Origin: Geothrix sp. SG200
GTDB lineage: Bacteria > Acidobacteriota > Holophagae > Holophagales > Holophagaceae
NCBI RefSeq assembly: GCF_022808935.1
Contig: NZ_JAKZFR010000001.1
Coordinates: 1,054,001 to 1,118,000, forward strand
Length of the DNA: 64,000 nt
Reading direction: 5' to 3'
Part shown: in pieces, positions 1-64,000 of the stretch
Layout of the letters: each line of letters begins with the position of its first letter
Numbering within the stretch: the first letter of the stretch is position 1
Program-made: the position numbers and the translations under genes
Notes under the pieces: generated by a model
Told to the model about the DNA's origin: nothing
Database searches by the model: none
The model's input: the letters and a program-made list of their open reading frames with translations, nothing else

Positions 1-246
1 CCGGTCGATGGGCGTGACGAAGGTGTGGTTCAGGCGGTCGATGATCTCGTGGGTGATGTCGTCGCCGGCATGCTCCAGGTCCTTCATCTGCCGGCGCAGC
101 TCCGCGAACCGGTCCGGGTCGCCGCTGCGGATCTCACGATCGAAGAGCTGCGCTGCTTGGTAGACATTGCCCGAAGCGGATTCCAGGAGATCGAAGAAAA
201 CCATCTCCCGGGGCTTGAGCCAGCGCATCACGGCATTTAAGGACAT
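1..246 (-). CDS. DUF47 / PhoU-like phosphate transport accessory protein (partial, N-terminal 82 residues)
   Basis: Reading from an ATG at 246 down to position 1 gives 82 in-frame codons, and the gene continues beyond the left edge. The visible part begins MSLNAVMRWLKPREMVFF and is rich in amphipathic helix, with the LEHAGDDITHEI stretch that corresponds to the E/D-rich metal-binding helix of PhoU. This fits the DUF47 family (YkaA-like), usually encoded next to a low-affinity Pit phosphate permease; such a permease may lie just outside the window. The gene diverges from phoR, and a possible Pho box lies in the shared intergenic region. Family assignment is confident. The link to Pit is inferred from known context. 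Confidence 0.8.
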   Translation of the reverse strand, partial: MSLNAVMRWLKPREMVFFDLLESASGNVYQAAQLFDREIRSGDPDRFAELRRQMKDLEHAGDDITHEIIDRLNHTFVTPIDR

Positions 247-288
247 GACCACTCCCAACAGATTCCGTCCTCCACTGTACCGGTTCCG

Positions 289-310
289 GGAGCGTAAACG
301 GAGCGTAAAT
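289..310. promoter_or_regulatory. Candidate Pho box: 11-bp tandem direct repeat
   Basis: GGAGCGTAAAC (289-299) is followed immediately by GGAGCGTAAAT (300-310). Read on the minus strand this is TTTACGCTCC repeated at exactly 11 bp, the spacing typical of PhoB binding units. It lies between the divergent DUF47 gene and phoR. The half-site differs from the E. coli consensus TGTCA, so assignment to PhoB is inference from spacing and neighbourhood. Confidence 0.45.
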
Positions 311-362
311 TGGCCGCTGGCCGGTGGGTTGTGACCCCGTAGACGGTGTATGGTCAGAAGGC

Positions 363-1715
363 ATGGCGGAACGCAGCTCACATCGCGAGACGGGGCCCGG
401 CGTGAGGGCCTTCCTGGAACGCGCCCTCGTCTGCCTGGGAGCCGTGCTGTTCCTGGGCCTGGGACTGGGCATGACGGTCCAGAAAGGAGTGTCCGCGCCC
501 TGGGTCCTGGGACTCGTGGCCACGGTGGTCCTGGTGGTCATCCTCATGGCCCGCTGGCAGGTGCGCCTGGTGGCGGAACCCCTGGGTCGCCTCCTGGGCG
601 GGTCGCGACCCAGCGCCATCGCGGATCTTCCCCAGGCATGGTCGGCGCTGGAACAGGAGAACCTGGACCTGCGGGAGCGCGCGGCCCGCGAAGATCGCCT
701 GCTCCCCGGCATCATGGCCCGGCTCGAGGAGGGCGTGCTGCTCTTCGGACCCACGGGCGGCCTGGAGCAGTTCAACCCGGCGGCCCAGCGGCACCTGGGC
801 TTGGGGGCGCCCCTGGACAAGGGGATGGCCGTGGCCGAGGTGTTCAGGGATCCCGACAGCCCTCCTGCGGTGCAGCGGGCCTACCAGGGCGTCCCTTCCG
901 AATGGCGGCTGGCGCGTGCGGGCCGCACGCTCCGGGTGCGGGCCATCCCCTTCGCGCCGGTGGGCAGCATCTCCGGCGTGCTGCTGACCGTCGACGATGT
1001 GACCAGCCAGGAGGCCCTGGAGACCACCCGGCAGAAGTTCATCTCCAACGTCAGCCACGAGCTGAAGACGCCGGTGACGGCCATCCGGATCGCGGCGGAA
1101 AACCTGCAGGAGGAGGACCTGCCCGAGGCTGCCCTGGGTGGGACGCGTTCCATCCTCCGGTCCGTGGATCGGCTGGCCATGCTGCTGGGGGATCTGTCGG
1201 AACTGAGCCGCATCGAAAGCGGGGCCATGCATCTGGAGCCGGTCCGGCTTGACCTCGCCGCCTTCATCGCCACGGTGGTGAAGGATCAGCAGGCCCGGCT
1301 GGCGGAAGCCTCCGTCCGGTTGGACGTGGACGTCGAGGCCCCGGATGGGGCCACCCTCATGGCAGACCCCCTCCGCCTGAGCCAGGTGCTGGAGAACCTT
1401 CTGTCGAACGCCATCAAGTTCAGCCCGCCTGGAGGCCGTGTGCGGCTCGGCGTCCGCCTATCGGCCCAGGGGCAGGTCTGGGAAGTCAGCGACGAGGGAC
1501 CGGGCGTTCCAGAGGCGGAGCAGGGGCGCATCTTCGAGCGGTTCTACCGGGCCCAGGCCGCGAAGGCCAAGCCCGGGACGGGCCTGGGGCTGGCCATCGT
1601 GAAGCACCTCTGCCGCCTGATGGGGGGCGAGGTCGCCCTCGAGAGCCGACCGGGGGAAGGGGCCACCTTCCGGGTGATCCTGCCGCCCCAGCCCGGAGAG
1701 CGCGACCAGGCCTAG
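363..1715 (+). CDS. phoR: PhoR-type membrane sensor histidine kinase
   Basis: Two hydrophobic segments near residues 20-65 are followed by a PAS-like domain (about 110-210), a HisKA domain with the phospho-acceptor in VSHELKTP (His232), and a HATPase_c domain with an N box (ENLLSNAIKF), a G1 box (DEGPGVP) and a G2 box (GTGLGLAI). Size (450 aa) and layout match PhoR, which phosphorylates PhoB when phosphate is limiting. I take the ATG at 363; an in-frame GTG at 324 would add 13 residues, and neither start has a convincing Shine-Dalgarno site. The gene converges on phoB and the pst operon instead of forming a phoBR unit. The PhoR role rests on this neighbourhood. Confidence 0.82.
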   Translation: MAERSSHRETGPGVRAFLERALVCLGAVLFLGLGLGMTVQKGVSAPWVLGLVATVVLVVILMARWQVRLVAEPLGRLLGGSRPSAIADLPQAWSALEQENLDLRERAAREDRLLPGIMARLEEGVLLFGPTGGLEQFNPAAQRHLGLGAPLDKGMAVAEVFRDPDSPPAVQRAYQGVPSEWRLARAGRTLRVRAIPFAPVGSISGVLLTVDDVTSQEALETTRQKFISNVSHELKTPVTAIRIAAENLQEEDLPEAALGGTRSILRSVDRLAMLLGDLSELSRIESGAMHLEPVRLDLAAFIATVVKDQQARLAEASVRLDVDVEAPDGATLMADPLRLSQVLENLLSNAIKFSPPGGRVRLGVRLSAQGQVWEVSDEGPGVPEAEQGRIFERFYRAQAAKAKPGTGLGLAIVKHLCRLMGGEVALESRPGEGATFRVILPPQPGERDQA

Positions 1716-1764
1716 CGGACCGGACGGGATCCCGTGCGCCGCCGCCACATCCTTCCGGGTGTCC

Positions 1765-2469
1765 TCAAGCCTCGCTGGGCCCGCCCAGGCGGTAGCCGAC
1801 TCCCACCACCGTTTCGATCTGCTCCGCCGCCACGGGGCCGATCTTGGCCCGGACCCGGCGGACGTGGGCGTCGATGGTGCGGCTCTCGCCGAGGTATTCC
1901 AGGCCCCAGACCTGCTGCAGGATCTTCTCGCGGGTGAGGACCCGGCGGGGATTGGCGAGGAAGTACACCAGGAGCTCGAACTCGCGGCGCGTGAGGTCTA
2001 CCAGCTGGCCGTCCACGCGGGTGGTGTGCATGTCCAGATCCACCGTGATGGGGCCGAAGGTGAGCTGGCGGGGGCGTTCGGACGGTTCCGCAGGCGTGGA
2101 CCGGCGGAGGATGGCCCGGAGCCTGGCCGCCAGTTCCCGGGTGGAGAAGGGCTTGGAAATGTAGTCGTCCGCACCCAGCTCCAGGCCGAGGACCCGGTCG
2201 ATCTCCTCGCTCCGCGCCGTCACGAGGAGGACGGGGAGGCTCCGGTGCGCGTTGTGGGCCCGAATGGCCCGGAGCACATCGAGGCCGTCCATGTCGGGCA
2301 GGCTCAGGTCGAGGAGGGCCGCGTCCAGACGGGATCCGGTGGCGCCGAGCGCCTGGAGGGCCTCCCGGCCGGTGCCCACGCTGGTCAGGCTGAAGCCTTC
2401 GCGGCGCAGATGCTGTTCCAGGCCGAGACGGATCTCGGTGTCGTCTTCCAGGAGGAGGATGTGGGGCAT
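1765..2469 (-). CDS. phoB: PhoB-type response regulator (OmpR family)
   Basis: This 234-aa protein has a receiver domain with the acidic pair ED at residues 8-9, phospho-acceptor Asp54 in ALLDLSLPDM and the conserved Lys106 in DDYISKPF. A winged-helix Trans_reg_C domain follows (about 135-230), with the LTRREFELLVYF and REKILQQVWG signatures. It is the last gene of the minus-strand pst-phoU operon, 14 bp after phoU. Phosphorylated PhoB would bind Pho boxes such as the one upstream of pstS. The OmpR/PhoB family is certain; PhoB identity follows from the operon. Confidence 0.87.
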   Translation of the reverse strand: MPHILLLEDDTEIRLGLEQHLRREGFSLTSVGTGREALQALGATGSRLDAALLDLSLPDMDGLDVLRAIRAHNAHRSLPVLLVTARSEEIDRVLGLELGADDYISKPFSTRELAARLRAILRRSTPAEPSERPRQLTFGPITVDLDMHTTRVDGQLVDLTRREFELLVYFLANPRRVLTREKILQQVWGLEYLGESRTIDAHVRRVRAKIGPVAAEQIETVVGVGYRLGGPSEA

Positions 2470-2483
2470 GGGATCCTTCCCCC

Positions 2484-3149
2484 CTATTCTACGGAATCGC
2501 CGCGGAGGTAGGTGTGCTTGGCGCTACGCCCCTCGAGGATGAAGAGCACTTCCTCCGCGATGTTGGTGGCCTGGTCCGCGATGCGCTCCCAGTTCTTGAT
2601 GACGAGGATCAGGTGGCTGGCCCGTTCGATGCAGAGGGGATCCGCCAGCATGCTGCGCAGCAAGTCGCGATAGAGCTTTCCGTAGAGGGCGTCCACACTG
2701 TCGTCGCTCAGGATGACGGCATGGGCCAGAGCGGCGTCGTTGCTCACGAAGGCGTCCACGGCCCGGCGGACCATGCTCCGGGTCTCCGTGCCCAGGCGCT
2801 CCAGATCATTCCCGGCCAGGATGGGCGGATGGACCATGCCCACGCGGCGGGCGATGTTGCAACAGTGGTCGCCAATGCGCTCCAGCTCAGGGATGATCTT
2901 CAGGCTCGAGGCGATGCGGCGCAGGTCAGAGGCCGCGGGGTTCCGGAGGGCCAGGAGATCGATGCACTGCTGATCGAGCTTCAGCTCCCACTCGTCCATG
3001 CGGCGGTCCAGGTGGTTCACCTGGTCGGCCTTGGCCTGGGACGGCTCTGCCAGGGCCTGGATGGTGAGCTCGAGCATCTCCTCCGCCACCCCGGCCATGG
3101 CCATGATGCCTTCCCGGAGTTCCTTCAGTTCCGTGTCGAACTGCCGCAT
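2484..3149 (-). CDS. phoU: Phosphate uptake regulator PhoU
   Basis: A 221-aa all-helical protein with two PhoU repeats. Each carries a metal-cluster motif: ELERIGDHCCNIARR in the first half and NWERIADQATNIAEE in the second. PhoU couples the Pst transporter to PhoR and keeps the regulon off when phosphate is plentiful. Its ATG overlaps the pstB stop codon (TGATG), so the two are probably translationally coupled. Length is normal for the family. Confidence 0.93.
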   Translation of the reverse strand: MRQFDTELKELREGIMAMAGVAEEMLELTIQALAEPSQAKADQVNHLDRRMDEWELKLDQQCIDLLALRNPAASDLRRIASSLKIIPELERIGDHCCNIARRVGMVHPPILAGNDLERLGTETRSMVRRAVDAFVSNDAALAHAVILSDDSVDALYGKLYRDLLRSMLADPLCIERASHLILVIKNWERIADQATNIAEEVLFILEGRSAKHTYLRGDSVE

Positions 3150-3931
3150 CAGCCGAACCTCCCCGTGATGTAGTCTTCCGTCATTTGAACCCTCGGTGTG
3201 GTGAAGATCCGCTCCGTCAGGTCCATCTCCACCAGCTTGCCCAGCCAGAAGAAGGCCGTGTAGTCGCTGACCCGGGCGGCCTGCTGCATGTTGTGGGTGA
3301 CGATGACGATGGTGAGGCTCTCTTTCAGTTCGCCAATGAGGTCCTCAATCTTCGAGGTGGCGATGGGATCCAGCGCCGAGCAGGGCTCGTCCATCAGGAG
3401 CACTTCAGGATTCACCGCCAGGGCCCGGGCGATGCAGAGCCGCTGCTGCTGGCCACCGCTCATGCCACTGGCGCTCTCCTTGAGCCGGTCTTTCACCTCA
3501 TCCCAGAGGGCGGCCTTGCGCAGCGCGTCCTCCACGATGCCGTCCAGGGTCGCACGATCCTTGACCCCGAAGAGGCGCGGTCCGAACGCGACGTTCTCGT
3601 AGATGGACTTGGGGAAGGGGTTCGGCTTCTGGAACACCATGCCCACGCGGCGACGGAGGTCCACCACGTCGATGCCGCCCCGGTAGATGTCCACCCCGTC
3701 GATCTGAATGTCGCCCCCGACGTTGACGTCTGCAGCGACCTCGTGGATGCGGTTGAAGCACTTGAGGAAAGTGCTCTTGCCGCACCCGCTCGGGCCGATG
3801 ATGGCCGTCACGCGCTCGGCATGGATGTCCAGGGAGAGGCCATCCAGGATCTTCTTCGGGCCATAGCTGAAGGCCATGTCGCGGACGGACAGTTTGATGG
3901 GCTTGGTTTCCGGGAGGGTGGGGGTGAGCAT
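3149..3931 (-). CDS. pstB: Phosphate ABC transporter ATP-binding protein PstB
   Basis: A 260-aa ABC ATPase with Walker [10 protein letters not shown], the signature [14 protein letters not shown], Walker [14 protein letters not shown] and the switch histidine in [10 protein letters not shown]. The NRIHEVA region and the C-terminal [10 protein letters not shown] tail are typical of PstB. It energises high-affinity phosphate import with PstA and PstC. Its start overlaps the pstA stop and its stop overlaps the phoU start, both as TGATG. Confidence 0.96.
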
Positions 3932-4812
3932 CAGCGTGTCCGCCGTCGGATGGCGCGGTCCACCAGGCGGACCAGCAGGTTCAGGGTGAGGAGGACCAGG
4001 ATCATCACGGCCGCGGTGCCCGCCGCGATTTCCCGCGCGTCGGGCAGGGTGCCGTCCGAGGTGACGTACCAGAGGTGCACGGAGAGGGTCTCACCGGGCA
4101 CCGTGAGGCGGAAGTCCGGGAACTGGGCGCTGGCGTTGGTGCCCGCGGTGAAGACCAGGATGGCGCTCTCGCCGAAGGCCCGGCCCGCCGTGAGCACCAG
4201 GCCCGTGAGGATGCCGGTGGCGGCGTAGGGCAGGGCCACCTTGAGGATGGTCTGGAGCTTGGTGGCTCCCAGGCCGTAGCTGGCTTCCTTCAGTTCCCGG
4301 GGCACGGCCAGGAGGCTCACCTCGGTGACGCGGGTGATGACGGGGATGTTCAGGAGGGCCAGCGTGAGGGCGCCGGAGCGGATGGAGAAGCTCCAGCCCA
4401 TGGCCTGCACGAAGACGATCATGCCGAAGAGGGCAAGCACGATGGAGGGGGTGGCCGCGAGGGTCTCGATGCAGAGCCGGAGGAAGCGCAGGGCCCGGCC
4501 CTGGCCCGCATACGCCGCCATGTAAATGCCGGCGCCCAGGCCCACGGGCAGGGAAATGCCCAGGGAGAGCACCACCAGGTAGATCGAGTTGAAGATCTGC
4601 GGCTTGATGCCGCCGCCGGCGTCGAGGGTCTCGGGCATCTTCGTGAGGAAGCCCAGGTTCAGGACCGGCCAGCCCTGCTTGAGGATGGCCCCCACGAAGA
4701 GGATCAGCACGGCCACGAACGTCAGCGCGATGGCCCAGAGGACACCGCGCATGAGGCGGTCCACGACCTTGGAGGTCCGGGAGCGGCGGAAGACGGGGAC
4801 GGCGACGTTCAT
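3931..4812 (-). CDS. pstA: Phosphate ABC transporter permease PstA
   Basis: A 293-aa membrane protein with about six hydrophobic helices and the inner-membrane permease EAA-type loop ([20 protein letters not shown]), which contacts PstB. The ATG at 4812 is chosen because it gives the usual PstA N-terminus and overlaps the pstC stop codon (TGATG). The same frame stays open upstream, but only antisense to no better start and inside pstC. Confidence 0.93.
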
Positions 4813-5852
4813 CAGGCCTCCTTCCCGCGGCCCAGGCGACGAGTGGCCAGGATCAGGACCATGGTCAGCAGGTAGAGCAGCAGGCCCATGGCGAAGAGCA
4901 CGTTGTTCCAGGTGGAGCCGGCCGCCGTGTTGGGGAGCTCCTGCACCAGCTCGGTGGTGAGAGTCGCCGCCGGCGTGAAGAGGGCGCGGAGGAACGGAGC
5001 CCGGTCCGTGGATTCCCGCATGAGGGCCACCCACTGGGGGTTGTTGCCGATGACCATCTGCACGGCCATGGCCTCGCCGATGGCCCGGCCCAGGCCCAGC
5101 ACCATGGCGGTGAGCAGGCGGGGGCGGGCCGCGGGGATGAGGACGCGCCAGATGGCCTGCCAGCGGCTGGAGCCCAAGGCCTGGGCGCCTTCGTCCAGGG
5201 CGGCGGGCAGGGACTCGAAGGCGTCCGTGGACAGGCTGACGATGGTGGGCACGATCATGACCGCCAGGATCAGGGCGGACACGGCGAAGCCGGAAGCCGG
5301 GGCGTCTGCCAGCCAGGTCCGGCTCACCAGGGGCAGCACCACGGTGAGCCCGAAGATGCCGTAGACCACCGACGGGATGCCCACGAGCAGATCCATGACC
5401 TGGCGCATGAGGTTGCGCATCCAGGCCGGGGCCATCTTGGCGATGAACACGCCCGTGAGGACGCCGGCCGGGGCGGCGATGAGAAGGGCCAGCCCGGTGA
5501 CGCCCAGGGAGCCCGCGATGAAGGGCAGGATGCCGAAGCGATCCGAGGAGGGGGCCCAGTCCGTGGACAGGAAGACCTCGGAGAAGCTCAGGGTCCTCCC
5601 GGTGTTGCCGGCCATGGGCAGAAAGGCGGCCAGCCCGCGGGTGGCCAGGAAGTAGAGGATGCCTCCGATGAGGCCCACCACCAGGAGGCTGCAGACCAGG
5701 AAGCCGAGGTGGGCCCAGCGGTCCGCCAGCCGCTGGAGCCGGCTGTGCTTGAAGGCGGGTGCGCCGGCACCGGCCGGGCTGAGCCCATCCTCAAGCACGG
5801 GATAGCCGCCTTCGGAGGCGGCCGCGATGGAGACTTCAGGTGCCTGGGGCAT
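4812..5852 (-). CDS. pstC: Phosphate ABC transporter permease PstC
   Basis: A 346-aa permease with a cytoplasmic N-terminus of about 50 residues, then six hydrophobic segments and an EAA loop (ALDEGAQALGSSRWQAIWRV). The ATG at 5852 is preceded by an AAAGGCGAG purine-rich site. A start 24 codons upstream would run into the pstS-pstC hairpin. It forms the membrane channel with PstA. The 68-bp gap to pstS holds a strong stem-loop. Confidence 0.92.
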   Translation of the reverse strand: MPQAPEVSIAAASEGGYPVLEDGLSPAGAGAPAFKHSRLQRLADRWAHLGFLVCSLLVVGLIGGILYFLATRGLAAFLPMAGNTGRTLSFSEVFLSTDWAPSSDRFGILPFIAGSLGVTGLALLIAAPAGVLTGVFIAKMAPAWMRNLMRQVMDLLVGIPSVVYGIFGLTVVLPLVSRTWLADAPASGFAVSALILAVMIVPTIVSLSTDAFESLPAALDEGAQALGSSRWQAIWRVLIPAARPRLLTAMVLGLGRAIGEAMAVQMVIGNNPQWVALMRESTDRAPFLRALFTPAATLTTELVQELPNTAAGSTWNNVLFAMGLLLYLLTMVLILATRRLGRGKEA

Positions 5853-5871
5853 GGGCTCGCCTTTCCGCAAA

Positions 5872-5898
5872 CCACCCGGCGGCAGGGCCGCCGGGTGG
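5872..5898 (-). terminator. Stem-loop between pstS and pstC (attenuator or mRNA stabiliser)
   Basis: CCACCCGGCGGC (5872-5883) pairs perfectly with GCCGCCGGGTGG (5887-5898) across a 3-nt loop. On the transcript only three U residues follow, so it is probably a partial terminator or a 3' end-protecting hairpin. This arrangement would let PstS be made in excess of the permease. Confidence 0.6.
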
Positions 5899-5920
5899 GC
5901 AAGGGTGGTCCCGATGGATC

Positions 5921-6766
5921 TCAAAGCTTGGTCTTGAGGGACTTCACGTAATCCACCGGCAGGTAGCCGGCCTTGATCACGTTCCGCTGGAACGAGGGGC
6001 TCAGGATGTAGGCCAGGAAGTCCTCCACGGCCTGCTTCACCTTGGGATCGCCCAGCTTGGCGGGGTTCGTGTAGGCGTGGCCGAAGGAGAAGACGGGATA
6101 CTTGCCGGACTTCACGGCCTCGTTGGAGCAGGCCACGCCGTTGTAGGCGATGCCGGCGATCCGGTTCTTGTTCTTCTCGAGGTGCTCCAGCTCCACGAAG
6201 GAAATGGCCCCAGGCGTGGTGGCCACGGCCGCGACGACGGCGCCGGTGGAGTCCTGGATCAGCACGTCCTTGGCGAACTCCTGGTCGTGCAGGATGGTCT
6301 TCTTCTGGACGGCGCGGGTGCCGGAGGACTCAGGACGGATCACTCGGACGATCTTCCGGTTCTGCCCGCCGACTTCCTGCCAGTTGACGATCTTGCCGGT
6401 GAAGATCTGCTCGGCCTGCTGGGCGGAAAGGTTCTTCACGCCAACGCCCGGGTGGGCCACCAGGGTGAAGGGCTGGACCACGATGTTGTGGTTCTTGATG
6501 CCGGCCTTCTCCTGGTCGGGAGTGGCGAACACGTCGGAGATGCCGATCTGGCAGCCGCCGCTGGTCACCTGGTTCAGGCCGGTCATGGAGCCGCCGCCGC
6601 TCACAGCGATCTGGACACCGGGATGGGACTTCATGTAGTCCTCGGCCGCTTTCTTGACGATCGGGCCCAGGGCGGTGGAACCCATGACGGTCACGGTCTG
6701 GGCCTGGGCGGCCCCGGTCACCAGCAGGCCAGCCAGGATGGCCCGGGCCATGAATCGGATCTTCAT
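5921..6766 (-). CDS. pstS: Periplasmic phosphate-binding protein PstS
   Basis: A 281-aa protein with a Sec signal peptide, likely cleaved after AQA at residue 22. The mature part is a PBP-like fold with phosphate-contact motifs MGSTALGP, SGGGSMTGL and PESSGTR. The ATG at 6766 has a strong GAAGGAGG site 5 bp upstream. It is the first gene of pstSCAB-phoU-phoB and captures phosphate for the transporter. A Pho-box-like repeat lies 37-77 bp upstream of the start. Confidence 0.95.
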   Translation of the reverse strand: MKIRFMARAILAGLLVTGAAQAQTVTVMGSTALGPIVKKAAEDYMKSHPGVQIAVSGGGSMTGLNQVTSGGCQIGISDVFATPDQEKAGIKNHNIVVQPFTLVAHPGVGVKNLSAQQAEQIFTGKIVNWQEVGGQNRKIVRVIRPESSGTRAVQKKTILHDQEFAKDVLIQDSTGAVVAAVATTPGAISFVELEHLEKNKNRIAGIAYNGVACSNEAVKSGKYPVFSFGHAYTNPAKLGDPKVKQAVEDFLAYILSPSFQRNVIKAGYLPVDYVKSLKTKL

Positions 6767-7114
6767 CGTTGCCTCCTTCAATGACCTCGACTCTGAAGGG
6801 CATGGGTAAAGGCCTGTGACCATGGGTGTGACATCCCTGTAACTTCCGCCGGGCCGCCCTTGGCCCCCCCCGGGGGTTCCAGGCTTGCCCCCGAGGGAAT
6901 AAGTGGATTTAATGATTGAAGATCCAGCGGGCAGATCGAGGCCACGCCCTTTGCCCCCGGGGATCACGACCATCCCTTTTTTCCATTCCGGGTGGCCGAA
7001 GCCAGGGCAGGGCCCCCTTCGGTTTCCCGACCTCCCATCCCGATATCCAGCCCCAAGGAAGGCCGCCGCGCTTGCCATGCGCCAGCCGTAGCCTGGGAAC
7101 CCACAGGAGAATCC
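6767..7114. other. Divergent intergenic region between pstS and the RNase E/G gene
   Basis: This 348-bp gap holds the pstS leader and Pho-box-like repeats at its left end, then a C/G-homopolymer-rich stretch (about 6860-6895) and a short AT-rich patch (about 6898-6925) that could hold the promoter of the ribonuclease gene. I see no convincing gene in it. Confidence 0.6.
6803..6843 (-). promoter_or_regulatory. Candidate Pho box upstream of pstS
   Basis: On the minus strand GTTACA, GTCACA, GTCACA and TTTACC follow one another at 10-12 bp steps (plus-strand positions 6838-6843, 6827-6832, 6815-6820 and 6805-6810). The central TGTCACA-like units match the PhoB half-site TGTCA[CT]A. The position, 37-77 bp before the pstS start, fits an activator site. 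Confidence 0.65.
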
Positions 7115-9412
7115 TTGAACCCCAAGAAAATCATGATGATCAACGCCACCGATCCGGAAGAGATCCGGGTGGCCAGCCTGATCGACGGCGTGCTGTTCGA
7201 CTACGACGTCGAGTTCCTCCACAACGAGAAGATCAAAGGCAACCTCTACAAGGCCAAGGTCGTCCGGGTGGACACCAGCCTCCAGGCCGCGTTCGTGCAC
7301 TTCGGCGGCCAGAAGAACGGCTTCCTGCCCCTCGGGGAGCTGCCCCGGGACCTGAGCGAAGGCCGCCGGGGGCGGATCCAGGAGATTCTCCAGCGGGACC
7401 AGGAGATCCTCGTCCAGGCCGTCCGCGAGGAGCTGGGCACCAAAGGCGCCATGATGACCGGCCAGATCAGCCTCGCCGGCCGGTACCTGGTGATCACGCC
7501 CGGGAACCCCGTCAACGGCATCAGCCGCAAGATCGAGGGCACGGAGGAACGCCGCCACTTCAAGCAGCTGGTTGACACCCTCGAGATCCCTGAGGACATC
7601 GGCGTGATCGTCCGCACCGCCAGCCTGGGCGTCACGAAGGAGGACTTCCAGCGCGATCTGGAGTACCTGCTGGACACCTACAAGGAAGTGCTGAACCGCT
7701 ACAAGCACCGCCACGGCCCTGGCCTGGTCTGGCAGGAGGATGACGTCGTCACCCGCACCCTGCGCGACACCTTCAGCGCCGATGTGGAGGAAGTCCAGAT
7801 CGACGATCTGGACACGTTCCATGCGGCCCAGTCCTTCTTCAAGCGCACCATGCCCCAGCACCTGGACGTGCTGAAGCACTACACGGGCAAGAAGCCCCTC
7901 TTCTCTCGCTTCCAGCTGGAAGAGCAGATCGACCGCATCTACGGCCGCAAGGTGCCCCTGCCCAGCGGCGGCGCCCTGGCCCTGGACCAGACCGAAGCCA
8001 TGGTGGCCATCGACGTGAACAGCGGCAAGACCTCCGGCGACGGCGTGGAGGACATGGCGTTCAAGACGAACATGGAAGCCGCCGAGGAGGTGGCTCGGCA
8101 GCTGCGCCTGCGCGACCTGGCCGGCCTGGTCGCCATCGATTTCATCGACATGAAGCGCGATTCCCACATCCGCGCCGTGCAGGACCGCCTGGTGGACTGC
8201 CTCAAGGCCGACAAGGCCCGCATGGAGGTGGGGAAGATCAACCGCTTCGGCGTGCTCGTCATGACCCGCCAGCGCATCCGGCCCAGCCTCCAGCACGTGA
8301 ACCACGAGGCCTGCCCCACCTGCGCCGGCACCGGCAAGGTGAAGACCCTGGAAGCCCTGGTGCTGTCCGTGGTGCGTCGCCTGCAGGGCATCCTGGCCAA
8401 GGGCGGCATCGGCGAGATCCGCGTGAAGCTGGCCCCGGCCATCGCCGCGGCGGTCCAGAACCAGAAGCGCCGGGACCTGGCCCAGATGGAGGAACAGAGC
8501 GACGCCAGGATCCTCATCCAGGCGGATTGGTCCATGTCCTACGGCGAGATGGCCGCCGAGATCGAGCGGGCGGAAGAAGCCCCGGTCGAGAAGGCCGCGC
8601 CCAAGCCGCACCGCGAAAAGGGCGCTCCAGAGGACGAGACCGTGGTCCTGGGCGGCGACAGCCCGATCTCCTTCGAGAAGGCCCTGGGTACTCCGGGCGA
8701 GCCCGCCAAGGAGCCCAAGAAGGAAGCCTTCAAGTACGACCGGCGGGACCTTCAGCGGGCCGCCCTGGATGAGCGGGAGCGGTTGCGCGCCCTCTTCGAG
8801 AGCGCCAAGCCCGAAGACGAGGAAGACGAGGAAGGGACCGATACCGAGGGGGGCGCCGAAGGGGGCGAATCCAAGGGCGACGGCGCCAAGCGCAAGCGTC
8901 GCCGTCGTCGCCGGAAGGGCGGCGCCGAGCGGAATGGCGAGGTGGCGGTGGTTCTGGCCGCTGACTCCATCGAGCCGACCTCCCGCCCGGAGCCTTCGTA
9001 CGAGGCCCAGCCCGAGCCGCCGAAAGCCACGGCGGACCTCGTGGCCAGCCTCCTGACTCCCAGCCCGAGGCCGAAGATTGGTGGCGCCGCGCCTGCGGCC
9101 CACGAGCCCGAGGCGGCCCCGGCCAAGCCCAAGCGCACGCCCCGGGCCAAGGTAGCCGCCCTGCCGGAACCCCTGGCGGCGGTGACGCCTGCCCCCGAGC
9201 CGATCCAGGCCGCTGAACCCGTGGCGGAAGCTCCGGCCAAGAAGAAGGCCGCGCCGAAGGCCAAGGCACCGGCCAAGACCGCTGCCAAGACCCCCCCCAA
9301 GGCTGCGGCCAAGGCTGGGGCCAAGGTCGAGGAGGCTCCCGCCAAGGCTGAGGAAGCTCCCGTCGCCGCCAAGGCCAAAGCCACGCGCGCCAAGAAACCC
9401 AAGGCCGAGTAG
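7115..9412 (+). CDS. Ribonuclease E/G family endoribonuclease with basic Ala/Lys/Pro tail
   Basis: Residues about 1-480 form the Rne/Rng catalytic half: an S1-like RNA-binding domain (FHNEKIKGNLY region onwards), then the DNase I-like core with Mg-binding acidic motifs MVAIDVNSGK and VAIDFIDM, and the Zn-link CPTCAGTG. It would cut single-stranded RNA in rRNA maturation and mRNA decay. About 285 residues follow, of low complexity: acidic (DEEDEEG), Arg-rich (KRKRRRRRRK) and AKAP/AAK repeats. This resembles the disordered scaffold tail of RNase E, though the tail is not homologous by eye. I choose the TTG at 7115 because AGGAGA lies 4 bp upstream; an ATG at 7133 is possible. Total length 765 aa. 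Confidence 0.9.
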   Translation: MNPKKIMMINATDPEEIRVASLIDGVLFDYDVEFLHNEKIKGNLYKAKVVRVDTSLQAAFVHFGGQKNGFLPLGELPRDLSEGRRGRIQEILQRDQEILVQAVREELGTKGAMMTGQISLAGRYLVITPGNPVNGISRKIEGTEERRHFKQLVDTLEIPEDIGVIVRTASLGVTKEDFQRDLEYLLDTYKEVLNRYKHRHGPGLVWQEDDVVTRTLRDTFSADVEEVQIDDLDTFHAAQSFFKRTMPQHLDVLKHYTGKKPLFSRFQLEEQIDRIYGRKVPLPSGGALALDQTEAMVAIDVNSGKTSGDGVEDMAFKTNMEAAEEVARQLRLRDLAGLVAIDFIDMKRDSHIRAVQDRLVDCLKADKARMEVGKINRFGVLVMTRQRIRPSLQHVNHEACPTCAGTGKVKTLEALVLSVVRRLQGILAKGGIGEIRVKLAPAIAAAVQNQKRRDLAQMEEQSDARILIQADWSMSYGEMAAEIERAEEAPVEKAAPKPHREKGAPEDETVVLGGDSPISFEKALGTPGEPAKEPKKEAFKYDRRDLQRAALDERERLRALFESAKPEDEEDEEGTDTEGGAEGGESKGDGAKRKRRRRRRKGGAERNGEVAVVLAADSIEPTSRPEPSYEAQPEPPKATADLVASLLTPSPRPKIGGAAPAAHEPEAAPAKPKRTPRAKVAALPEPLAAVTPAPEPIQAAEPVAEAPAKKKAAPKAKAPAKTAAKTPPKAAAKAGAKVEEAPAKAEEAPVAAKAKATRAKKPKAE

Positions 9413-9418
9413 CCGTCC

Positions 9419-10141
9419 ATGTCGATCTACTGGCTGGCCCCTCTCGCGTCCCTGGCCACCCTTCTGGGCGGCTGGGGCGTGGTGCGGTTCCTCCAGGGAC
9501 GGGCGCAGTTCATGCGCCTGCTCTCGGGCGTGGCGGCGGGCTACCTGCTCTCCGTCACCGTGGTCCGCATCATCCCGGAATGCATGGAGGCCAAGGGCGG
9601 CGAGGGCAATGCCTTCTGGGTCCTGGCCGGCTACCTGCTGGTCCACATCATGGAGCACGGCATCACGCTCCACTTCCATTACGGAGAGGAGACCCACAAG
9701 GATGGGACGCCCCTGAGCGGCGTCCTCGCCCTGGTGGGGCTCTCCCTGCACAGCCTCATGGATGGTGTGGCCATCGCCGCGGCCCTGGCCACCCATAGCA
9801 ACCTCGGTCCCCTGGTGGTGCTGGGCATCCTATTCCACCGCATTCCCGAGGGCGGCACCATCGCGTCGATCTTCCTGGTGCGGGGCTTCGGGAACCGGGG
9901 CGCCATCCTGGCCGCGGCGACCCTGGCCCTGGCGGCCCTGGTGGGAGCGGCGGGGCAGTCCATGCTGGGCCTTCCCACGGGGCCGGTGCTGGGGCTCACG
10001 GCTGGATTGGCGCTCTACGTGTCCAGCTCCGACCTCCTGCCGGAAGTGCAGAAGGTCTCCGGCTTCCGCAGCACGGTGGCGCTACTGGCCGGGGTGGGCA
10101 TCTTCCTCGTCAGCTCGCGGCTGCTGCCGCACCATCACTGA
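9419..10141 (+). CDS. ZIP-family metal ion transporter
   Basis: A 240-aa integral membrane protein with about seven to eight hydrophobic segments. The ZIP transport-site motifs are present: HSLMDGVAIA in the fourth helix and FHRIPEGG in the fifth, with His, Asp and Glu as likely metal ligands. A His-rich HGITLHFHYGEETH loop precedes them and the protein ends HHH. It probably imports Zn(II) or another divalent cation; the metal cannot be told from sequence. It starts 6 bp after the ribonuclease stop. Confidence 0.82.
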   Translation: MSIYWLAPLASLATLLGGWGVVRFLQGRAQFMRLLSGVAAGYLLSVTVVRIIPECMEAKGGEGNAFWVLAGYLLVHIMEHGITLHFHYGEETHKDGTPLSGVLALVGLSLHSLMDGVAIAAALATHSNLGPLVVLGILFHRIPEGGTIASIFLVRGFGNRGAILAAATLALAALVGAAGQSMLGLPTGPVLGLTAGLALYVSSSDLLPEVQKVSGFRSTVALLAGVGIFLVSSRLLPHHH

Positions 10142-10147
10142 TCACCC

Positions 10148-12460
10148 ATGGCCATCCCCGGGAGGACCCGAGGCCTGATGCTGGGTGCCGTGCAGGCCCT
10201 GCTGGCGGCCCAGGGCCTGCCTGATCTTCCGCAGCCCCTTCCGCTGGATGCGCCCACGCCCGCTGAGTTGCTGCCCCTCCGCCCCTTCCGCGTGGACCGG
10301 GGGCCGGGTCTGGCCAGGGTGCCCTTCGATTACCGAGGGGAAGGGGTCTTCGAGGAGGCCAATGTCTGGACGCTGGAGCAGGGTGCCATCCAGTCCGAGG
10401 GGTTGCTGCTGCTGGCGGACCGCATCCGGTACCACATCCCGGACGGCCGCCTGGTGGCGGAGGGACACATCCGACTGGAGGGCCCGGGCCTGCGGCTCCG
10501 GGGCGAGCGCCTGGAGATGGACTGGGAGCGGCGATCCGGCCAAGCCTGGGCGCTGCAGATGGACCTGCCTCCGAGCTGGACCCTGCGCTCCAGCCACGTG
10601 GCCTTCACCACGCTGCGCACCTGGGCCTTCGATGCCGTGGAACTGAGCCCGTGCCCGGAGGAGAAGCCCGGCTGGAAGGCCCGCCTCTCCTCCCTGAAGG
10701 TCGACCTGGATGGCTTCGCCAGCATGTGGAACGCCCGGGTGCTCCTGGGAGCCGTCCCGATCTACTATGTGCCCTACGCCCTGTATCCGGCGCAGGCGGA
10801 GCGGACCTCGGGCCTGCTCCCCCCGAAGATCGGGATGTCCAGCGCCTTCGGCACCACCCTGGGACTTTCCTATTACCAGGTCATGGGCGACTCGGTGGAC
10901 GCCACCTTGTCGCCGGAGTACTTCACCAAGGAGGGCGTCCTCTGGGGCGGGGAAGTACGCTGGCGGCCGGACCTGACCCACCAGGGCAGCTTCTCCGGCC
11001 AGACCATCCACCAGAAGAGCCTCGACGAGCGCCGCTACCGCTACTCGCTGAAGGAGGTGTGGCAGCGTGAGGATGGCTGGCAGCTCACGGCGGACGTCAA
11101 CCAGGCTTCGGACAATCTCGTCGATGCAGATTTCGGGAAGGGCATCGGCTACCTCGGCGCCACCAGCTTCGATTCGGCGATCTACCTGGGGCGCACCTAC
11201 ACCTTCGGGAACCTCAACCTCTCGGCCGCCGAGCAGCGCAGCTTCTTCTACACGAAGGACCAGGGGGATCCCTTCTACAGTCCGGATTTTCCGGCCTCTC
11301 TCCGCCGGCAGACGCTGCCCCAGGCGGAATTCCGCTTCTTTCCCGTCTCCCTGGTCGGCCCCCTGTACCTTGATGGCGGCGTCCGGGTGGGCCGGTTCGC
11401 CTACCGCATCGAAGGCAGCGCCACGGCCCCCGCGGATACCTACGCCTGGGACCGCCAGGATGCGAATGCCCGCATCCACGGCCGCCTGGGGCAGTGGGGA
11501 CCCTTCCGCGCGGACTTCGAGGCCATGGGCCGCGCGACCCACTACAGCGCCAGCCTGGGCTCTTCCGTGTTCGATCCGGAGGGCGGGGCCACCGACACCG
11601 TGGTGAACCCCGCCACCAGCCCCTTCCAGGTGGATGGGGCGGCGGCGACGCGGTTCCTGGGCTCGGGACATCTGCGGCTGTCAGGACCGCAGGTGGGGCG
11701 GACCTTCAAGGATGTCTCGCTCCTCGGATACAAGGGCGAACTCAAGCATGTCGCCGAGCCCTATTTCGGCTGGACGCAGACGAGCCTGTACGGCGAGGCG
11801 GGCAGGCTGCCCCGGTTCGACTCGGTGGACGCTTTCCCGGGCGTGAATGAAAGCGCTTCGGGCGAACGGAGCTTCGAAGTGGGCCTCAAGCAGCACATCT
11901 TCGGCCGCCCGGGGCCTGGCACCGGGTTCACGGACCTGGCGCGCCTCCGCATCGCCACCCGCTACCATGCGTCGCCCATCATCCTCAGCGACGGCCGCTA
12001 CAAGAAGGGCTGGTCCAGCGTGGACACGGACCTGGACGTGGAACCCGACGAGCGCTTGCGGATCAGCCTCCGCCGTTCCTCGGACCTGGGCGCCGGCGGC
12101 TCGGACAACGCCCTGAGCATGGACTTCAAGGTCAAGGACGGAAGCCGGTTCAACCTGGCCTACTTCTCCACGGGCATCAACCGGTTCCTGGTGCGCCAGA
12201 AGGGGCTGCAGGCGGGCGGCGTCCAGCGTTTCTGGGACGACCGGCTCCGCCTGGAGTTCAGCGCCAGCTACGACTTCCACATGAGCGCCTTCGCCTCCAG
12301 CCAGGTGGCCCTGGCCTACGTGGAGCCCTGCGTGGCCTACGTGCTGAAGTACACCCACGTGGCCCTGAACACCAACCTCGTGTCCGGCGGGCGGGAGGAT
12401 CGCATCGACCTGACGCTCACCCTCCGCGGGCTGGGGGACCTCTTCAGCTTCCGGCGTTGA
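10148..12460 (+). CDS. lptD: LPS-assembly outer-membrane protein LptD
   Basis: A 770-aa protein with a weak N-terminal signal segment, an OstA-like jelly-roll part (about 50-165, with the ADRIRYHIPDGRLVAEG pattern) and a long C-terminal beta-barrel with alternating aromatic strands. The PIYYVPYALYP motif at the start of the barrel is diagnostic of LptD. It inserts LPS into the outer leaflet with LptE. Only two cysteines are evident (about residues 172 and 741), against four in E. coli, so at most one disulfide bridges the two domains. It lies 6 bp after the ZIP gene and converges on alr. Confidence 0.88.
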   Translation: MAIPGRTRGLMLGAVQALLAAQGLPDLPQPLPLDAPTPAELLPLRPFRVDRGPGLARVPFDYRGEGVFEEANVWTLEQGAIQSEGLLLLADRIRYHIPDGRLVAEGHIRLEGPGLRLRGERLEMDWERRSGQAWALQMDLPPSWTLRSSHVAFTTLRTWAFDAVELSPCPEEKPGWKARLSSLKVDLDGFASMWNARVLLGAVPIYYVPYALYPAQAERTSGLLPPKIGMSSAFGTTLGLSYYQVMGDSVDATLSPEYFTKEGVLWGGEVRWRPDLTHQGSFSGQTIHQKSLDERRYRYSLKEVWQREDGWQLTADVNQASDNLVDADFGKGIGYLGATSFDSAIYLGRTYTFGNLNLSAAEQRSFFYTKDQGDPFYSPDFPASLRRQTLPQAEFRFFPVSLVGPLYLDGGVRVGRFAYRIEGSATAPADTYAWDRQDANARIHGRLGQWGPFRADFEAMGRATHYSASLGSSVFDPEGGATDTVVNPATSPFQVDGAAATRFLGSGHLRLSGPQVGRTFKDVSLLGYKGELKHVAEPYFGWTQTSLYGEAGRLPRFDSVDAFPGVNESASGERSFEVGLKQHIFGRPGPGTGFTDLARLRIATRYHASPIILSDGRYKKGWSSVDTDLDVEPDERLRISLRRSSDLGAGGSDNALSMDFKVKDGSRFNLAYFSTGINRFLVRQKGLQAGGVQRFWDDRLRLEFSASYDFHMSAFASSQVALAYVEPCVAYVLKYTHVALNTNLVSGGREDRIDLTLTLRGLGDLFSFRR

Positions 12461-12469
12461 GAACCATTC

Positions 12470-13609
12470 CTACGGAAGGAAACGGCGGGTGATCCTGCGG
12501 TGGAGCGCGCAGCTCAGTTCGTAGGGGATGGTGCCGAGGAGCTGGGCCAGCCGTTCGAGGCTATGCGCCGCCGCGGGGTCCCCGCTGTACAGGGTCATCG
12601 GCTCCCCGGGCGCCACGGGCACGTCCAAAGGCAGGGCCACCGTGAGGTAGTCCATGGAGATCCGGCCCACCACGGGAAAGGTCCGGCCGCGGAAGCCGAC
12701 GACGGCCCGGTTCCCCAGGTCGCGGCGGTAGCCGTCCGCATAGCCGCAGGCCAGGGTGGCGATCTGCAGGGGATGAGGCGCGACGAAGGTGCGGCCATAG
12801 CCCACCGTCGTGCCCGCGGGCATGGCCTTTACCCGGGCCACTTCGGCCACCAGCTCCAGGGCCGGCTCCAGGCCGAGCGCACGGCCTTCGGCGACCATGG
12901 CCAGGCCGTACAAGGCCAAGCCGGGTCGCACGTGGGTGTCCTGGTCCAGCAGGCCCCGCAGACAGGCGTCGCTGTTCCCGTGGTGGCGCTGGGCCGGATG
13001 GACGCCTCCGTCCGCCAGCTGCGCCAGGCAGGCATCGAAGACCCGCCGCTGACGGTGGGCGAAACCAGGATCCGGATCGTCCGCCGTGGCGAAGTGGCCC
13101 ATGGCGCCTTCGATCCATGGGGAGAGGCGGCGCAGGGCCGGAAGGCAGTCCCCCAGCTCCGAGGGCAGGAGGCCGAAGCGTCCCATGCCCGTGTCCAGCT
13201 TCAGGTGGAGCCGCACGGGGTGCTGGGGCAGGAGGCGGGCATAGTCCTCCAGATGCTCCGGCCCCACCACCGCGATGGTCAGGTTCTCCGCGCTGGCGGC
13301 CGGCAGGGCCTCGGGGCGGAGGCCTCCCAGGACGAGGATCGGACAGGTGATGCCTCCCCGCCGCAGCTCCAGGCCTTCCTCGAGGCTGGAGACGGCGAGC
13401 CCGTAGGCTCCGGCGGACTCCAGGGTCCGGCCCACGGGCACGGCCCCGTGCCCGTAGGCGTTGGCTTTCACCACGCCCCAGATCTGCCGTCCGCCCACAA
13501 GGGTGCGGACGCGGCCCAGATTGCGCGCGATCCGGCCCAAATCCACCTCCGCCCGGAGGGCCCGGCCCTCCGGATGCGGCTTCAGGGGTTCGAGGTGCTG
13601 CTCATTCAC
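12470..13609 (-). CDS. alr: Alanine racemase
   Basis: A 379-aa fold-type III PLP enzyme making D-alanine for peptidoglycan. VVKANAYGHG carries the PLP lysine, RPGLALYG is the dimer and substrate motif, and the second catalytic residue is the tyrosine in TVGYGRTF. The GTG at 13609 is taken as start; the frame upstream overlaps trxB. There is no clear Shine-Dalgarno site, and the start lies only 10 bp after the trxB stop, so reading may depend on coupling. Last gene of kdsB-trxB-alr. Confidence 0.93.
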   Translation of the reverse strand: MNEQHLEPLKPHPEGRALRAEVDLGRIARNLGRVRTLVGGRQIWGVVKANAYGHGAVPVGRTLESAGAYGLAVSSLEEGLELRRGGITCPILVLGGLRPEALPAASAENLTIAVVGPEHLEDYARLLPQHPVRLHLKLDTGMGRFGLLPSELGDCLPALRRLSPWIEGAMGHFATADDPDPGFAHRQRRVFDACLAQLADGGVHPAQRHHGNSDACLRGLLDQDTHVRPGLALYGLAMVAEGRALGLEPALELVAEVARVKAMPAGTTVGYGRTFVAPHPLQIATLACGYADGYRRDLGNRAVVGFRGRTFPVVGRISMDYLTVALPLDVPVAPGEPMTLYSGDPAAAHSLERLAQLLGTIPYELSCALHRRITRRFLP

Positions 13610-13619
13610 CAGGCGGCCA

Positions 13620-14588
13620 TCACTCGGCAAGGCCCTGATCGACCAGCCAGCGCTCGGCGTCGATGGCGGCCATGCAGCCGCTGCCCGCGGCGGTGATGGC
13701 CTGCCGGTACACATGGTCCTGCACGTCGCCGCAGGCGAACACGCCGGAAATGGCCGTGCGCGTGGAGCCCTTCTCGACCTGGAGGTAGCCGGTCTCGTCC
13801 ATGGGCAGCTGGCCCTTGAACAGGCCCGTGTTGGGCTGGTGGCCGATGGCCACGAAGAGCCCCTCGACAGGCAGCTCGGACTCGGAGCCGTCCACGGTGT
13901 CCTTGAGCTTGAGGGCGCGGATCTTCTCCACCTTCTCGCCCATGGGCGTCTCGTGGGTGGCGGTCAGCACATCCAGCACGACCTTGTTCCACACGGGCTG
14001 GATCTTCTCGTTCTTGAGGGCCCGGTCCTGCATGGCCTTGGAGGCCCGGAGCTTGTCACGGCGGTGGATGAGGTGGACCTTGGTGGCGAACTTCGTGAGG
14101 AAGGTGGCCTCCTCGATGGCGGTGTCGCCGCCGCCCACCACGGCGATCTCCTTGCCGCGGAAGAAGAAGCCGTCGCAGGTGGCGCAGGCGCTCACGCCGC
14201 CGCCCGTGCGGGAGAGCTGCTCGTCCTTGCTGATGCCCAGCCACTTGGCGGATGCGCCCGTGGCGATGATCACGGCATCTGCGGTGTACTCGCCCTTGTC
14301 GGTGGTGAGCTTGAAGGGGCGGGACTGGAGGTCGGCCTTGAGGACGGTCTCGGACTTGATGGTGGTGCCGAAGCGGAGCACCTGCTCCCGCATCTCGTCC
14401 ATGAGGGCCGGGCCCGCGACGCCCTGGCGGAAGCCGGGGAAGTTCTCCACTTCCGTGGTGATGGTGAGCTGGCCGCCGGGCTGGGCGCCTTCGAACACCA
14501 GGGGCGCCAGGTTGGCCCGGGAGGCATACAGGGCCGCGGTATAGCCCGCGGGGCCGGTGCCGATGACGACGACTTTGTGGTGGCTCAC
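13620..14588 (-). CDS. trxB: Thioredoxin-disulfide reductase
   Basis: A 322-aa flavoprotein with the FAD motif GTGPAGYTAAL at residue 10, the redox-active CATC pair in the middle, the NADPH-binding GGGDTAIEEA motif and the C-terminal FAD motif GVFACGDVQD. It reduces thioredoxin with NADPH in the cytoplasm. The start is GTG at 14588 with AGGAGA 5 bp upstream. It is 92 bp downstream of kdsB. Confidence 0.93.
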   Translation of the reverse strand: MSHHKVVVIGTGPAGYTAALYASRANLAPLVFEGAQPGGQLTITTEVENFPGFRQGVAGPALMDEMREQVLRFGTTIKSETVLKADLQSRPFKLTTDKGEYTADAVIIATGASAKWLGISKDEQLSRTGGGVSACATCDGFFFRGKEIAVVGGGDTAIEEATFLTKFATKVHLIHRRDKLRASKAMQDRALKNEKIQPVWNKVVLDVLTATHETPMGEKVEKIRALKLKDTVDGSESELPVEGLFVAIGHQPNTGLFKGQLPMDETGYLQVEKGSTRTAISGVFACGDVQDHVYRQAITAAGSGCMAAIDAERWLVDQGLAE

Positions 14589-14680
14589 AAGATTCTCCTG
14601 GCAAGGAACAGGCTTCAGCCGTCCTTCGAGTCTAGCGCGCCTGGATCGGCTGGCGCCTAGAGCGCCTGGACGGGCGGCGC

Positions 14681-15466
14681 CTAGCGGGCCAGCCCCCGCT
14701 CCCGCAGCAGGGCTTCGGCGGCGGGCACGTCCGCGGGCACGTCCACGCCCAGGCTCAGGAAGGGCGTGTCCGCCACGCCGATGGCGATACCCGCGGCCAG
14801 GGCCCGGAGCTGCTCCAGCATCTCCAGCTGCTCCAGGGGGTGGGGCGCCAGCCGGGTGAAGGCTTTGAGGGTATCCGGTCGATAGGCGTAGAGCCCCAGA
14901 TGACGCTTGAAGTGGGCCAGCTGCTCCGGCTTCATCCAGGGCCGGAAATCCGGTTCGAAGACCGAGGAGTTGCGCAGGTAGGGAATGGGGCTGCGGCTGA
15001 AGTAGAGGGCCCGCCGGTGGTCGTCCACCACCACCTTCACGGCGTTGGGATTGAAGAGCTCGTCGGCATGTGCGAAGGGGCAGGCGGCCGTGCCCATGGG
15101 CAGGTCCGGCTGGTCGCGCATGAGGCCCACCACGGCAGCCACCGTGTCGGGGTGCATGGCCGGTTCATCGCCCTGGATGTTCAGCACGCAGTCGAAGGAC
15201 TCCCCCAGGGCCGCGAGGGCCGCCGCCGTGCGGTCCGTGCCGGAGGGCAGGGCGGGGTCCGTCATCACGGCTTCGCCGCCGAAGCCCTTCACGGTGTCGG
15301 CGATGCGGCCATCGTCCGTGGCCACCACCACCCGGTCCACGCCCTGGGCCCGCTTGGCCGCCTCGAAGACCCACTGGATCATGGGTTTCCCGGCGATGAG
15401 GGCCAGGGGCTTGCCCGGGAAGCGGGAGGCCTGGAATCGGGAGGGGAGGACGGCGAGGGTGCGCAT
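14681..15466 (-). CDS. kdsB: 3-deoxy-manno-octulosonate cytidylyltransferase (CMP-Kdo synthetase)
   Basis: A 261-aa nucleotidyltransferase with the N-terminal PSRFQASRFPGKPL motif for CTP binding, ALPSGTDR, and the Mg-binding NIQGDEP and GVDVP motifs. It activates Kdo for addition to lipid A. Together with lptD and gmhB it shows that the organism makes LPS with an inner core. Divergent from cheA over 93 bp. Confidence 0.95.
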   Translation of the reverse strand: MRTLAVLPSRFQASRFPGKPLALIAGKPMIQWVFEAAKRAQGVDRVVVATDDGRIADTVKGFGGEAVMTDPALPSGTDRTAAALAALGESFDCVLNIQGDEPAMHPDTVAAVVGLMRDQPDLPMGTAACPFAHADELFNPNAVKVVVDDHRRALYFSRSPIPYLRNSSVFEPDFRPWMKPEQLAHFKRHLGLYAYRPDTLKAFTRLAPHPLEQLEMLEQLRALAAGIAIGVADTPFLSLGVDVPADVPAAEALLRERGLAR

Positions 15467-15559
15467 GGGAGCAGTTTAGACGGGATGAGGCCTCAGGGCT
15501 GACCCCCCCGGACTCCAGTCCCCGGACGCTCCTGCCGATGCCACTTCATCGGGAGTTCC

Positions 15560-17578
15560 ATGGATCCCTCCTTTGACGATGTCTGGGCTGAATGCGAGGA
15601 CCTGTTCGTGCAGGCCCGGCAGAGGCTGGCCTCGCTGAAGTCGCCCCAGCCGCCGCACGTGGTGCAAGCCTCCGTCAACGCCCTGTTCCGCACCACCCAT
15701 ACGCTGAAGGGCATGGCGGGGATGCTTGGCTTCCCCCGGTTCAGCCAGGCTGCCCACCGCATGGAGGACATCTTCGACCTGATGCGCCAGGGGCGGCTCC
15801 GGTCCACGGATTCGCTGATCGAAACGCTCGAGGTTGGCATCCAGGCCCTGGAGTCCGGATTGGCCGAGCTCCGGCGGGGGCGGCCGGAGCCTGAGGACTA
15901 CCTGCACGCCATCAGGCGCCAGCTCGGCGAGCTGGAAGCGCTGGCCAGGCCGTCCGAAGGCGCGGTCCTGGACCTCACCGGGCTCCTGGACCTCCCACCT
16001 GACCTCCTGAAGGCCCTGTCTGAGTACGAGCGGACGCGGGTCACGGCGGTGCTCCTGGCGGGCATGCCCATCCAAGGTGTCAGCGTGCGGCTCGACCTGG
16101 CGACCTTCGATGAACGCCTCAGGAGCATCAGCGAGGCGGCGGGCGCCCAGGGCGAGCTGATTTCCACGCTGCCGCTCGAGATGCACGACGATCGCGACGG
16201 CCTTTTTTTCCTGCTGCTGGTGGCCACGCCGGCTCTGGAGGCCGAGGGTCTTGGCACCCTTCCGGAGGAGAACCTGGAAGTCATGGCGCTGGCGGATCCG
16301 GACCGGGTGCCGGCCAGCTTGAAGGCGGATCCCGGTCCCCTGGTCTCGCCGAAACCGGCGCAGGCGGCCTCCAATCCCCCGGTGGCCTTGCCCCAGGATG
16401 CCGAGGTGCTGAGGTTGCCGGCCCAGCGGGTGGATGCCCTGGAGGCCAGGCTCATGGCCGTCGCGCAAGTGCGGGACTCGGCGAGCCTGGCCCTCCGAGA
16501 GGTCCAGGATCCCGGCCTGGCCCGGCCCATGGCCATGATGGGGGAGATCGAGGCTGGCCTGCTGGAGGTCCAGAAGGCCCTGCTGCAGATGCGCATGGTG
16601 AAGGTCGAGAGCCTGTTCCAGAGGATCGAACCCATGGTGAAAGCCCTCAGCCGGGACATGGGCAAGCCGGTCCGGCTCTCCTTCCAGGGCGGGGATCTGG
16701 AGCTTGAGCGCAGCCTGCTCGGGCGGCTCGCCGAGCCGTTCCTGCATCTCGTGAGGAACGCCCTCGACCACGGGCTCGAAAGCCCTGCGGAACGGGTGGC
16801 CCAGGGCAAGGCCGAAACCGGTTCCCTGAGGATCTCGGCCTCCCAGCGGGGCCAGAACCTCCGTTTCGACCTCCGGGACGACGGGCGCGGCTTCGACCTG
16901 GCGCGCATCGAGGCGCGCGGCATCGCCATGGGGCTGCTCAAGGAGGGTGAGGTCCACTCTGCTGAAGACCTCCATCGGCTGGCCCTGGAGCCAGGTTTCT
17001 CCACCAAGGAGCGGGCCTCGCAGATCTCCGGTCGGGGTGTGGGCATGGACGTCGTGCGGGCCGAGGTGGAAGGGATGGGCGGCGACATCCAGATCTCCAG
17101 CGAACCCCGCCTGGGCAGCCTGGTCCGGCTGAGCCTGCCCCTGTCCAGGGCCGTGATCGCCTGTCTGAAGGTCCGCTGCGGCCAGCAGACCTTTGGGGTG
17201 CCGCTGAACCATGTGCTCCGGGTCCAGTCGAGCCTCGCTCCCGTACATGGGGGCGGGCGCATCGAGGTCCTGGGCCGGGACCTGCCCATGGAATCGCTCC
17301 AGGCCTGCCTGGGATTGCCCGAGCCGGCCGGCCAGCAGTTCTTCGTGGTGCTTCGCCAGCAGGGTGCTGCCGCCGAGGCAGGGCTGGACCTCGCGTTGGG
17401 GGTGGACGAGGTCGCCGGCCGCGTCGAGCTCCTGCTCCGGAGCCTGCCCGAACTGGCCCATACCCCGGGAATCATGGGTGGGAGCCTCCAGGAGGACGGT
17501 GTCCTCTGGGTGCTGGATCCGGAGGCGGTCATGGGCCTGGCCATGGATTCCCTCATGAAGCGGGTGGCCGATGTCTGA
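15560..17578 (+). CDS. cheA: CheA-type chemotaxis histidine kinase
   Basis: The 672-aa protein starts with an HPt (P1) domain whose phospho-acceptor is His47 in TTHTLKGMAG. A long linker (about 105-285) shows no clear CheY-binding P2 domain. A short P3 dimerisation helix pair is followed by the P4 ATPase (N box HLVRNALDHGLE near residue 400, DDGRGFD, SGRGVGMDVV) and a C-terminal CheW-like P5 domain. It would phosphorylate a response regulator under MCP control; no CheY, CheB or CheR is encoded here. The ATG has GGGAG upstream. Its end overlaps cheW by 8 nt. Confidence 0.9.
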   Translation: MDPSFDDVWAECEDLFVQARQRLASLKSPQPPHVVQASVNALFRTTHTLKGMAGMLGFPRFSQAAHRMEDIFDLMRQGRLRSTDSLIETLEVGIQALESGLAELRRGRPEPEDYLHAIRRQLGELEALARPSEGAVLDLTGLLDLPPDLLKALSEYERTRVTAVLLAGMPIQGVSVRLDLATFDERLRSISEAAGAQGELISTLPLEMHDDRDGLFFLLLVATPALEAEGLGTLPEENLEVMALADPDRVPASLKADPGPLVSPKPAQAASNPPVALPQDAEVLRLPAQRVDALEARLMAVAQVRDSASLALREVQDPGLARPMAMMGEIEAGLLEVQKALLQMRMVKVESLFQRIEPMVKALSRDMGKPVRLSFQGGDLELERSLLGRLAEPFLHLVRNALDHGLESPAERVAQGKAETGSLRISASQRGQNLRFDLRDDGRGFDLARIEARGIAMGLLKEGEVHSAEDLHRLALEPGFSTKERASQISGRGVGMDVVRAEVEGMGGDIQISSEPRLGSLVRLSLPLSRAVIACLKVRCGQQTFGVPLNHVLRVQSSLAPVHGGGRIEVLGRDLPMESLQACLGLPEPAGQQFFVVLRQQGAAAEAGLDLALGVDEVAGRVELLLRSLPELAHTPGIMGGSLQEDGVLWVLDPEAVMGLAMDSLMKRVADV

Positions 17579-18002
17579 TTCACGCCTCCTCCTCCACGCC
17601 AGGGCCGCCGGGCGGGCTTTCCTGCTGCCCTTGTCCGAACTCCGGGAGGTGGTTCCGGGCGCCCCAGTGGCGCCCATTCCCAGCGGTCCCCCAGGCATCC
17701 AGGGCGTGGTGCTCCATCACGGGGAATTCCTCCCGGTGTTGGATTGGGGCGTGGTCGGAGGAGACCCGGACCACGCGGCACCCCCCACGGTGCTGGCGGT
17801 TCTCCGGCCCCGGCTGGGTCTGCCCCTGGAGGGGGTGGCAGGCACCGTGGAGGCCCCGGAGGGGGGCCTGAACGACTCCCCCGCCGAGGATGCCTGGAGG
17901 CCCATCCTGGCCGGACTGTGTCAGCTGGAGGATCAGGAGCTGCCGGTGCTGGATGCCGATCGGCTCCTGGCGCTCCTGCACCGCCTCCGCAAGGCCCGCT
18001 GA
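17571..18002 (+). CDS. cheW: CheW-like coupling protein
   Basis: A 143-aa single CheW domain: FLLPLSELREVV at the start, then PGIQGVVLHHGEFLPVLDW, the usual region that positions the kinase on receptors, and a C-terminal LPVLDADRLL strand. It would bridge CheA and the MCP encoded 1.5 kb downstream. It overlaps the end of cheA. The sequence is divergent, so symbol assignment rests on the domain and on cheA. Confidence 0.8.
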   Translation: MSDSRLLLHARAAGRAFLLPLSELREVVPGAPVAPIPSGPPGIQGVVLHHGEFLPVLDWGVVGGDPDHAAPPTVLAVLRPRLGLPLEGVAGTVEAPEGGLNDSPAEDAWRPILAGLCQLEDQELPVLDADRLLALLHRLRKAR

Positions 18003-18052
18003 CTGCCTGGGGCGTCCATGCGATGATGGGGGTTTCGTGCCCGGAGGCTCCC

Positions 18053-19054
18053 TTGAACCGTCGCCTTGCCGCCCCCGTCGGAATCACCGCAACTGGGCAA
18101 TGTTTTCCCCCAAACGTGGTCACCAACGACGATCTCTCCAAGATCATGGAGACCAACGACGAGTGGATCCGCACCCGCACCGGCATCCGCGAGCGCCGCT
18201 GGGTTGAGCCCGGCACCGGCGCCTCCCAGTTGGGCGCACCGGCCCTTCAGATGGCGCTGGACAACCGTGGCATCAAGGCTTCGGAGCTGGACCTGATCCT
18301 GGTCACCACCGTGACCCCCGACACCCTGTTCCCGGCCACGGCCTGCCGCATTCAGGACATGGTGGGCGCCACCAACGCCTTCGGGTTCGACCTGAATGCC
18401 GCCTGCTCGGGATTCCTCTATGCCCTGACCACGGCTTCCAGTCTGGTGGCCGCCGGCGGCGTGCGCCGGGTGGCCGTGGTGGGCGTGGACATCATGTCCA
18501 CCATCATCAACAAGGAAGACCGCGCCACCGCCGTGCTGTTCGGGGATGGCGCCGGCGCCGTGATCGTGGAGCGGGTGGACGATGGCCTCGGCATCCTCGA
18601 TTTCGAGCACAAGGTGGACGGTTCCGGCGGCTGCTTCCTGTTCATGCCTGCGGGTGGTTCGCTGAAGCCTGCCACCGCGGAGACTGTGGCGGCCAAGGAG
18701 CACTACATCCACCAGGCCGGCAGCGAAGTGTTCAAGAACGCCGTGCGCGAAATGGCCGACAACAGCAAGCTGCTTCTGGACCGCAACGGCTTCCGCGGCA
18801 GCGACTTGAAGCTGTTCGTGCCCCATCAGGCCAACATCCGCATCATGGATGCCGCTGCCAAGCGGCTGGAGCTCGACCCTTCCCGCATGATGGTGAACAT
18901 CGACCGCTACGCCAACACCACCACGGCCACCATCCCCACCGCCCTTCATCAGGCCGTGGAGGCGAAGCGCATGGCCAAGGGCGACCTGGTGGTGCTGTCC
19001 GCCTTCGGTGCGGGCTTCACATGGGGCTCCACGCTCCTGCGCTGGGCCTACTGA
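18053..19054 (+). CDS. fabH: 3-oxoacyl-ACP synthase III (FabH)
   Basis: A 333-aa thiolase-fold enzyme that condenses acetyl-CoA with malonyl-ACP to start fatty-acid synthesis. The triad is visible: Cys118 in NAACSGF, His in PHQANIRI and Asn in YANTTTATIP. The TTG at 18053 is chosen because CGGAGG lies 5 bp upstream and gives the family's usual N-terminus (VGITATGQCFPP); ATG codons near 18023 are poorer. It is an unexpected neighbour, lying within a chemosensory block. Confidence 0.93.
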   Translation: MNRRLAAPVGITATGQCFPPNVVTNDDLSKIMETNDEWIRTRTGIRERRWVEPGTGASQLGAPALQMALDNRGIKASELDLILVTTVTPDTLFPATACRIQDMVGATNAFGFDLNAACSGFLYALTTASSLVAAGGVRRVAVVGVDIMSTIINKEDRATAVLFGDGAGAVIVERVDDGLGILDFEHKVDGSGGCFLFMPAGGSLKPATAETVAAKEHYIHQAGSEVFKNAVREMADNSKLLLDRNGFRGSDLKLFVPHQANIRIMDAAAKRLELDPSRMMVNIDRYANTTTATIPTALHQAVEAKRMAKGDLVVLSAFGAGFTWGSTLLRWAY

Positions 19055-19066
19055 GCTTCCGGCACC

Positions 19067-19597
19067 ATGCGGATCATCGCCGGAAGCCTGAAAGGGCGGC
19101 GCCTGACGGCCCCCCCGGCCGGCGATCTCCGGGTCAGGCCGACCTCCGACCGGGCCCGCGAGGCGCTTTTCTCCATTCTCCAGCGATGGCCTCCGGGCCC
19201 TTTCCTCGACCTGTGCGCGGGTACCGGCGCGGTGGGGCTCGAGGCGTATTCCCGGGGGTACGGGCCAGTCACGTGCGTGGAGGCCGCCGAACCCGGGTGG
19301 TCCTGCCTGCTGAAGAATGCCAACGCGACCGAAATCAAGACGATGCGCGTGGATTTCCGCCGACTGCCCGGGAATGCCTTCCGCGACCAGGCGGTGGTTT
19401 TCCTCGATCCTCCCTACGACCAGGCTGAGGCTCTCTGGGGCCGGATGGCGGCCCGGCTGAGGCCCTGGATGGCGGAGGGAGGCGTCCTCGTGTTCGAGAC
19501 GGAGCGGGGCATCCGGCTGGAATTACAGGACGGCTGGGCTCTGGCCGAAACACGCGAGTATGGTGCAGCCCGATTCCATTTCTGGACCCCAGCTTGA
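19067..19597 (+). CDS. rsmD: 16S rRNA (guanine966-N2)-methyltransferase RsmD
   Basis: A 176-aa class I SAM methyltransferase. It begins MRIIAGSLKGRRL with RVRPTSDRAREALFSIL, both typical of RsmD, then the SAM motif LDLCAGTGAVGLEA and the catalytic DPPY motif. It methylates G966 of 16S rRNA on the 30S subunit. It starts 12 bp after fabH and its 3' end overlaps the next gene by 38 nt. Confidence 0.93.
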   Translation: MRIIAGSLKGRRLTAPPAGDLRVRPTSDRAREALFSILQRWPPGPFLDLCAGTGAVGLEAYSRGYGPVTCVEAAEPGWSCLLKNANATEIKTMRVDFRRLPGNAFRDQAVVFLDPPYDQAEALWGRMAARLRPWMAEGGVLVFETERGIRLELQDGWALAETREYGAARFHFWTPA

Positions 19598-22109
19598 TTT
19601 CAAGGCTGAGGTTCCCGCCAAGGTGGATGCGTCCGTCCTGGCCATGGTGCTCACCCGACTGAAGCGGAGCACGGGGCTGGTCTGGCTTTCGGCCTTTCTG
19701 GTGGGGTTTCTGCTGTTCGTGCTCACGGCGCCTCTGGAATTCCGGCTGACCCTTCCGGGGCTGGCTTCCATGGCGGGCCTGCTGGCGCTGGCGGTGGGGG
19801 CCTCGATGCTTCAGATCCACCGCCTGGACGGCCTCCTTGCGGGGGGAATTCTCAGGGCGGACCTCTACCGCTCCCTGACCCGGTTCCCCCAGACTTCTTC
19901 GCTGCTCTTCCTCTACCTTGGGGCCTGCCTGAGCGCCGGGGCCTACTCATGGGTGAAGCTGCGCCTGGGCCAGAGCATCCTGGTGAGCTCGGTCATGGCG
20001 GCCATTTTCCTGGTTGTGGTGGCGCTGGCTGCCATCAGCCAGTACTTCCTGACCAAGCAGAACCTGATGAAGATCTACCGGCTCATGGCCGGGCAGCCCG
20101 GGTTCACTGCATCGGATGCGCGTTTCGCCACCAGCCTGCGGGCGAAGTTCGGCTTCGGCATCCTGGCCATGACCGGGGGCGTGCTCATGCTCTCCCTCCT
20201 GGTGTCGGGGCTCACGCTCCAGTCCTCCATCCGAACCAAAGTCACGAGCTATGCCAGGAACGAGTTGGCCAACCTCGAGGATTCCGTGGCCTTCGTGCAG
20301 GAGATGAACACCACCCCGGAAGACCTGGATGCCTTCATGGGCACGCTGAGGCTGGGCACCGGCGGCGGCATTTCGCTCCAGCTCCCTGCGAGCAAGGGTG
20401 GGAACCTGCTCGGTTCCCGCCTCCAACCGGGGGGAGGCGGAGACATCGTCGTGATCCAGCCCCTCCCGGACGGTTCGAAGCTCCGGGCGGTGATTCCCGA
20501 GGCCGAGTACGCGGACGCCATCTGGAAGGCGTTCCGGCCCAGCCTGGCCATCCTGCTCCTGGCCGGGATCTTCCTGATCTACTTCATCCAGCTGATCCTC
20601 CGGGACGTGCAGCAGCCGCTGCTGCTGCTCAGCCGCAACGCCAAGCGGGTGGGGGAGGGGCGCATCGATACCCTCGAAGCCGTCTACAGCGATGACGAGG
20701 TGGCAACCCTGGCCGAAGGCTTCGGCCGCATGGTGGGGAGCCTGCGGGGCATGGTGGTCCAGATCCGTTCGGCCAGTCGCGACCTGGCCAGGGCCTCCAG
20801 CGCGATCCGGGAGTCCGCGGACGGTGTCCGCCAGTCCAGCCATGGCCAGCGCGAGCTCATCGAATCGTTCCATGAGGAGATCAACGAGCTGACGGACACC
20901 TCCATCAGCATCAGCGCCAGCTCCATGGAGCTGAGCCTGGCCTCCGAGAACACCAACTCGACCATCGTCCAGATGGCCGCCAGCGTGCAGCAGATCAACC
21001 GGAGCATGGATGAGCTGCTGCTGGTGGTCGAGGGGATCACCTCCGCCATCCGCGACTTCGACATCTCCATCAAGAACGTGGGCAAGAACGTCGACCACCT
21101 CGCCGGTCACGCCGAGCACACGCGCGAGTTCGCGGAGAACTTGGAGCAGAGCGCCTCTGCCATCGACGACAACGTGAAGATCGCCCGGCGCTACGCCAAG
21201 AACGTGATCCACACCGTGGCCCGGGGCATGGAGCTGGTGGCGAGGAACCGGGACAAGATCCAGGTGATCGACCGGGTCGTCCAGGACTTCCAGAGCACCA
21301 CGCGCACCCTGCTGCAGCAGGGAACGGACATCGCGAAGATCCTGGACTACATCGGAAGCCACGCCCAGCAGACCAACCTGCTGGCCCTGAACGCAGCCAT
21401 CATCGCGTCCCAGAGCGGCGTGGCAGGGGAGGGGCAGGCCAAGGGGTTCTCCGTGGTGGCCGACGAGATCAAGGAACTCGCCGAGCAGACCGGACGTTCC
21501 ACCCAGGAGATCCAGCAGATCATCGGCACCCTGCAGGCGGAGATCCGGAAGGCCTACCAGCAGGTGGAGCTGGGGATTGACGCCGTCCGGGACGGGGCGG
21601 AATCCGTGGTCCAGAGCGAAGAGGCCCTCCGGGCCATCCTCGAATCCGTCGGGGGCATGGACCGGGTCGTGGAGAGCATCCTCAGCGAGACCCTCCAGCA
21701 GGGCGGCCAGGCGAGCATGATCCACGAGGCCAACCGGAACATCCACCACCAGGTGGAGACGATCCGCTCGGTCATGGACGAGCAGCAGCAGACCAGCAAC
21801 CACATCCTGTCCCTGGCCATGAACGTCCAGCAGGCGACCAGCGTGGTGCGGGACTCGACGCGGGAGCAGAGCGCGGGGAGCGATGAAATCGCGAAGGCCA
21901 CGGAGCAGGTCAGGACCCTGGCCAGCAGCCTCCACGAGATCCTGGCCCGCCAGGAGAACCACGTGCTGTCCCTGAAGGAGACCATGAACCGGGTGCTGGG
22001 CAAGGCCCTGGAGAGCGAACGGGCCATCGAGGACTCCAGCGGAGCCGTGGAACAGCTGGGGGTCCAGGTCCACATGCTCAACCGAGAGGTGAACCTCTTC
22101 AAGTTGTAG
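19560..22109 (+). CDS. Membrane methyl-accepting chemotaxis protein
   Basis: An 849-aa receptor with about four N-terminal transmembrane segments (residues 30-165), a fifth near 200-225, a periplasmic-like domain of about 100 residues, a TM near 325-345, a HAMP domain, and a long coiled-coil signalling region. The hairpin tip carries QQTNLLALNAAIIAS, then an apparent four-residue insertion before GQAKGFSVVADEI. No CheR-binding pentapeptide is seen at the C-terminus (ends NLFKL). The ATG at 19560 lies inside rsmD; an ATG at 19644 is an alternative. Probably acts with the CheA/CheW upstream. Confidence 0.87.
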   Translation: MVQPDSISGPQLDFKAEVPAKVDASVLAMVLTRLKRSTGLVWLSAFLVGFLLFVLTAPLEFRLTLPGLASMAGLLALAVGASMLQIHRLDGLLAGGILRADLYRSLTRFPQTSSLLFLYLGACLSAGAYSWVKLRLGQSILVSSVMAAIFLVVVALAAISQYFLTKQNLMKIYRLMAGQPGFTASDARFATSLRAKFGFGILAMTGGVLMLSLLVSGLTLQSSIRTKVTSYARNELANLEDSVAFVQEMNTTPEDLDAFMGTLRLGTGGGISLQLPASKGGNLLGSRLQPGGGGDIVVIQPLPDGSKLRAVIPEAEYADAIWKAFRPSLAILLLAGIFLIYFIQLILRDVQQPLLLLSRNAKRVGEGRIDTLEAVYSDDEVATLAEGFGRMVGSLRGMVVQIRSASRDLARASSAIRESADGVRQSSHGQRELIESFHEEINELTDTSISISASSMELSLASENTNSTIVQMAASVQQINRSMDELLLVVEGITSAIRDFDISIKNVGKNVDHLAGHAEHTREFAENLEQSASAIDDNVKIARRYAKNVIHTVARGMELVARNRDKIQVIDRVVQDFQSTTRTLLQQGTDIAKILDYIGSHAQQTNLLALNAAIIASQSGVAGEGQAKGFSVVADEIKELAEQTGRSTQEIQQIIGTLQAEIRKAYQQVELGIDAVRDGAESVVQSEEALRAILESVGGMDRVVESILSETLQQGGQASMIHEANRNIHHQVETIRSVMDEQQQTSNHILSLAMNVQQATSVVRDSTREQSAGSDEIAKATEQVRTLASSLHEILARQENHVLSLKETMNRVLGKALESERAIEDSSGAVEQLGVQVHMLNREVNLFKL

Positions 22110-22149
22110 CGCTACTGTTAGGCTGGAAGCCGCTTCCCCGGGCCCCTGC

Positions 22150-23820
22150 ATGTACCGCTTGTCCATCAAGACCAAGCTGAGCGCTGTCATCAGCATCCTG
22201 GTCCTCTCGTTCATCGCCTTCAACCTGCTCTACTACCCGCGGTGGGTGGAACAGCAGATCCGCGCCCAGGCTGAACTGAGCGCCCGCCAGGTGGCCGAGA
22301 CGGCCAGCTATGCCCTGGGCCCGGCGGTGAGCAAGGGGAACACCCGGGACATCGCCAAGGTGCTCCAGGGCGTCCAGAACATCCCCTCCTTCCGGTTCAG
22401 CGCTGTCTACGGCTACGACGGGGAAGCCCTGGACAGCACGCCGACCACCCCCGAGTGGGCCACGGGCCAGGTGCTGCGGGATGGGATCTCCCACACGTAC
22501 ACCCGCCGGGAAAGCAACATGCTGGTGGCCGTGGCGCCGGTCTTCTACGAGGAGCCGCGGGCCGACCAGGTGGGCACCCTCGTGCTCGGCTTCACCACCG
22601 AGGGGATCCAGCGGGCCGTCCGGGAGAACATCCGCGCGAGTCTGGCCGTGGGCCTGGTGACCCTGGTGCTGGGCATCGGAGCGGCGATCTTCCTGTCGAA
22701 CCGCTACCTCCGGCCGGTGATCCAGTTGACCGAGGCCGCCCAGAAAGTGGCCCAGGGCCACCTGGAGACGGTCTCCGTGAAGGTCTCCACGCGAGACGAG
22801 ATCCAGGACCTGAGCCAATCCTTCGAGGTGATGACCGACAAGCTGCGCGTTTCCCGGGACGAGATCGAGCGCCAGAACCGCCTGCTGGAATACCGCGTCC
22901 AGGAGCGCACCCGCCAGCTCATGGAAACCATCTGGGAACTGGAGGAGATCCGCGCCAACCTCGAGCAGCTCGTCCAGGAGCGCACCCGCGGGCTGGAGCA
23001 GAGCCGGATGGAGCTAAAGGCCTGGGCCAGCACCCTGGAGGAGAAGGTCCAGGAGAAGACCCGGGAGCTGCGGGATCTCAATGACAGCCTGCTCACCAGC
23101 TACCAGAAGCTGAAGGAGGTGGACCGCCTGAAGGACGAATTCCTGGCGAACGTGAGCCACGAACTGCGGACCCCCCTGAACTCCATCATCGGATTCTCGG
23201 GCATGCTCATGCAGGATCCCAGCGGAAGGCTGGGGGAGGAGGTTAAAGAGGATCTTCAGATCATCTACCAAAACGGGCGGTCCCTTCTGGGTCTGATCGA
23301 CTCGATTCTCGACCTCTCCAAGATCGAAGCAGGCAAGATGGCCCTGGACCTCGAGGAGGTGGATCCCGTGGCATTGCTGGACGAAGTGAAAGCCATGGCG
23401 GCAGGCCTAGTCCAGGGCCGCCCCATCACCCTGGAATACCAGCGTCCCGACGGCCTGTTTCGCGTCATGGGGGACCGGGACCGGCTCCGGCAGGTCTTCA
23501 CGAATCTCGTGGGCAACGCGGTCAAGTTCACCGAAAGCGGCTCGGTGCGGATCACTGCGGAGGCCGTCGGAGGCCGCTTCCTCGTCCGTATCGAGGACAC
23601 GGGCATCGGCATGACGGAAGAGGATCTGGGCCGCCTGTTCAAGCCGTTCCAGCAGGTGGATGGGAGCATCTCGCGGCGCTTCGGCGGGACGGGCTTGGGC
23701 CTGGCCATCAGCCAGCGGTTCATGGGCCTCATGAACGGCCGCATCCGGGCCTCCAGCCGCAAGGGGGAGGGCAGCGTCTTCGAGGTGGAGCTGCCCCTGG
23801 TCTCCGGGGTGGCGGCATGA
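22150..23820 (+). CDS. Membrane sensor histidine kinase (HAMP, coiled coil, HisKA)
   Basis: The 556-aa protein has an N-terminal TM (about 8-28), an extracytoplasmic sensor of about 130 residues, a second TM (about 160-180), HAMP, then roughly 100 residues of coiled coil with three similar ERTR/EKTR repeats (VQERTRQL, VQERTRGL, VQEKTREL). HisKA follows with NVSHELRTPLN (His near 337), then HATPase_c with an N box (NLVGNAVKF), DTGIGM and GGTGLGLAIS. The signal is unknown. It overlaps the next gene by 4 nt (ATGA), so the two probably act together. Confidence 0.88.
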   Translation: MYRLSIKTKLSAVISILVLSFIAFNLLYYPRWVEQQIRAQAELSARQVAETASYALGPAVSKGNTRDIAKVLQGVQNIPSFRFSAVYGYDGEALDSTPTTPEWATGQVLRDGISHTYTRRESNMLVAVAPVFYEEPRADQVGTLVLGFTTEGIQRAVRENIRASLAVGLVTLVLGIGAAIFLSNRYLRPVIQLTEAAQKVAQGHLETVSVKVSTRDEIQDLSQSFEVMTDKLRVSRDEIERQNRLLEYRVQERTRQLMETIWELEEIRANLEQLVQERTRGLEQSRMELKAWASTLEEKVQEKTRELRDLNDSLLTSYQKLKEVDRLKDEFLANVSHELRTPLNSIIGFSGMLMQDPSGRLGEEVKEDLQIIYQNGRSLLGLIDSILDLSKIEAGKMALDLEEVDPVALLDEVKAMAAGLVQGRPITLEYQRPDGLFRVMGDRDRLRQVFTNLVGNAVKFTESGSVRITAEAVGGRFLVRIEDTGIGMTEEDLGRLFKPFQQVDGSISRRFGGTGLGLAISQRFMGLMNGRIRASSRKGEGSVFEVELPLVSGVAA

Positions 23821-25637
23821 CCGGGGACCTCCGGAAGATCCTATGCATCGAGGACAACGCCATGAACTGGCGGCTGGTCCACCGTCTGCTTTCCCAGGCG
23901 GGGTTCGAGCCGCACTGGGCGGACGACGGCCTGAAGGGGTACGAGATGGCCGTGCAGCTTAAGCCGGCCCTGATCCTGCTGGACATCAACTTGCCTGGCC
24001 TTTCAGGGTTCGAGGTGGCCACCAAGCTGCGCCAGAACCCGTCCATGAACGGCGTGCTGATTGTCGCCCTCACGGCCAAGACCATGCGCAGCGACCGGGA
24101 GACCGCGCTGGTGACCGGCTGCGATGGATTCATCTCCAAACCCATCGATCCGTTCCTGTTTGTGGGTCAGGTCGAGGCCTACCTCGGCGGACAGCGTGAT
24201 CGCCTCGAGCAGGGGCGGGAAGGCGCGGCCCTCCGGCAGTTCACCCATCAGGTGGTCGACCATCTGGAGGCCCAGCTTCGGGAGGCGCAGGAGGGCAACC
24301 GGAAGCTCCTGGAGGTGCAGGCCGTGCTGGAGCAGCGCAGCCACCACCTCTCAAGGCTGCTGGCCCTCAGCAGGGAGACCATTCCCCTCAGGGACGTGGA
24401 CGAGATCCGCTCGCGGATCCTGGGGCAGATGCGGGAAGAACTGAGCCTTGAGCACCTGACCACCTACCATCTCCACTCGAGCGGGGCCTATTTCCAAGGC
24501 TGGACCTGGGGTTCCGATGGGATGGTGGAGACGCCCGTGCTGCCGAGGGAGCAGCCCCTGGCCACCGGAGTCGAGGCGCTTCCGGCCGGCCTGGTCCTCA
24601 TGAACACGGAGCTCCGGCAGACTGCAGCCTGGGAGCAGGGGATCGATCTGGGATTGTGGGACCCGAGGGCCCAGGCGCTGCTGCTGCCCCTTCGCAGCCG
24701 CTCCGGCGAGGACCGGCTCTGGGGGTTCCTCGCGGCGGATCGCTCCGGCGCGGCTTTCCAGGCCTTCGAGATGGAGCTGGCCGCCCTCTATGCCGGCAGC
24801 CTCCAGGTCACAGTGGAGAACGCCGAACTCATCAGCCACCTGGACGAGACCAGTCGGGCCCTCAGCACCAGCTACGAGGGGCTCGAATCCACCTATGCGG
24901 CGCTCAAGAACGCCCAGCGTGCCTTGGTGGCCCAGGACCGGAAGACCGCCCTCGGCGCCCTCTTCCTCCAGATGGCCCAGCGCCTCCAGATGCCGGTTCG
25001 GACCCTGAAGGAGGAGAGCCACGTCCTGTCCGTCCATATGGAGCGGGCCGACATCCCGCCTCCCGACGAGCGGGAGGCCTGCCAGCGTTCCATGGAATCG
25101 ATCCGCCGCGCCATCGCCCAGGTGGACGACCTGGTTCGGGTCCTGCTCCGCCGGACGGGTCAGGTCGAAGCCAGCGCCCCGGAGTGGATCCACCTGCACG
25201 ACCTGATCCATCAGGAACTGGAGATATTGCACGTGGACGGGACGCTCCCTCCGGAATTCCCGATGGAACTCAACCTCCAGGCCCCCAGGGACCTGATCTT
25301 CGGGGTTTCCACCGATTTCTCGGACGTGCTGGGGCACCTCGTGGCCCATGCACTGGGAGGCGCCACGAGCCGGATCCAGCTGCGCTCCTGGGGAGGGAAA
25401 CGGCACTTCCGCCTTGAATTGGAGGACGACGGTGGTCCCATCGCTCCGGAACTCCTGGAGCGGGCGTTCGAACCCTTGTCAGGGCTGCGGCCCGAGGCTC
25501 CGGCCCCGGAGCCGGGGCGACGCCCCGGGGCTGGTTTGCCGTCCTGTGCCCAGCTCATGACCGCCTACGGGGGCGCCGTCGAGCTCATGGCCGCCCCTCA
25601 CGGAACCATCGTCCGGCTCAGCCTCCGGATGGACTGA
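23817..25637 (+). CDS. Receiver-GAF-like protein with degenerate histidine-kinase core
   Basis: Residues 1-125 are a complete receiver domain (IEDN, phospho-acceptor Asp56 in [20 protein letters not shown]). A coiled coil and a GAF-like domain (about 180-330) follow, then a region placed like a kinase dimerisation domain, but reading [15 protein letters not shown] with no histidine where HELRTPL is expected. The ATPase-like end has HLVAHALGG in place of the N-box asparagine motif, and DDGGP, PGAGL only loosely match G1 and G2. It is probably an inactive kinase used as an output or scaffold of the upstream kinase. Its 3' end overlaps convergent scoA by 20 bp. Confidence 0.75.
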
Positions 25638-26328
25638 CGCGCGTCACCACCTTCTCGATCCGCTTCTCGTAGGCTGTTCCCAGCACGAGCCGGTGGACGA
25701 AGATGCCGGGGGTGTGGATGGCATCGGGATCCAGTTCACCCACCTCGACGATCTCCTCCACCTCCGCGATGCAGACCTTGCCGCAGGTGGCGGCCATCGG
25801 GTTGAAGTTGCGGGCGGTCTTCCGGTAGACGAGGTTGCCCAGGCGGTCCGCCTTCCAGGCTTTCACCAGGGCGAAATCGGCGAAGATGCCCTGTTCCAGC
25901 ACGCAATCGCGCCCATGGAACTGCCGGGTTTCCTTCCCTTCCGCCACCTTCGTGCCGGCGCCCGTGGGCGTGAAGAAGGCTGGAATGCCGGCGCCACCGG
26001 CCCGCATGCGTTCCGCCAGGGTGCCCTGGGGCACCAGCTCCACCTCCAACTCGCCGCTGAGGAACTGGCGGGCGAATTCGGCGTTCTCGCCCACATAGCT
26101 GCTGACCATCTTGTGGATCTGGCGGTTCTGGAGGAGGATGCCCAGGCCGAAATCATCCACGCCGGCATTGTTGGAATAGCAGGTCAGACCCTTGACGCCG
26201 GTCTGGGCCAGGGCGGCGATGAGGTGCTCTGGGATGCCGCAGAGGCCGAAGCCGCCTACGGCGAGGTGGGCCCCGTCGGGGATGTCCTTCACGGCTTCCA
26301 GGGCGGTGCTGATGCGCTTGTCGATCAT
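25618..26328 (-). CDS. scoA: 3-oxoacid CoA-transferase subunit A
   Basis: A 236-aa alpha subunit of the family I CoA-transferases (ScoA/AtoD/PcaI). It shows [19 protein letters not shown], the YSNNAG motif and the [15 protein letters not shown] loop. It would form a heterodimer that moves CoA between acyl-CoA and a carboxylic acid. The catalytic glutamate is on subunit B. No subunit B gene follows: the 3' end runs into a convergent gene, and upstream is divergent gmhB, so A and B are split here. The substrate (succinyl, acetate or other) cannot be assigned. Confidence 0.87.
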
Positions 26329-26409
26329 GGGGGGAACCTCGGAGCGGCCCAACAGTGTGCCATCTCTGGCATCCTGCTCCAGTCCCTGTTTGAACCGGGA
26401 GGAGGCCCC

Positions 26410-26961
26410 GTGAAGGCAGCAGTGTTCCTGGATCGTGACGGCACCCTCAACGAGGAGGTGGATTACCTCAGCGAACCGGACCGCCTGGCGATGATTCCGG
26501 GCTCTGCAGCGGCCGTGGCCCGTCTCAATGCCAAGGGCATTCCGGTGGTGGTGGTCACGAACCAGAGCGGGATCGGGCGGGGGAAGTACGGATGGCAGGA
26601 TTTCGCCGCCGTCATGAGCCGCATGGGGACGCTGCTTGCCATGGAGAACGCCTGGATCGACGCGGTGTACGCCGCCCCCCACCACGAGAAGGGGCAGGGG
26701 GAGTATGCCGTGGCGGACCACCCGGACCGCAAGCCGAACCCGGGCATGCTGCTGAAAGCGGCGGAAGAGCATGATCTCGATCTGACCGGGTCCTGGATGG
26801 TCGGAGACAAGGCCATCGATCTGGAGGCCGGCCGCCGGGCGGGGTGTCGGGTGGCCCTGGTCCGCACGGGCTATGGGGTCGAGGTGGATGGGTCCATGGC
26901 CGACCTGGTGGCCGCGGACCTGTCGGAAGCCGTGGAACGCATCCTGGCCCAGTGGCCATGA
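26410..26961 (+). CDS. gmhB: D-glycero-beta-D-manno-heptose-1,7-bisphosphate 7-phosphatase
   Basis: A 183-aa HAD hydrolase: nucleophile motif [22 protein letters not shown] (motif II and the GmhB signature), the KPNPGML lysine motif and [12 protein letters not shown]. The usual zinc-loop cysteines of GmhB are not obvious; the loop reads [20 protein letters not shown], so histidine-phosphatase-like specificity is possible. It would act in ADP-heptose synthesis for the LPS core. Start is GTG with GGGAGGAGG upstream. It overlaps sfsA by ATGA. Confidence 0.8.
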
Positions 26962-27698
26962 TCCTGGTCGAGAAGTCCGGGCTGGTGCCGGGATCGCTGA
27001 TCACGCGCTACAAGCGGTTCCTGGCGGACGTGCGGCTGGGGGATGGTTCCATTGTCACCGCCCATACCACCAACACGGGTTCCATGAAGACGTGCTGGGA
27101 GGCCGGGGACCGGGTGCTGCTGGAACCCTCCTCGAATCCCAATCGCAAGTTGAAGTTCACCTGGCTGGCGGTGGAGCGGGCCGGCGGCTGGGTGGGCGTG
27201 GAGACCGGCATGCCGAACCGGGTGGTGGCCGAGGCCGCCCGGTGGGATGCGCTGCCTGGGCTGCCTGGCTTGCAGGGGGTGCGCACGGAGGTGAGATACG
27301 GCGCTGAGAACAGCCGCATCGATGTGCTGGCCGAGGATGGAGAAGGCCGCCAGGTCTTCATCGAGGTGAAGAACGCCACCTTGAAGGACGGCCCCTGGGC
27401 CCTCTTCCCCGACGCTGTGACCGAACGTGGAACCAAGCACCTGCGTGAACTCCAGGCCATGGTCCACCAAGGTCACCGCGCCGCCATCGCCCTGTTCGTG
27501 CACCGCACGGACGTGGACCGGTTCGATGCGGCCCGCGAGATCGATGCAACCTATGCCGAGGAACTTGATCGCGCAGCGGATACCGGCGTGCTGGTCCTGC
27601 CGCTGGCTGTGCGCCTGATCACAAGGCAGGAGGAGAGCGGTCTGTGGAGGCTGGGATGGGAATTACCGGGCCTTCTGCCCTGGGTTCCCCGGCGATAG
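26958..27698 (+). CDS. sfsA: SfsA family DNA-binding/sugar fermentation stimulation protein
   Basis: A 246-aa protein with the N-terminal OB-like part ([21 protein letters not shown]) and the nuclease-like core carrying [19 protein letters not shown] and [16 protein letters not shown], all SfsA hallmarks. The core residues resemble a PD-(D/E)xK nuclease, though the cellular role of SfsA is not settled. The ATG overlaps the gmhB stop by 4 nt. 27 bp separate it from gcvT. Confidence 0.9.
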
Positions 27699-27725
27699 AC
27701 TGGGGCTTCCCAACCGGAGTTCCCC

Positions 27726-28841
27726 ATGTCCGTATCTGTGTCCGAGCTGATGAAGACGCCTCTGAACGCCGCCCACCGCGCCCTGAACGCCAAGATGGTG
27801 GACTTCGGCGGATGGGATATGCCCGTCCAGTATCCGACAGGGATCATCGCGGAACATGAAGCGGTCAGGACCAAGGCGGGCCTCTTCGACGTGAGCCACA
27901 TGGGGGAGTTCCGCGTGAAGGGCCCCGGAGCCCTGGCCCTGGTGGAGCACCTCACCCCGAACGCCGTCTCCAAGCTGGCCTTGGGCCAGGTGCACTACAC
28001 CGCCTTCCTCTATGAGAACGGCACCTTCGTGGACGACCTGCTGGTCTACCGCGAGGGCGAGCAGGAATTCCTCCTGGTGGTGAACGCCGGCAACATCGAC
28101 AAGGACTTCGCCTGGGTTCAGAAGCACGCCGCGGCGTTCGACTGCACGGTGGTGAACGAGAGCCCGGCCACGGGCCAGATCGCCCTCCAGGGCCCGCTGG
28201 CGGTGGGCATCCTCCAGCCCCTCACGAAGACCCAGCTCGAGCCCATCGGCTACTACTTCTTCACCCATGGCGAGGTGGCGGGGATCAAGTGCCTCATCAG
28301 CCGCACGGGCTATACCGGCGAGGACGGCTTCGAGCTCTACTGTGCCGCCGCGGACACGGAGAAGCTCTGGAATGCCGTCCTGGCGGCCGGAAAGCCTGCT
28401 GGACTCGTTCCCGCGGGTCTGGGTTGCAGGAATACCCTGCGCCTCGAGTGCAAGATGGCCCTCTACGGGCATGAAATCGATGACAGCATCCACGCCCTGG
28501 AGGCGGGGCTCGGCTGGATCGTGAAGCTGGACAAGGGCGGGTTCATCGGCCGCGAGGCCCTGCTGGCGGCGAAGGCGGCACCCGCGCCCAGGAAGCTGGT
28601 GGGCTTCAAGACCCTGGAGAAGCGCGACATCGCCCGCGACCACATGCCCGTGGTTCAGGCCGGCAAGCAGATCGGCTTCGTCACCAGCGCCGCGCCCTCG
28701 CCCACCTGCGGCTTCAACCTGGGTCTGGCCTACGTCCCCACCGAGCTGGCCAAGGTCGGCGGGCGGATCCAGATCGAGATCCGCGGCAGGGCGGTGGATG
28801 CGGAGATCATCCCCACGCCGTTCTACAAGCGCCAGAAGTAG
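27726..28841 (+). CDS. gcvT: Glycine cleavage system T protein (aminomethyltransferase)
   Basis: A 371-aa THF-dependent enzyme with FGGWDMPVQY, FDVSHMGEF, the VVNAGNIDKDF folate motif (catalytic-site Asp), and RTGYTGEDGFELY. The usual GLGARDTLRLE motif reads GLGCRNTLRLE here, with Asp replaced by Asn, a conservative oddity. It moves the aminomethyl carbon from lipoylated GcvH to THF, giving methylene-THF. gcvH follows, but no gcvP or lpd gene lies in the window. Confidence 0.95.
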   Translation: MSVSVSELMKTPLNAAHRALNAKMVDFGGWDMPVQYPTGIIAEHEAVRTKAGLFDVSHMGEFRVKGPGALALVEHLTPNAVSKLALGQVHYTAFLYENGTFVDDLLVYREGEQEFLLVVNAGNIDKDFAWVQKHAAAFDCTVVNESPATGQIALQGPLAVGILQPLTKTQLEPIGYYFFTHGEVAGIKCLISRTGYTGEDGFELYCAAADTEKLWNAVLAAGKPAGLVPAGLGCRNTLRLECKMALYGHEIDDSIHALEAGLGWIVKLDKGGFIGREALLAAKAAPAPRKLVGFKTLEKRDIARDHMPVVQAGKQIGFVTSAAPSPTCGFNLGLAYVPTELAKVGGRIQIEIRGRAVDAEIIPTPFYKRQK

Positions 28842-28850
28842 CACTCGGCC

Positions 28851-28871
28851 ATCAGCTCTCAGCTATCTGTT
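28851..28871. repeat. Short heptad repeat between gcvT and gcvH
   Basis: ATCAGCT, CTCAGCT and ATCTGTT follow one another in the 54-bp gcvT-gcvH gap. They resemble one arm of the larger heptad element at 31442-31503. Function is unknown; it could be the remnant of the same dispersed element. Confidence 0.4.
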
Positions 28872-28895
28872 CCCATAGACCAACCTGGAGGATTC

Positions 28896-29282
28896 ATGTT
28901 CCCTGCCGATCTGAAGTACACCAAGGACCACGAGTGGGTGAAGCCCGCGGGCGACGGCACCGCGCTGGTGGGCATTACCCATTACGCGCAGGACGCCTTG
29001 GGCGACGTGGTGTTCGTGGACCTGCCGGAGGCAGGCGCCTCCTTCGGAGCTGGCGAGGAGTTCGGCACGGTGGAGTCCGTGAAGACGGTGTCCGAGTTGA
29101 ACATGCCCTCCGCTGGCGAAGTCCTCGAGGTGAACGCGGCCCTGGCCGACCATCCGGAAGCCGTGAATGAGGATCCCTACGGCAAGGGCTGGATGGTCAA
29201 GATCAAGCTGGCCGGCGCCCTTTCCGCCGACCTGCTGGACGCCGCCGCCTACGAAGCCCTGGTGAGCGCGGAAAGCCACTAG
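28896..29282 (+). CDS. gcvH: Glycine cleavage system H protein
   Basis: A 128-aa lipoyl carrier. The lipoylated lysine is Lys63 in ESVKTVSEL, with the flanking pattern LGDVVFVDLPEAG before it and NEDPYGKGWMVKI after it. It shuttles the aminomethyl group between GcvP, GcvT and Lpd. TGGAGG lies 6 bp before the ATG. Length is standard. Confidence 0.96.
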   Translation: MFPADLKYTKDHEWVKPAGDGTALVGITHYAQDALGDVVFVDLPEAGASFGAGEEFGTVESVKTVSELNMPSAGEVLEVNAALADHPEAVNEDPYGKGWMVKIKLAGALSADLLDAAAYEALVSAESH

Positions 29283-29286
29283 GCTC

Positions 29287-31272
29287 ATGCCGTTTCCGCT
29301 TCTGACAGCCCTGCTCTGGGGGACGGTGCCGGTCCCGGGACCGTTGCCGTCCGCCCAGCCTCCGGGAGTGCCCCAGGTGGTGGTCGCTCCCGCCCGGGCG
29401 CCCGAATCCGATGCGACGCGGATCGCGCGGTTGCGCTCCCTGGTCGAGGCCGCCGAGAAGGCTCTGGAGGCGGACGATGAAGACACGGCCGGAACCCGCT
29501 CGGATGAGGCCGACGTCCTCATGGCCGATTGGTCTCCCGAGCTGCTCCGCAGGCCGGAGGTGCTGGAGCTGATCCAGCGCCTGAAGGAAGTGCAGGACCA
29601 GTTGGGTGCGGAAGAGCCCGAGGCGCCGGGAGAGGCAGAACCCGGGCTGAAGGCCGCCGAGGAGGTGATCTCCATCAGCGGCGAGGAGCTCAAGAGTGAG
29701 CTGGAGAAGGTGCGCGCGGCCGAACAGGGGGCGACCTATGACTTCCCCATCGACCTGAACGACAAGGTGCTCACCTGGGTAAGCGTCTTCACCACCACCA
29801 AGCGCGGCTTCATGGAGAACGCCCTGGGTCGCGCCTCGGTGTACATGCCCATGATCCGGCAAGTCTTCGCCGAGGAGGGCGTTCCTTCGGACCTGGCCTA
29901 CCTCGCGGTCATCGAATCGGGCTTCCGCAACGAAGCCAAGAGCCGGGCCAAGGCCGTGGGCATGTGGCAGTTCATCCGCTCCACCGGGCGGATCTACGGG
30001 CTGACCGCCAATGCCTGGATCGAAGAACGGCGCGATCCGGTCAAGTCCGCCCGGGCCGCGGCCCGCTATCTGAAGCGCCTCTACGAGATTTCCGGGGACT
30101 GGTACCTGGCGGCCTCCGGCTACAACGCCGGCCCCCTGACCCTGGAGCGCGCCATCCAGAACGTGGGCACGCGCAACTTCTGGGACCTGGCCCGCTCCCG
30201 CTGGCTGCGCACCGAGACCAAGAACTACGTGCCGGAGCTCTGCGCGGCGATCCTGGTGGGGCGAAACCCAGCCCGGTACGGCCTCAACATCGCTCCGCTT
30301 GCGCCTTATGTCTACGAGACGGTTCCCGTCCCCAACCAGACCAGTCTAGCGGTGCTGGCCAGGTGCGCCGGGACGGACGCCTCCACCCTGAAGGCCCTGA
30401 ACCCCGAGCTGCTGAGAGGCTCTACGCCTCCAGGCAGCTACACCCTCCGCGTGCCCCCGGGCAAGGCGCTGGAGTGCATTCGGCAGCTTGCCCGCATGCC
30501 GGCCGGACGGCGGCTGAATTTCCAGCACTACACCGTCCGGCGGGGCGACACCCTCGTGAAAGTCGCGAAACGGTTCAGACTGACACCCGATGACCTGCTC
30601 GATGCCAATGACATCACCGCCCGGCAGTTCAAGCCTGGGAGGCGTTTGCTGATTCCTCCGGCGCCCAGCCTGCTTCTGGATGCGCGGGACCTCGCGCCCA
30701 GGATCGAACGCGTGAAGCTGCTGGGCGATCGGCCCCTGGATCCCCTCCCGGTCGTTCCCCTGGTATCCGCCCCTCCTCCGGATGGCGCTCCGGCTCCGGC
30801 AGTCGAAGGAGGCAGCGGCACCGCCGCCGCGGTTGCTCAAGTTCCCGCCCGGCCCGAGGCTCCTCCTCCGGCATCCGCGGGCGGGCCCGGTTCCGTAGCC
30901 AAGGCCGATCGGACCGACGCCTCATCCTCCGAGCCGACATCCACCGATACCACCTACCGAGCCAAGCCAGGCGACACCCTCGCCAAGATCGCCCGGGCCC
31001 GGAAGATCTCACTGGGCGAGCTCATGCGACTCAACCCGGAAGCCGTGAAGGCTCTGCACCCCGGGGACAGCGTGCTGCTGCCTGGCGCCAAGGGGGTCGG
31101 TGCCACTGGAAAGACGGAAGCCACGCCCCGCATCCACGTTGTCCATCGCGGTGAGACGCTCGCTGCCATCGGCCGGAAGTACGGTCTGGATCCCAAGGAT
31201 CTCAAGGCCTGGAACCGGATGAAGGGCGACCGTGTCAAGACGGGCCAGAAGCTCCGCCTGGCACCCCGATGA
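29287..31272 (+). CDS. LysM-containing lytic murein transglycosylase (MltD-like)
   Basis: A 661-aa exported protein with a short N-terminal hydrophobic signal, a Pro/Ala- and acid-rich linker, then an SLT goose-lysozyme-like domain (about 180-330). The catalytic glutamate is in AVIESGFRNEA, followed by AVGMWQFI and ASGYNAGP. Three LysM modules follow (starting near residues 415, 556 and 618: YTVRRGDTL, YRAKPGDTL, HVVHRGETL), which bind peptidoglycan. It cleaves glycan strands to 1,6-anhydro products. Domain order matches MltD (SLT then LysM), with one more LysM and a Pro-rich linker. Confidence 0.9.
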   Translation: MPFPLLTALLWGTVPVPGPLPSAQPPGVPQVVVAPARAPESDATRIARLRSLVEAAEKALEADDEDTAGTRSDEADVLMADWSPELLRRPEVLELIQRLKEVQDQLGAEEPEAPGEAEPGLKAAEEVISISGEELKSELEKVRAAEQGATYDFPIDLNDKVLTWVSVFTTTKRGFMENALGRASVYMPMIRQVFAEEGVPSDLAYLAVIESGFRNEAKSRAKAVGMWQFIRSTGRIYGLTANAWIEERRDPVKSARAAARYLKRLYEISGDWYLAASGYNAGPLTLERAIQNVGTRNFWDLARSRWLRTETKNYVPELCAAILVGRNPARYGLNIAPLAPYVYETVPVPNQTSLAVLARCAGTDASTLKALNPELLRGSTPPGSYTLRVPPGKALECIRQLARMPAGRRLNFQHYTVRRGDTLVKVAKRFRLTPDDLLDANDITARQFKPGRRLLIPPAPSLLLDARDLAPRIERVKLLGDRPLDPLPVVPLVSAPPPDGAPAPAVEGGSGTAAAVAQVPARPEAPPPASAGGPGSVAKADRTDASSSEPTSTDTTYRAKPGDTLAKIARARKISLGELMRLNPEAVKALHPGDSVLLPGAKGVGATGKTEATPRIHVVHRGETLAAIGRKYGLDPKDLKAWNRMKGDRVKTGQKLRLAPR

Positions 31273-31279
31273 TCTGTGC

Positions 31280-31308
31280 TTGCGGAAGCCGCAAAGGAGT
31301 GTGATACT
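31280..31308 (+). promoter_or_regulatory. Extended -10 promoter for tRNA-Ala
   Basis: TTGCGG (31280-31285), a 17-bp spacer and GATACT (31303-31308) form a sigma70-type promoter, with TGT immediately before the -10 giving an extended -10 element. Transcription would begin near 31315, 8 bp before the tRNA. Confidence 0.65.
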
Positions 31309-31322
31309 GGGTCTTCCCCATT

Positions 31323-31398
<76 letters not shown>

Positions 31399-31401
31399 AA
31401 C

Positions 31402-31430
31402 GAAGGCCACCGAAAGGTGGCCTTCTTGCT
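31402..31430 (+). terminator. Rho-independent terminator after tRNA-Ala
   Basis: GAAGGCCACC (31402-31411) pairs perfectly with GGTGGCCTTC (31416-31425) across a GAAA tetraloop, then TTGCT. The U tract is short but the stem is strong and begins 4 nt after the tRNA. Confidence 0.75.
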
Positions 31431-31441
31431 GTCAGGCTTCA

Positions 31442-31503
31442 GCTATCAGCTGTCAGCGAACCTCCCACCGATAGCTGATAGCCGAAAGCCGAAAGCCGAA
31501 ACC
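31442..31503. repeat. Heptanucleotide repeat palindrome before the ABC-F gene
   Basis: GCTATCAGCT (31442-31451) is the reverse complement of AGCTGATAGC (31473-31482). From 31470 a run of heptads GATAGCT, GATAGCC, GAAAGCC, GAAAGCC and a partial GAAACC leads to within 2 bp of the ABC-F start codon. The element can form a hairpin and takes the place of a normal ribosome-binding site. Confidence 0.65.
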
Positions 31504-31505
31504 AC

Positions 31506-33557
31506 ATGCTCGCTTCTCTCAACCATGTCGATCTCCGCTTCGGCCCCCAGGAGGTGCTGAAGGATGTGACCTGGGCCATCCAGGAGGGCGAGTGCTGGGG
31601 CGTCATTGGCCGCAACGGCGCAGGCAAGAGCACCGTCTTCAAGCTCCTGCTGGGCGAATTGGAAGCCGACAGCGGCACGGTGGTGAAGCCCACGAAGGAG
31701 CGCGGCATCCGCATGGGCCACTACGCCCAGGACCTGGTCCCGGAGACCCGGGGCAGCGTGCTGGAGGAGGCGCTGGCGGCCTTTGGCGACGTGGAGAAGC
31801 TGCAGCACGAGATGCGCGAGCTGGAGCACCGCATGGGCGAAGCGGGCTCCGACCTCGATGAGGTGATGGCCCGCTACCAGAAGGTGACGGAAGCCTTCGA
31901 GCACCTCGACGGCTTCACCATCCGCGCCCGCGCCGAGAGCATCCTCCAGGCGCTGGGCTTCGGTTCCGCGGACTTTGAGCGTCCCGTGGAAACCCTGTCC
32001 GGCGGCCAGAAGAGCCGCGTCATGCTTGCCAAGGCCATCCTCCAGGGGCAGGACCTGCTGCTGTTGGACGAGCCCACGAACCACCTGGACCTGCCCAGCC
32101 TGCGCTGGCTTGAGTCGTTCATCCAGGACACGGACGCCACGGTGGCCGTCATCAGCCACGATCGCTACTTCCTGGACAAGATCGCCACCGAGATCCTGGA
32201 GTTGGAACTGGGCCGTTCCCGGGCCTACGACGGCAACTACTCCGAGTTCATGGAGAAGAAGGAGCAGGAGCTCGAGCTGCTGGAGCGCCACTATGAGCAG
32301 CAGCAGGCCTACATCAAGAACCAGGAAGAGTACATCCGCCGCAACATCGCGGGCCAGAACACCAAGCAGGCCCGGGGCCGCCGCACCCACCTCGCCAAGC
32401 TGGAACGCATCCAGAAACCCCTGCGGGACCGGCGGAAGGTGAAGTTCAGCTTCCCCGAGACCCAGCGCAGCGGCGACGTGGCCCTGGTGCTGGAGAACGC
32501 CAGCGTGGGCTGGAACGGCAAGGCCCTCTATGCGCCGCTGGAGCAGCTCCAGATCAAGCGTGGCCAGAAGATGGGCATCGTGGGCCTCAACGGCACCGGC
32601 AAGTCCACGCTGCTGAAGGCCATCTCTGAGGAGATCCCCTTCATCACCGGCTGGGCCCGCCTGGGCAGCCAGGTGAAGCTGGGCTACTTCGACCAGCACC
32701 ACAAGAACCTGGACCCGCGCAACACCGTGTTCCAGCAGATCCACGCCGTGAACCCCCAGGCCCTGAAGCAGGACGTGCTCGGCTTCCTGGCCAAGTTCCA
32801 GTTCCGCGGCGATGACGTGGACAAGCCCGTGACGGCCCTCTCCGGCGGCGAGCGCGCCCGGCTCAGCATCGCCACCCTCATCCGCCAGGGCGTGAACCTG
32901 CTGCTGCTGGACGAACCCACCAACCACATGGACATCCCCAGCATGGAAGCCATGGAGGACACCATCCTGAGCTTCACCGGCGCGGCCATCGTGGTGACCC
33001 ATGACCGCTACCTGCTGGGCCGCGTGGCTGATTCGCTGCTGCGCATCCACGAAGGCCGGGCCGAGTTCCGCGAAGGCGGCTATGAGGATCACCAGGCCTG
33101 GGTGGACCTGGATCTGAGTGCGGACGGAGGCTCCGACTCCGAGAGCCCGAAGGGCGAGCGGGAGCGGCGCACGGGGCGCGGCGCGTCCGGCGGAGGGAGC
33201 GGGAGCCCCGACCCCGAGCCTGCCCGGAAACCGGCTTCGCCCCAGGCGAAGCCTAGCTCTGCTGCGAACCTGCAGAGGCCGGTCAAGCCGCAGGCTCAGA
33301 CTCCCAAACCCATCGACAAGGACAAGCAGCGGGCCATCAAGCGCTTCGAGAAGCACGTGACCGAGGCCGAGGCCAGGGTGGCGGAGCTGGAAGCGAAGCT
33401 GGCGGGCCTCCAGAAAGAGATGGCCGCCATGGACCCTGCCGACTGGCAGGCCTTCAGCGCCAAGCTGGATGCCCAGAAGACGCTGGAAGCGGACCTGGCC
33501 TATGCCATGAGCGACTGGGAAGCGGCCCAGGGGGCCTTGGAGGAAGCTCAGCGCTGA
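31506..33557 (+). CDS. ABC-F family ATPase (Uup/EttA-like)
   Basis: A 683-aa soluble protein with two ABC domains: Walker A GRNGAGKST and GLNGTGKST, signatures LSGGQKSR and LSGGERAR, Walker B LLLLDEPTNHLD and LLLLDEPTNHMD. The inter-domain linker (about 240-310) is helical, like the P-site tRNA interaction motif. The C-terminus adds a charged linker and a coiled coil (about 600-675), as in Uup. ABC-F proteins act on ribosomes; the exact role is open. No Shine-Dalgarno site is present; the heptad repeat abuts the ATG. Confidence 0.88.
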   Translation: MLASLNHVDLRFGPQEVLKDVTWAIQEGECWGVIGRNGAGKSTVFKLLLGELEADSGTVVKPTKERGIRMGHYAQDLVPETRGSVLEEALAAFGDVEKLQHEMRELEHRMGEAGSDLDEVMARYQKVTEAFEHLDGFTIRARAESILQALGFGSADFERPVETLSGGQKSRVMLAKAILQGQDLLLLDEPTNHLDLPSLRWLESFIQDTDATVAVISHDRYFLDKIATEILELELGRSRAYDGNYSEFMEKKEQELELLERHYEQQQAYIKNQEEYIRRNIAGQNTKQARGRRTHLAKLERIQKPLRDRRKVKFSFPETQRSGDVALVLENASVGWNGKALYAPLEQLQIKRGQKMGIVGLNGTGKSTLLKAISEEIPFITGWARLGSQVKLGYFDQHHKNLDPRNTVFQQIHAVNPQALKQDVLGFLAKFQFRGDDVDKPVTALSGGERARLSIATLIRQGVNLLLLDEPTNHMDIPSMEAMEDTILSFTGAAIVVTHDRYLLGRVADSLLRIHEGRAEFREGGYEDHQAWVDLDLSADGGSDSESPKGERERRTGRGASGGGSGSPDPEPARKPASPQAKPSSAANLQRPVKPQAQTPKPIDKDKQRAIKRFEKHVTEAEARVAELEAKLAGLQKEMAAMDPADWQAFSAKLDAQKTLEADLAYAMSDWEAAQGALEEAQR

Positions 33558-33585
33558 TTCCCTGGATCCGTGGTATCCAGAGGTC

Positions 33586-34362
33586 ATGCGACTCCCCATC
33601 TACCAGATCGATGCCTTCGCAAACCGCGCTTTCGCCGGAAACCCAGCGGCAGTGATGCTGCTGGACGGCTGGCTTCCCGAGGCGATCCTGCAGGCCATCG
33701 CCGCAGAGAACAACCTGGCGGAGACCGCCTTCGTGGTGCGGGAACCGGAGGGTTGGCGCATTCGCTGGTTCACACCCGCCTGCGAGGTGGATCTCTGCGG
33801 TCATGCCACCCTGGCGTCGGCCCACGTGCTGTTCGAGCAGGATCCAGGCCTGGTCAGGATCACCTTCCAGTCACGCAGCGGTCCCTTGGCGGTGGACCGC
33901 CAGGGGGACCTGCTGGTGCTGGACTTTCCCAGCCGCCCGCCGGTGGCTGTGGCGCCGCTGCCAGGCCTGGAGGAAGCCCTCGGCGCAGCCGTGGTGGAAG
34001 TCTGGAAGGCGCGAGATCTGGTGGCCGTTCTCGAGAACGAAGCCGCCGTGAGGAACCTGAGCCCAGACATGACGGCGGTGGCGCGCATGGACGACTTCGC
34101 GGTGGTGGCCACGGCCCCCGGCGACACGGCGGATTTCGTGTCGCGGTTCTTCGGGCCACGGGTTGGCGTTCCTGAGGATCCTGTCACCGGGAGCGCCCAT
34201 AGCACGCTGGTCCCCTTCTGGGCCCGGCGGTTGGGACGCTCAAGGCTGCGGGCCTTGCAGGTCTCACCGCGGGGCGGGGAACTGATCTGCGAGCTTCGGG
34301 GCGACCGGGTGGCCATCGGCGGCCGGGCCGTGAAGGTCCTGGAGGGAACCTTCATTCTCTGA
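33586..34362 (+). CDS. PhzF family isomerase/epimerase-like protein
   Basis: A 258-aa protein with duplicated diaminopimelate-epimerase-like halves. Motifs of the family are present: YQIDAFANRAFAGNPAAV, the active-site glutamate in NNLAETAFV, EVDLCGHATLA and PEDPVTGSAH. PhzF-like enzymes isomerise small acids, but most members have no assigned substrate. No biosynthetic cluster surrounds it, so phenazine synthesis is unlikely. 28 bp downstream of the ABC-F gene. Confidence 0.87.
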   Translation: MRLPIYQIDAFANRAFAGNPAAVMLLDGWLPEAILQAIAAENNLAETAFVVREPEGWRIRWFTPACEVDLCGHATLASAHVLFEQDPGLVRITFQSRSGPLAVDRQGDLLVLDFPSRPPVAVAPLPGLEEALGAAVVEVWKARDLVAVLENEAAVRNLSPDMTAVARMDDFAVVATAPGDTADFVSRFFGPRVGVPEDPVTGSAHSTLVPFWARRLGRSRLRALQVSPRGGELICELRGDRVAIGGRAVKVLEGTFIL

Positions 34363-34403
34363 TCCCGGCTGATAGGATGGGGCCACCCATCCCGAGGCTT
34401 TCG

Positions 34404-35213
34404 ATGACTCAGTTTCGCGGCGCCCACGTCCTCATCACCGGTGCGGCCAGCGGCCTGGGCCGGCTCATGGCCCTGGGAGTGGCCGCTCGCGGCGCCCGCG
34501 TGAGCCTGTTGGACCGGGACGCCAAGGGCCTGGATGCGCTCTGCGAGGCGATCCTGGCCAAGGGCTGGGAGGCCAAGGGTTACGTGGTGGACCTCTCCGA
34601 ACGCGCGGCCGTCCAGGCCGCCTGCGCGGAGATCCGCCAGCACCGCGGCGGGGTGGACATCCTCATCAACAACGCGGGCATCGTGTCCGGGAAGACGCTC
34701 CTGGAGTGCAGCGACGAGGCCATCGAGCGTACCTTCCAGGTGAACGTCCTGGCGAACTTCTGGACTGTGCGGGCCTTCCTGCCGGACATGATGGCGGCGG
34801 GGAAAGGGCACATCGTCACGGTGGCCTCCGCCGCCGGACTGGCGGGGACCTCGCGCCTGGTGGACTACTCCGCCTCGAAGTTCGCCGCCGTGGGTTTTGA
34901 CGAATCCCTGCGCATGGAACTGAGGCGCCTGGGGAGTCCTGTGCGCACGACGGTGGTGTGCCCCTTCTTCATCGACACCGGCATGTTCGAAGGCGTGAAG
35001 ACCCGCTTCGCATGGCTGCTTCCCATCCTCAGGCCCGACTACGTGGTGCGGCGCATCCTCGGCGCCATTGAAGGGAACCGCTCCCGTCTGATCATGCCCC
35101 GCTTCGTGATGACCGTGCCGGTCATTCGCGTGCTCCCGCCCTTCCTCTTTGACGCCGTGCTCGGCTTCTTCGGCGTGAACCGCAGCATGGACGAGTTCGT
35201 GGGACGGCATTAG
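34404..35213 (+). CDS. Short-chain dehydrogenase/reductase
   Basis: A 269-aa Rossmann enzyme: cofactor motif ITGAASGLGRL, NNAG at the structural site, and the Ser-Tyr-Lys set (ASAAG, YSASK). The C-terminal part has the long hydrophobic segment (about 220-255) seen in membrane-associated retinol/lipid dehydrogenases of the SDR16C type. LDRD after the second strand suggests NAD(H). The ATG at 34404 is chosen because GAGG lies 7 bp upstream; a start at 34377 is less likely. Substrate unknown. Confidence 0.85.
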   Translation: MTQFRGAHVLITGAASGLGRLMALGVAARGARVSLLDRDAKGLDALCEAILAKGWEAKGYVVDLSERAAVQAACAEIRQHRGGVDILINNAGIVSGKTLLECSDEAIERTFQVNVLANFWTVRAFLPDMMAAGKGHIVTVASAAGLAGTSRLVDYSASKFAAVGFDESLRMELRRLGSPVRTTVVCPFFIDTGMFEGVKTRFAWLLPILRPDYVVRRILGAIEGNRSRLIMPRFVMTVPVIRVLPPFLFDAVLGFFGVNRSMDEFVGRH

Positions 35214-35249
35214 CGGAACGGGCACCGAGGCTATGAAGGGGTGACGACT

Positions 35250-36518
35250 TCAGTCCCATTCACGGGCCACCAGGAAGGCCACGGCGGTGGCCACGAGGGC
35301 AGGCACCACCAGGGCGGCCTGGGCCGTGGTCTCCGCCAGGAACACGACTGGGACCAGCATCGTCTCGTTGAAGGCCCCTGCGAAGGCCGTGGCTCCGAGC
35401 ATCGTGAGCAGCCCGGGATAGCCCGGCAGGAACCAGGCGTCGAAGGCAGAGCCGAGACAGGCACCCATGGCCACGGCCGGCAGCCAGGTGCCCCCGATGC
35501 CGCCTGACCCGAGGGTCAGGGCGGTGGCCAGGATCTTCACGCCCAGGAAGATGAGGGCCATGCGCAGGTCGGGCGGAGTCGCCAGGAGGTGGTTCACAAG
35601 TTCCACGCCCCCGCCCCGCGCCACGGGAATGCCGGGCAGCAGGAGGTGCCCCGGCAGCATGAGCACCACCAGTCCCACCCCACCCGCCAGTCCCCGCAGG
35701 GGAAGGGGGATCCAGGCGAGCCGCCTGCGGAAGGTGGCCTGGGCGGCGCTGAAGAAACTGGAGCCCAGGCCGCAGGCCAATCCAAGCGGAAGGGCCATCC
35801 AGATCTCGTGCCAGGCCAGGGTGTAGGGCCGGGTGAGGGTGAGCAGGGGCTGGTGCCCCATCATCGCGGCGAAGACCAGGTAGCCGGCGGCGGAGGCCAC
35901 CAGGGTGGGCACCAGGTTGAGCGAACGGAGGGTGCCATCATGCTCGGCCGCGAACAGGGCCGCGCTCAGCGGCGCCCGGAAGACTGAGGCCAGGGCTCCC
36001 GCCGCGCCACAGGCCACCATGGTGTGCGCGTCCATCAGGAGCCTGCGGAAGAACTGGAGCCGGCGGGACAGGGATCGGACCAGCCGGTGGCACTGGAGCC
36101 CGATGGCGGCGCCGAACCACTTTCCCGGCCCTTCCAGGCCCGCGCTTCCCCCGAGGAAGATGGTGGCGAAGCAGGCCAGCACCTTGATGAACGAGGTCCG
36201 GAAAGGGAAGGCCCGGTAGGGGTCCTTGTGGGAGATCTCGATGTCTTCGGCCAAGGTCACCTCGCCGACCCCGCCCAGGGCCAGGATCGTGGTGGCGAGG
36301 GGCAGGCCGATCAAGGGAAGCAGGAGAACGAGATGGTTCCGGGTCAGGCTCTCCCTGAACCAATCGAAGAGGGCGAGGTAGGCGGCCGCGGCCAGGCCCA
36401 TCACCCACCCGGTGAAGGCGCCCAGGGGGAGCATGAGGAAGACGATCCGGCGCCCGTGCGCCAGGACCCTGAGGTTCCTGCGCTTGGCCCGCGACTGGAG
36501 GAGGTGGCTTAGTTGCAT
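35250..36518 (-). CDS. ClC-family chloride channel/antiporter
   Basis: A 422-aa protein with about ten hydrophobic segments. The gating-glutamate motif is GLEGPGKWFGA (usually GxEGPxxxxG) and the C-terminal filter region reads GSGGIGGTWLPAVAMGACLG in place of GGxFxPSL. The usual GSGIP and pore tyrosine motifs are not recognised, so ion selectivity is uncertain. There are no CBS domains. ATG at 36518 is chosen; an in-frame TTG at 36530 has GAGGG upstream and is possible. It converges on the SDR gene. Confidence 0.83.
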   Translation of the reverse strand: MQLSHLLQSRAKRRNLRVLAHGRRIVFLMLPLGAFTGWVMGLAAAAYLALFDWFRESLTRNHLVLLLPLIGLPLATTILALGGVGEVTLAEDIEISHKDPYRAFPFRTSFIKVLACFATIFLGGSAGLEGPGKWFGAAIGLQCHRLVRSLSRRLQFFRRLLMDAHTMVACGAAGALASVFRAPLSAALFAAEHDGTLRSLNLVPTLVASAAGYLVFAAMMGHQPLLTLTRPYTLAWHEIWMALPLGLACGLGSSFFSAAQATFRRRLAWIPLPLRGLAGGVGLVVLMLPGHLLLPGIPVARGGGVELVNHLLATPPDLRMALIFLGVKILATALTLGSGGIGGTWLPAVAMGACLGSAFDAWFLPGYPGLLTMLGATAFAGAFNETMLVPVVFLAETTAQAALVVPALVATAVAFLVAREWD

Positions 36519-36530
36519 GAAACGTCTCAA

Positions 36531-36548
36531 GAGGCCCTCGAGGGCCTC
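36531..36548. other. 18-bp perfect palindrome between ALDH and ClC genes
   Basis: GAGGCCCTCGAGGGCCTC is identical to its reverse complement. It sits in the 56-bp gap between the two minus-strand genes, just before the ClC start. It could be a regulator site or a hairpin without a loop; nothing decides between them. Confidence 0.5.
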
Positions 36549-36574
36549 GCGGAAAGAATGGCGCCCGAGTCAGG

Positions 36575-37975
36575 TCAGAAGTGCTTCAGCGTCAAGTCGA
36601 TCATACGCCGTACGAAACCGGTGTAGGGCGGGTACATGAGCTGGATGGCCGAGAGGCGGGTGGGCTGGCGCAGGATGCCCCGGGCGTTGGAGAAGGCCTC
36701 GAAGCCGTGGCGGCCGTGGGCCTTGCCGGAGCCCGAGGTGTTCACGCCGCCCGTGGGGAGGCCCGTGTGGACGAAGTGCAGCACCGCGTCGTTGATGCAA
36801 CCGCCCCCGGCCGTGGTGCGGGCCACGAGGGCCCTGGCTGTCCGGCCACTGCCGCTGAACACATAGAGGGCCAGGGGCTTGGGCCGGGCGTTCACGAAGG
36901 CCACGGCCTCATCCATGTCCTCCACCTTCAGCACGGGCAGCAGGGGCCCGAAGATCTCCTCGTGCATGACGGGCGCGGTGGGGGGAACGTCCGTGAGCAC
37001 CGTCGGGCCGATGTAGCGCGTGGCGGCGTCCGTCTCCCCGCCGAAGGCGACCTGGGCCTCGGACCCGCTCAGAAGGGCATGAATCCTCATGAAATGCCGG
37101 TCGTTGATGATCCGGGCCAGATCCGGGCTGGCCCTGCGGGCTTCGGGGGTGGCGCCGTAGAAGGCCTCGAAGGCGCCCTTCAGCTCGTTCACGAAGGCGT
37201 CATGCACCCGTGCGTGGACCAGCACGTAGTCCGGCGCCACGCAGGTCTGGCCCGCATTGAGTCCCTTGCCCCAGGCGACCTTGCGGGCGGCTTCGCGCAG
37301 GTTGGCGTCCGCGTCCACCAGCACGGGGGACTTGCCGCCCAGTTCCAGGGTCACGGAGGCCAGGTGCTCGGCAGCCGCCTTCATGACCGATTTCCCAACG
37401 GCCGGGCTGCCTGTGAAGAAGATGTGGTCGAAGGGCAGGGCCAGCAGGGCCTGGGCCGCCTCGGCCTCGCCCTCCACCAGGGCCACTTCCTCCTCCGGGA
37501 AGAGACCAGCCAGCAGCTTCCGGAGGAAGGCATTGGTGTGAGGGGTGAATTCCGAAGGCTTGAGCACGGCGCAGTTGCCCGCCGCGAGGGCGGATACCAG
37601 GGGACCGAGCGTCAGGTAGATGGGGTAGTTCCAGGGGCTGATGATGAGGACCACGCCCCGTGGCTCGTGGACGATGGTGCCCACACTGCCGAGGAGGCCG
37701 ATGGGGGTGGGCACCCGGTGGGGCTTCATCCAGCGCGGCAGATGGCGCAGAGCATCCCGAATCTCGGAGATGACGGGGTAGAGCTCCGTGAGGTCCACCT
37801 CCTCCGGCGCTTTTCGGAAGTCCGCCGCCAGGGCCGCCTGGGCCTCGGCCCGGTGGGCCATGAGGGCATCCAGCAAGGCCTTGAGCTTCCCCTTCCGCTG
37901 GTCGGCGGACGTGGCCGCCACCCGCCAGCGGGCGGCTCGCTGACGGGTGAAGAGGGCTTCCACCTCAGAGGTCAC
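36575..37975 (-). CDS. Aldehyde dehydrogenase (class 3-like)
   Basis: A 466-aa NAD(P)-dependent enzyme with ISPWNYP, the FTGSPAVGK cofactor loop, the general-base glutamate in TLELGGKSP and the catalytic cysteine in GQTCVAPDY. Shortness and EEIFGPLLPV, with a hydrophobic C-terminal tail, point to the class 3/fatty-aldehyde branch. It oxidises aldehydes to acids, probably medium- or long-chain. Start is GTG at 37975 with GGAG 5 bp upstream. Confidence 0.9.
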   Translation of the reverse strand: MTSEVEALFTRQRAARWRVAATSADQRKGKLKALLDALMAHRAEAQAALAADFRKAPEEVDLTELYPVISEIRDALRHLPRWMKPHRVPTPIGLLGSVGTIVHEPRGVVLIISPWNYPIYLTLGPLVSALAAGNCAVLKPSEFTPHTNAFLRKLLAGLFPEEEVALVEGEAEAAQALLALPFDHIFFTGSPAVGKSVMKAAAEHLASVTLELGGKSPVLVDADANLREAARKVAWGKGLNAGQTCVAPDYVLVHARVHDAFVNELKGAFEAFYGATPEARRASPDLARIINDRHFMRIHALLSGSEAQVAFGGETDAATRYIGPTVLTDVPPTAPVMHEEIFGPLLPVLKVEDMDEAVAFVNARPKPLALYVFSGSGRTARALVARTTAGGGCINDAVLHFVHTGLPTGGVNTSGSGKAHGRHGFEAFSNARGILRQPTRLSAIQLMYPPYTGFVRRMIDLTLKHF

Positions 37976-38050
37976 GGGCGCTCCAGAATGGGTGAGTTCC
38001 GCCCATGCTAGCGAAGAATCCCCGCGACTGCGCGGAAGACTCCTGGAATC

Positions 38051-39421
38051 CTAGGCCCAGGCCATCTCCGCCGTGAAGTGCCGCAGGTACTTGCTCTGCT
38101 TGACGATCTTCACGCCCCGGATCTCCTTGGCCTTGGCCTTGACCTCGGCGATGACCTCCGCGGCGAAGTCGAAGTGGCTCTGGGTGTACATGCGGCGCGG
38201 GAAGGCCAGGCGCACCAGCTCCATGCTGTGGTAGGTCTCGGTGCCGTCGTCGAGGTGCTTGCCGAACATGACCGAGCCGATCTCCACGCCGCGGATGCCG
38301 CCTTCCAGGTAGAGGGCATTGCAGAGGGCCCAGGCCGGGTAGTGCTGCACGGGCATGTCCGGCAGCACGGTCTTCGCGTCGATGTAGACGGCATGGCCGC
38401 CCGTGGGCTTCACGAAGCCCACGCCGGCCGCCTCCAGCTTCTCGCCCAGGTATTCCGCCGTGCGCAGGCGGTAGCGCAGGTAGGACTCCTCCATGCCTTC
38501 CTCCAGGCCCACGGCCAGGGCCTCCAGGTCGCGGCCGGCCAGGCCGCCGTAGGTGGGGAAGCCCTCCGTGAGGATGAGCATGTTCCGCACGGGATCCAGC
38601 CACTCGTCGCTGCGCAGCATGATGAAGCCGCCGATGTTCACCATGCCGTCCTTCTTGGCGCTCATGGTGCAGCCGTCGGCGTAGCTGAACATCTCCTGGC
38701 AGATGGCCTTGATGGGGGTGTCCTGGTAGCCGTCCTCGCGGAGCTTGATGAACATGGCGTTCTCGGCGAACCGGCAGACGTCCATGATGAGGGGCTTGCC
38801 GTACTTCTTCAGGAGGGCGGCGTAGGCCCGCAGGTTCGCCATGGACACCGGCTGGCCGCCGCCGGTGTTGTTGGTGACGGTGATCATGCCGAAGGGGATG
38901 CGGTGGCCGTCCTTCTTCAGCGCCTCCTCCACGCGCTCCAGGTCGATGTTGCCCTTGAAGGGGTGGATGCGGCTCGGCTGGAGGCCCTCGGGGATCACCA
39001 GATCCACCGCCTCGACGCCGTTGTACTCGAGGTTGGCCCGGGTGGTGTCGAAGTGGCAGTTGTTGGGCACCAGGTCGCCCTTCTTGCACACGGCCGTGAA
39101 GAGCACCTTCTCGGCGGCACGTCCCTGATGGGTGGGGACGAAGTGGGTCATGCCCGTGATGTCCTGGAGGACGGCCTCGAGCCGGAAGAAGCTGCGGGCC
39201 CCGGCGTAGCTCTCATCGCCCACCATGATGGCCCCCCACTGGGCGGAACTCATGGCGCCGGTCCCGGAATCCGTCAGCCAATCCAGCAGCACGTCCTCGG
39301 CCCGCAGCTTGAACACGTTCAGCTTGGCGGCCTCCAGGAGCTCCAGCCGTTCCCGGGGGGTCGTCATGCGGATGGGCTCCACGGACTTGATGCGGAAGGG
39401 TTCGATCAGGGTGCGGGGCAT
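38051..39421 (-). CDS. tnaA: Tryptophanase (tryptophan indole-lyase)
   Basis: A 456-aa fold-type I PLP enzyme of the beta-eliminating lyase family. Motifs are EPFRIKSVEP, LLTDSGTGAM, PTHQGRAAE, the PLP lysine in SAKKDGMVNIGG (Lys256/257) and LRHFTAEM. Tyrosine phenol-lyase differs in the RxxERG segment; here it reads RGVEIGS as in tryptophanase, so indole, pyruvate and ammonia are the likely products. ATG at 39421 gives the family N-terminus and has TGGAG 6 bp upstream. No tnaC-like leader or TnaB permease is seen. Confidence 0.87.
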   Translation of the reverse strand: MPRTLIEPFRIKSVEPIRMTTPRERLELLEAAKLNVFKLRAEDVLLDWLTDSGTGAMSSAQWGAIMVGDESYAGARSFFRLEAVLQDITGMTHFVPTHQGRAAEKVLFTAVCKKGDLVPNNCHFDTTRANLEYNGVEAVDLVIPEGLQPSRIHPFKGNIDLERVEEALKKDGHRIPFGMITVTNNTGGGQPVSMANLRAYAALLKKYGKPLIMDVCRFAENAMFIKLREDGYQDTPIKAICQEMFSYADGCTMSAKKDGMVNIGGFIMLRSDEWLDPVRNMLILTEGFPTYGGLAGRDLEALAVGLEEGMEESYLRYRLRTAEYLGEKLEAAGVGFVKPTGGHAVYIDAKTVLPDMPVQHYPAWALCNALYLEGGIRGVEIGSVMFGKHLDDGTETYHSMELVRLAFPRRMYTQSHFDFAAEVIAEVKAKAKEIRGVKIVKQSKYLRHFTAEMAWA

Positions 39422-39529
39422 GGCGGCTCCAGGCGGAACCACCAGGGTAATGGAGGGGCCGGGAATCGGCATCACAAGGGGGTGGCGGGCGCGCCCTCGT
39501 CAGGCGATCCTAAATGGCTCGGAGCGCGC

Positions 39530-40324
39530 ATGAGTCTTCTGTTGGCCGTTGATGTGGGCAACACCAACGTGGTGTTGGGGATCTACGATCTGTCAAAGGG
39601 ACCTGACTCTCCGCTGGTCTGCTCCTGGCGTTTGGCCACCAGCCGCGAGCGCACCGTGGACGAGTACGGCGTCTCAGCCCTGGCCCTCATGCGCCACCAG
39701 GGCATCGAGGCCCGCCAGATCAAGCATGTGGCCATCTCCTGCGTGGTGCCGCCCCTGCACCCCATCCTCATGAGCCTGTCCTCGGTCTACTTCGGGGTGG
39801 ACGCCTTCTACGTGGAGCCGGGGGTGAAGACCGGCGTGAAGGTCCTCATCGACAACCCCGCGGAGCTGGGCGCCGACCGGCTGGTGAACGCGGTGGCGGC
39901 CATCGAGGCCTATGGGGCGCCGGTCATCGTCGTGGACTTCGGCACGGCCACCACCTTCGATGTGGTGAACGCCAAGCGGGAGTATCTGGGCGGCCTCATC
40001 TGCCCGGGCCTGAAGATCAGCGCTGACGCGCTCTTCCAGCGGGCCAGCCGCCTGCCCCGGGTGGAGGTGGCCGAGCCCGATCGGCTGGTGGGCCGCAACA
40101 CCGTCCAGGCCATGCAGGCTGGCATCTTCTACGGCTACGTGGGCATGGTGGATGGCATCCTGGACCGCCTGCTGGCCGAGTGCCCGGAGGCCAAGGTGGT
40201 ATCCACGGGCGGGCTGGCGAAGGTGATCGGGCCCCATACCCAGCACATCCGCCTGGAGGCGCCGGACCTCACCCTGGATGGCCTGCGCATCCTCTGGCTC
40301 CGCAACCAGGGCAGCCGGAAGTAG
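39530..40324 (+). CDS. coaX: Type III pantothenate kinase
   Basis: A 264-aa ASKHA kinase with the phosphate loop AVDVGNTNVVLGI, the pantothenate site GADRLVNAVAA, and VVDFGTATTFDVV with a further GGLICPG motif. It makes 4'-phosphopantothenate, the first step to CoA, and needs a monovalent cation. GGAG lies 5 bp before the ATG. It is followed directly by birA, a common pairing. Confidence 0.95.
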   Translation: MSLLLAVDVGNTNVVLGIYDLSKGPDSPLVCSWRLATSRERTVDEYGVSALALMRHQGIEARQIKHVAISCVVPPLHPILMSLSSVYFGVDAFYVEPGVKTGVKVLIDNPAELGADRLVNAVAAIEAYGAPVIVVDFGTATTFDVVNAKREYLGGLICPGLKISADALFQRASRLPRVEVAEPDRLVGRNTVQAMQAGIFYGYVGMVDGILDRLLAECPEAKVVSTGGLAKVIGPHTQHIRLEAPDLTLDGLRILWLRNQGSRK

Positions 40325-40325
40325 C

Positions 40326-40997
40326 GTGGACCTGCCCCTGATCCGCCTGGCCTCGGTGGATTCCACCCAGGCCTTTTTGCGGCGGCACCCGCAGCTGAGA
40401 TTTTGCGCGGTGCTGGCGGACCTTCAGACCGAAGGCCGGGGTCGCCAGGGCAACCGCTGGGAAAGCCCCGCGGGAGCCGGGCTCTGGCTGTCGGTCGCAC
40501 TGCCCGCCTCCGCGGGGGTGGCGCCGGGCCTGGTGCTCCAGCGTGCGATGGCCGCTGCTGCGCAGGTGCTGGATCCCGAGGGCAGTCTCCTGGGCCTGAA
40601 GTGGCCCAACGATCTCGTGGCCTGGAAAGCGGGTCGTCTGGTGAAGGTGGGTGGCATCCTTGGCGAGCAGATCGGCGGCCGGCTGATCCTGGGCCTGGGC
40701 GTGAATCTGACCGCTGCTCCCGAGATCCCCGGTCGGGCCTTCCCCCCCGCCTGCCTGCGCGACCTGGGCCTGGAGCTTCCGCCCATCCATGAATTGGCAG
40801 TTAATATCGCCAAATCATGGACGGATTTAGCGCAGGACTCTCAACCACCTTTCCGCTGGCCCGAAGCCGGCCTCCCCATCCGTTGGGAGGACGGGCAGGG
40901 CACGTGCCTGGGCTGGGAGTCGGACGGCCGTCTGAAGGTGGCTACGGCCGAGGGCATCCGGCGCCTCAGCGCGGGTGAGGTCACGGGGCTGGGGTAG
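40326..40997 (+). CDS. birA: Biotin-[acetyl-CoA-carboxylase] ligase (group I, no DNA-binding domain)
   Basis: A 223-aa ligase with the biotinyl-5'-AMP loop GRGRQGNRW (usual GRGRxGRxW), KWPNDL and the lysine motif KVGGILGE. The N-terminal helix-turn-helix of the E. coli repressor is missing, so it only attaches biotin. GTG at 40326 comes right after the coaX stop. The coding region has an AT-richer patch near 40795-40830. Confidence 0.92.
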   Translation: MDLPLIRLASVDSTQAFLRRHPQLRFCAVLADLQTEGRGRQGNRWESPAGAGLWLSVALPASAGVAPGLVLQRAMAAAAQVLDPEGSLLGLKWPNDLVAWKAGRLVKVGGILGEQIGGRLILGLGVNLTAAPEIPGRAFPPACLRDLGLELPPIHELAVNIAKSWTDLAQDSQPPFRWPEAGLPIRWEDGQGTCLGWESDGRLKVATAEGIRRLSAGEVTGLG

Positions 40998-41138
40998 GGC
41001 GGTCCATCGGGTGAAAAAGCCTGGAACGAAGGCAGGCGCCTGGTTTCAAACCCACGTATCCGAATTCCTCTTGAGCATTGTGTCGTTCAAGCGCACTGTT
41101 TGATGGGTTTTTCCGAATCCACCAAGGAGATGCGCGCC
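40998..41138. other. Leader region of the nitric-oxide reductase gene
   Basis: 141 bp without a gene. CTTGA (41070-41074) and TCAAG (41087-41091) form an inverted repeat with 12 nt between, and a half-site TTGAT lies near 41099. Neither matches the 14-bp Fnr/Dnr dyad, so regulation by oxygen or NO cannot be read from this sequence. Confidence 0.35.
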
Positions 41139-43427
41139 ATGAGCGGTTCCCATCAGGATTCCACACCCCTCTCCCCCCGCTGGCGCCAGGCCGTCATCCT
41201 CGTGATGATCTTCGGCTTCAGCCTGCTGATCTGGGTCACGGCCAAGACCTACGCCGGCGCGCCCCCGATTCCAGCGCGCGTCGTGGACGGAGCGGGCCAT
41301 GTCCTCTTCACGGGCGAGGACATCAAGGACGGTCAGGAGGTCTTCCTGAAATACGGTCTCATGGAGCACGGCACCCTCTGGGGCCATGGCGCCTACCTGG
41401 GCCCCGACTACACCGCCGAATACCTGCACCGCCAGGCCGAGATCGGTCGGGACGTCCTGGCCCAGGCCCGGTATGGCAAGGCCTTCAAGGACCTCGATGC
41501 GGCCCAGGCCCTGGAGGTCGGAGGCCTGCTGGCCTCCCAGACCAAGCAGAACCGCTACGACCCGGGCAGCGACACCCTCCGGTTCACCGAGGCCGAGACC
41601 ACGGCATATCGGACCCAGACGGCCGAATGGAAGGCCTACTTCTCCGGTGACAAGCCTGCGGTGGGCCTGCCCGCGAAGTTCATCGAGGACGAGGGGGAGC
41701 TGCGGAACCTGACGGCCTACTTCGCCTGGGCCACCTGGGCCACGGTAGCGCCGCGTCCCGGCAAGGACTACTCCTACACCAACAACTGGCCCTACGAGCC
41801 GCTGGTGGGCAACACGCCCACGGCCTCGACCTACCTGTGGAGCGCCATGAGCCTTATCGCGCTGCTGGGCGGCCTGGGCCTCATTCTCTTCATCTTCGGG
41901 AAGTTCGACTACCTGGGCTGGGGCGGCGAGGCGGGCTGGAAGCACGCGGAGGAGGGCCGGCTCCATGCCTGGACCCTCACCCCCAGCCAGAAGGCTGTGG
42001 GCCTCTTCTTCGCCGTGGTGGCCCTGCTGTTCCTCGGCCAGGCGGCCCTGGGCGGAGCTCTGGCGCACTACCGCGTCGAGCCGGGGGGCTTCTATGGCTT
42101 CGACCTGGCCCGCGTCCTGCCCTACAACCTGGCGCGGACCTGGCACCTGCAGCTGGCCATCTTCTGGATCGCCACGGCCTGGGTGGGCGGCGGCCTCTTC
42201 CTGGCGCCGCTCGTGGGAGGGGGCGAGCCCAAAGGCCAGAAGGCCGGTGCCCTCCTGCTCCTCGGGGCCCTCGCCATCGTGGTCTTTGGCAGCCTGTTCG
42301 GCGAGTTCGCGGGGATCAACGGCTACCTGGGCAGCCTGTGGTTCTGGCTCGGCCATCAGGGAAGCGAATACCTCGACCTGGGCCGCTTCTGGCAGCTGCT
42401 GCTGGCTGTGGGGCTCATCTTCTGGCTCTTCCTCATGTTCCGGGCGCTGCGCCCGGCCATGAAGGGCGGCGAGCAGGGGGAACTGCCCACCCTCTTCCTC
42501 TACGCGGCCATCGCCATCCCGCTCTTCTACGTGCCGGCTCTGTTTTACGGGCCCCGCACCAACTTCGCTGTCATCGACAACTGGCGCTTCTGGATCATCC
42601 ACCTGTGGGTGGAGGGCTTCTTCGAGCTCTTCGCCACGGTGCTGGTGGCGGTGATGTTCTACCAGCTGGGCCTCGTCACGGCGAAGTCCGCCACGCGGCT
42701 GGTGTACCTCGACGCCATCCTCTACCTGGCCGGCGGCATCATGGGCATCGGCCATCACTGGTACTTCACGGGGCAGGGGACCCTGAACATGGGCCTGGCC
42801 GCCAGCTTCTCCGCCCTGGAAGTGGTGCCACTCACGCTGCTGACGCTGGACGCCTGGGACTTCATCCGCCTGCAGGACAAGAACTGCGAGGACTGCGGCA
42901 AGCCCCTGGCGGCGCGGCAGCGCTGGGCGATCAAGTTCCTCATCGCCGTGGGCGTGTGGAACTTCGTGGGGGCGGGCGTCTTCGGCTTCCTCATCAACCT
43001 GCCCATCGTGTCCTACTTCGAGATCGGCACCACCCTCACGGCCAACCACGGACACGCGGCCATGTTCGGGGTCTTCGGGACGCTGGCCCTGGCCGTGCTG
43101 GCCTTCTGCCTGCGGGAACTCAAAGGCGACCGGGCCTGGGAGCGAGTAGAGCCGGCCATCCGCTTCGGCTTCTGGGGCCTCAACGTCGGGCTGGGCCTGA
43201 TGCTGCTCCTGGACCTGTTCCCCGGCGGCGTCATCCAGCTCTGGGACGTGCTGTCCCATGGCTACTGGCACGCCCGCCGCGTGGAGTACCTCATGGGCGG
43301 CGCTTTCCACACCCTGGAGTGGATCCGCATCTTGGCCGATACGATCTTCCTGCTCGCGGGCGCGTTGCCCATCGCCTACGCCACCCTGCGGCTGGTGTTC
43401 TCTCCCGAACCGAAAGATGCGGCCTGA
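41139..43427 (+). CDS. norZ: Quinol-dependent nitric oxide reductase (qNor)
   Basis: A 762-aa fusion of NorC-like and NorB-like parts: one N-terminal TM, a periplasmic domain of about 190 residues without a CxxCH haem site, then twelve or more TMs. Haem and FeB ligands lie in TWHLQLAIFW, HLWVEGFFELF (NOR-specific Glu), GIGHHWYFTG and ANHGHAAMFG. It reduces 2 NO to N2O with electrons from quinol, detoxifying NO or completing denitrification. The ATG at 41139 is chosen with AAGGAG upstream. The downstream NDH-2 could supply quinol. Confidence 0.93.
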   Translation: MSGSHQDSTPLSPRWRQAVILVMIFGFSLLIWVTAKTYAGAPPIPARVVDGAGHVLFTGEDIKDGQEVFLKYGLMEHGTLWGHGAYLGPDYTAEYLHRQAEIGRDVLAQARYGKAFKDLDAAQALEVGGLLASQTKQNRYDPGSDTLRFTEAETTAYRTQTAEWKAYFSGDKPAVGLPAKFIEDEGELRNLTAYFAWATWATVAPRPGKDYSYTNNWPYEPLVGNTPTASTYLWSAMSLIALLGGLGLILFIFGKFDYLGWGGEAGWKHAEEGRLHAWTLTPSQKAVGLFFAVVALLFLGQAALGGALAHYRVEPGGFYGFDLARVLPYNLARTWHLQLAIFWIATAWVGGGLFLAPLVGGGEPKGQKAGALLLLGALAIVVFGSLFGEFAGINGYLGSLWFWLGHQGSEYLDLGRFWQLLLAVGLIFWLFLMFRALRPAMKGGEQGELPTLFLYAAIAIPLFYVPALFYGPRTNFAVIDNWRFWIIHLWVEGFFELFATVLVAVMFYQLGLVTAKSATRLVYLDAILYLAGGIMGIGHHWYFTGQGTLNMGLAASFSALEVVPLTLLTLDAWDFIRLQDKNCEDCGKPLAARQRWAIKFLIAVGVWNFVGAGVFGFLINLPIVSYFEIGTTLTANHGHAAMFGVFGTLALAVLAFCLRELKGDRAWERVEPAIRFGFWGLNVGLGLMLLLDLFPGGVIQLWDVLSHGYWHARRVEYLMGGAFHTLEWIRILADTIFLLAGALPIAYATLRLVFSPEPKDAA

Positions 43428-43451
43428 ATCGGCCGCGGCGAAAGGATCTCC

Positions 43452-43760
43452 ATGCCCATCACGAACCTCCAGGAAGCGCTGCCCATGCCCGAATCGCAGC
43501 GGGCCACCCTTCCGCTCATCGACGTGGAGCACGGCGTCAAAGTGGTGCTCGTGGCCCTGCCCGGAGGGGTGAAGATCGCCCCGCACAAGGCCCCCTACGT
43601 CGCCACCGCCCAGCTCCTGACCGGGCGGATCGAGGTGCTCAAGGGCGAGACCTGGATTCCCATGGCGCCTGGCGACCGGGTGGTCTTCGACAAGGACCAG
43701 CCCCACGCCCTCACGGGGATCGAGTCCTCCTACGTCCTCGTGACGCACATGCGGGACTGA
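43452..43760 (+). CDS. Small cupin-domain protein
   Basis: A 102-aa single cupin barrel. The first cupin motif region has APHKAPYVATAQLLTG and the second GDRVVFDKDQPHAL, giving a few His residues that could bind a metal, though the canonical HxH pair is absent. It lies 24 bp after norZ and 6 bp before the NDH-2 gene, so it is probably co-transcribed with them. Its role in NO metabolism, if any, is unknown. Confidence 0.75.
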   Translation: MPITNLQEALPMPESQRATLPLIDVEHGVKVVLVALPGGVKIAPHKAPYVATAQLLTGRIEVLKGETWIPMAPGDRVVFDKDQPHALTGIESSYVLVTHMRD

Positions 43761-43766
43761 AGGCCG

Positions 43767-45059
43767 GTGGCGGATCAGGGGGTCGACCGGCCCACGATCC
43801 TCATCGTCGGCGGCGGGTTCGGGGGGCTGCGGGCCGCCCGGGCCCTCGCCGGCGCGGCGGTTCGCATCGTGCTGGTGGACCGCCAGAACCACCACCTTTT
43901 CCAGCCTCTCCTCTACCAGGTGGCCTCGGCCACCCTCTCGCCGGCGGACATCGCCGCCCCCATCCGCCACATCCTCCGCGAACAGGGCAACGCGGAGGTG
44001 GTGCTCGGGGAGGTCGTTTCTGTGGACCTGGACACCCGGCGGGTCCTCCTGGCGGACGGGAGGGGCCTGTCCTATGACTTCCTCATCCTCGCGGCAGGAT
44101 CCCGCAGTTCGTATTTCGGACGGGATGCCTGGGCGGGCCTGGCCCCGGGTCTCAAGACCCTGGAGGATGCCCTGGAGATCCGCCGGCGCTTCCTGCTCAG
44201 CTTCGAGCAGGCGGAGCAGGAGGAGGACCCGGAGCTCCGCCGCGAGTGGCTGACCTTCGTCGTCGTCGGGGGCGGCCCCACGGGCGTGGAGCTGGCCGGC
44301 ACGCTGAAGGAAATGGCCCGGCTGACCCTGCCGCGGGAATTCCGGCGCATCCGCACGGATCGCGCCCGGGTCATCCTGGTGGAGGCGGGGCCGGCCATCC
44401 TGGCCAATCTGGGTTCCGGGCTGTCCGAGAAGGCCGTGGAGAGCCTGGAGCGCATCGGCGTGGAGGTGCGCCTGGGCCAGCCCATCACGGGCATCGATGA
44501 GCGGGCTGTCCAGCTGGGCGGGGAGCGCATCCCCACGCGGACCGTACTGTGGGCCGCGGGCGTGTCGGCGGTGCCCCTGGGCGCGGGCCTCGGTGTTCCC
44601 GTGGATCGCCTCGGGCGGGTGATCGTGGAGCCGGACTTGAGCCTTCCGGGCCATCCCGAGGTCTTCGCGGTGGGCGACCTGGCGGCCTTCACCCACGGCA
44701 CCGGGGGCCCGCTGCCCGGCGTGGCGCCCGTGGCCATCCAGCAAGGGGAATGGGCCGCAGCCAACCTGCTGGCCACCCTGGCGGGCCAGCCCCGGCGGCC
44801 CTTCCGCTACCGGGACAAGGGCAGCATGGCGACCCTGGGCCGCGGCCGCGCCGTCGCCCGTGTGGGCGGCCTGAGCTTCACGGGCTATCCGGCGTGGCTG
44901 GCCTGGCTCTTCATCCACCTCATGCTGCTCGTGGATTTCCGCAGCCGCGTGTTCGTCTTCTTCGAGTGGCTGTGGGCCTACCTGACCACCCAGCCCCGAG
45001 CCCGGCTCATCGTCGGAAGGAGGGCTCCTACAGCACCGCCCGGATCTCCCCTTCGCTGA
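43767..45059 (+). CDS. ndh: Type II NADH dehydrogenase (NDH-2)
   Basis: A 430-aa flavoprotein with two Rossmann motifs (VGGGFGGLRAARAL for FAD, VVVGGGPTGVELAG for NADH), the NHHLFQPLLYQVAS segment and GVAPVAIQQG near the quinone site. The C-terminus has amphipathic and hydrophobic stretches (WLAWLFIHLMLLVDF) for membrane contact. It oxidises NADH and reduces quinone without pumping protons. Start is GTG. It could feed electrons to qNor. The 3' end overlaps a convergent gene by 32 bp. Confidence 0.88.
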   Translation: MADQGVDRPTILIVGGGFGGLRAARALAGAAVRIVLVDRQNHHLFQPLLYQVASATLSPADIAAPIRHILREQGNAEVVLGEVVSVDLDTRRVLLADGRGLSYDFLILAAGSRSSYFGRDAWAGLAPGLKTLEDALEIRRRFLLSFEQAEQEEDPELRREWLTFVVVGGGPTGVELAGTLKEMARLTLPREFRRIRTDRARVILVEAGPAILANLGSGLSEKAVESLERIGVEVRLGQPITGIDERAVQLGGERIPTRTVLWAAGVSAVPLGAGLGVPVDRLGRVIVEPDLSLPGHPEVFAVGDLAAFTHGTGGPLPGVAPVAIQQGEWAAANLLATLAGQPRRPFRYRDKGSMATLGRGRAVARVGGLSFTGYPAWLAWLFIHLMLLVDFRSRVFVFFEWLWAYLTTQPRARLIVGRRAPTAPPGSPLR

Positions 45060-46227
45060 GGATCCGCGGGCTGTTCTTGGCGGCCTGGAGGATGCGCTCC
45101 ACCCGGTCGGGGCTGGGGTCGTAGCCGTTGAGCTCCAGCCAGTAGACCACGTTGCTGTGCCCGGCCATGGGGCCGATCTCGATCTCCTGGCGGCGACCCA
45201 CCAGGGCGGCGGGGACGCCGGAATAGACCGTGTCCGCCAGCTCCACGTCGCCCCGGTGGAGGGCCTTCACGATGGCCGCCGCGTGCACGCCCGTGCCCGT
45301 GCGGAAGGCATCGCGGCCCAGCACGGGATAGTTGGCCGGGATCTCGACGTCGCACAACTCCGCCACGCGTTCCGCCAGGGCCGGCAGGTCCGAGAGGTCC
45401 CCCTTGGGGAAGCCCATGAGGTGGAGGTTGATCATGAGCTGGTCCAGGGCCACGTTGCCGCAGCGTTCGCCGATGCCCAGGATCGTGCCGTGCAGGCGGT
45501 CCGAACCGGCCTCGAAAGCGGCGATGGCGTTGGCGACGCCCAGGCCCCGGTCGTTATGGCCATGCCAGTCGATGCGCACAGAGCGGTCCTTGACGACTTC
45601 GTCCTTGATGAAGCGCACCAGGCGCCGGGCGCCATCGGGCGTGGCATGGCCGCAGGTGTCCGACAGGCAGATGGACTGGGCGCCTTCTTCCAGAGCGGCC
45701 CCGTAGATGGCCTTCAGGACGTCCGGCCGGGCCCGGGTGCTGTCCTCCGTCACCATCATCAGGGGGACCTCATGGCGGCGGCAGAAGGCGGCGGCTTTCC
45801 GTGCCATGTCCACGAGGAAGGCCAGGTCCCAGCCTTCCACGTCCATGCGGATGGGGCTGGAGCCCAGGAAGGCACCGGCCTCCAGCGCGGTGCCCACGCG
45901 CTGCTGGATCTCGGCCACCTGGGCCAGGTCCGCTTCCATGGTCCGCACCGCCACCTGCGGGCGGAGGGGCAGGCGGTGGTCGCGGATCTCCACCATGAGC
46001 GCCCGCACCGCCGCCAGGGCCTTGGGGCCGGCACCGGGCATGCCCAGGTCCACCGCGTCCACGCCCAGGCGCGCCAGGCGATGGATGAGGTCACGCTTGG
46101 CGGCGATGTCGGGATCCCGCACCGAGGGGCTCTGGAGCCCGTCGCGCAGGGTCTCGTCCAGCAGGACCGGAACGCGGCCTCCCGCCAGCGGTCCGTTCCA
46201 GTCGTTGATCAGCTCGTCGAGGGTCAT
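45028..46227 (-). CDS. Isopropylmalate/homocitrate synthase-like DRE-TIM metallolyase
   Basis: A 399-aa TIM-barrel enzyme. The DETLRDGLQSP start motif, the SDTCGHATP region and the HGHNDRGLG metal motif are present, plus GIGERCGNVALD. It joins acetyl-CoA (or a related acyl-CoA) to a 2-oxo acid. There is no C-terminal LeuA allosteric domain, so this is probably a homocitrate/citramalate/Re-citrate type or a short LeuA. Substrate cannot be fixed. It lies 7 bp after ppx; the pairing has no obvious logic. Confidence 0.78.
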   Translation of the reverse strand: MTLDELINDWNGPLAGGRVPVLLDETLRDGLQSPSVRDPDIAAKRDLIHRLARLGVDAVDLGMPGAGPKALAAVRALMVEIRDHRLPLRPQVAVRTMEADLAQVAEIQQRVGTALEAGAFLGSSPIRMDVEGWDLAFLVDMARKAAAFCRRHEVPLMMVTEDSTRARPDVLKAIYGAALEEGAQSICLSDTCGHATPDGARRLVRFIKDEVVKDRSVRIDWHGHNDRGLGVANAIAAFEAGSDRLHGTILGIGERCGNVALDQLMINLHLMGFPKGDLSDLPALAERVAELCDVEIPANYPVLGRDAFRTGTGVHAAAIVKALHRGDVELADTVYSGVPAALVGRRQEIEIGPMAGHSNVVYWLELNGYDPSPDRVERILQAAKNSPRILSEGEIRAVL

Positions 46228-46234
46228 GGAGGAA

Positions 46235-47731
46235 TCAGCCTACGGTGACTTCGATCCTGCGGTCCAGCAAGGTGGCCAGGAGAGCGGATTTCTCCCGGAA
46301 GGCCTCCATCTCGGGATCCGCGTCACCGATGGCGTCCAACCGCACCTTCAGCGACTCGTCGTCGATGACCACGGAAAGATCCCGCACTGCCTGCCGGCGG
46401 CGGCGGTCAAGGGCGTCGGCCCCTCGTAGGAGGGCCGCCAGCTTGCGCACGACCTGGCGGCGCCAGGGCGGCAGGGCGCGGAAGGCCTCGTGCTTGGCAT
46501 GGTGGGGCGGCTTGCCCCGGTGGAAGCGCACCACCTGGGCCATGAGGTCGATCTCTTCGGGCCAGAAGCCGGGAAGGGTGGCGTTCCGCACCAGGTATTC
46601 GCCGTGCTTGTGGTGGTTCTTCTCGGAGAGGGAGAAGCCGATGTCGTGGAGGCGCGCCGCGAAGGCGAGCCACTGGCGTTCGGTGTCGCCCAGCTCGAAT
46701 TGCGGTTGGAGTGCCAGGAAGAGCTGGTCCGCCAGCCGGGCCACCTGGCGGCTGTGGCCGGGATCGGGGTCCAGCCGCGCCGCCAGCTGTTCGATGGAAG
46801 CCCGGCGGCGGTCCGACAGGGGAGGGATGGCCGCGCCGCCATGCTGGAGGGCCTCCCAGATCATGCCTTCCCGCAGGCCCACCGCGAGGTGGCGCAGGGG
46901 CGGCGTGCCCAGCCACTCCATCAGGGACAGGGCCCAGATGGCGCCCACGTGCAGCACCTCGGCCCGCTTGGGATCCACGCCCAGGCGGTCGATGCGCTGC
47001 TGCGCGTCCGCCCGCCAGAGCTTCAGGGCGTAGGCGCGGAGCTGCTCCGCCGTGAAGCCCAGGCCGTCGTCCGAGCCCCGGGCGAGGTCCTCCAGCGTGC
47101 CGGAGGTGCCGAGAAGGAGCGTGGGCTCGGGCAGCTCGGTGGGCAGGTCCTTGCGGGCCTTCTTCAGGATGCGGCGGATCATCTTCCGGAGTTGCTTGAG
47201 GTCGTGGGCGGACGGAGGGTCCGAGGTCCGGGCGGCATCCGCCAGCCGCTGGAGTCCCCAGGGCAGGGAGATGCTGGCCGCCACGCGCCCCGCCTGCACC
47301 CAGGTCAGCTCCGTGCTGCCTCCGCCGATGTCCACCAGGGCCACGGGCTCCAGGGGGAAGGGGATGGCATGGGAGACCGCCTGGTGGATGAGCCGGGCCT
47401 CCTCCTCGCCGGAGATCACCTGGATGGAGATGCCCAGCTTCTCCGCCTCCATGAGGAAGGCCTGGGCGTTCTTCGCGTCCCGCAGGGCCGCCGTGCCGCA
47501 AGCCATGACGGTCTCGCACTCGAAGCCGCGGATGATCCTGGCCATCTGGGCCAGGGCGTCGAGGCCCGCCTGGAAGGCCTCGGCCCCGATCTCGCCGGAG
47601 GTCGCTTCGCCCCGGGCCAGCCGAACCATGGCCTTCTCCCGGGCCAGGATCTGCTGCCCGCCCATGGGGTCCGCCTCCACCACCACCAGATGGATGGAGT
47701 TCGACCCAACGTCCACGGCCGCGATCCGCAT
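46235..47731 (-). CDS. Exopolyphosphatase / pppGpp phosphohydrolase (Ppx/GppA) with HD domain
   Basis: A 498-aa protein. The N-terminal ASKHA part has AVDVGSNSIHLVV, GTAALRDAKN, the ISGEEEARL motif and VDIGGGSTEL. The C-terminal part has an HD-like domain with ARLHDIGF and HHKHGEYLV. It releases phosphate from polyphosphate or removes the 5' phosphate of pppGpp; sequence alone does not separate the two. It is far from the pho locus but may also affect phosphate balance. Confidence 0.88.
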   Translation of the reverse strand: MRIAAVDVGSNSIHLVVVEADPMGGQQILAREKAMVRLARGEATSGEIGAEAFQAGLDALAQMARIIRGFECETVMACGTAALRDAKNAQAFLMEAEKLGISIQVISGEEEARLIHQAVSHAIPFPLEPVALVDIGGGSTELTWVQAGRVAASISLPWGLQRLADAARTSDPPSAHDLKQLRKMIRRILKKARKDLPTELPEPTLLLGTSGTLEDLARGSDDGLGFTAEQLRAYALKLWRADAQQRIDRLGVDPKRAEVLHVGAIWALSLMEWLGTPPLRHLAVGLREGMIWEALQHGGAAIPPLSDRRRASIEQLAARLDPDPGHSRQVARLADQLFLALQPQFELGDTERQWLAFAARLHDIGFSLSEKNHHKHGEYLVRNATLPGFWPEEIDLMAQVVRFHRGKPPHHAKHEAFRALPPWRRQVVRKLAALLRGADALDRRRRQAVRDLSVVIDDESLKVRLDAIGDADPEMEAFREKSALLATLLDRRIEVTVG

Positions 47732-47773
47732 GGAACGATTGTGGTCTGTGCCGCCATCACGACCAAAAGATTC

Positions 47774-47802
47774 TTGGGGATGGGACGCATCTTCAGTTTA
47801 AT
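47774..47802 (+). promoter_or_regulatory. Candidate sigma70 promoter of the VWFA-related gene
   Basis: TTGGGG (47774-47779), a 17-bp spacer and TTTAAT (47797-47802) lie 60 bp before the start codon. The -10 is good and the -35 weak. Confidence 0.4.
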
Positions 47803-47862
47803 TGCGGCCTGCACCGCCGTGATCTAATGAAGATCCATTCATCCCCAAACCAGGAGCCTCAA

Positions 47863-49026
47863 ATGTTCCACCGTTGGTACCTCGGATTGACCCTAGGCGC
47901 GGCTCTGGTCGCAGGTCAGCCTGTCCCGGCCAGGACGCAGGCCTGGGTGCTGGCTCTCGACGAGCGTGGGGGCGTGGTTGCCGATCTCAAGGCCGAGGAT
48001 TTCAAGGTGCGGGTGGATGGCAAGGCCAGGCCCATCGTTCAGCTGAAAACACCGGCCCAGACAGCGGAGGCTCCCCAGTCCTGGATCCTCGTGTTCGAGC
48101 CCATCCGGGATACGGGGCACCGGACCACGGCCTTCCTGGCTGCGGCGGATTTCCTGACGAAGGTCCCGCTCGGTGACCGCGTCCTGATCGTAGCCCGGGG
48201 CAAGGACTCGCTGGAATCCCTCATGCCGGGCTTCTCGGTCAACCGGGCCCGCTGGGCCGAGGCGATGGCCAAGGTCCCGGACCTCCTGCCTGAAAATCTG
48301 ATCGGTACCCCGAAGGAAACCCTGCAGGGGGCGGGGTTCAATACGGACTTCGCGGACGTGTCGGATGGTGATGCCGGCCAGGATGCCCTGAACGCGGTGC
48401 TGGCCCGGTTCCGGAGCGGAGCGCCGGGATGGGCCCGCGGAACGACGGACCAGCGTGGGGTCAACGTCCTCGATCGGCTCAACCTCAATAATCCATCCTT
48501 CGTGACCGGCATGCTGGCGACCATCGGAAGGGAATCCAAGGCCCTCGAGTCGATCCTCGACCTTGTGGCGGCGGTGCCGGGCCAAAAGCATCTCGTCGTA
48601 TTCTCGCGCTGCGAGATGGATGATATGACCCACCCCATGGTGAAGCGGGCCATGACCCAGTCCTTCCGACGCGAACGGGGAGACGCAGGCGGGCCCGCGG
48701 AATCCGCGACCCTCGCCACGAGGGACATGACACTCCTGCAGGCGTCGCTGAAGGCCAAGGCAGCGGCCACTGGGGTGACGGTCTATTCCGTCGCGGGCGC
48801 GGGCCAGAATGTCATGGGGCATGTGGGGTCCGTCGCACCGGCCACGGGGGGCTATGCCTTCCCCCTGGGCAACGGGGTGGAAGCCCGCTTCGGGCAGGGC
48901 ATTCAGATGTTCGGATCCAGATACCTGCTGCAGTGGAATGAGGACTCGGTTCCGGGGAAGGCATTGCCCCTCGACATCGAAACCACCCGGAAAGGCGTGA
49001 AGCTCCTGGTGCCGACTCTCCGGTAG
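47863..49026 (+). CDS. VWFA-related exported protein (Acidobacteriota type)
   Basis: A 387-aa protein with an N-terminal signal segment (LGLTLGAALVAGQPVPA) and the family pattern ALDERGGVVADLKAEDFKV followed by an alpha/beta fold. The MIDAS motif DxSxS is absent: the strand reads ILVFEPIRDTGHRT. The rest contains a long insertion before the VPGQKHLVVFS strand. It is probably secreted or periplasmic. Function unknown. ATG at 47863 has AGGAG 7 bp upstream; an earlier ATG at 47827 would spoil the signal peptide. Confidence 0.7.
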   Translation: MFHRWYLGLTLGAALVAGQPVPARTQAWVLALDERGGVVADLKAEDFKVRVDGKARPIVQLKTPAQTAEAPQSWILVFEPIRDTGHRTTAFLAAADFLTKVPLGDRVLIVARGKDSLESLMPGFSVNRARWAEAMAKVPDLLPENLIGTPKETLQGAGFNTDFADVSDGDAGQDALNAVLARFRSGAPGWARGTTDQRGVNVLDRLNLNNPSFVTGMLATIGRESKALESILDLVAAVPGQKHLVVFSRCEMDDMTHPMVKRAMTQSFRRERGDAGGPAESATLATRDMTLLQASLKAKAAATGVTVYSVAGAGQNVMGHVGSVAPATGGYAFPLGNGVEARFGQGIQMFGSRYLLQWNEDSVPGKALPLDIETTRKGVKLLVPTLR

Positions 49027-49043
49027 AAGCTTCCCAAAATCGT

Positions 49044-49085
49044 ACGAATCGATTCGTTGACATCTTACGAATCGGTTCGTATGTT
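49044..49085 (+). promoter_or_regulatory. Promoter with two overlapping operator palindromes (BlaI-type autoregulation)
   Basis: TTGACA (49057-49062), a 17-bp spacer and TATGTT (49080-49085) form a good promoter. ACGAATCGATTCGT (49044-49057, perfect) and TACGAATCGGTTCGTA (49066-49081, one mismatch pair) are two dyads 23 bp apart, centre to centre, overlapping both promoter elements. A repressor bound here would block RNA polymerase. Confidence 0.8.
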
Positions 49086-49109
49086 ATCTCCAGATCTCCT
49101 GGAGGCCCT

Positions 49110-49496
49110 ATGTCCACCACGCCCATCCGCCCTTCCGATGGCGAGCTCGCCATCCTCAGGGTCCTGTGGTCGCGGGGAACCTCGACGGTTCGGGACGTGC
49201 ACACCGAGCTTTCGAAGGACCGGGACATGGGCTACACCACCGTGCTGAAGCTCATGCAGATCATGGTGGAGAAGGGCCTGGTGGCCCGGGACGAACGCGC
49301 GCGTTCCCACACCTACCAGGCTCTCCAGGGGGAAGCTGAAACCCAGCGCTGCCTGTTGAAGGAACTTCTGCAGAAGGCCTTCGCGGGCAGCCGCCGGGAA
49401 CTCGTCCTCCAGGCCCTCGAAGCCGAGCCCGCCTCGGCCGAGGAGCTGGAGGACATCCGCAACCTGCTGAACGAAGCCAAGGGAAGGGCCCGGTGA
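49110..49496 (+). CDS. BlaI/MecI-family transcriptional repressor
   Basis: A 128-aa winged-helix protein: SDGELAILRVLWSRGTSTVRDVH, then the recognition helix GYTTVLKLMQIMVEKGLV, as in BlaI/MecI, followed by a dimerisation helix region. It would bind the two palindromes upstream of its own gene. It is released when cleaved in the presence of the sensor partner. Its stop overlaps the M56 gene by 4 nt (GTGA). Ligand unknown; beta-lactam resistance is not implied because no beta-lactamase lies here. Confidence 0.9.
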   Translation: MSTTPIRPSDGELAILRVLWSRGTSTVRDVHTELSKDRDMGYTTVLKLMQIMVEKGLVARDERARSHTYQALQGEAETQRCLLKELLQKAFAGSRRELVLQALEAEPASAEELEDIRNLLNEAKGRAR

Positions 49497-50809
49497 GCGA
49501 CTGGGCCTCCCTCTCTCTGCTTCGGAGCACCGGCTGGGCTCTGCTCCACAGCCTATGGCAGGACGCGCTGCTGGCCCTGCTGGCGGCGCTGGCGCTCCGG
49601 CTGGCGCGGCGCCGTTCCGCTGAACTCCGGTACGCCATCGCGTTCGTCACCCTCGGCCTGCTGGTCCTCGCCTTCGCGGGAACCCTGGTGTGGATCTCGG
49701 CCGGTGGCGACCCTCTGTCCACCGCCGATCCTGTCTTGATCGCCCCCATGGGCGGGGGAGGCGGCCTCGGAGGATGGATGGCCCGGCTGCATGCCGCGCT
49801 CGCTCCCTGGATCCCCTGGCTGTTCCTGGCATGGGTCCTGGGATTCAGCCTCCGGCTCGTGCGGATGGGGCATGCCATGGCTTGGCTCTACGGGCCCTGC
49901 CTTAGCAGCCTCCAGCCGCCGCCCGCCGGATGGCCGAGGCGATTCGAGGCTCTGAGGGTCAGCGCGCGCGTGCGGGTCCCAGTCCGCCTCGGGTTGTCCG
50001 ACCGGGTGGATTCGCTCGTGGTGCTGGGCTGGCTGAAACCCGTGGTGCTGGTCCCCGCCGCGGCCTTCCTGTCCCTCCCTCCAGAGGCGCTGGATGCCTT
50101 GCTGGCCCACGAACTGGCCCACGTCCGCCGCGGGGACTTTCTCGCGAACCTGGCCCAGACCCTCGCGGAGGCTGTGCTGTTCTACCACCCCGCCGTCTGG
50201 TGGCTCTCCCGGCGCATTCGCCAGGAGCGCGAGCACTGTTGCGATGATGCGGCCGTGCGCGCCTGCGGCGACCCGATCCTCTACGCCTCCGCCCTCGTCG
50301 GGCTGGAGGAACTCCGATCCCGATCGAACCTGATTCCCGATCTGGCCCCCGCGGCCAGTGGAGGTCATCTCATGCTCCGAATCCAGCGTCTGCTGCGCCC
50401 CCATCCCACCCATCCCGCGGCCTCACCCATGGCCGCGCTCATCCCCGCCCTCCTGCTGGCGGCGGTCCTCGGCCTCACCACGCTGTCCGCCACCAACGCC
50501 CCGAAGTCCGCACCCGCGGCCTCGGATCCCGTGGAGATGGACTGGAAGAAGATCAAGGTCAAGCATCAGCCCGATGCGCCTGCCTATCCGCCCGAAGCCA
50601 AGGCCCAGCGCATTCAGGGCACCGTCGTGGTGGTCGTCACCATCGATGCCCAGGGGAAGGTGCAGGACGCCAAAGCCATCTCGGGGCCGCCCGAGCTGCA
50701 TGCCTGCGCCGTGGGCTATGCCAGGACCTGGGAATTCGAACCCGCCAGGGTGAAGGGCAAGCCCGTCGCTGCCCGCTTCAAGCTCACCATGCCATTCCGT
50801 CTGAGGTGA
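49493..50809 (+). CDS. M56 peptidase (BlaR1-like) fused to a TonB C-terminal domain
   Basis: A 438-aa membrane protein. About three to four hydrophobic segments surround the M56 zinc peptidase motif HELAHVRRGD (HExxH) near residue 203, with the third ligand in EREHCCDD. Another TM (about 315-335) leads to a TonB-like C-terminal domain (about 355-438: PPEAKAQRIQGTVVVVVTID, GYARTWEFEPA). In BlaR1 that place holds a penicillin-binding sensor. GTG start; overlaps blaI. Probably cleaves BlaI directly or indirectly on sensing an envelope signal. Confidence 0.87.
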   Translation: MSDWASLSLLRSTGWALLHSLWQDALLALLAALALRLARRRSAELRYAIAFVTLGLLVLAFAGTLVWISAGGDPLSTADPVLIAPMGGGGGLGGWMARLHAALAPWIPWLFLAWVLGFSLRLVRMGHAMAWLYGPCLSSLQPPPAGWPRRFEALRVSARVRVPVRLGLSDRVDSLVVLGWLKPVVLVPAAAFLSLPPEALDALLAHELAHVRRGDFLANLAQTLAEAVLFYHPAVWWLSRRIRQEREHCCDDAAVRACGDPILYASALVGLEELRSRSNLIPDLAPAASGGHLMLRIQRLLRPHPTHPAASPMAALIPALLLAAVLGLTTLSATNAPKSAPAASDPVEMDWKKIKVKHQPDAPAYPPEAKAQRIQGTVVVVVTIDAQGKVQDAKAISGPPELHACAVGYARTWEFEPARVKGKPVAARFKLTMPFRLR

Positions 50810-50825
50810 GGTTTTTCGCCAGGAC

Positions 50826-50853
50826 GCAAAGGGGGCCATCCGGCCCCTTTTGC
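50826..50853 (+). terminator. Rho-independent terminator after the M56-TonB gene
   Basis: GCAAAGGGGGCC (50826-50837) pairs with GGCCCCTTTTGC (50842-50853) across an ATCC loop, with one G-U pair. It lies 17 bp after the stop codon. Confidence 0.7.
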
Positions 50854-50949
50854 ATCGGGAGAAAGGCATGGCGGAGCTTGACCTCTGGTAACCGTTGCAT
50901 GAAGTTCAAGCCCCCGGCCATGCTCGATCCCACATTCCGAGGTGATCAA

Positions 50950-52164
50950 ATGGCTTTGACGGTGGATGGCATCTTTACGCTCATGCCTGAACTCTTCCTG
51001 CCTGAGAAGGCACAGGGACTCACAGTCTCCGTCTACTACCAGGTGACGGGCGAGGGCGGTGGCGACTACACCTGCCGCATCGACAACGGCGTGTTCTCCC
51101 TGGCCCGCGAGGCGAAGCCGGATGCCACCTCCGTGGTTGTGATCGGCGCCGAGGACTGGATCGCGCTGAACGAAGGCAAGCTCGATCCCATGCAGGCCTT
51201 CATGACCGGCAAGCTCAAGGGTACCGGCGACCTGGGCCTGCTCCAGAAATTCCCGAAGTTCTTCAAGAAGCCCCAGAAGGAGAGCGGTCCGGTGAAGCCC
51301 CTGAAGGACCTGGTGCCCGCGCGGCTCGCGCTGGCCGGGGCCGGGATCAAGGTGACCGTGGGCGGCGACACCTGGGGTGATGGCGCCGAAGTGGCCGGCG
51401 ACGACGCGGCCGTGCGCGCCCTGGTCTGCGGAATCTCGGATCCTGGACCGGCCCTGCTGGGCGGCCAGCTCCGCTTCTCCGGTGACATGGCCGTCCTTCG
51501 CAAGGCCTGGAAGGCCTGGTCGCAGGAGCCGGAGATCACCTTCCCGGACACGCCCGGCGGCAAGGCCCTGGCCACGCTCCGCAAGCGCTACAAGGGCGGC
51601 GCCACCGGCACCATGGAAGTGAAGGTGGACGGTGTGCCCTACCGCCTGGACTTCAGCCCGGAGGGGCTCTCCGTGCGGCCGGGAGAGGTGGAGGGCGGCG
51701 CGGCCCTGGGCATCACCGACGCGGACTTCGCGGCCCTCAACGTCGGCAAGCTGAACCTGGTGGCGGCCCTTCTGGGCGGCGCCATCACAGTGAAGGGGGA
51801 CGTGAGCCAGGTGGCGTCCTACACGGCCCACTTCGAGGCGGCCGTGAATCCGGCGGAGGCGCTCCTGGAATCCATGCCTGAGCGTTTCAACGCCGAAAAA
51901 GCCGGAGATCTTGAAGCGGCCGTGGGTTATCAGATTGATGACCTGGGCTACACGCTTTTCATCCGGAATGGGGCCTGCATGGTGTTCCCCCGCCTGATGA
52001 AACCCTGTGATACGCTCCTGAAAGCCAAGGCCGACGACTTCATTGCCATGAGCACCGGAACGCTGAACGCCCAGGAGGCTTTCATGACCGGCAAGATCCA
52101 GATCGAGGGTGACCCTCTGCTCATGCAGAAGGTCGCGAAGAGCTTCAAGCGCCCTGAAGCTTGA
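50950..52164 (+). CDS. Protein with tandem SCP2 sterol/lipid-binding-like domains
   Basis: A 404-aa protein of repeated SCP2-like units. The first (about 1-105) and last (about 305-400) are clear and share MPEL/MPERF starts, the WIALNEGKLDPMQAFMTG or FIAMSTGTLNAQEAFMTG motif and a KFxK or KSFK end. The middle holds one degraded unit (about 120-190) and one better one (about 200-300, DADFAALNVGKLNLVAALLGG). SCP2 domains bind lipids or hydrophobic ligands in a cleft. No signal peptide or TM is seen. ATG at 50950 has GAGGTGATC upstream. Likely cytoplasmic lipid carrier; function unknown. Confidence 0.75.
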   Translation: MALTVDGIFTLMPELFLPEKAQGLTVSVYYQVTGEGGGDYTCRIDNGVFSLAREAKPDATSVVVIGAEDWIALNEGKLDPMQAFMTGKLKGTGDLGLLQKFPKFFKKPQKESGPVKPLKDLVPARLALAGAGIKVTVGGDTWGDGAEVAGDDAAVRALVCGISDPGPALLGGQLRFSGDMAVLRKAWKAWSQEPEITFPDTPGGKALATLRKRYKGGATGTMEVKVDGVPYRLDFSPEGLSVRPGEVEGGAALGITDADFAALNVGKLNLVAALLGGAITVKGDVSQVASYTAHFEAAVNPAEALLESMPERFNAEKAGDLEAAVGYQIDDLGYTLFIRNGACMVFPRLMKPCDTLLKAKADDFIAMSTGTLNAQEAFMTGKIQIEGDPLLMQKVAKSFKRPEA

Positions 52165-52171
52165 GCCTTCC

Positions 52172-52396
52172 ATGACTCCCGCCGCCCCTTCCCGCAAGAA
52201 GTCCCCGGCCCAGAGGCCCGGGAAGGCGGCTGCGGCGACCATTCGCGTGGCCAAGTGCATTGTGCCTTTGCCCGCTCCCAGGCCCAGCGTGAAGGGCGCG
52301 ATCGACCGTGAGGAGGATCTGGCGCCGGGGCTGCCCTGCGAGGGGCGCTGCGGGCACTGCCATCACCATCCCTGCCGCCTGCACGGCGCGGTGTGA
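52172..52396 (+). CDS. Small Cys/His-rich protein (74 aa)
   Basis: An ORF of 74 codons starting ATG 7 bp after the SCP2 gene. The N-terminal half is basic and Ala/Pro-rich; the C-terminus has four closely spaced cysteines and several histidines (CEGRCGHCHHHPC), which could hold a metal ion. Shine-Dalgarno support is weak. It may be a real small gene co-transcribed with the SCP2 gene or a chance ORF; I recognise no family. Confidence 0.4.
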   Translation: MTPAAPSRKKSPAQRPGKAAAATIRVAKCIVPLPAPRPSVKGAIDREEDLAPGLPCEGRCGHCHHHPCRLHGAV

Positions 52397-52409
52397 GGGC
52401 CTGTCGCAT

Positions 52410-53165
52410 TCAGGCACCTTCCCATAGGGTTCGCAGCCGCTGGTAGCCGGCGCGGCTGATGGGGAGGGTGGTGCCGTCGCGGAGGATCGCGTCCCGGTGC
52501 TCCTTGCTGTCCTGCTCGATCCGCACGAGGCGGTCGAGGTTCAGGATGTAGCTGCGGTGGATGCGGATGAACCGGTTCGGATCGAGCTGGGATTCCAGGC
52601 TGGCCAGGGTCTGCTGCTTGAGCAGGCTCCGGCCCTCGGTGCGGAGGAGCACGTAGTCGTCCTGGGCCTGGATCCAGTCCAGGCGGTCCAGGTGGACCAC
52701 CGTCACCTTCGGGCCGTCCTTCACCACGATGCGCTCCAAAGGCTTTCCCTGGCGTGCCGCCGAGGCGAGATCCGTCGCGGACGGGACCGGAGCCGCAGGC
52801 TGGGTGGCCTGGAGAACCCGGGCTTTGGCCAGGGCCGCGTCGAAGCGCTCCTTTGAGAAGGGCTTCAGCAGGTAGTCCACCGCATGGGATTCGAAGGCGC
52901 GCATGGCGTGCTGATCGTAGGCGGTGACGAAGACCACGGCGGGGCGCTTCCCTTCCGCCTCCAGGAGCTCCAGCACTTCGAAGCCGTCCAGCTTGGGCAT
53001 CTGGATGTCCAGGAAGACGAGGTCTGGGTGGTGCTCGGCGGCGGCCTTCAGGGCCTCGAAGCCGTTGGCGCATTCACCCACCACCTCCACATCGGGGTGG
53101 GCGGCCAGGTGCTCGCGCACGACGGAACGCGCGAGATCCTCGTCGTCGATGATCAGGGCTTTCAT
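52410..53165 (-). CDS. LytTR-family response regulator
   Basis: A 251-aa protein: receiver with acidic IIDDED, phospho-acceptor Asp53 in FLDIQMPKLDG and Lys in LLKPFSK, then a LytTR DNA-binding domain (about 145-250) with QAQDDYVLLRTEGRS and the NPNRFIRIHRSYILNLD pattern. LytTR proteins bind direct repeats about one to two helical turns apart. The gene overlaps the kinase gene by ATGA and is last in the operon. Probably activates its own operon. Confidence 0.92.
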   Translation of the reverse strand: MKALIIDDEDLARSVVREHLAAHPDVEVVGECANGFEALKAAAEHHPDLVFLDIQMPKLDGFEVLELLEAEGKRPAVVFVTAYDQHAMRAFESHAVDYLLKPFSKERFDAALAKARVLQATQPAAPVPSATDLASAARQGKPLERIVVKDGPKVTVVHLDRLDWIQAQDDYVLLRTEGRSLLKQQTLASLESQLDPNRFIRIHRSYILNLDRLVRIEQDSKEHRDAILRDGTTLPISRAGYQRLRTLWEGA

Positions 53166-54226
53166 GGCTCCATCTCCAAAGGGAAGACCAGCGTGACGCG
53201 GTGGAGGCCGTCCTGGGCCGTGGCTTCGAACCGGGCCCGGTTCCCGAAGCGGCCCAGCAGGCGTTGGCGGACCTGGCGCAGCCCGAGCCCCAGACCCTGG
53301 GGGACCGGAGCGTCGGCATCCAGCGGGTTATCCACCTTCAGCAGAACGTGTCCTTCCACCACCTCCGCAGCCACGGCCAGGGTGCCGCCCTCCGGCAGGG
53401 CCGCAATGCCGTGCTTGATGGCGTTCTCCACCAGCGGCTGCAGCAGCAGGGTGGGCAGGAGGGCCGGTTCCGCGGCGGGATCGATGCGCCAGTCGAGCTT
53501 CAGGCGGTTGCCGAAGCGGATCTGCTCAATGGCCAGGTAGGCCCGAGCCAGCTCGAGCTCCTCCTGCAGGACGACCTGGCGGCGCTCGCCCAGGCCCAGG
53601 CTGCGGCGGAGGAAATCCGAAAGCAGCACGCACATCTCCCGCGCCCGGGCGGGATCCACGGCGGTCAACGCCGACAGTGAATTCAGGCTGTTGAACAGGA
53701 AGTGGGGATTGAGCTGGGCCCGCAAGGCCTTCAGCTCCGACTCCTGGGCCAGGATCTGGAGCTCGGCACCCTTCCGTTCGGCTTCCAGGGCGCGCTCCTG
53801 GGCCAGCATGAGGTAGCTGAGGGCCACGGAGGCCAGGTAGAGCAGGATGCCCACGCCCGTGAGCACGGGCAGGGCGATGTCCACGTGGCGGGGCAGGGTG
53901 CCAAGGCCGGGGATCCAGGCCAGGATCCGGGCCAGCAGCCAGGCCAGCCCCGCCCAGATGCTGCCCATGAGCACGGCTGCCAGGCCCCAGGCCGCTCCGT
54001 GGGAGCCCAGCGTTTCCACCCGCTGGCCAAGCGGGAGCGCCCGGCAGAGAAACCAGGCGGACAGGAAGAGGAAGGCCGCGATCAGGCAGAGGGGCAGGGC
54101 CAAGGCCGCTGCCTCCGCCCAGCTCCAGTTCTGGGTGCGGGCGATTCCCATCAGCAGCAGGGCGATGGGGGCCCACCCCAGGAGGTAGGCCCCCAGACGC
54201 GCCCGGTTGGCCAGGAGGGGATGCAT
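53162..54226 (-). CDS. LytS-type sensor histidine kinase
   Basis: A 354-aa protein with about four N-terminal TMs (residues 8-160) and no large sensor domain, then a His_kinase domain with QLNPHFLFNSLNSL (phospho-acceptor His) and an ATPase domain with QPLVENAIKHG and GLGLGLRQVRQRL. This is the usual partner of LytTR regulators. The ATG at 54226 overlaps the previous stop (TGATG). With so little sensing domain, it may be controlled by the membrane proteins encoded just upstream. Confidence 0.9.
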   Translation of the reverse strand: MHPLLANRARLGAYLLGWAPIALLLMGIARTQNWSWAEAAALALPLCLIAAFLFLSAWFLCRALPLGQRVETLGSHGAAWGLAAVLMGSIWAGLAWLLARILAWIPGLGTLPRHVDIALPVLTGVGILLYLASVALSYLMLAQERALEAERKGAELQILAQESELKALRAQLNPHFLFNSLNSLSALTAVDPARAREMCVLLSDFLRRSLGLGERRQVVLQEELELARAYLAIEQIRFGNRLKLDWRIDPAAEPALLPTLLLQPLVENAIKHGIAALPEGGTLAVAAEVVEGHVLLKVDNPLDADAPVPQGLGLGLRQVRQRLLGRFGNRARFEATAQDGLHRVTLVFPLEMEP

Positions 54227-54936
54227 CAGCTCTTGACCTCGGTGCCGCCGAAGAGGATCAGCCCCGTGATCACCAGGCGGGGCCGGCCCTCCGCCGGAGC
54301 GGGACCGTGGTGGGTTCCGTCGTTGAGGGCGCCGGCGATGGCCGTGGCGCGATGGACGACTTCCCACCCCTCCGGCACACGGATCTCCCCGCCGCCGAAG
54401 AGCACGAAGACATCGATGCGGGCCTGGCCGTTCTCCATCGCCGCCTGCCGGAGGTCCACCTCGTAGCCGCCGAAGATGGCCGTCAGCTCGCCGCCCTTGA
54501 AGGCCTGGGTCACCACACGCCGCTTGAAGCCGCCGAAAATGGCCGTGCCCTGGAGGAAGTCGTCGGAGCGGGCCAGCTCGGGCGGGATGCCGCGGCTCTG
54601 CTTGAGGGCCTTGGTGACGATGAGGATGCCAAGGCCCACCACCAGCATGGGGCCTAGCGCATCCGCCAGGTGGCCGTGGCCGAAGGTGAAGAGCAGCAGG
54701 AAGGCACCGCCCAACACCAGGAACCAGCCGCCCGTGCTGCTGCCCTGCCGGTCCTGGCGGATCTTGGCGATGCCCACGGCCACCAGCACCAGCGGCCAGA
54801 GCTTGAAGAGGGTATGAGCCTGGACAAGGCCCAGGTTGTCCAGGGTGAGCACGAGGCCCGCCACGATGATGGCGACGCCCAGCACCAGCTTGGGGCTGAA
54901 CGGACTCGGAGTCCGGATGTCGTCGGCGGCGTTCAT
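54226..54936 (-). CDS. LiaF-like membrane protein
   Basis: A 236-aa protein with four short hydrophobic segments in the first 110 residues and a C-terminal beta-rich domain with the repeated AIFGGxxxxV pattern (TAIFGGFKRRVV, TAIFGGYEVDLR, LFGGGEIRVPEGW). LiaF and related cell-wall-stress proteins keep a partner kinase silent in the absence of stress. That role fits its place in a LytS/LytTR operon but is inferred. Start ATGA-overlaps the previous gene. Confidence 0.8.
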   Translation of the reverse strand: MNAADDIRTPSPFSPKLVLGVAIIVAGLVLTLDNLGLVQAHTLFKLWPLVLVAVGIAKIRQDRQGSSTGGWFLVLGGAFLLLFTFGHGHLADALGPMLVVGLGILIVTKALKQSRGIPPELARSDDFLQGTAIFGGFKRRVVTQAFKGGELTAIFGGYEVDLRQAAMENGQARIDVFVLFGGGEIRVPEGWEVVHRATAIAGALNDGTHHGPAPAEGRPRLVITGLILFGGTEVKS

Positions 54937-55358
54937 GGGTTCACCTGCGTGGATCCGGAATCAGGATCACAGGAATCGGGCTCGGATGGCGACGGCCGGC
55001 GGCGCCTGCAGCGGGGCGGCGGGCTCCATTGGGGAAACAGGGCGCGGAGCGTGACGATGAGGCCGCCCCACACCAGGAAGACCGGCCACCAGCGCTCCAG
55101 GAGCCCCCAGGGGCCGAACTGGGAGATGAAGCCCGCGACGGCGAAGCCCAGCCAGATGTGACCGCGGAGGCTGAGGAGACCATCCTGGACCAGACGGGCG
55201 AGGCCCACGGCGGCCACCGCCAGCGGCCACCAGGCCAGCAGGTGCCAGGCGTCGAGCCAGTGGAGGCTGTCCACCAGAAGAATCAGGCCCACCGTAATGA
55301 CCACCAGGCCGAGGACCAACTTGACGGAAAAGACAGGGGGGCGTTCCTGGACGTTCAT
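54933..55358 (-). CDS. DUF5668-like small membrane protein
   Basis: A 141-aa protein with about four hydrophobic stretches (for example LVLGLVVITVGLILLVDSLHW, WWPLAVAAVGLARLV, WWPVFLVWGGLIVTL). The repeated pattern of Trp-containing helices resembles the N-terminal part of the LiaF-like protein next to it, suggesting an origin by partial duplication. The C-terminus is Arg/Pro/Ser-rich. ATG at 55358 has AAAGGAG upstream. It ATGA-overlaps both neighbours. Confidence 0.75.
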   Translation of the reverse strand: MNVQERPPVFSVKLVLGLVVITVGLILLVDSLHWLDAWHLLAWWPLAVAAVGLARLVQDGLLSLRGHIWLGFAVAGFISQFGPWGLLERWWPVFLVWGGLIVTLRALFPQWSPPPRCRRRRPSPSEPDSCDPDSGSTQVNP

Positions 55359-55468
55359 GGGTGGCGCTCCTTTCGGCCGGAACCCGCGGAGAAGCTGAAG
55401 GCGAGCGTGGGCAGCCACAGGGCCAGCCACCACCAGGGGCTGTCGATGAACCATCCCAGCTGGATCAT
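55355..55468 (-). CDS. Micro-ORF: 37-aa single-pass membrane protein at the operon head
   Basis: An ATG at 55468 preceded by AAGGAGG at good spacing opens 37 codons ending in TGA that overlaps the next start (ATGA). The peptide begins MIQLGWFIDSPWWWLALW, with four tryptophans in a hydrophobic stretch of about 20 residues, then a basic tail (GRKERHP). The strong ribosome-binding site and the coupled stop argue that it is a real gene. It may be a regulator or subunit of the membrane proteins and kinase downstream. Confidence 0.75.
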   Translation of the reverse strand: MIQLGWFIDSPWWWLALWLPTLAFSFSAGSGRKERHP

Positions 55469-55522
55469 GGGCGCCTCCTTCCGCATGACCAAGCTACGGG
55501 CGTCTTGACAGGAAACCGGGCC

Positions 55523-55554
55523 GGGATCGGCGAACGGCGGGTGGGGATCGGCGA
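55523..55554. promoter_or_regulatory. 21-bp-period direct repeat, candidate LytTR-regulator binding site
   Basis: GGGATCGGCGA occurs twice (55523-55533 and 55544-55554), 11 identical bases at a 21-bp step. Two such half-sites two helical turns apart are the usual target of LytTR dimers. It lies 55-86 bp before the micro-ORF start, at the head of the LytTR operon. Confidence 0.65.
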
Positions 55555-55558
55555 GTGG

Positions 55559-56167
55559 TCAAGCCCAGGCGATCGTCCCGCCCCGGCTGCGCTCCCGCCA
55601 GGCATGGTCGAGGGCGGGACAGAGTTCCGGCGGGCACTCGAAGCGGATGGTGGCTGCGTCTCCCTCGAAGGTCTGGCCGGTCACGGCAGCGGCGGGAAAG
55701 CCTCCCAGCAGGGCGAAGGGCAGATGGGCCTGGGCCGCGGGGACACGGATCTCCCCTTGGCGGAGGATCCGGACCTCCTCCCAGAGGCCCTGGGCTGCGG
55801 CTTCGGCCAGGGCGCCCTGGACACCCTCCGTATAGGCCCTCACCAGACCGCCAGTGCCGAGCTTGGTTCCCCCGTACCATCGGATGCAGACCGCGATGAG
55901 GTCGGTGGCCTCGGCGCCCTCCAGCACCACCAGCATGGGTTTCCCGGCCGTGCCGGAGGGCTCGCCGTCATCATCGGCGCCGAAAGCCGCGACCGGGACG
56001 CCTTCCCGCCAGGCGCTGCAGTGGTGCGTGGCGTCGAAGTCCCGCTTGCGAAGCGAGGCCAGCACGACGGCCCGGTCTTCAGCATCCAATGCGGGGTGCA
56101 GCTCGGTGAGGAAGACCGAAGCCTTCTCCCTGAAGCGGTGGGTGGCGACCCCGGTCAGACGACGCAT
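55559..56167 (-). CDS. YigZ/IMPACT family protein (UPF0029)
   Basis: A 202-aa protein with the two family signatures, DDDGEPSGTAGKP and RWYGGTKLGTGGL (then VRAY), in the first domain, and a smaller C-terminal ferredoxin-like domain. Proteins of this family bind nucleic acid or affect translation; the bacterial role is not settled. It comes right before the LytTR operon, on the same strand, with a 90-bp gap. Confidence 0.9.
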   Translation of the reverse strand: MRRLTGVATHRFREKASVFLTELHPALDAEDRAVVLASLRKRDFDATHHCSAWREGVPVAAFGADDDGEPSGTAGKPMLVVLEGAEATDLIAVCIRWYGGTKLGTGGLVRAYTEGVQGALAEAAAQGLWEEVRILRQGEIRVPAAQAHLPFALLGGFPAAAVTGQTFEGDAATIRFECPPELCPALDHAWRERSRGGTIAWA

Positions 56168-56275
56168 GGATCCAGCATGCGGGTGGCTGTGACGTGAATC
56201 AACACAGGCGGCTCAATGGCGACCATTCAGTCGTTTTTTACTTATAGTTGGGGTGGATCTTTTCGAGGAGACGGC

Positions 56276-58183
56276 ATGACCACCGTCACGCGGCCCTTCA
56301 CGCCCACGGTCCTGCAGCGCAGAACCCCTGTGCCCTCGGATCTGGACATTGCCCAGGCGGCGACCCTCAAGCCCATCAGCCAGGTGGCCGCGGAGCTGGG
56401 CCTCGAGGCGGACGAGCTGGAGCTCTACGGCCCCACCAAGGCCAAAGTGCGGCTGGAGGTGCGGGACCGTCTGCAGGGCCGTCCCGACGGCAAGTACATC
56501 GACGTCACCGCCATTACCCCGACGCCGTTGGGGGAAGGCAAGACCACGGTCACGGTGGGACTCAGCCAGGCCCTGGGGGCGCACCTGGGCCAGCGCGTGG
56601 TGACCTGCATCCGCCAGCCCAGCCAGGGTCCCACCTTCGGCATCAAGGGAGGAGCCGCCGGCGGCGGCTACAGCCAGGTGATTCCCATGGAGGACTTCAA
56701 CCTCCACCTCACCGGGGACATCCACGCCATCACCGCGGCCCACAACCTGTGCGCCGCGGCCATCGACGCCCGCATCCTCCATGAGGCCGGCGCTTCGGAC
56801 GAGCAGCTGTTCGAGCGGATCTTCCCGAAAGGAAAATCCGGAAGGAAGTTCCCGCGGTCGCTGCAGCTGCGCTGCGCGAGGCTGGGCATCACCAAGGGGA
56901 ATCCCGACGATTTCACGCCGGAGGAGCGCTGTCGCGTCTGCCGGCTGGATCTGGACCCCGCCGCCATCACCTGGCGCCGCATCCTGGACACCAGCGACCG
57001 GTTCCTTCGGGGCGTGACCGTGGGGCAGGGCGAGGAGGAGCAGGGCTTCGCCCGGGAGACGGGCTTCGACATCTCCGTGGCCAGCGAGATCATGGCCGTC
57101 CTGGCCCTCACCACGGGCCTCCAGGACATGCGGCGCAGGCTGGGAAGCATGGTGGTGGGCCTTGATCGACAGGGGCGCGCGGTGACCGCCGAGGATCTGG
57201 GCGTGGCCGGCGCCATGACCGTGCTCATGAAGGACGCGCTGAAGCCGAACCTCATGCAGACGCTGGAGGGCACGCCCGTGTTCGTGCATGCGGGCCCCTT
57301 CGCCAACATCGCCCATGGAAACAGCTCCATCCTGGCCGACCAGATCGCCCTCAAGCTGGCGGACTACGTGGTCACCGAGTCGGGTTTCGGCGCTGACATG
57401 GGCATGGAGAAGTTCTTCGACATCAAGTGTCGCGTTTCCGGGTTGAAGCCTGACGCCGTGGTGCTGGTGGCCACCGTGCGCGCCCTCAAGATGCACGGCG
57501 GCGGGCCCAAGGTGGTGGCGGGGAAGCCCCTGGATCCGGTCTATGTGGATGAGAACCTGGACCTGCTCCGCCAGGGCCTGCCCAACCTGCTGCACCACAT
57601 CCGCATCGCCCGGAAGTTCGGTGTGCCCGTGGTGGTGGCGGTGAACGGCTTCGCCACGGACAGCCCCGCGGAACTGGACCTGGTGCGCCGGGCCTCCCTG
57701 GAGAGCGGCGCGGAGGACGCGGTGGTCTGCCGGAACTGGGCCCTGGGCGGGGAAGGGGCCCTGGATCTAGGCCGGGCCGTCATGCGCGTCTGCGAGCGCC
57801 CCTCGGAGTTCCGTTTCCTCTACGGCGTGGACGAGCCCATCAAGCAGAAGATCGAAACCATCGCCACGGAGGTCTACGGCGCCGACGGCGTGGACTACGC
57901 GCCGGAGGCCGAAGCGAAGATCGATGCCTACACGCGGCTTGGCTACGACCGCCTGCCCATCTGCATGGCCAAGACGCACCTGAGCCTGAGCCACGACCCG
58001 GCCTTGAAGGGGGTCCCCACGGGCTTCCGCATCCCGGTGAGGGATGTCCGCCTCAGCGCCGGGGCCGGGTTCCTGTATCCGTTGCTGGGCAAGATGGCCA
58101 CCATGCCAGGCCTCCCCACGAGGCCCGGCTTCTACGATGTGGACATCGATCCGGAGACAGGCCGCGTGGTGGGGCTGTTCTGA
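56276..58183 (+). CDS. fhs: Formate-tetrahydrofolate ligase
   Basis: A 635-aa enzyme: [14 protein letters not shown] is the P-loop for ATP, then [22 protein letters not shown] (short family motif), FADIxxGNSS-like [10 protein letters not shown], and [12 protein letters not shown]. It makes 10-formyl-THF from formate, ATP and THF. With gcvT/gcvH it suggests active C1 exchange, either for biosynthesis or for formate use. ATG at 56276 has GAGGAG 5 bp upstream; the earlier in-frame ATG at 56216 lacks the usual N-terminus. A -10-like TATAGT lies at 56243-56248. Confidence 0.95.
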
Positions 58184-58454
58184 CCCTGCGTGACCGCGAA
58201 CAGAAACGGCCGCTGGTCGTGTGAAGCCTTCCTCCGGTACTGCCTTCGGGCCACCTGATGGCCGGGTCGGCAACGGAAGCCGGGGAGAGCCTGTCGTGGC
58301 CTCAAATATATGTTAATAGTCTTAATAACAACACTTAAACCGAGGTTGGTCTCGGGCTGCCGGCCCCGATTGACCCATTCTTTTTTAATCAGGGGTGTTA
58401 TCGCGGCCTTCCCCAGGGTCGAAAAGAGGGTTGACCACCTGCGAGGAGTGCCCA
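58184..58454. other. Non-coding region with abrupt GC-rich to AT-rich change
   Basis: 271 bp without a gene. Positions 58190-58300 are GC-rich and can form several short stems (for example GGCCA with TGGCC around 58250). From 58302 to about 58340 the sequence is strikingly AT-rich, with TTAATA runs, and a T6 run lies near 58381-58386. I cannot assign a riboswitch. The AT-rich part may hold the promoter of the next gene. Confidence 0.5.
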
Positions 58455-58874
58455 ATGGGCCGCCTTGGAACCTTCCGATCGACCTGCCGCCTGGGGCTCC
58501 TGCTGGCCCTGGCCGGTGGCTCGGAAGCCGTGGCCATGGCCCAGAGCACGAGCGGCGCCACCTGTACGGTCCGGATCCGCCCCCGCGAAGCGGCGGATTA
58601 TGACCTTTCGACGGAAGTGACCATCCACGGCCTGGTCGAAGGCTGGGAGGGCCGGTCGATCCGGATCCGCCTGGCGGCTGGAGTCCTGCGGGTGGACACC
58701 GGCGCCTGGAACACCTCAGGGCTGTTCCAAACGGGAACCCCTCTCGAGGTCCTCGCGTCCAGGAGTGTGGTCGACGGCCGGCAGCGGTTCCTCGCCCGTG
58801 AGATTCGTCATGCGGGGGGCGTCCTGATGATCCGGGACGCCTTCGGGACGCCCATCCAGGCCGGATCGCTCTAG
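58455..58874 (+). CDS. Exported protein of unknown function
   Basis: A 139-aa protein with an N-terminal signal peptide (LGLLLALAGGSEAVAMAQ region), then a beta-rich domain of about 110 residues (TVRIRPREAADYDLSTEVTI, LVEGWEGRSIRIRLA). The domain pattern suggests a small beta-barrel (OB-like) fold, but I recognise no family. GAGGAG lies 8 bp before the ATG. It converges on the DUF4402 gene, with 1 bp between the stops. Confidence 0.6.
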   Translation: MGRLGTFRSTCRLGLLLALAGGSEAVAMAQSTSGATCTVRIRPREAADYDLSTEVTIHGLVEGWEGRSIRIRLAAGVLRVDTGAWNTSGLFQTGTPLEVLASRSVVDGRQRFLAREIRHAGGVLMIRDAFGTPIQAGSL

Positions 58875-58875
58875 A

Positions 58876-59817
58876 TCAATTGTAGGCCACGGTCACGCTG
58901 AAGGTCCCGGCGTAGTCGCCGTCGGGTTGGCCGGCGGCCACGTTCAGCGTGCCTCCCACGCTCAGTGTCTGCCGCCCGGCGAGGTCCAGGCGGCCCGTCG
59001 GTCCCGGAGAACTCGTGAAGGCCGTCACCGTGAGGGTCCCATCCGGAGAGCTGAGGACGACGCTGCCCGGAAGGGTGATGGCGTAGGTGGCGTTGGCGGC
59101 ACCGGTCACGGAGAAGGTGGCGGGTCCGACCGGCAGCTGGGAACCCAGGCTCACGCCGCCCGTCGTGCTGAGCGTGCCTGCGGGACTGAGCACCACAGTT
59201 CCAGGGGCCGGACTCGTGAAGACCGCCCCGAACCGCAGTCCTGTGAGCTCCGTGAGGCTGATGACCGGCGCGATCTGGATCTGCACTGAGAAGGCCATGG
59301 GGGTGATGGCTCCCTTGAAGGGGTCCATCACATTCAGGGTGTAGCTGCCGGTGTAGGTTCCCGCCGGCGTGATGGCGCTCGAACCGACTGAGACGGTGGC
59401 GCCCAGGTAGTAGTAGCCGGTGGTGCCCGTGGAAGGGAAGGTGCCGCTGGTGGCGGGCTGGCAATCCACGGCCGTGACGACCACTGTCGCGCCGCCTGGT
59501 CCCACGAGGGGGAAGGGAACGGGGCTGCCCGCCGAGGCGAACCAATTGTCGCCCACCTTGCCGGACAAGGTGAAGCTGCCCAGGCTGACGCCAGCGGAGG
59601 AACCCAGGGTGGCTCCGCCTGAGGCGCTCCGGCTGCCGGATGGCGAAGCGAGCACCACCGTCCCCCCGAAAGCGCTGGGGATGACATAGCCCAGCGAGAT
59701 GTCCGAGTACTTGTTGATGACCGGCACCCAGGCCTGGCTGTGGGCGGGGAGTGCCGCGAGTGCCAGGGCCACCAGGAAGAACCGTCGGGAGAGCGCTGAG
59801 AGGGCGGAGAAGCTCAT
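58876..59817 (-). CDS. Double-DUF4402 exported protein, likely tip subunit of the pilus locus
   Basis: A 313-aa protein with signal peptide (LVALALAALPAHSQA) and two DUF4402-like beta domains. The first is about residues 30-170; the second (180-313) ends QTLSVGGTLNVAAGQPDGDY and GTFSVTVAYN, almost identical to the end of the single-domain subunit at 63436-63978. Two-domain subunits at the distal end of chaperone-usher operons are usually adhesins. ATG overlaps the usher stop (ATGA), so it is last in the operon. Function inferred from order. Confidence 0.75.
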   Translation of the reverse strand: MSFSALSALSRRFFLVALALAALPAHSQAWVPVINKYSDISLGYVIPSAFGGTVVLASPSGSRSASGGATLGSSAGVSLGSFTLSGKVGDNWFASAGSPVPFPLVGPGGATVVVTAVDCQPATSGTFPSTGTTGYYYLGATVSVGSSAITPAGTYTGSYTLNVMDPFKGAITPMAFSVQIQIAPVISLTELTGLRFGAVFTSPAPGTVVLSPAGTLSTTGGVSLGSQLPVGPATFSVTGAANATYAITLPGSVVLSSPDGTLTVTAFTSSPGPTGRLDLAGRQTLSVGGTLNVAAGQPDGDYAGTFSVTVAYN

Positions 59818-62522
59818 GGTTGATCTTCTTTCCGGCCGTCCTGCCCCGGAAGGGGCGTGTTGGAGCGGTCTGGGGTGAACAGGAGATCGAGGCCATCCAC
59901 GACCGTGCCCTCGGAGGTCACGATCACGGGGATGGGCGGCAGTTTCGAGAGCCCGAGTCGCTGGATCTCGGCGTCAGGCGCCCGGAGCTGGTAGGTGCCG
60001 GGCGGAAGATCGGACAGGGTGTAGAAACCGTCGAAGGCCGTCCGGGTGGTCTTGATGGATTTGCCCTGGCTGTCCACGAGCTCCAGGAGAAGGCCGGGAA
60101 GCTCCCCGGAGGCGCCATCACGCTTCAGGTAGGCCGTTCCCGTGACCTCGCCGAACAGCACCACGGGGACCTCGAGCTGCGCCACATGGCCTTGGCGCGG
60201 GGTGACGCGCAGGCCCGGGCCCTGGGGCCGCATGAACGGATCTTCCAGGGTGGTGGAGTTGGCGGACAGGTTGGCGTCGAGATCGCCGGAGAGATTGGTG
60301 AGGAAGGCCACGCCCTTCGCATCCGTGGTGCCTGGCTGCGAGGCGCCGTTCGCCAGGAAGCCGACGCCCTGGAGGGGCTTCTCGTCGCCATCCATCACGC
60401 CGTTCCCGTTGGCATCCAGGAAGGCGCGGGCGGAGACAGCCCCATGCCCGGCGATGCTCTGCGCCTGCGTATGGATCCGGCCGTTCCGGGGCTCCCTGGC
60501 CAGGCCCACGCGGAAGGTGAGGTCCAGGGACAGGCGGCTGTGGGTGGAGTAGCCCAGCTCCACACTGAGAGCATAGGCGCCCTGGGTCTTGTAGGCACCG
60601 AGCTGCACCAGGGTGTCGTGGGAGGCCACCGAGTGCGTGAGCCCGGCCCGGAGGTTGAAGGGGATGAAGACGGGGGTTTCCAGGAAGGTGGACAGGGCGT
60701 TCAGGCGCCGGGCGCCGCCGCTCAGCTGATAGTTCGCCTGCGCCCGCAGCGAGAAGGTCCGGAAGAACTTGCTGGCGAGAAAGTCACCGATGGTGATGGC
60801 GGGGAAGGGCGTCGCCGTGTCCAGGCCCCGGGTCAGGGTGATCTCGTTGGAGAGGAAGTACCCTTGGAAGGAGGTGGAGACGCGGTTGTAGAGGCGATCG
60901 ATGCTGCCGCCCGCCACGAGCCGGTCCCGGGCGGCGCCGAGGTCCAGCGTGACGAGGCTGCGCTCCAGGCTGGGCAGCAGGGAGGATGTCTCCAGGCCGC
61001 TGCGGCTCCGGATCGGTCCGTAGATGGGCCGGAACACTTCGCTGGAGAAGCCATCCTGGAGCTCCGCATGCTTGACCGTGAGGCTGGTGGAGCCCAGGCG
61101 GCTCCGGAGGCCCAGCTGAGCGACGCTGCCTCCAAGCTGGTCGCTGACGGCGCTGAAGGTCGCCGAAAGCGGCTTCCAGAATCCCTGGAGATCGATCCCA
61201 CGGTAGGCGTGATGGCGCCCGTCCAGGTCCAGGCTGGACAGGGAGAACCCGGCCGTGAACTGCCGGGAGATCCCGTAGCGCCCTTCGACCTGGCCCCGCT
61301 TTCCAGCCTGGCGGGGATCCACGCCCACCAGCCGGTACTGGAACTCGCCTTCCGGGGTCTGGTTCTCGCTCACATCGAAGCGCACCACCTCTTCGCGGCG
61401 CTGGCCCTGGGGGCCATAGAACACCAGGCGGAAATCGTTCCAGCCAAAGTAGAGCGGCACGTTCAGGAATTCATAGCGGCCATCGGGGCGGGAGGCCTGG
61501 AAGCCCAGGAGCGCCTGGTTCCGGTAGAGCTCCACCTGCCAGCCTGGCGACAGGTTCCCCTGGAAGGAATGGCGGTCGAAGGCGTTCTCCCGCTGGAGCG
61601 GGTAGTTGGTGAGCAGAGCTCCCGTGCCGGCCATGGGCAGGGTGAGCAGGTTCAGGCCTGGATCGAGCACCTCACCGAAGGCGAACTCCGTCGCCTTGAG
61701 CGGGCCGAGCAGGCCCGCATGGGGATCGCGGCGGCCCATGGCCATCCGGAACTCCGAGAGGCCGTTCTCGGTATCGAGAATCGCGTAGAGGTTCGAAGAC
61801 AGCCCCAGGAAATCCCCCGCGGCGAATGTGGTGCTCTGGGCCCGGACGTGGCGATCCGCATCGGGCGATGTCCGGGCGGTCAGGCGCAGGGTCTCGTCGA
61901 CCATCGGAGCTTCGAATAGGCGATAGGGGTCCGGCGACCGCGGGAAGACCTTCGGACCTTCCGAGGGGCGGAACCGGCCGACCATGCGCTCCCGCTTCCA
62001 GCGCTCCTGAATGGGGAGTGGCTCCCTTGGCGACACGGTGATGGACGAGCTGCGGAGGACGACCTGGAAATCCAGGGGCAGCCACGCGGCGAGGAGGCGC
62101 GTGTCCACGTAGATGTCATCGGAGTGGAGTTCCATCAAGGACCGGTCGAGCGGAAGGCCGCGGCCCGCCACCACCACCGTTCCCGCCGCGACGTCGAGAT
62201 TGAAGCGGCGCTTCTCGTCGATGAAGAAGCCCGTGGCCCGTCCGCGGTTGGGGTCGACCTCGATGGCCAGGTCCAGCAAGCGGCACAGCTCACCCAGAGG
62301 CACCAGCACGCCGTCCTTCACGGGGAATCCCGGGAAGGTGCTGCTGACCGTCGCCTGGTCGAGGCGCAGGGCGAAAAGGAAGACCTCCTCCTCGGAGCGG
62401 TTCACGAGCATCCCCGGCTGGACGGTGGCGTCTGCGGGAGCCAAGCCTCCGGCATGCAGCATCGCCGCCACCCCCATGAGGGTCGGGCCCAGGAGGGCCT
62501 TGCGGACGGCGAGGCGGCCCAT
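59814..62522 (-). CDS. Usher-like outer-membrane protein with SdrD/carboxypeptidase-like C-terminus
   Basis: A 902-aa exported protein. After the signal peptide (about 1-24), residues 40-165 form an alpha/beta stalk-like domain. From about 200 to 700 the repeating pattern is that of a beta-barrel; near 310-390 lies the usher plug pattern (GWQVELYRN, DGRYEFLNVPLYFGWNDFRLVFYGPQGQR). The C-terminus has an SdrD-like unit with a calcium-type loop DANGNGVMDGDE (about 706-717) and a carboxypeptidase-regulatory-like domain (TRTAFDGFYTLSDLPPGTY). The start follows the chaperone stop directly (TGAATG). Confidence 0.75.
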   Translation of the reverse strand: MGRLAVRKALLGPTLMGVAAMLHAGGLAPADATVQPGMLVNRSEEEVFLFALRLDQATVSSTFPGFPVKDGVLVPLGELCRLLDLAIEVDPNRGRATGFFIDEKRRFNLDVAAGTVVVAGRGLPLDRSLMELHSDDIYVDTRLLAAWLPLDFQVVLRSSSITVSPREPLPIQERWKRERMVGRFRPSEGPKVFPRSPDPYRLFEAPMVDETLRLTARTSPDADRHVRAQSTTFAAGDFLGLSSNLYAILDTENGLSEFRMAMGRRDPHAGLLGPLKATEFAFGEVLDPGLNLLTLPMAGTGALLTNYPLQRENAFDRHSFQGNLSPGWQVELYRNQALLGFQASRPDGRYEFLNVPLYFGWNDFRLVFYGPQGQRREEVVRFDVSENQTPEGEFQYRLVGVDPRQAGKRGQVEGRYGISRQFTAGFSLSSLDLDGRHHAYRGIDLQGFWKPLSATFSAVSDQLGGSVAQLGLRSRLGSTSLTVKHAELQDGFSSEVFRPIYGPIRSRSGLETSSLLPSLERSLVTLDLGAARDRLVAGGSIDRLYNRVSTSFQGYFLSNEITLTRGLDTATPFPAITIGDFLASKFFRTFSLRAQANYQLSGGARRLNALSTFLETPVFIPFNLRAGLTHSVASHDTLVQLGAYKTQGAYALSVELGYSTHSRLSLDLTFRVGLAREPRNGRIHTQAQSIAGHGAVSARAFLDANGNGVMDGDEKPLQGVGFLANGASQPGTTDAKGVAFLTNLSGDLDANLSANSTTLEDPFMRPQGPGLRVTPRQGHVAQLEVPVVLFGEVTGTAYLKRDGASGELPGLLLELVDSQGKSIKTTRTAFDGFYTLSDLPPGTYQLRAPDAEIQRLGLSKLPPIPVIVTSEGTVVDGLDLLFTPDRSNTPLPGQDGRKEDQP

Positions 62523-63368
62523 TCAGGGGGTCGTCAGGATGGTTTCGGCGAACAGGCGGCCGCCATCCAGCACGGGCTGGGAGTAGGCGATTCGGATCCG
62601 GCTGCCCGGAGGGATGGAACGGCCGCCGCGGATGGGCAGGGCCACGGTCCGGCCAGAATTCGGGGTGTAGACGGCCAGGCCCGAGGCCTCTGCCAGGACT
62701 TCCGGGGCTCCGGCGGCCGGGAGAAGCGTGGCCTTGAGGTCGCCGTAGACCGACTGGTTGCCGTCGCGATTCAAGCGGAAGCGCAAGACGCCGCTCTTGA
62801 GGTCAAAGGTGGGCGCGGTGATGGAGACGGTGGCGGATGTCTTGCCGTGCCGCACGATGAGGGGGATGGCGATTCCATAGACGGGCGTGAGCTTGATGGC
62901 GATTCCTTTGGGCGCCTCCGCCGCGGCCTGGGGCGCGGGCGCCTCGGGAGGCACCGCGCGGAAGGTCATGTGCAGGCGGTATTCTCCCTCGGGCAGCTGG
63001 GCCGGCTTGCGCACCTGGATGCGCACCGTCTGGGATTCCCGGGGGTCGAGGGTCACCTGTCGCGGGGAGAAGCGGAACAGCGACCGGAGGTTCTCGGTGC
63101 CCGGATCGAATGCCAGCTCCCTGATGCCACCCGTCTCGTCCATCTCCATGCGCACGAGGGAGATCCGGAAGGTGGCCCGGGTCTGCCCGATGTTGGAGAG
63201 GTTCAGCTCGGCGCTCCGCTTGCGCTCCTCGAACACCACCCGGGTCGGGGCCACCAGGAGGTCGCCGATGCCTCCGTCGGCGGGAGGCGGCGGCGTTTGG
63301 GCCGGAAGACCGAGTGCGAGCAGACCGAGAAACAGGCAGGCGATGGCCCGGGGACGGAGACGAAGCAT
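62523..63368 (-). CDS. PapD-like periplasmic pilus chaperone
   Basis: A 281-aa protein with a signal peptide (LFLGLLALGLPA), then two Ig-like domains. The first has VAPTRVVFEERKRSAELNLSN and the FRFSPRQVTLDPRESQTVRI (then QVRKP) G1-strand region; the second has ISITAPTFDL-like strands. The arginine in PTRVVF matches the conserved cleft residue that anchors subunit C-termini. The acid/alanine-rich F1-G1 loop (PPEAPAPQAAAEAPK) is unusually long. Lies between the subunit and usher genes, as in Csu and other archaic systems. Confidence 0.82.
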   Translation of the reverse strand: MLRLRPRAIACLFLGLLALGLPAQTPPPPADGGIGDLLVAPTRVVFEERKRSAELNLSNIGQTRATFRISLVRMEMDETGGIRELAFDPGTENLRSLFRFSPRQVTLDPRESQTVRIQVRKPAQLPEGEYRLHMTFRAVPPEAPAPQAAAEAPKGIAIKLTPVYGIAIPLIVRHGKTSATVSITAPTFDLKSGVLRFRLNRDGNQSVYGDLKATLLPAAGAPEVLAEASGLAVYTPNSGRTVALPIRGGRSIPPGSRIRIAYSQPVLDGGRLFAETILTTP

Positions 63369-63390
63369 GAGACCTCAAGTACGGAGAAAA

Positions 63391-63414
63391 CCCAGGGCGC
63401 GGGTACGCCCTGGG
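63391..63414 (-). terminator. Stem-loop between the pilin-like and chaperone genes
   Basis: CCCAGGGCG (63391-63399) pairs perfectly with CGCCCTGGG (63406-63414) across a 6-nt loop. On the transcript it is followed by UUUUCUCC, so it is probably a partial terminator that keeps subunit mRNA in excess over the chaperone and usher. Confidence 0.65.
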
Positions 63415-63435
63415 TGACCAGCGGATCAGCGGACC

Positions 63436-63978
63436 TCAGTTATAGGCGACCGTGACATTGAAGGTGCCGGTGTAGTCACCATCGGTCTGGTTGGCGCCGA
63501 GGGTCAGGGTGCCACCCACCGCAAAGATCTGCGCAGCGTTCGCCACATTGGGGAGCAGGCCCGTGGCGTTGCTCGTGGCGGCGGCGCCCTCGACCGAGGC
63601 GGTGAAATTGTTCACAGGCATGGCGGTGCCGGCACCGGTCAAGGTCACGCTGCCATTGCTCGGGAGGGTGATGGCATAGGTCGCGTTGCGCTTCCCGGTC
63701 ACCTTGAAGGTCGCCGCGCTGACGGAGCCGGTGGTGCCAAGGGCCGGATCGGTGGTCGTGCGGGTGTTGTTCTGGGGGTCCAGCGTCACGTCGCCGCCCG
63801 CGGTGCTCGCGAAGATGTCGCCGAAGCTCAGGCCACCATTGGTGAGGCTCACGGTGATGGGCACATAGATGCGGGCCGAGGCGGGGACGCTGGACGCCGT
63901 GGCGGTGGCGGACTGTGCGAAGGCGACCGGCGCGGCCAGAAGAAGGGCGCCCGCGAAGATACGGGAGAGCGTGTGCAT
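63436..63978 (-). CDS. DUF4402 exported protein, likely major pilus subunit
   Basis: A 180-aa protein with a signal peptide (FAGALLLAAPVAFAQS) and one DUF4402 domain: YVPITVSLTNGGLSFGDIF, a central TYAITLPSNG strand, and the end GGTLTLGANQTDGDYTG leading to FNVTVAYN. Short length, beta-rich fold and terminal alternating strand fit a fibre subunit. CCAGGAG lies 6 bp before the ATG. It is the first gene of the operon within the window; genes beyond the right edge could precede it. Confidence 0.78.
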   Translation of the reverse strand: MHTLSRIFAGALLLAAPVAFAQSATATASSVPASARIYVPITVSLTNGGLSFGDIFASTAGGDVTLDPQNNTRTTTDPALGTTGSVSAATFKVTGKRNATYAITLPSNGSVTLTGAGTAMPVNNFTASVEGAAATSNATGLLPNVANAAQIFAVGGTLTLGANQTDGDYTGTFNVTVAYN

Positions 63979-64000
63979 AAGTGGCTCCTGGAGGTGTTTG

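Follow-up and report, generated by a model that had tools for sequence, protein, structure and literature searches.

A putative Trp-rich membrane micro-ORF heading a LiaF-like/LytS/LytTR operon in Geothrix, a possible accessory partner of its sensing unit

A 37-codon open reading frame at the head of a LiaF-like/LytS/LytTR operon in Geothrix is, judged by its conservation, almost certainly a real protein-coding gene. The reading we find best, and hold with middling confidence, is that its product serves the LiaF-like/LytS sensing unit as an accessory membrane peptide, auto-induced as part of an autoregulated Lia/PSP-like operon.

The frame lies in the window, by which we mean the whole stretch of 64,000 nt from Geothrix sp. 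SG200 that was analysed, and the coordinates of the features are collected in Table 1. The original prediction had placed the frame correctly and left out the strand, which is the minus strand. Translation from the ATG at 55468-55466 to the TGA stop at 55357-55355 gives MIQLGWFIDSPWWWLALWLPTLAFSFSAGSGRKERHP, with five Trp residues (W6, W12-14 and W18) and not the four counted earlier. The AAGGAGG site predicted at good spacing is indeed found at 55480-55474, 5 nt from the ATG, and a purine-rich site occupies the Shine-Dalgarno position in the 43 anchored Geothrix loci. The stop overlaps the next start as claimed, ATGA being shared with gene A, while the likeness postulated for every other junction stood for ATGA at three of the four (micro-ORF/A, A/B and kinase/regulator) and failed at B/kinase, which is a 1-nt overlap (TGATG). 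Present-day gene callers can handle ORFs as short as 111 nt, and the 37-aa peptide matched no family in Pfam or NCBIfam at E ≤ 1. An upstream in-frame ATG, giving a 43-aa form from 55486, was rejected as start as it precedes the Shine-Dalgarno site and is near the likely transcription start. It was picked as start in 16/43 Geothrix loci, and the extension was trimmed before the dN/dS, column-shuffle, HMM-shuffle, hydropathy and spacing/Trp-count analyses.

Table 1. Features of the micro-ORF operon and operator sites elsewhere in the same genome
Feature	Position	Strand	Basis
Putative LytTR-type operator, direct repeats CTCGCCGAT-N12-TTCGCCGAT, 21 bp period	55526..55555	-	43-locus profile
-10-like element CCGTAGCTTGG (TAGCTT 55496-55491)	55489..55499	-	anchored profile, 43 loci
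Shine-Dalgarno site AAGGAGG of the micro-ORF	55474..55480	-	sequence; 5 nt before ATG
Micro-ORF, 37 aa, predicted Trp-rich single-pass membrane peptide	55355..55468, stop included	-	translation
Gene A, DUF5668 / LiaI-LiaF-like transmembrane protein, 141 aa	54933..55358	-	PF18917 27.3 bits (cut-off 27)
Gene B, LiaF-like (LiaF-TM + LiaF-like C-terminal domain), 236 aa	54226..54936	-	Pfam
LytS-class histidine kinase, 354 aa from ATG at 54226	53162..54226	-	PF06580 91.6 bits
LytTR response regulator, 251 aa	52410..53165	-	PF00072 93.3 bits, PF04397 78.7 bits (cut-off 22.6)
Operator site, Sensor-DUF4342 (L156)	C1:299183-299212		
Operator site, ABC-2 exporter (L157)	C1:831050-831079		
Operator site, SPFH-SHOCT (L158)	C8:23033-23062		

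Gene A is present in 44/47 Geothrix genomes, the window's genome included; no match was found in G024 and G039, and G026 gave just a stray match (E 0.009, containing a stop). In G039 gene B is present from residue 31 onward only. In 43 of the 44 genomes with gene A the micro-ORF frame is open over 35-39 aa, overlaps gene A by ATGA and begins downstream of the promoter-like element, and the copies differ in length by whole codons only. Conservation of the frame upstream of LiaF-like genes, on which the original prediction had been staked, was thus borne out within the genus. In one MAG (G027; L151 / L053) an insert of about 270 bp splits the micro-ORF; it carries short terminal inverted repeats of the AGCC-GTCCAAGTG type and resembles a MITE, unless it arose in the assembly. 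An identical micro-ORF peptide occurs in G. terrae SG184 and G. paludis SG195. When whole genomes were searched with the peptide only, unguided by A, 39 Geothrix matches came up (E ≤ 1.6e-4), all adjoining A, and the most diverged Geothrix copies were recovered via gene A only.

The coding character of the frame was assessed by a column-shuffle test on 37 distinct of the 43 sequences and 35 codon columns. The true alignment gave an in-frame mean BLOSUM of 1.28 and 0 stops, against a mean of 0.01 (sd 0.24, maximum 0.77) and a mean of 30.7 stops (minimum 2) in 150 column shuffles. Entropies at codon positions 1, 2 and 3 are 0.78, 0.53 and 0.91, the third position being the most variable and the second the least, and the median dN/dS of 0.42 (766 non-independent pairs, pS 0.05-0.6) is moderate only. 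Columns conserved at ≥90% in the 32-row set are W6, W12, W14, L17, P20, L22, P27, G29 and K33, of which P27 is Ser in the window's own copy. The conserved RKE tail is encoded by the Shine-Dalgarno site of gene A (AAAGGAG), hence constraint on the nucleotides may explain some of its conservation.

To judge by hydropathy and charge, the product is very likely a single-pass membrane peptide. All 56 peptides examined, 43 Geothrix homologues together with the slot-mates of other genera treated below, contain a favourable 19-residue hydropathy window and have more K/R in the last ten residues than in the first ten, in agreement with the hydrophobic single pass and basic tail of the original prediction. 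Topology is read from K/R bias by the positive-inside rule, and since the C-terminal end is the richer in K/R in all 56, an N-out/C-in pass is predicted. At modest confidence (mean pLDDT 74) AF2 models helices at residues 3-8 and 11-29.

Pfam agrees with the proposal that the micro-ORF heads a LiaF-like/LytS/LytTR operon. Gene A has a second score with PF22570 (25.9 bits), below the cut-off of 27. For gene B, PF22570 (LiaF-TM) reaches 44.5 bits (cut-off 27) and PF18917 38.5 bits, and the LiaF-like_C domain PF09922, at 27.1 bits, falls just under its cut-off of 29. The kinase has N-terminal hydrophobic segments by eye, and the best NCBIfam match of the regulator is BtsR (186.7 bits, below the cut-off of 246). 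No PspA/LiaH gene is found within the five-gene operon. Next upstream on the same strand is a UPF0029 gene (55559-56167), and the order UPF0029-micro-A-B-HK-RR is kept at most Geothrix loci, within contig reach; the stretches taken for L065-L067 showed no UPF0029 gene, and in L152 it stands about 3 kb further off. Two Geothrix MAGs carry inserts of about 350-410 bp between B and the kinase gene (L141 5236-5600, L152 4961-5380), with inverted ends (GGTCTGTCTTC type) and about 74% mutual identity, distinct from the G027 insert. Near the operon, at 49493-50809 on the plus strand of the window, lies a gene for a BlaR1-type M56 peptidase fused to a TonB C-terminal domain.

To profile the upstream region, the 43 Geothrix loci were anchored on CCGTAGCTTG. 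The profile runs from two TCGCCGRTC repeats 21 bp apart through a variable stretch to the -10-like element and the Shine-Dalgarno site. The -10-like element is nearly invariant between variable flanks in these 43 loci, the anchor pattern itself having been used in finding it, and is also visible in unanchored upstream sequences; CCCGTAGCTTG has one occurrence in the genome, and a looser form of the element precedes 12/13 other-genus slot-mates. A sigma-70 scan called no promoter at the micro-ORF upstream region, a miss that is not unexpected and fits an activator-dependent promoter with a weak -35.

The CCG core is present in both repeats at 43/43 Geothrix loci. The whole operator is found at all 43 with at most two mismatches (0, 1 and 2 mismatches in 39, 3 and 1 loci), and the distance from its start to the TA of the -10-like element is exactly 59 nt in every one. 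LytTR sites are typically described as pairs of 9-11 bp repeats separated by 11-13 bp (PMC4847170), and in LRS operons such repeats are reported just upstream of the -35, driving autoactivation (PMC6193735). The AlgR core given in PMC4064291, CCGTTCGTC, is similar to our second repeat when its flank is included (CCGTTCGCC). In other genera the operator stands at 13/13 slot-ORF loci within two mismatches of a slightly shorter pattern, 11 of them exact, and a control stretch downstream has 5-7 mismatches; it is also present at 8/9 loci without the slot ORF, the one lacking it being G050. As the genome carries six LytTR domains, the pairing rests on position and joint conservation across genera, from which we infer that the operon's own LytTR regulator reads the operator before the micro-ORF. 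We consider LytTR autoregulation of the operon, with autoactivation deduced from this arrangement, to be quite probable.

The idea that the operator is unique to the operon had been suggested by 39 matches against 30 for the reversed pattern (≤2 mismatches) and was rejected when another pattern, at ≤1 mismatch, gave 229 matches in the 47 Geothrix genomes against 19 for its reverse. The sites recur before three gene sets, namely an ABC-2 exporter (ABC_tran, ABC2_membrane_3), a PF13796 Sensor protein with DUF4342, and a Band_7_1-SHOCT (SPFH) protein whose SHOCT score of 24.4 bits is under the cut-off of 27. Counts at these targets rest on loci picked by protein orthology and not by operator presence. 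Upstream regions were scanned over 180 nt among the matches listed, which comprise 30 ABC, 30 SPFH and 27 Sensor loci of 45, 45 and 27 genomes matched (47 searched for the Sensor gene, E ≤ 1e-30). The pattern occurs at ≤1 mismatch before 23/29 ABC orthologues (L198, at a contig end, omitted) and 23/27 Sensor orthologues, and at ≤2 mismatches before 24/30 SPFH orthologues; six SPFH loci reach 3 mismatches only and six ABC loci 3-4. No match at ≤3 mismatches was found in 261 in-gene windows, and the reversed pattern upstream of the target orthologues never went below 3 mismatches. Distances from operator to start, projected from the query, are mostly 88-91 nt (ABC), 77-88 nt (Sensor) and 110-111 nt (SPFH).

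As in the operon, a TA(G/A/C)NNT stands 58-60 nt from the operator start in 23/23 ABC loci and 58-59 nt in 26/26 Sensor loci; in 24/24 SPFH loci it stands at 69-70 nt, about one helical turn further, and a TTGACA or TTGCCA often lies in the interval. SPFH and DUF4342 are linked to the PSP/Lia world. According to PMC11237479, SHOCT, LiaF-type and Toastrack-type domains belong there as well. The operator-marked gene sets are likely to form a Lia/PSP-like envelope-stress regulon. Among single sites, the operator in G033 (L167) precedes DUF4342, no Sensor match being found there at E ≤ 1e-30, and the Sensor gene seems to have been lost or internally deleted. Further operators in G017 (L159) and G033 (L165) precede a gene whose product, about 470 aa long, begins hydrophobic; its G017 copy gave no confident Pfam match. 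A one-mismatch match of other make-up in the window's own genome (G000 C5:229619-229648) has counterparts in many Geothrix genomes and may be conserved coding sequence.

Outside Geothrix we sampled 22 loci from nine further genera, labelled g3 to g11. A small single-helix ORF of 37-46 aa fills the slot of the micro-ORF at 13 of them (g3 1/2, g4 1/1, g5 1/1, g6 4/4, g8 1/1, g9 5/5) and is absent from nine (G050 of g3, g7 0/4, g10 0/1, g11 0/3). The next start is overlapped at 7/13; in g3 the stop falls 1 nt short of it, and the g9 ORFs, which do not overlap the LiaF-like gene behind them, are separated from it by about 29 nt (17 or 29 in G068). Homology of all slot-mates was tested by shuffles and is supported for g9 alone, where each of the five peptides scores 18-25 bits with the Geothrix HMM and 0/200 shuffles reach the score. 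With this HMM the slot-mates of g3, g5, g6 and g8 are indistinguishable from shuffles by sequence, and for g4, when left out of the model, 9/200 shuffles reach its score; a stronger g4 match came from an HMM that included g4 itself. Slot-mates outside g9 thus share position and make-up, without detectable sequence likeness. Between g9 copies, synonymous codon differences are nearly as many as the others (105 and 106); between g6 copies of equal length the figures are 9 and 14.

In g9 gene A is missing and the LiaF-like B stands behind the peptide. Kept without A and without the overlap, the g9 peptide is not merely a leader for A. In g7, g10 and g11 the operon and its operator are present without the micro-ORF, which is therefore not essential to the circuit. 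The tree of B places g8, a long branch with the slot ORF, beside g7 (support 98/90), and this grouping suggests that the slot ORF was lost in g7. Gene B was found in 65/93 genomes of the class, all 65 within the family and 0/16 outside it. When 297 genomes of the phylum were searched with the micro-family HMM, 62 matched at E ≤ 0.1, convincing matches being the genus members and G052 only; the remainder (best E 4.8e-4) are chance-like, with the exception of G065 (E 0.099), which precedes a LiaF-like gene.

Several other explanations of the frame were weighed. A chance ORF without function would be in keeping with its shortness, its split by an insert in one MAG (G027) and its absence from g7, but 43/44 loci kept, a coding test passed and length changes in whole codons make this barely credible, and it was rejected on conservation. 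A translational-coupling leader, in which translation of the micro-ORF makes the start of A accessible or supplies it with ribosomes and the peptide is functionless, would account for the ATGA overlap in 43/43 intact Geothrix loci and for the Shine-Dalgarno site of A within the last micro-ORF codons. We consider it unlikely, with conservation at the amino-acid level exceeding all 150 column shuffles and the homologous g9 peptide kept without overlap and without A behind. Three successive Trp codons in 31/43 Geothrix copies bring to mind a Trp-codon attenuator, where the WWW run would stall ribosomes at low tryptophan. There is no room for one, however, because the micro-ORF stop and the start of A overlap and leave no intergenic space; the Trp count varies from 2 to 6 with no WWW in 12/43 Geothrix copies, the four g6 slot-mates (G055 included) have one Trp each, and Pfam finds no Trp-synthesis gene in the operon. 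Attenuation was rejected on the stop-start overlap and the variable Trp number, and is extremely improbable.

A close rival to the favoured reading has the peptide as a stress effector, or as a stabilising subunit of the LiaF-like complex, and not as a regulator of the kinase; we take this for a serious possibility that falls short of probable. KdpF and CydX are stabilising small subunits of their complexes, and the micro-ORF comes first in an apparently induced operon. Its Trp-belt single pass, the membrane proteins among the operator's other targets, and a fast-evolving sequence with conserved physical make-up would all suit such a part. On the other hand, the peptide is seen directly before a LiaI/LiaF-like gene only (56 loci), which does not separate subunit from regulator, and elsewhere in the phylum sample there are weak matches only (best E 4.8e-4).

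Comparison with known systems places the operon between several of them. The LRS of Streptococcus mutans (HdrRM, BrsRM) are described as autoregulated operons in which a LytTR regulator is encoded with a membrane protein, and 9-bp direct repeats, paired and in most cases separated by 12 bp, lie just upstream of the -35; HdrM carries DUF2154 (PMC6193735), counted in PMC11237479 as the C-terminal domain of LiaF. The Geothrix operon is alike in its LytTR regulator (PF04397, 78.7 bits against a cut-off of 22.6) and in paired direct repeats with a 12-bp gap and a 21-bp period, whose start is 59 nt away from the TA of the -10-like element (43/43). Whereas LRS are described as consisting of a regulator and a membrane inhibitor, the Geothrix operon has a LytS-class kinase (PF06580), a receiver on the regulator (PF00072), two LiaF-type proteins and the micro-ORF. 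With LiaFSR and VraTSR it shares a LiaF-like membrane protein beside a two-component pair, LiaI-LiaF-TM domains and membrane-type targets (as these are presented in PMC11237479). As regards LiaF itself, gene B scores above the cut-off for LiaF-TM (44.5 against 27 bits) and below that for LiaF-like_C (27.1 against 29). The LiaFSR regulator is LiaR-type (receiver and HTH), whereas here the output domain is LytTR and the kinase LytS-class, and the five genes include no PspA/LiaH gene and an extra micro-ORF. LytTR beside Toastrack-LiaI-LiaF-TM genes is recorded in Firmicutes (PMC11237479).

The kinase and regulator classes are those of BtsSR and YpdAB of E. coli, the best NCBIfam match of the regulator being BtsR, below cut-off. 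Those two systems serve nutrient sensing and, unlike the Geothrix operon, work without LiaF-like proteins. The YpdB operator is given as direct repeats (PMC4847170), as here. For the peptide the nearest parallel is MgrB (47 aa), which is reported to act on the kinase PhoQ via its TM, with W20 as key residue (PMC8404706). Both are short single-pass peptides, by prediction in our case, with Trp in the TM region (PMC8404706). MgrB sits in the regulon of its own circuit (PMC8404706), and the micro-ORF has an operator and a promoter-like element directly upstream, by which it would be regulated. The parallel would be one of function, action on the kinase being presumed here. MgrB has the topology N-in/C-out, opposite to the N-out/C-in predicted for the micro-ORF peptide.

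With the accessory-peptide reading, the circuit might work as follows. Envelope stress would relieve the restraint imposed by the LiaF-like proteins on the LytS-class kinase, and the phosphorylated LytTR regulator would bind the two direct repeats 21 bp apart and recruit polymerase to a promoter whose -10-like element is conserved and whose -35 is not. The operon itself and at least three others (ABC-2 exporter, Sensor-DUF4342, SPFH-SHOCT) would then be induced. The micro-ORF would be translated first, coupled to A through ATGA, and the peptide would insert beside A and B as a short helix of N-out/C-in orientation whose Trp residues form an interfacial belt. There the helix may bind the TM bundle of the LiaF-like proteins, the kinase or both, and so adjust signalling; that a Trp-rich helix bound into the TM bundle is a modulator is plausible. 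The adjustment would most likely be an induced feedback, a role favoured because the micro-ORF holds an induced place in the operon. Whether the peptide acts on the sensing unit at all we judge to be evenly balanced, both its partner and the sign of its action being drawn by analogy with MgrB. Further, we speculate that a fast-evolving, family-wide peptide serves as auto-induced third partner of the LiaF-like/LytS sensor, with MgrB-like feedback, in a LytTR-driven Lia/PSP analogue, and we regard this fuller proposal as possible but doubtful.

In the literature searched, a scope outside which most subscription papers and bioRxiv preprints fell, we found no description of the peptide or the regulon in Geothrix/Holophagaceae, and none of a LytTR-driven Lia/PSP analogue in Acidobacteriota. 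Here the part of a small membrane protein within an envelope-stress circuit could be tested beyond the model bacteria known for such peptides, and with a defined operator and target genes the effect of the peptide could be followed by a simple reporter. Because the slot persists while the sequence drifts past recognition, similar partners in other LiaF-like systems may escape detection by homology. For Geothrix itself, the regulon gives a handle on how these bacteria may guard their envelope.
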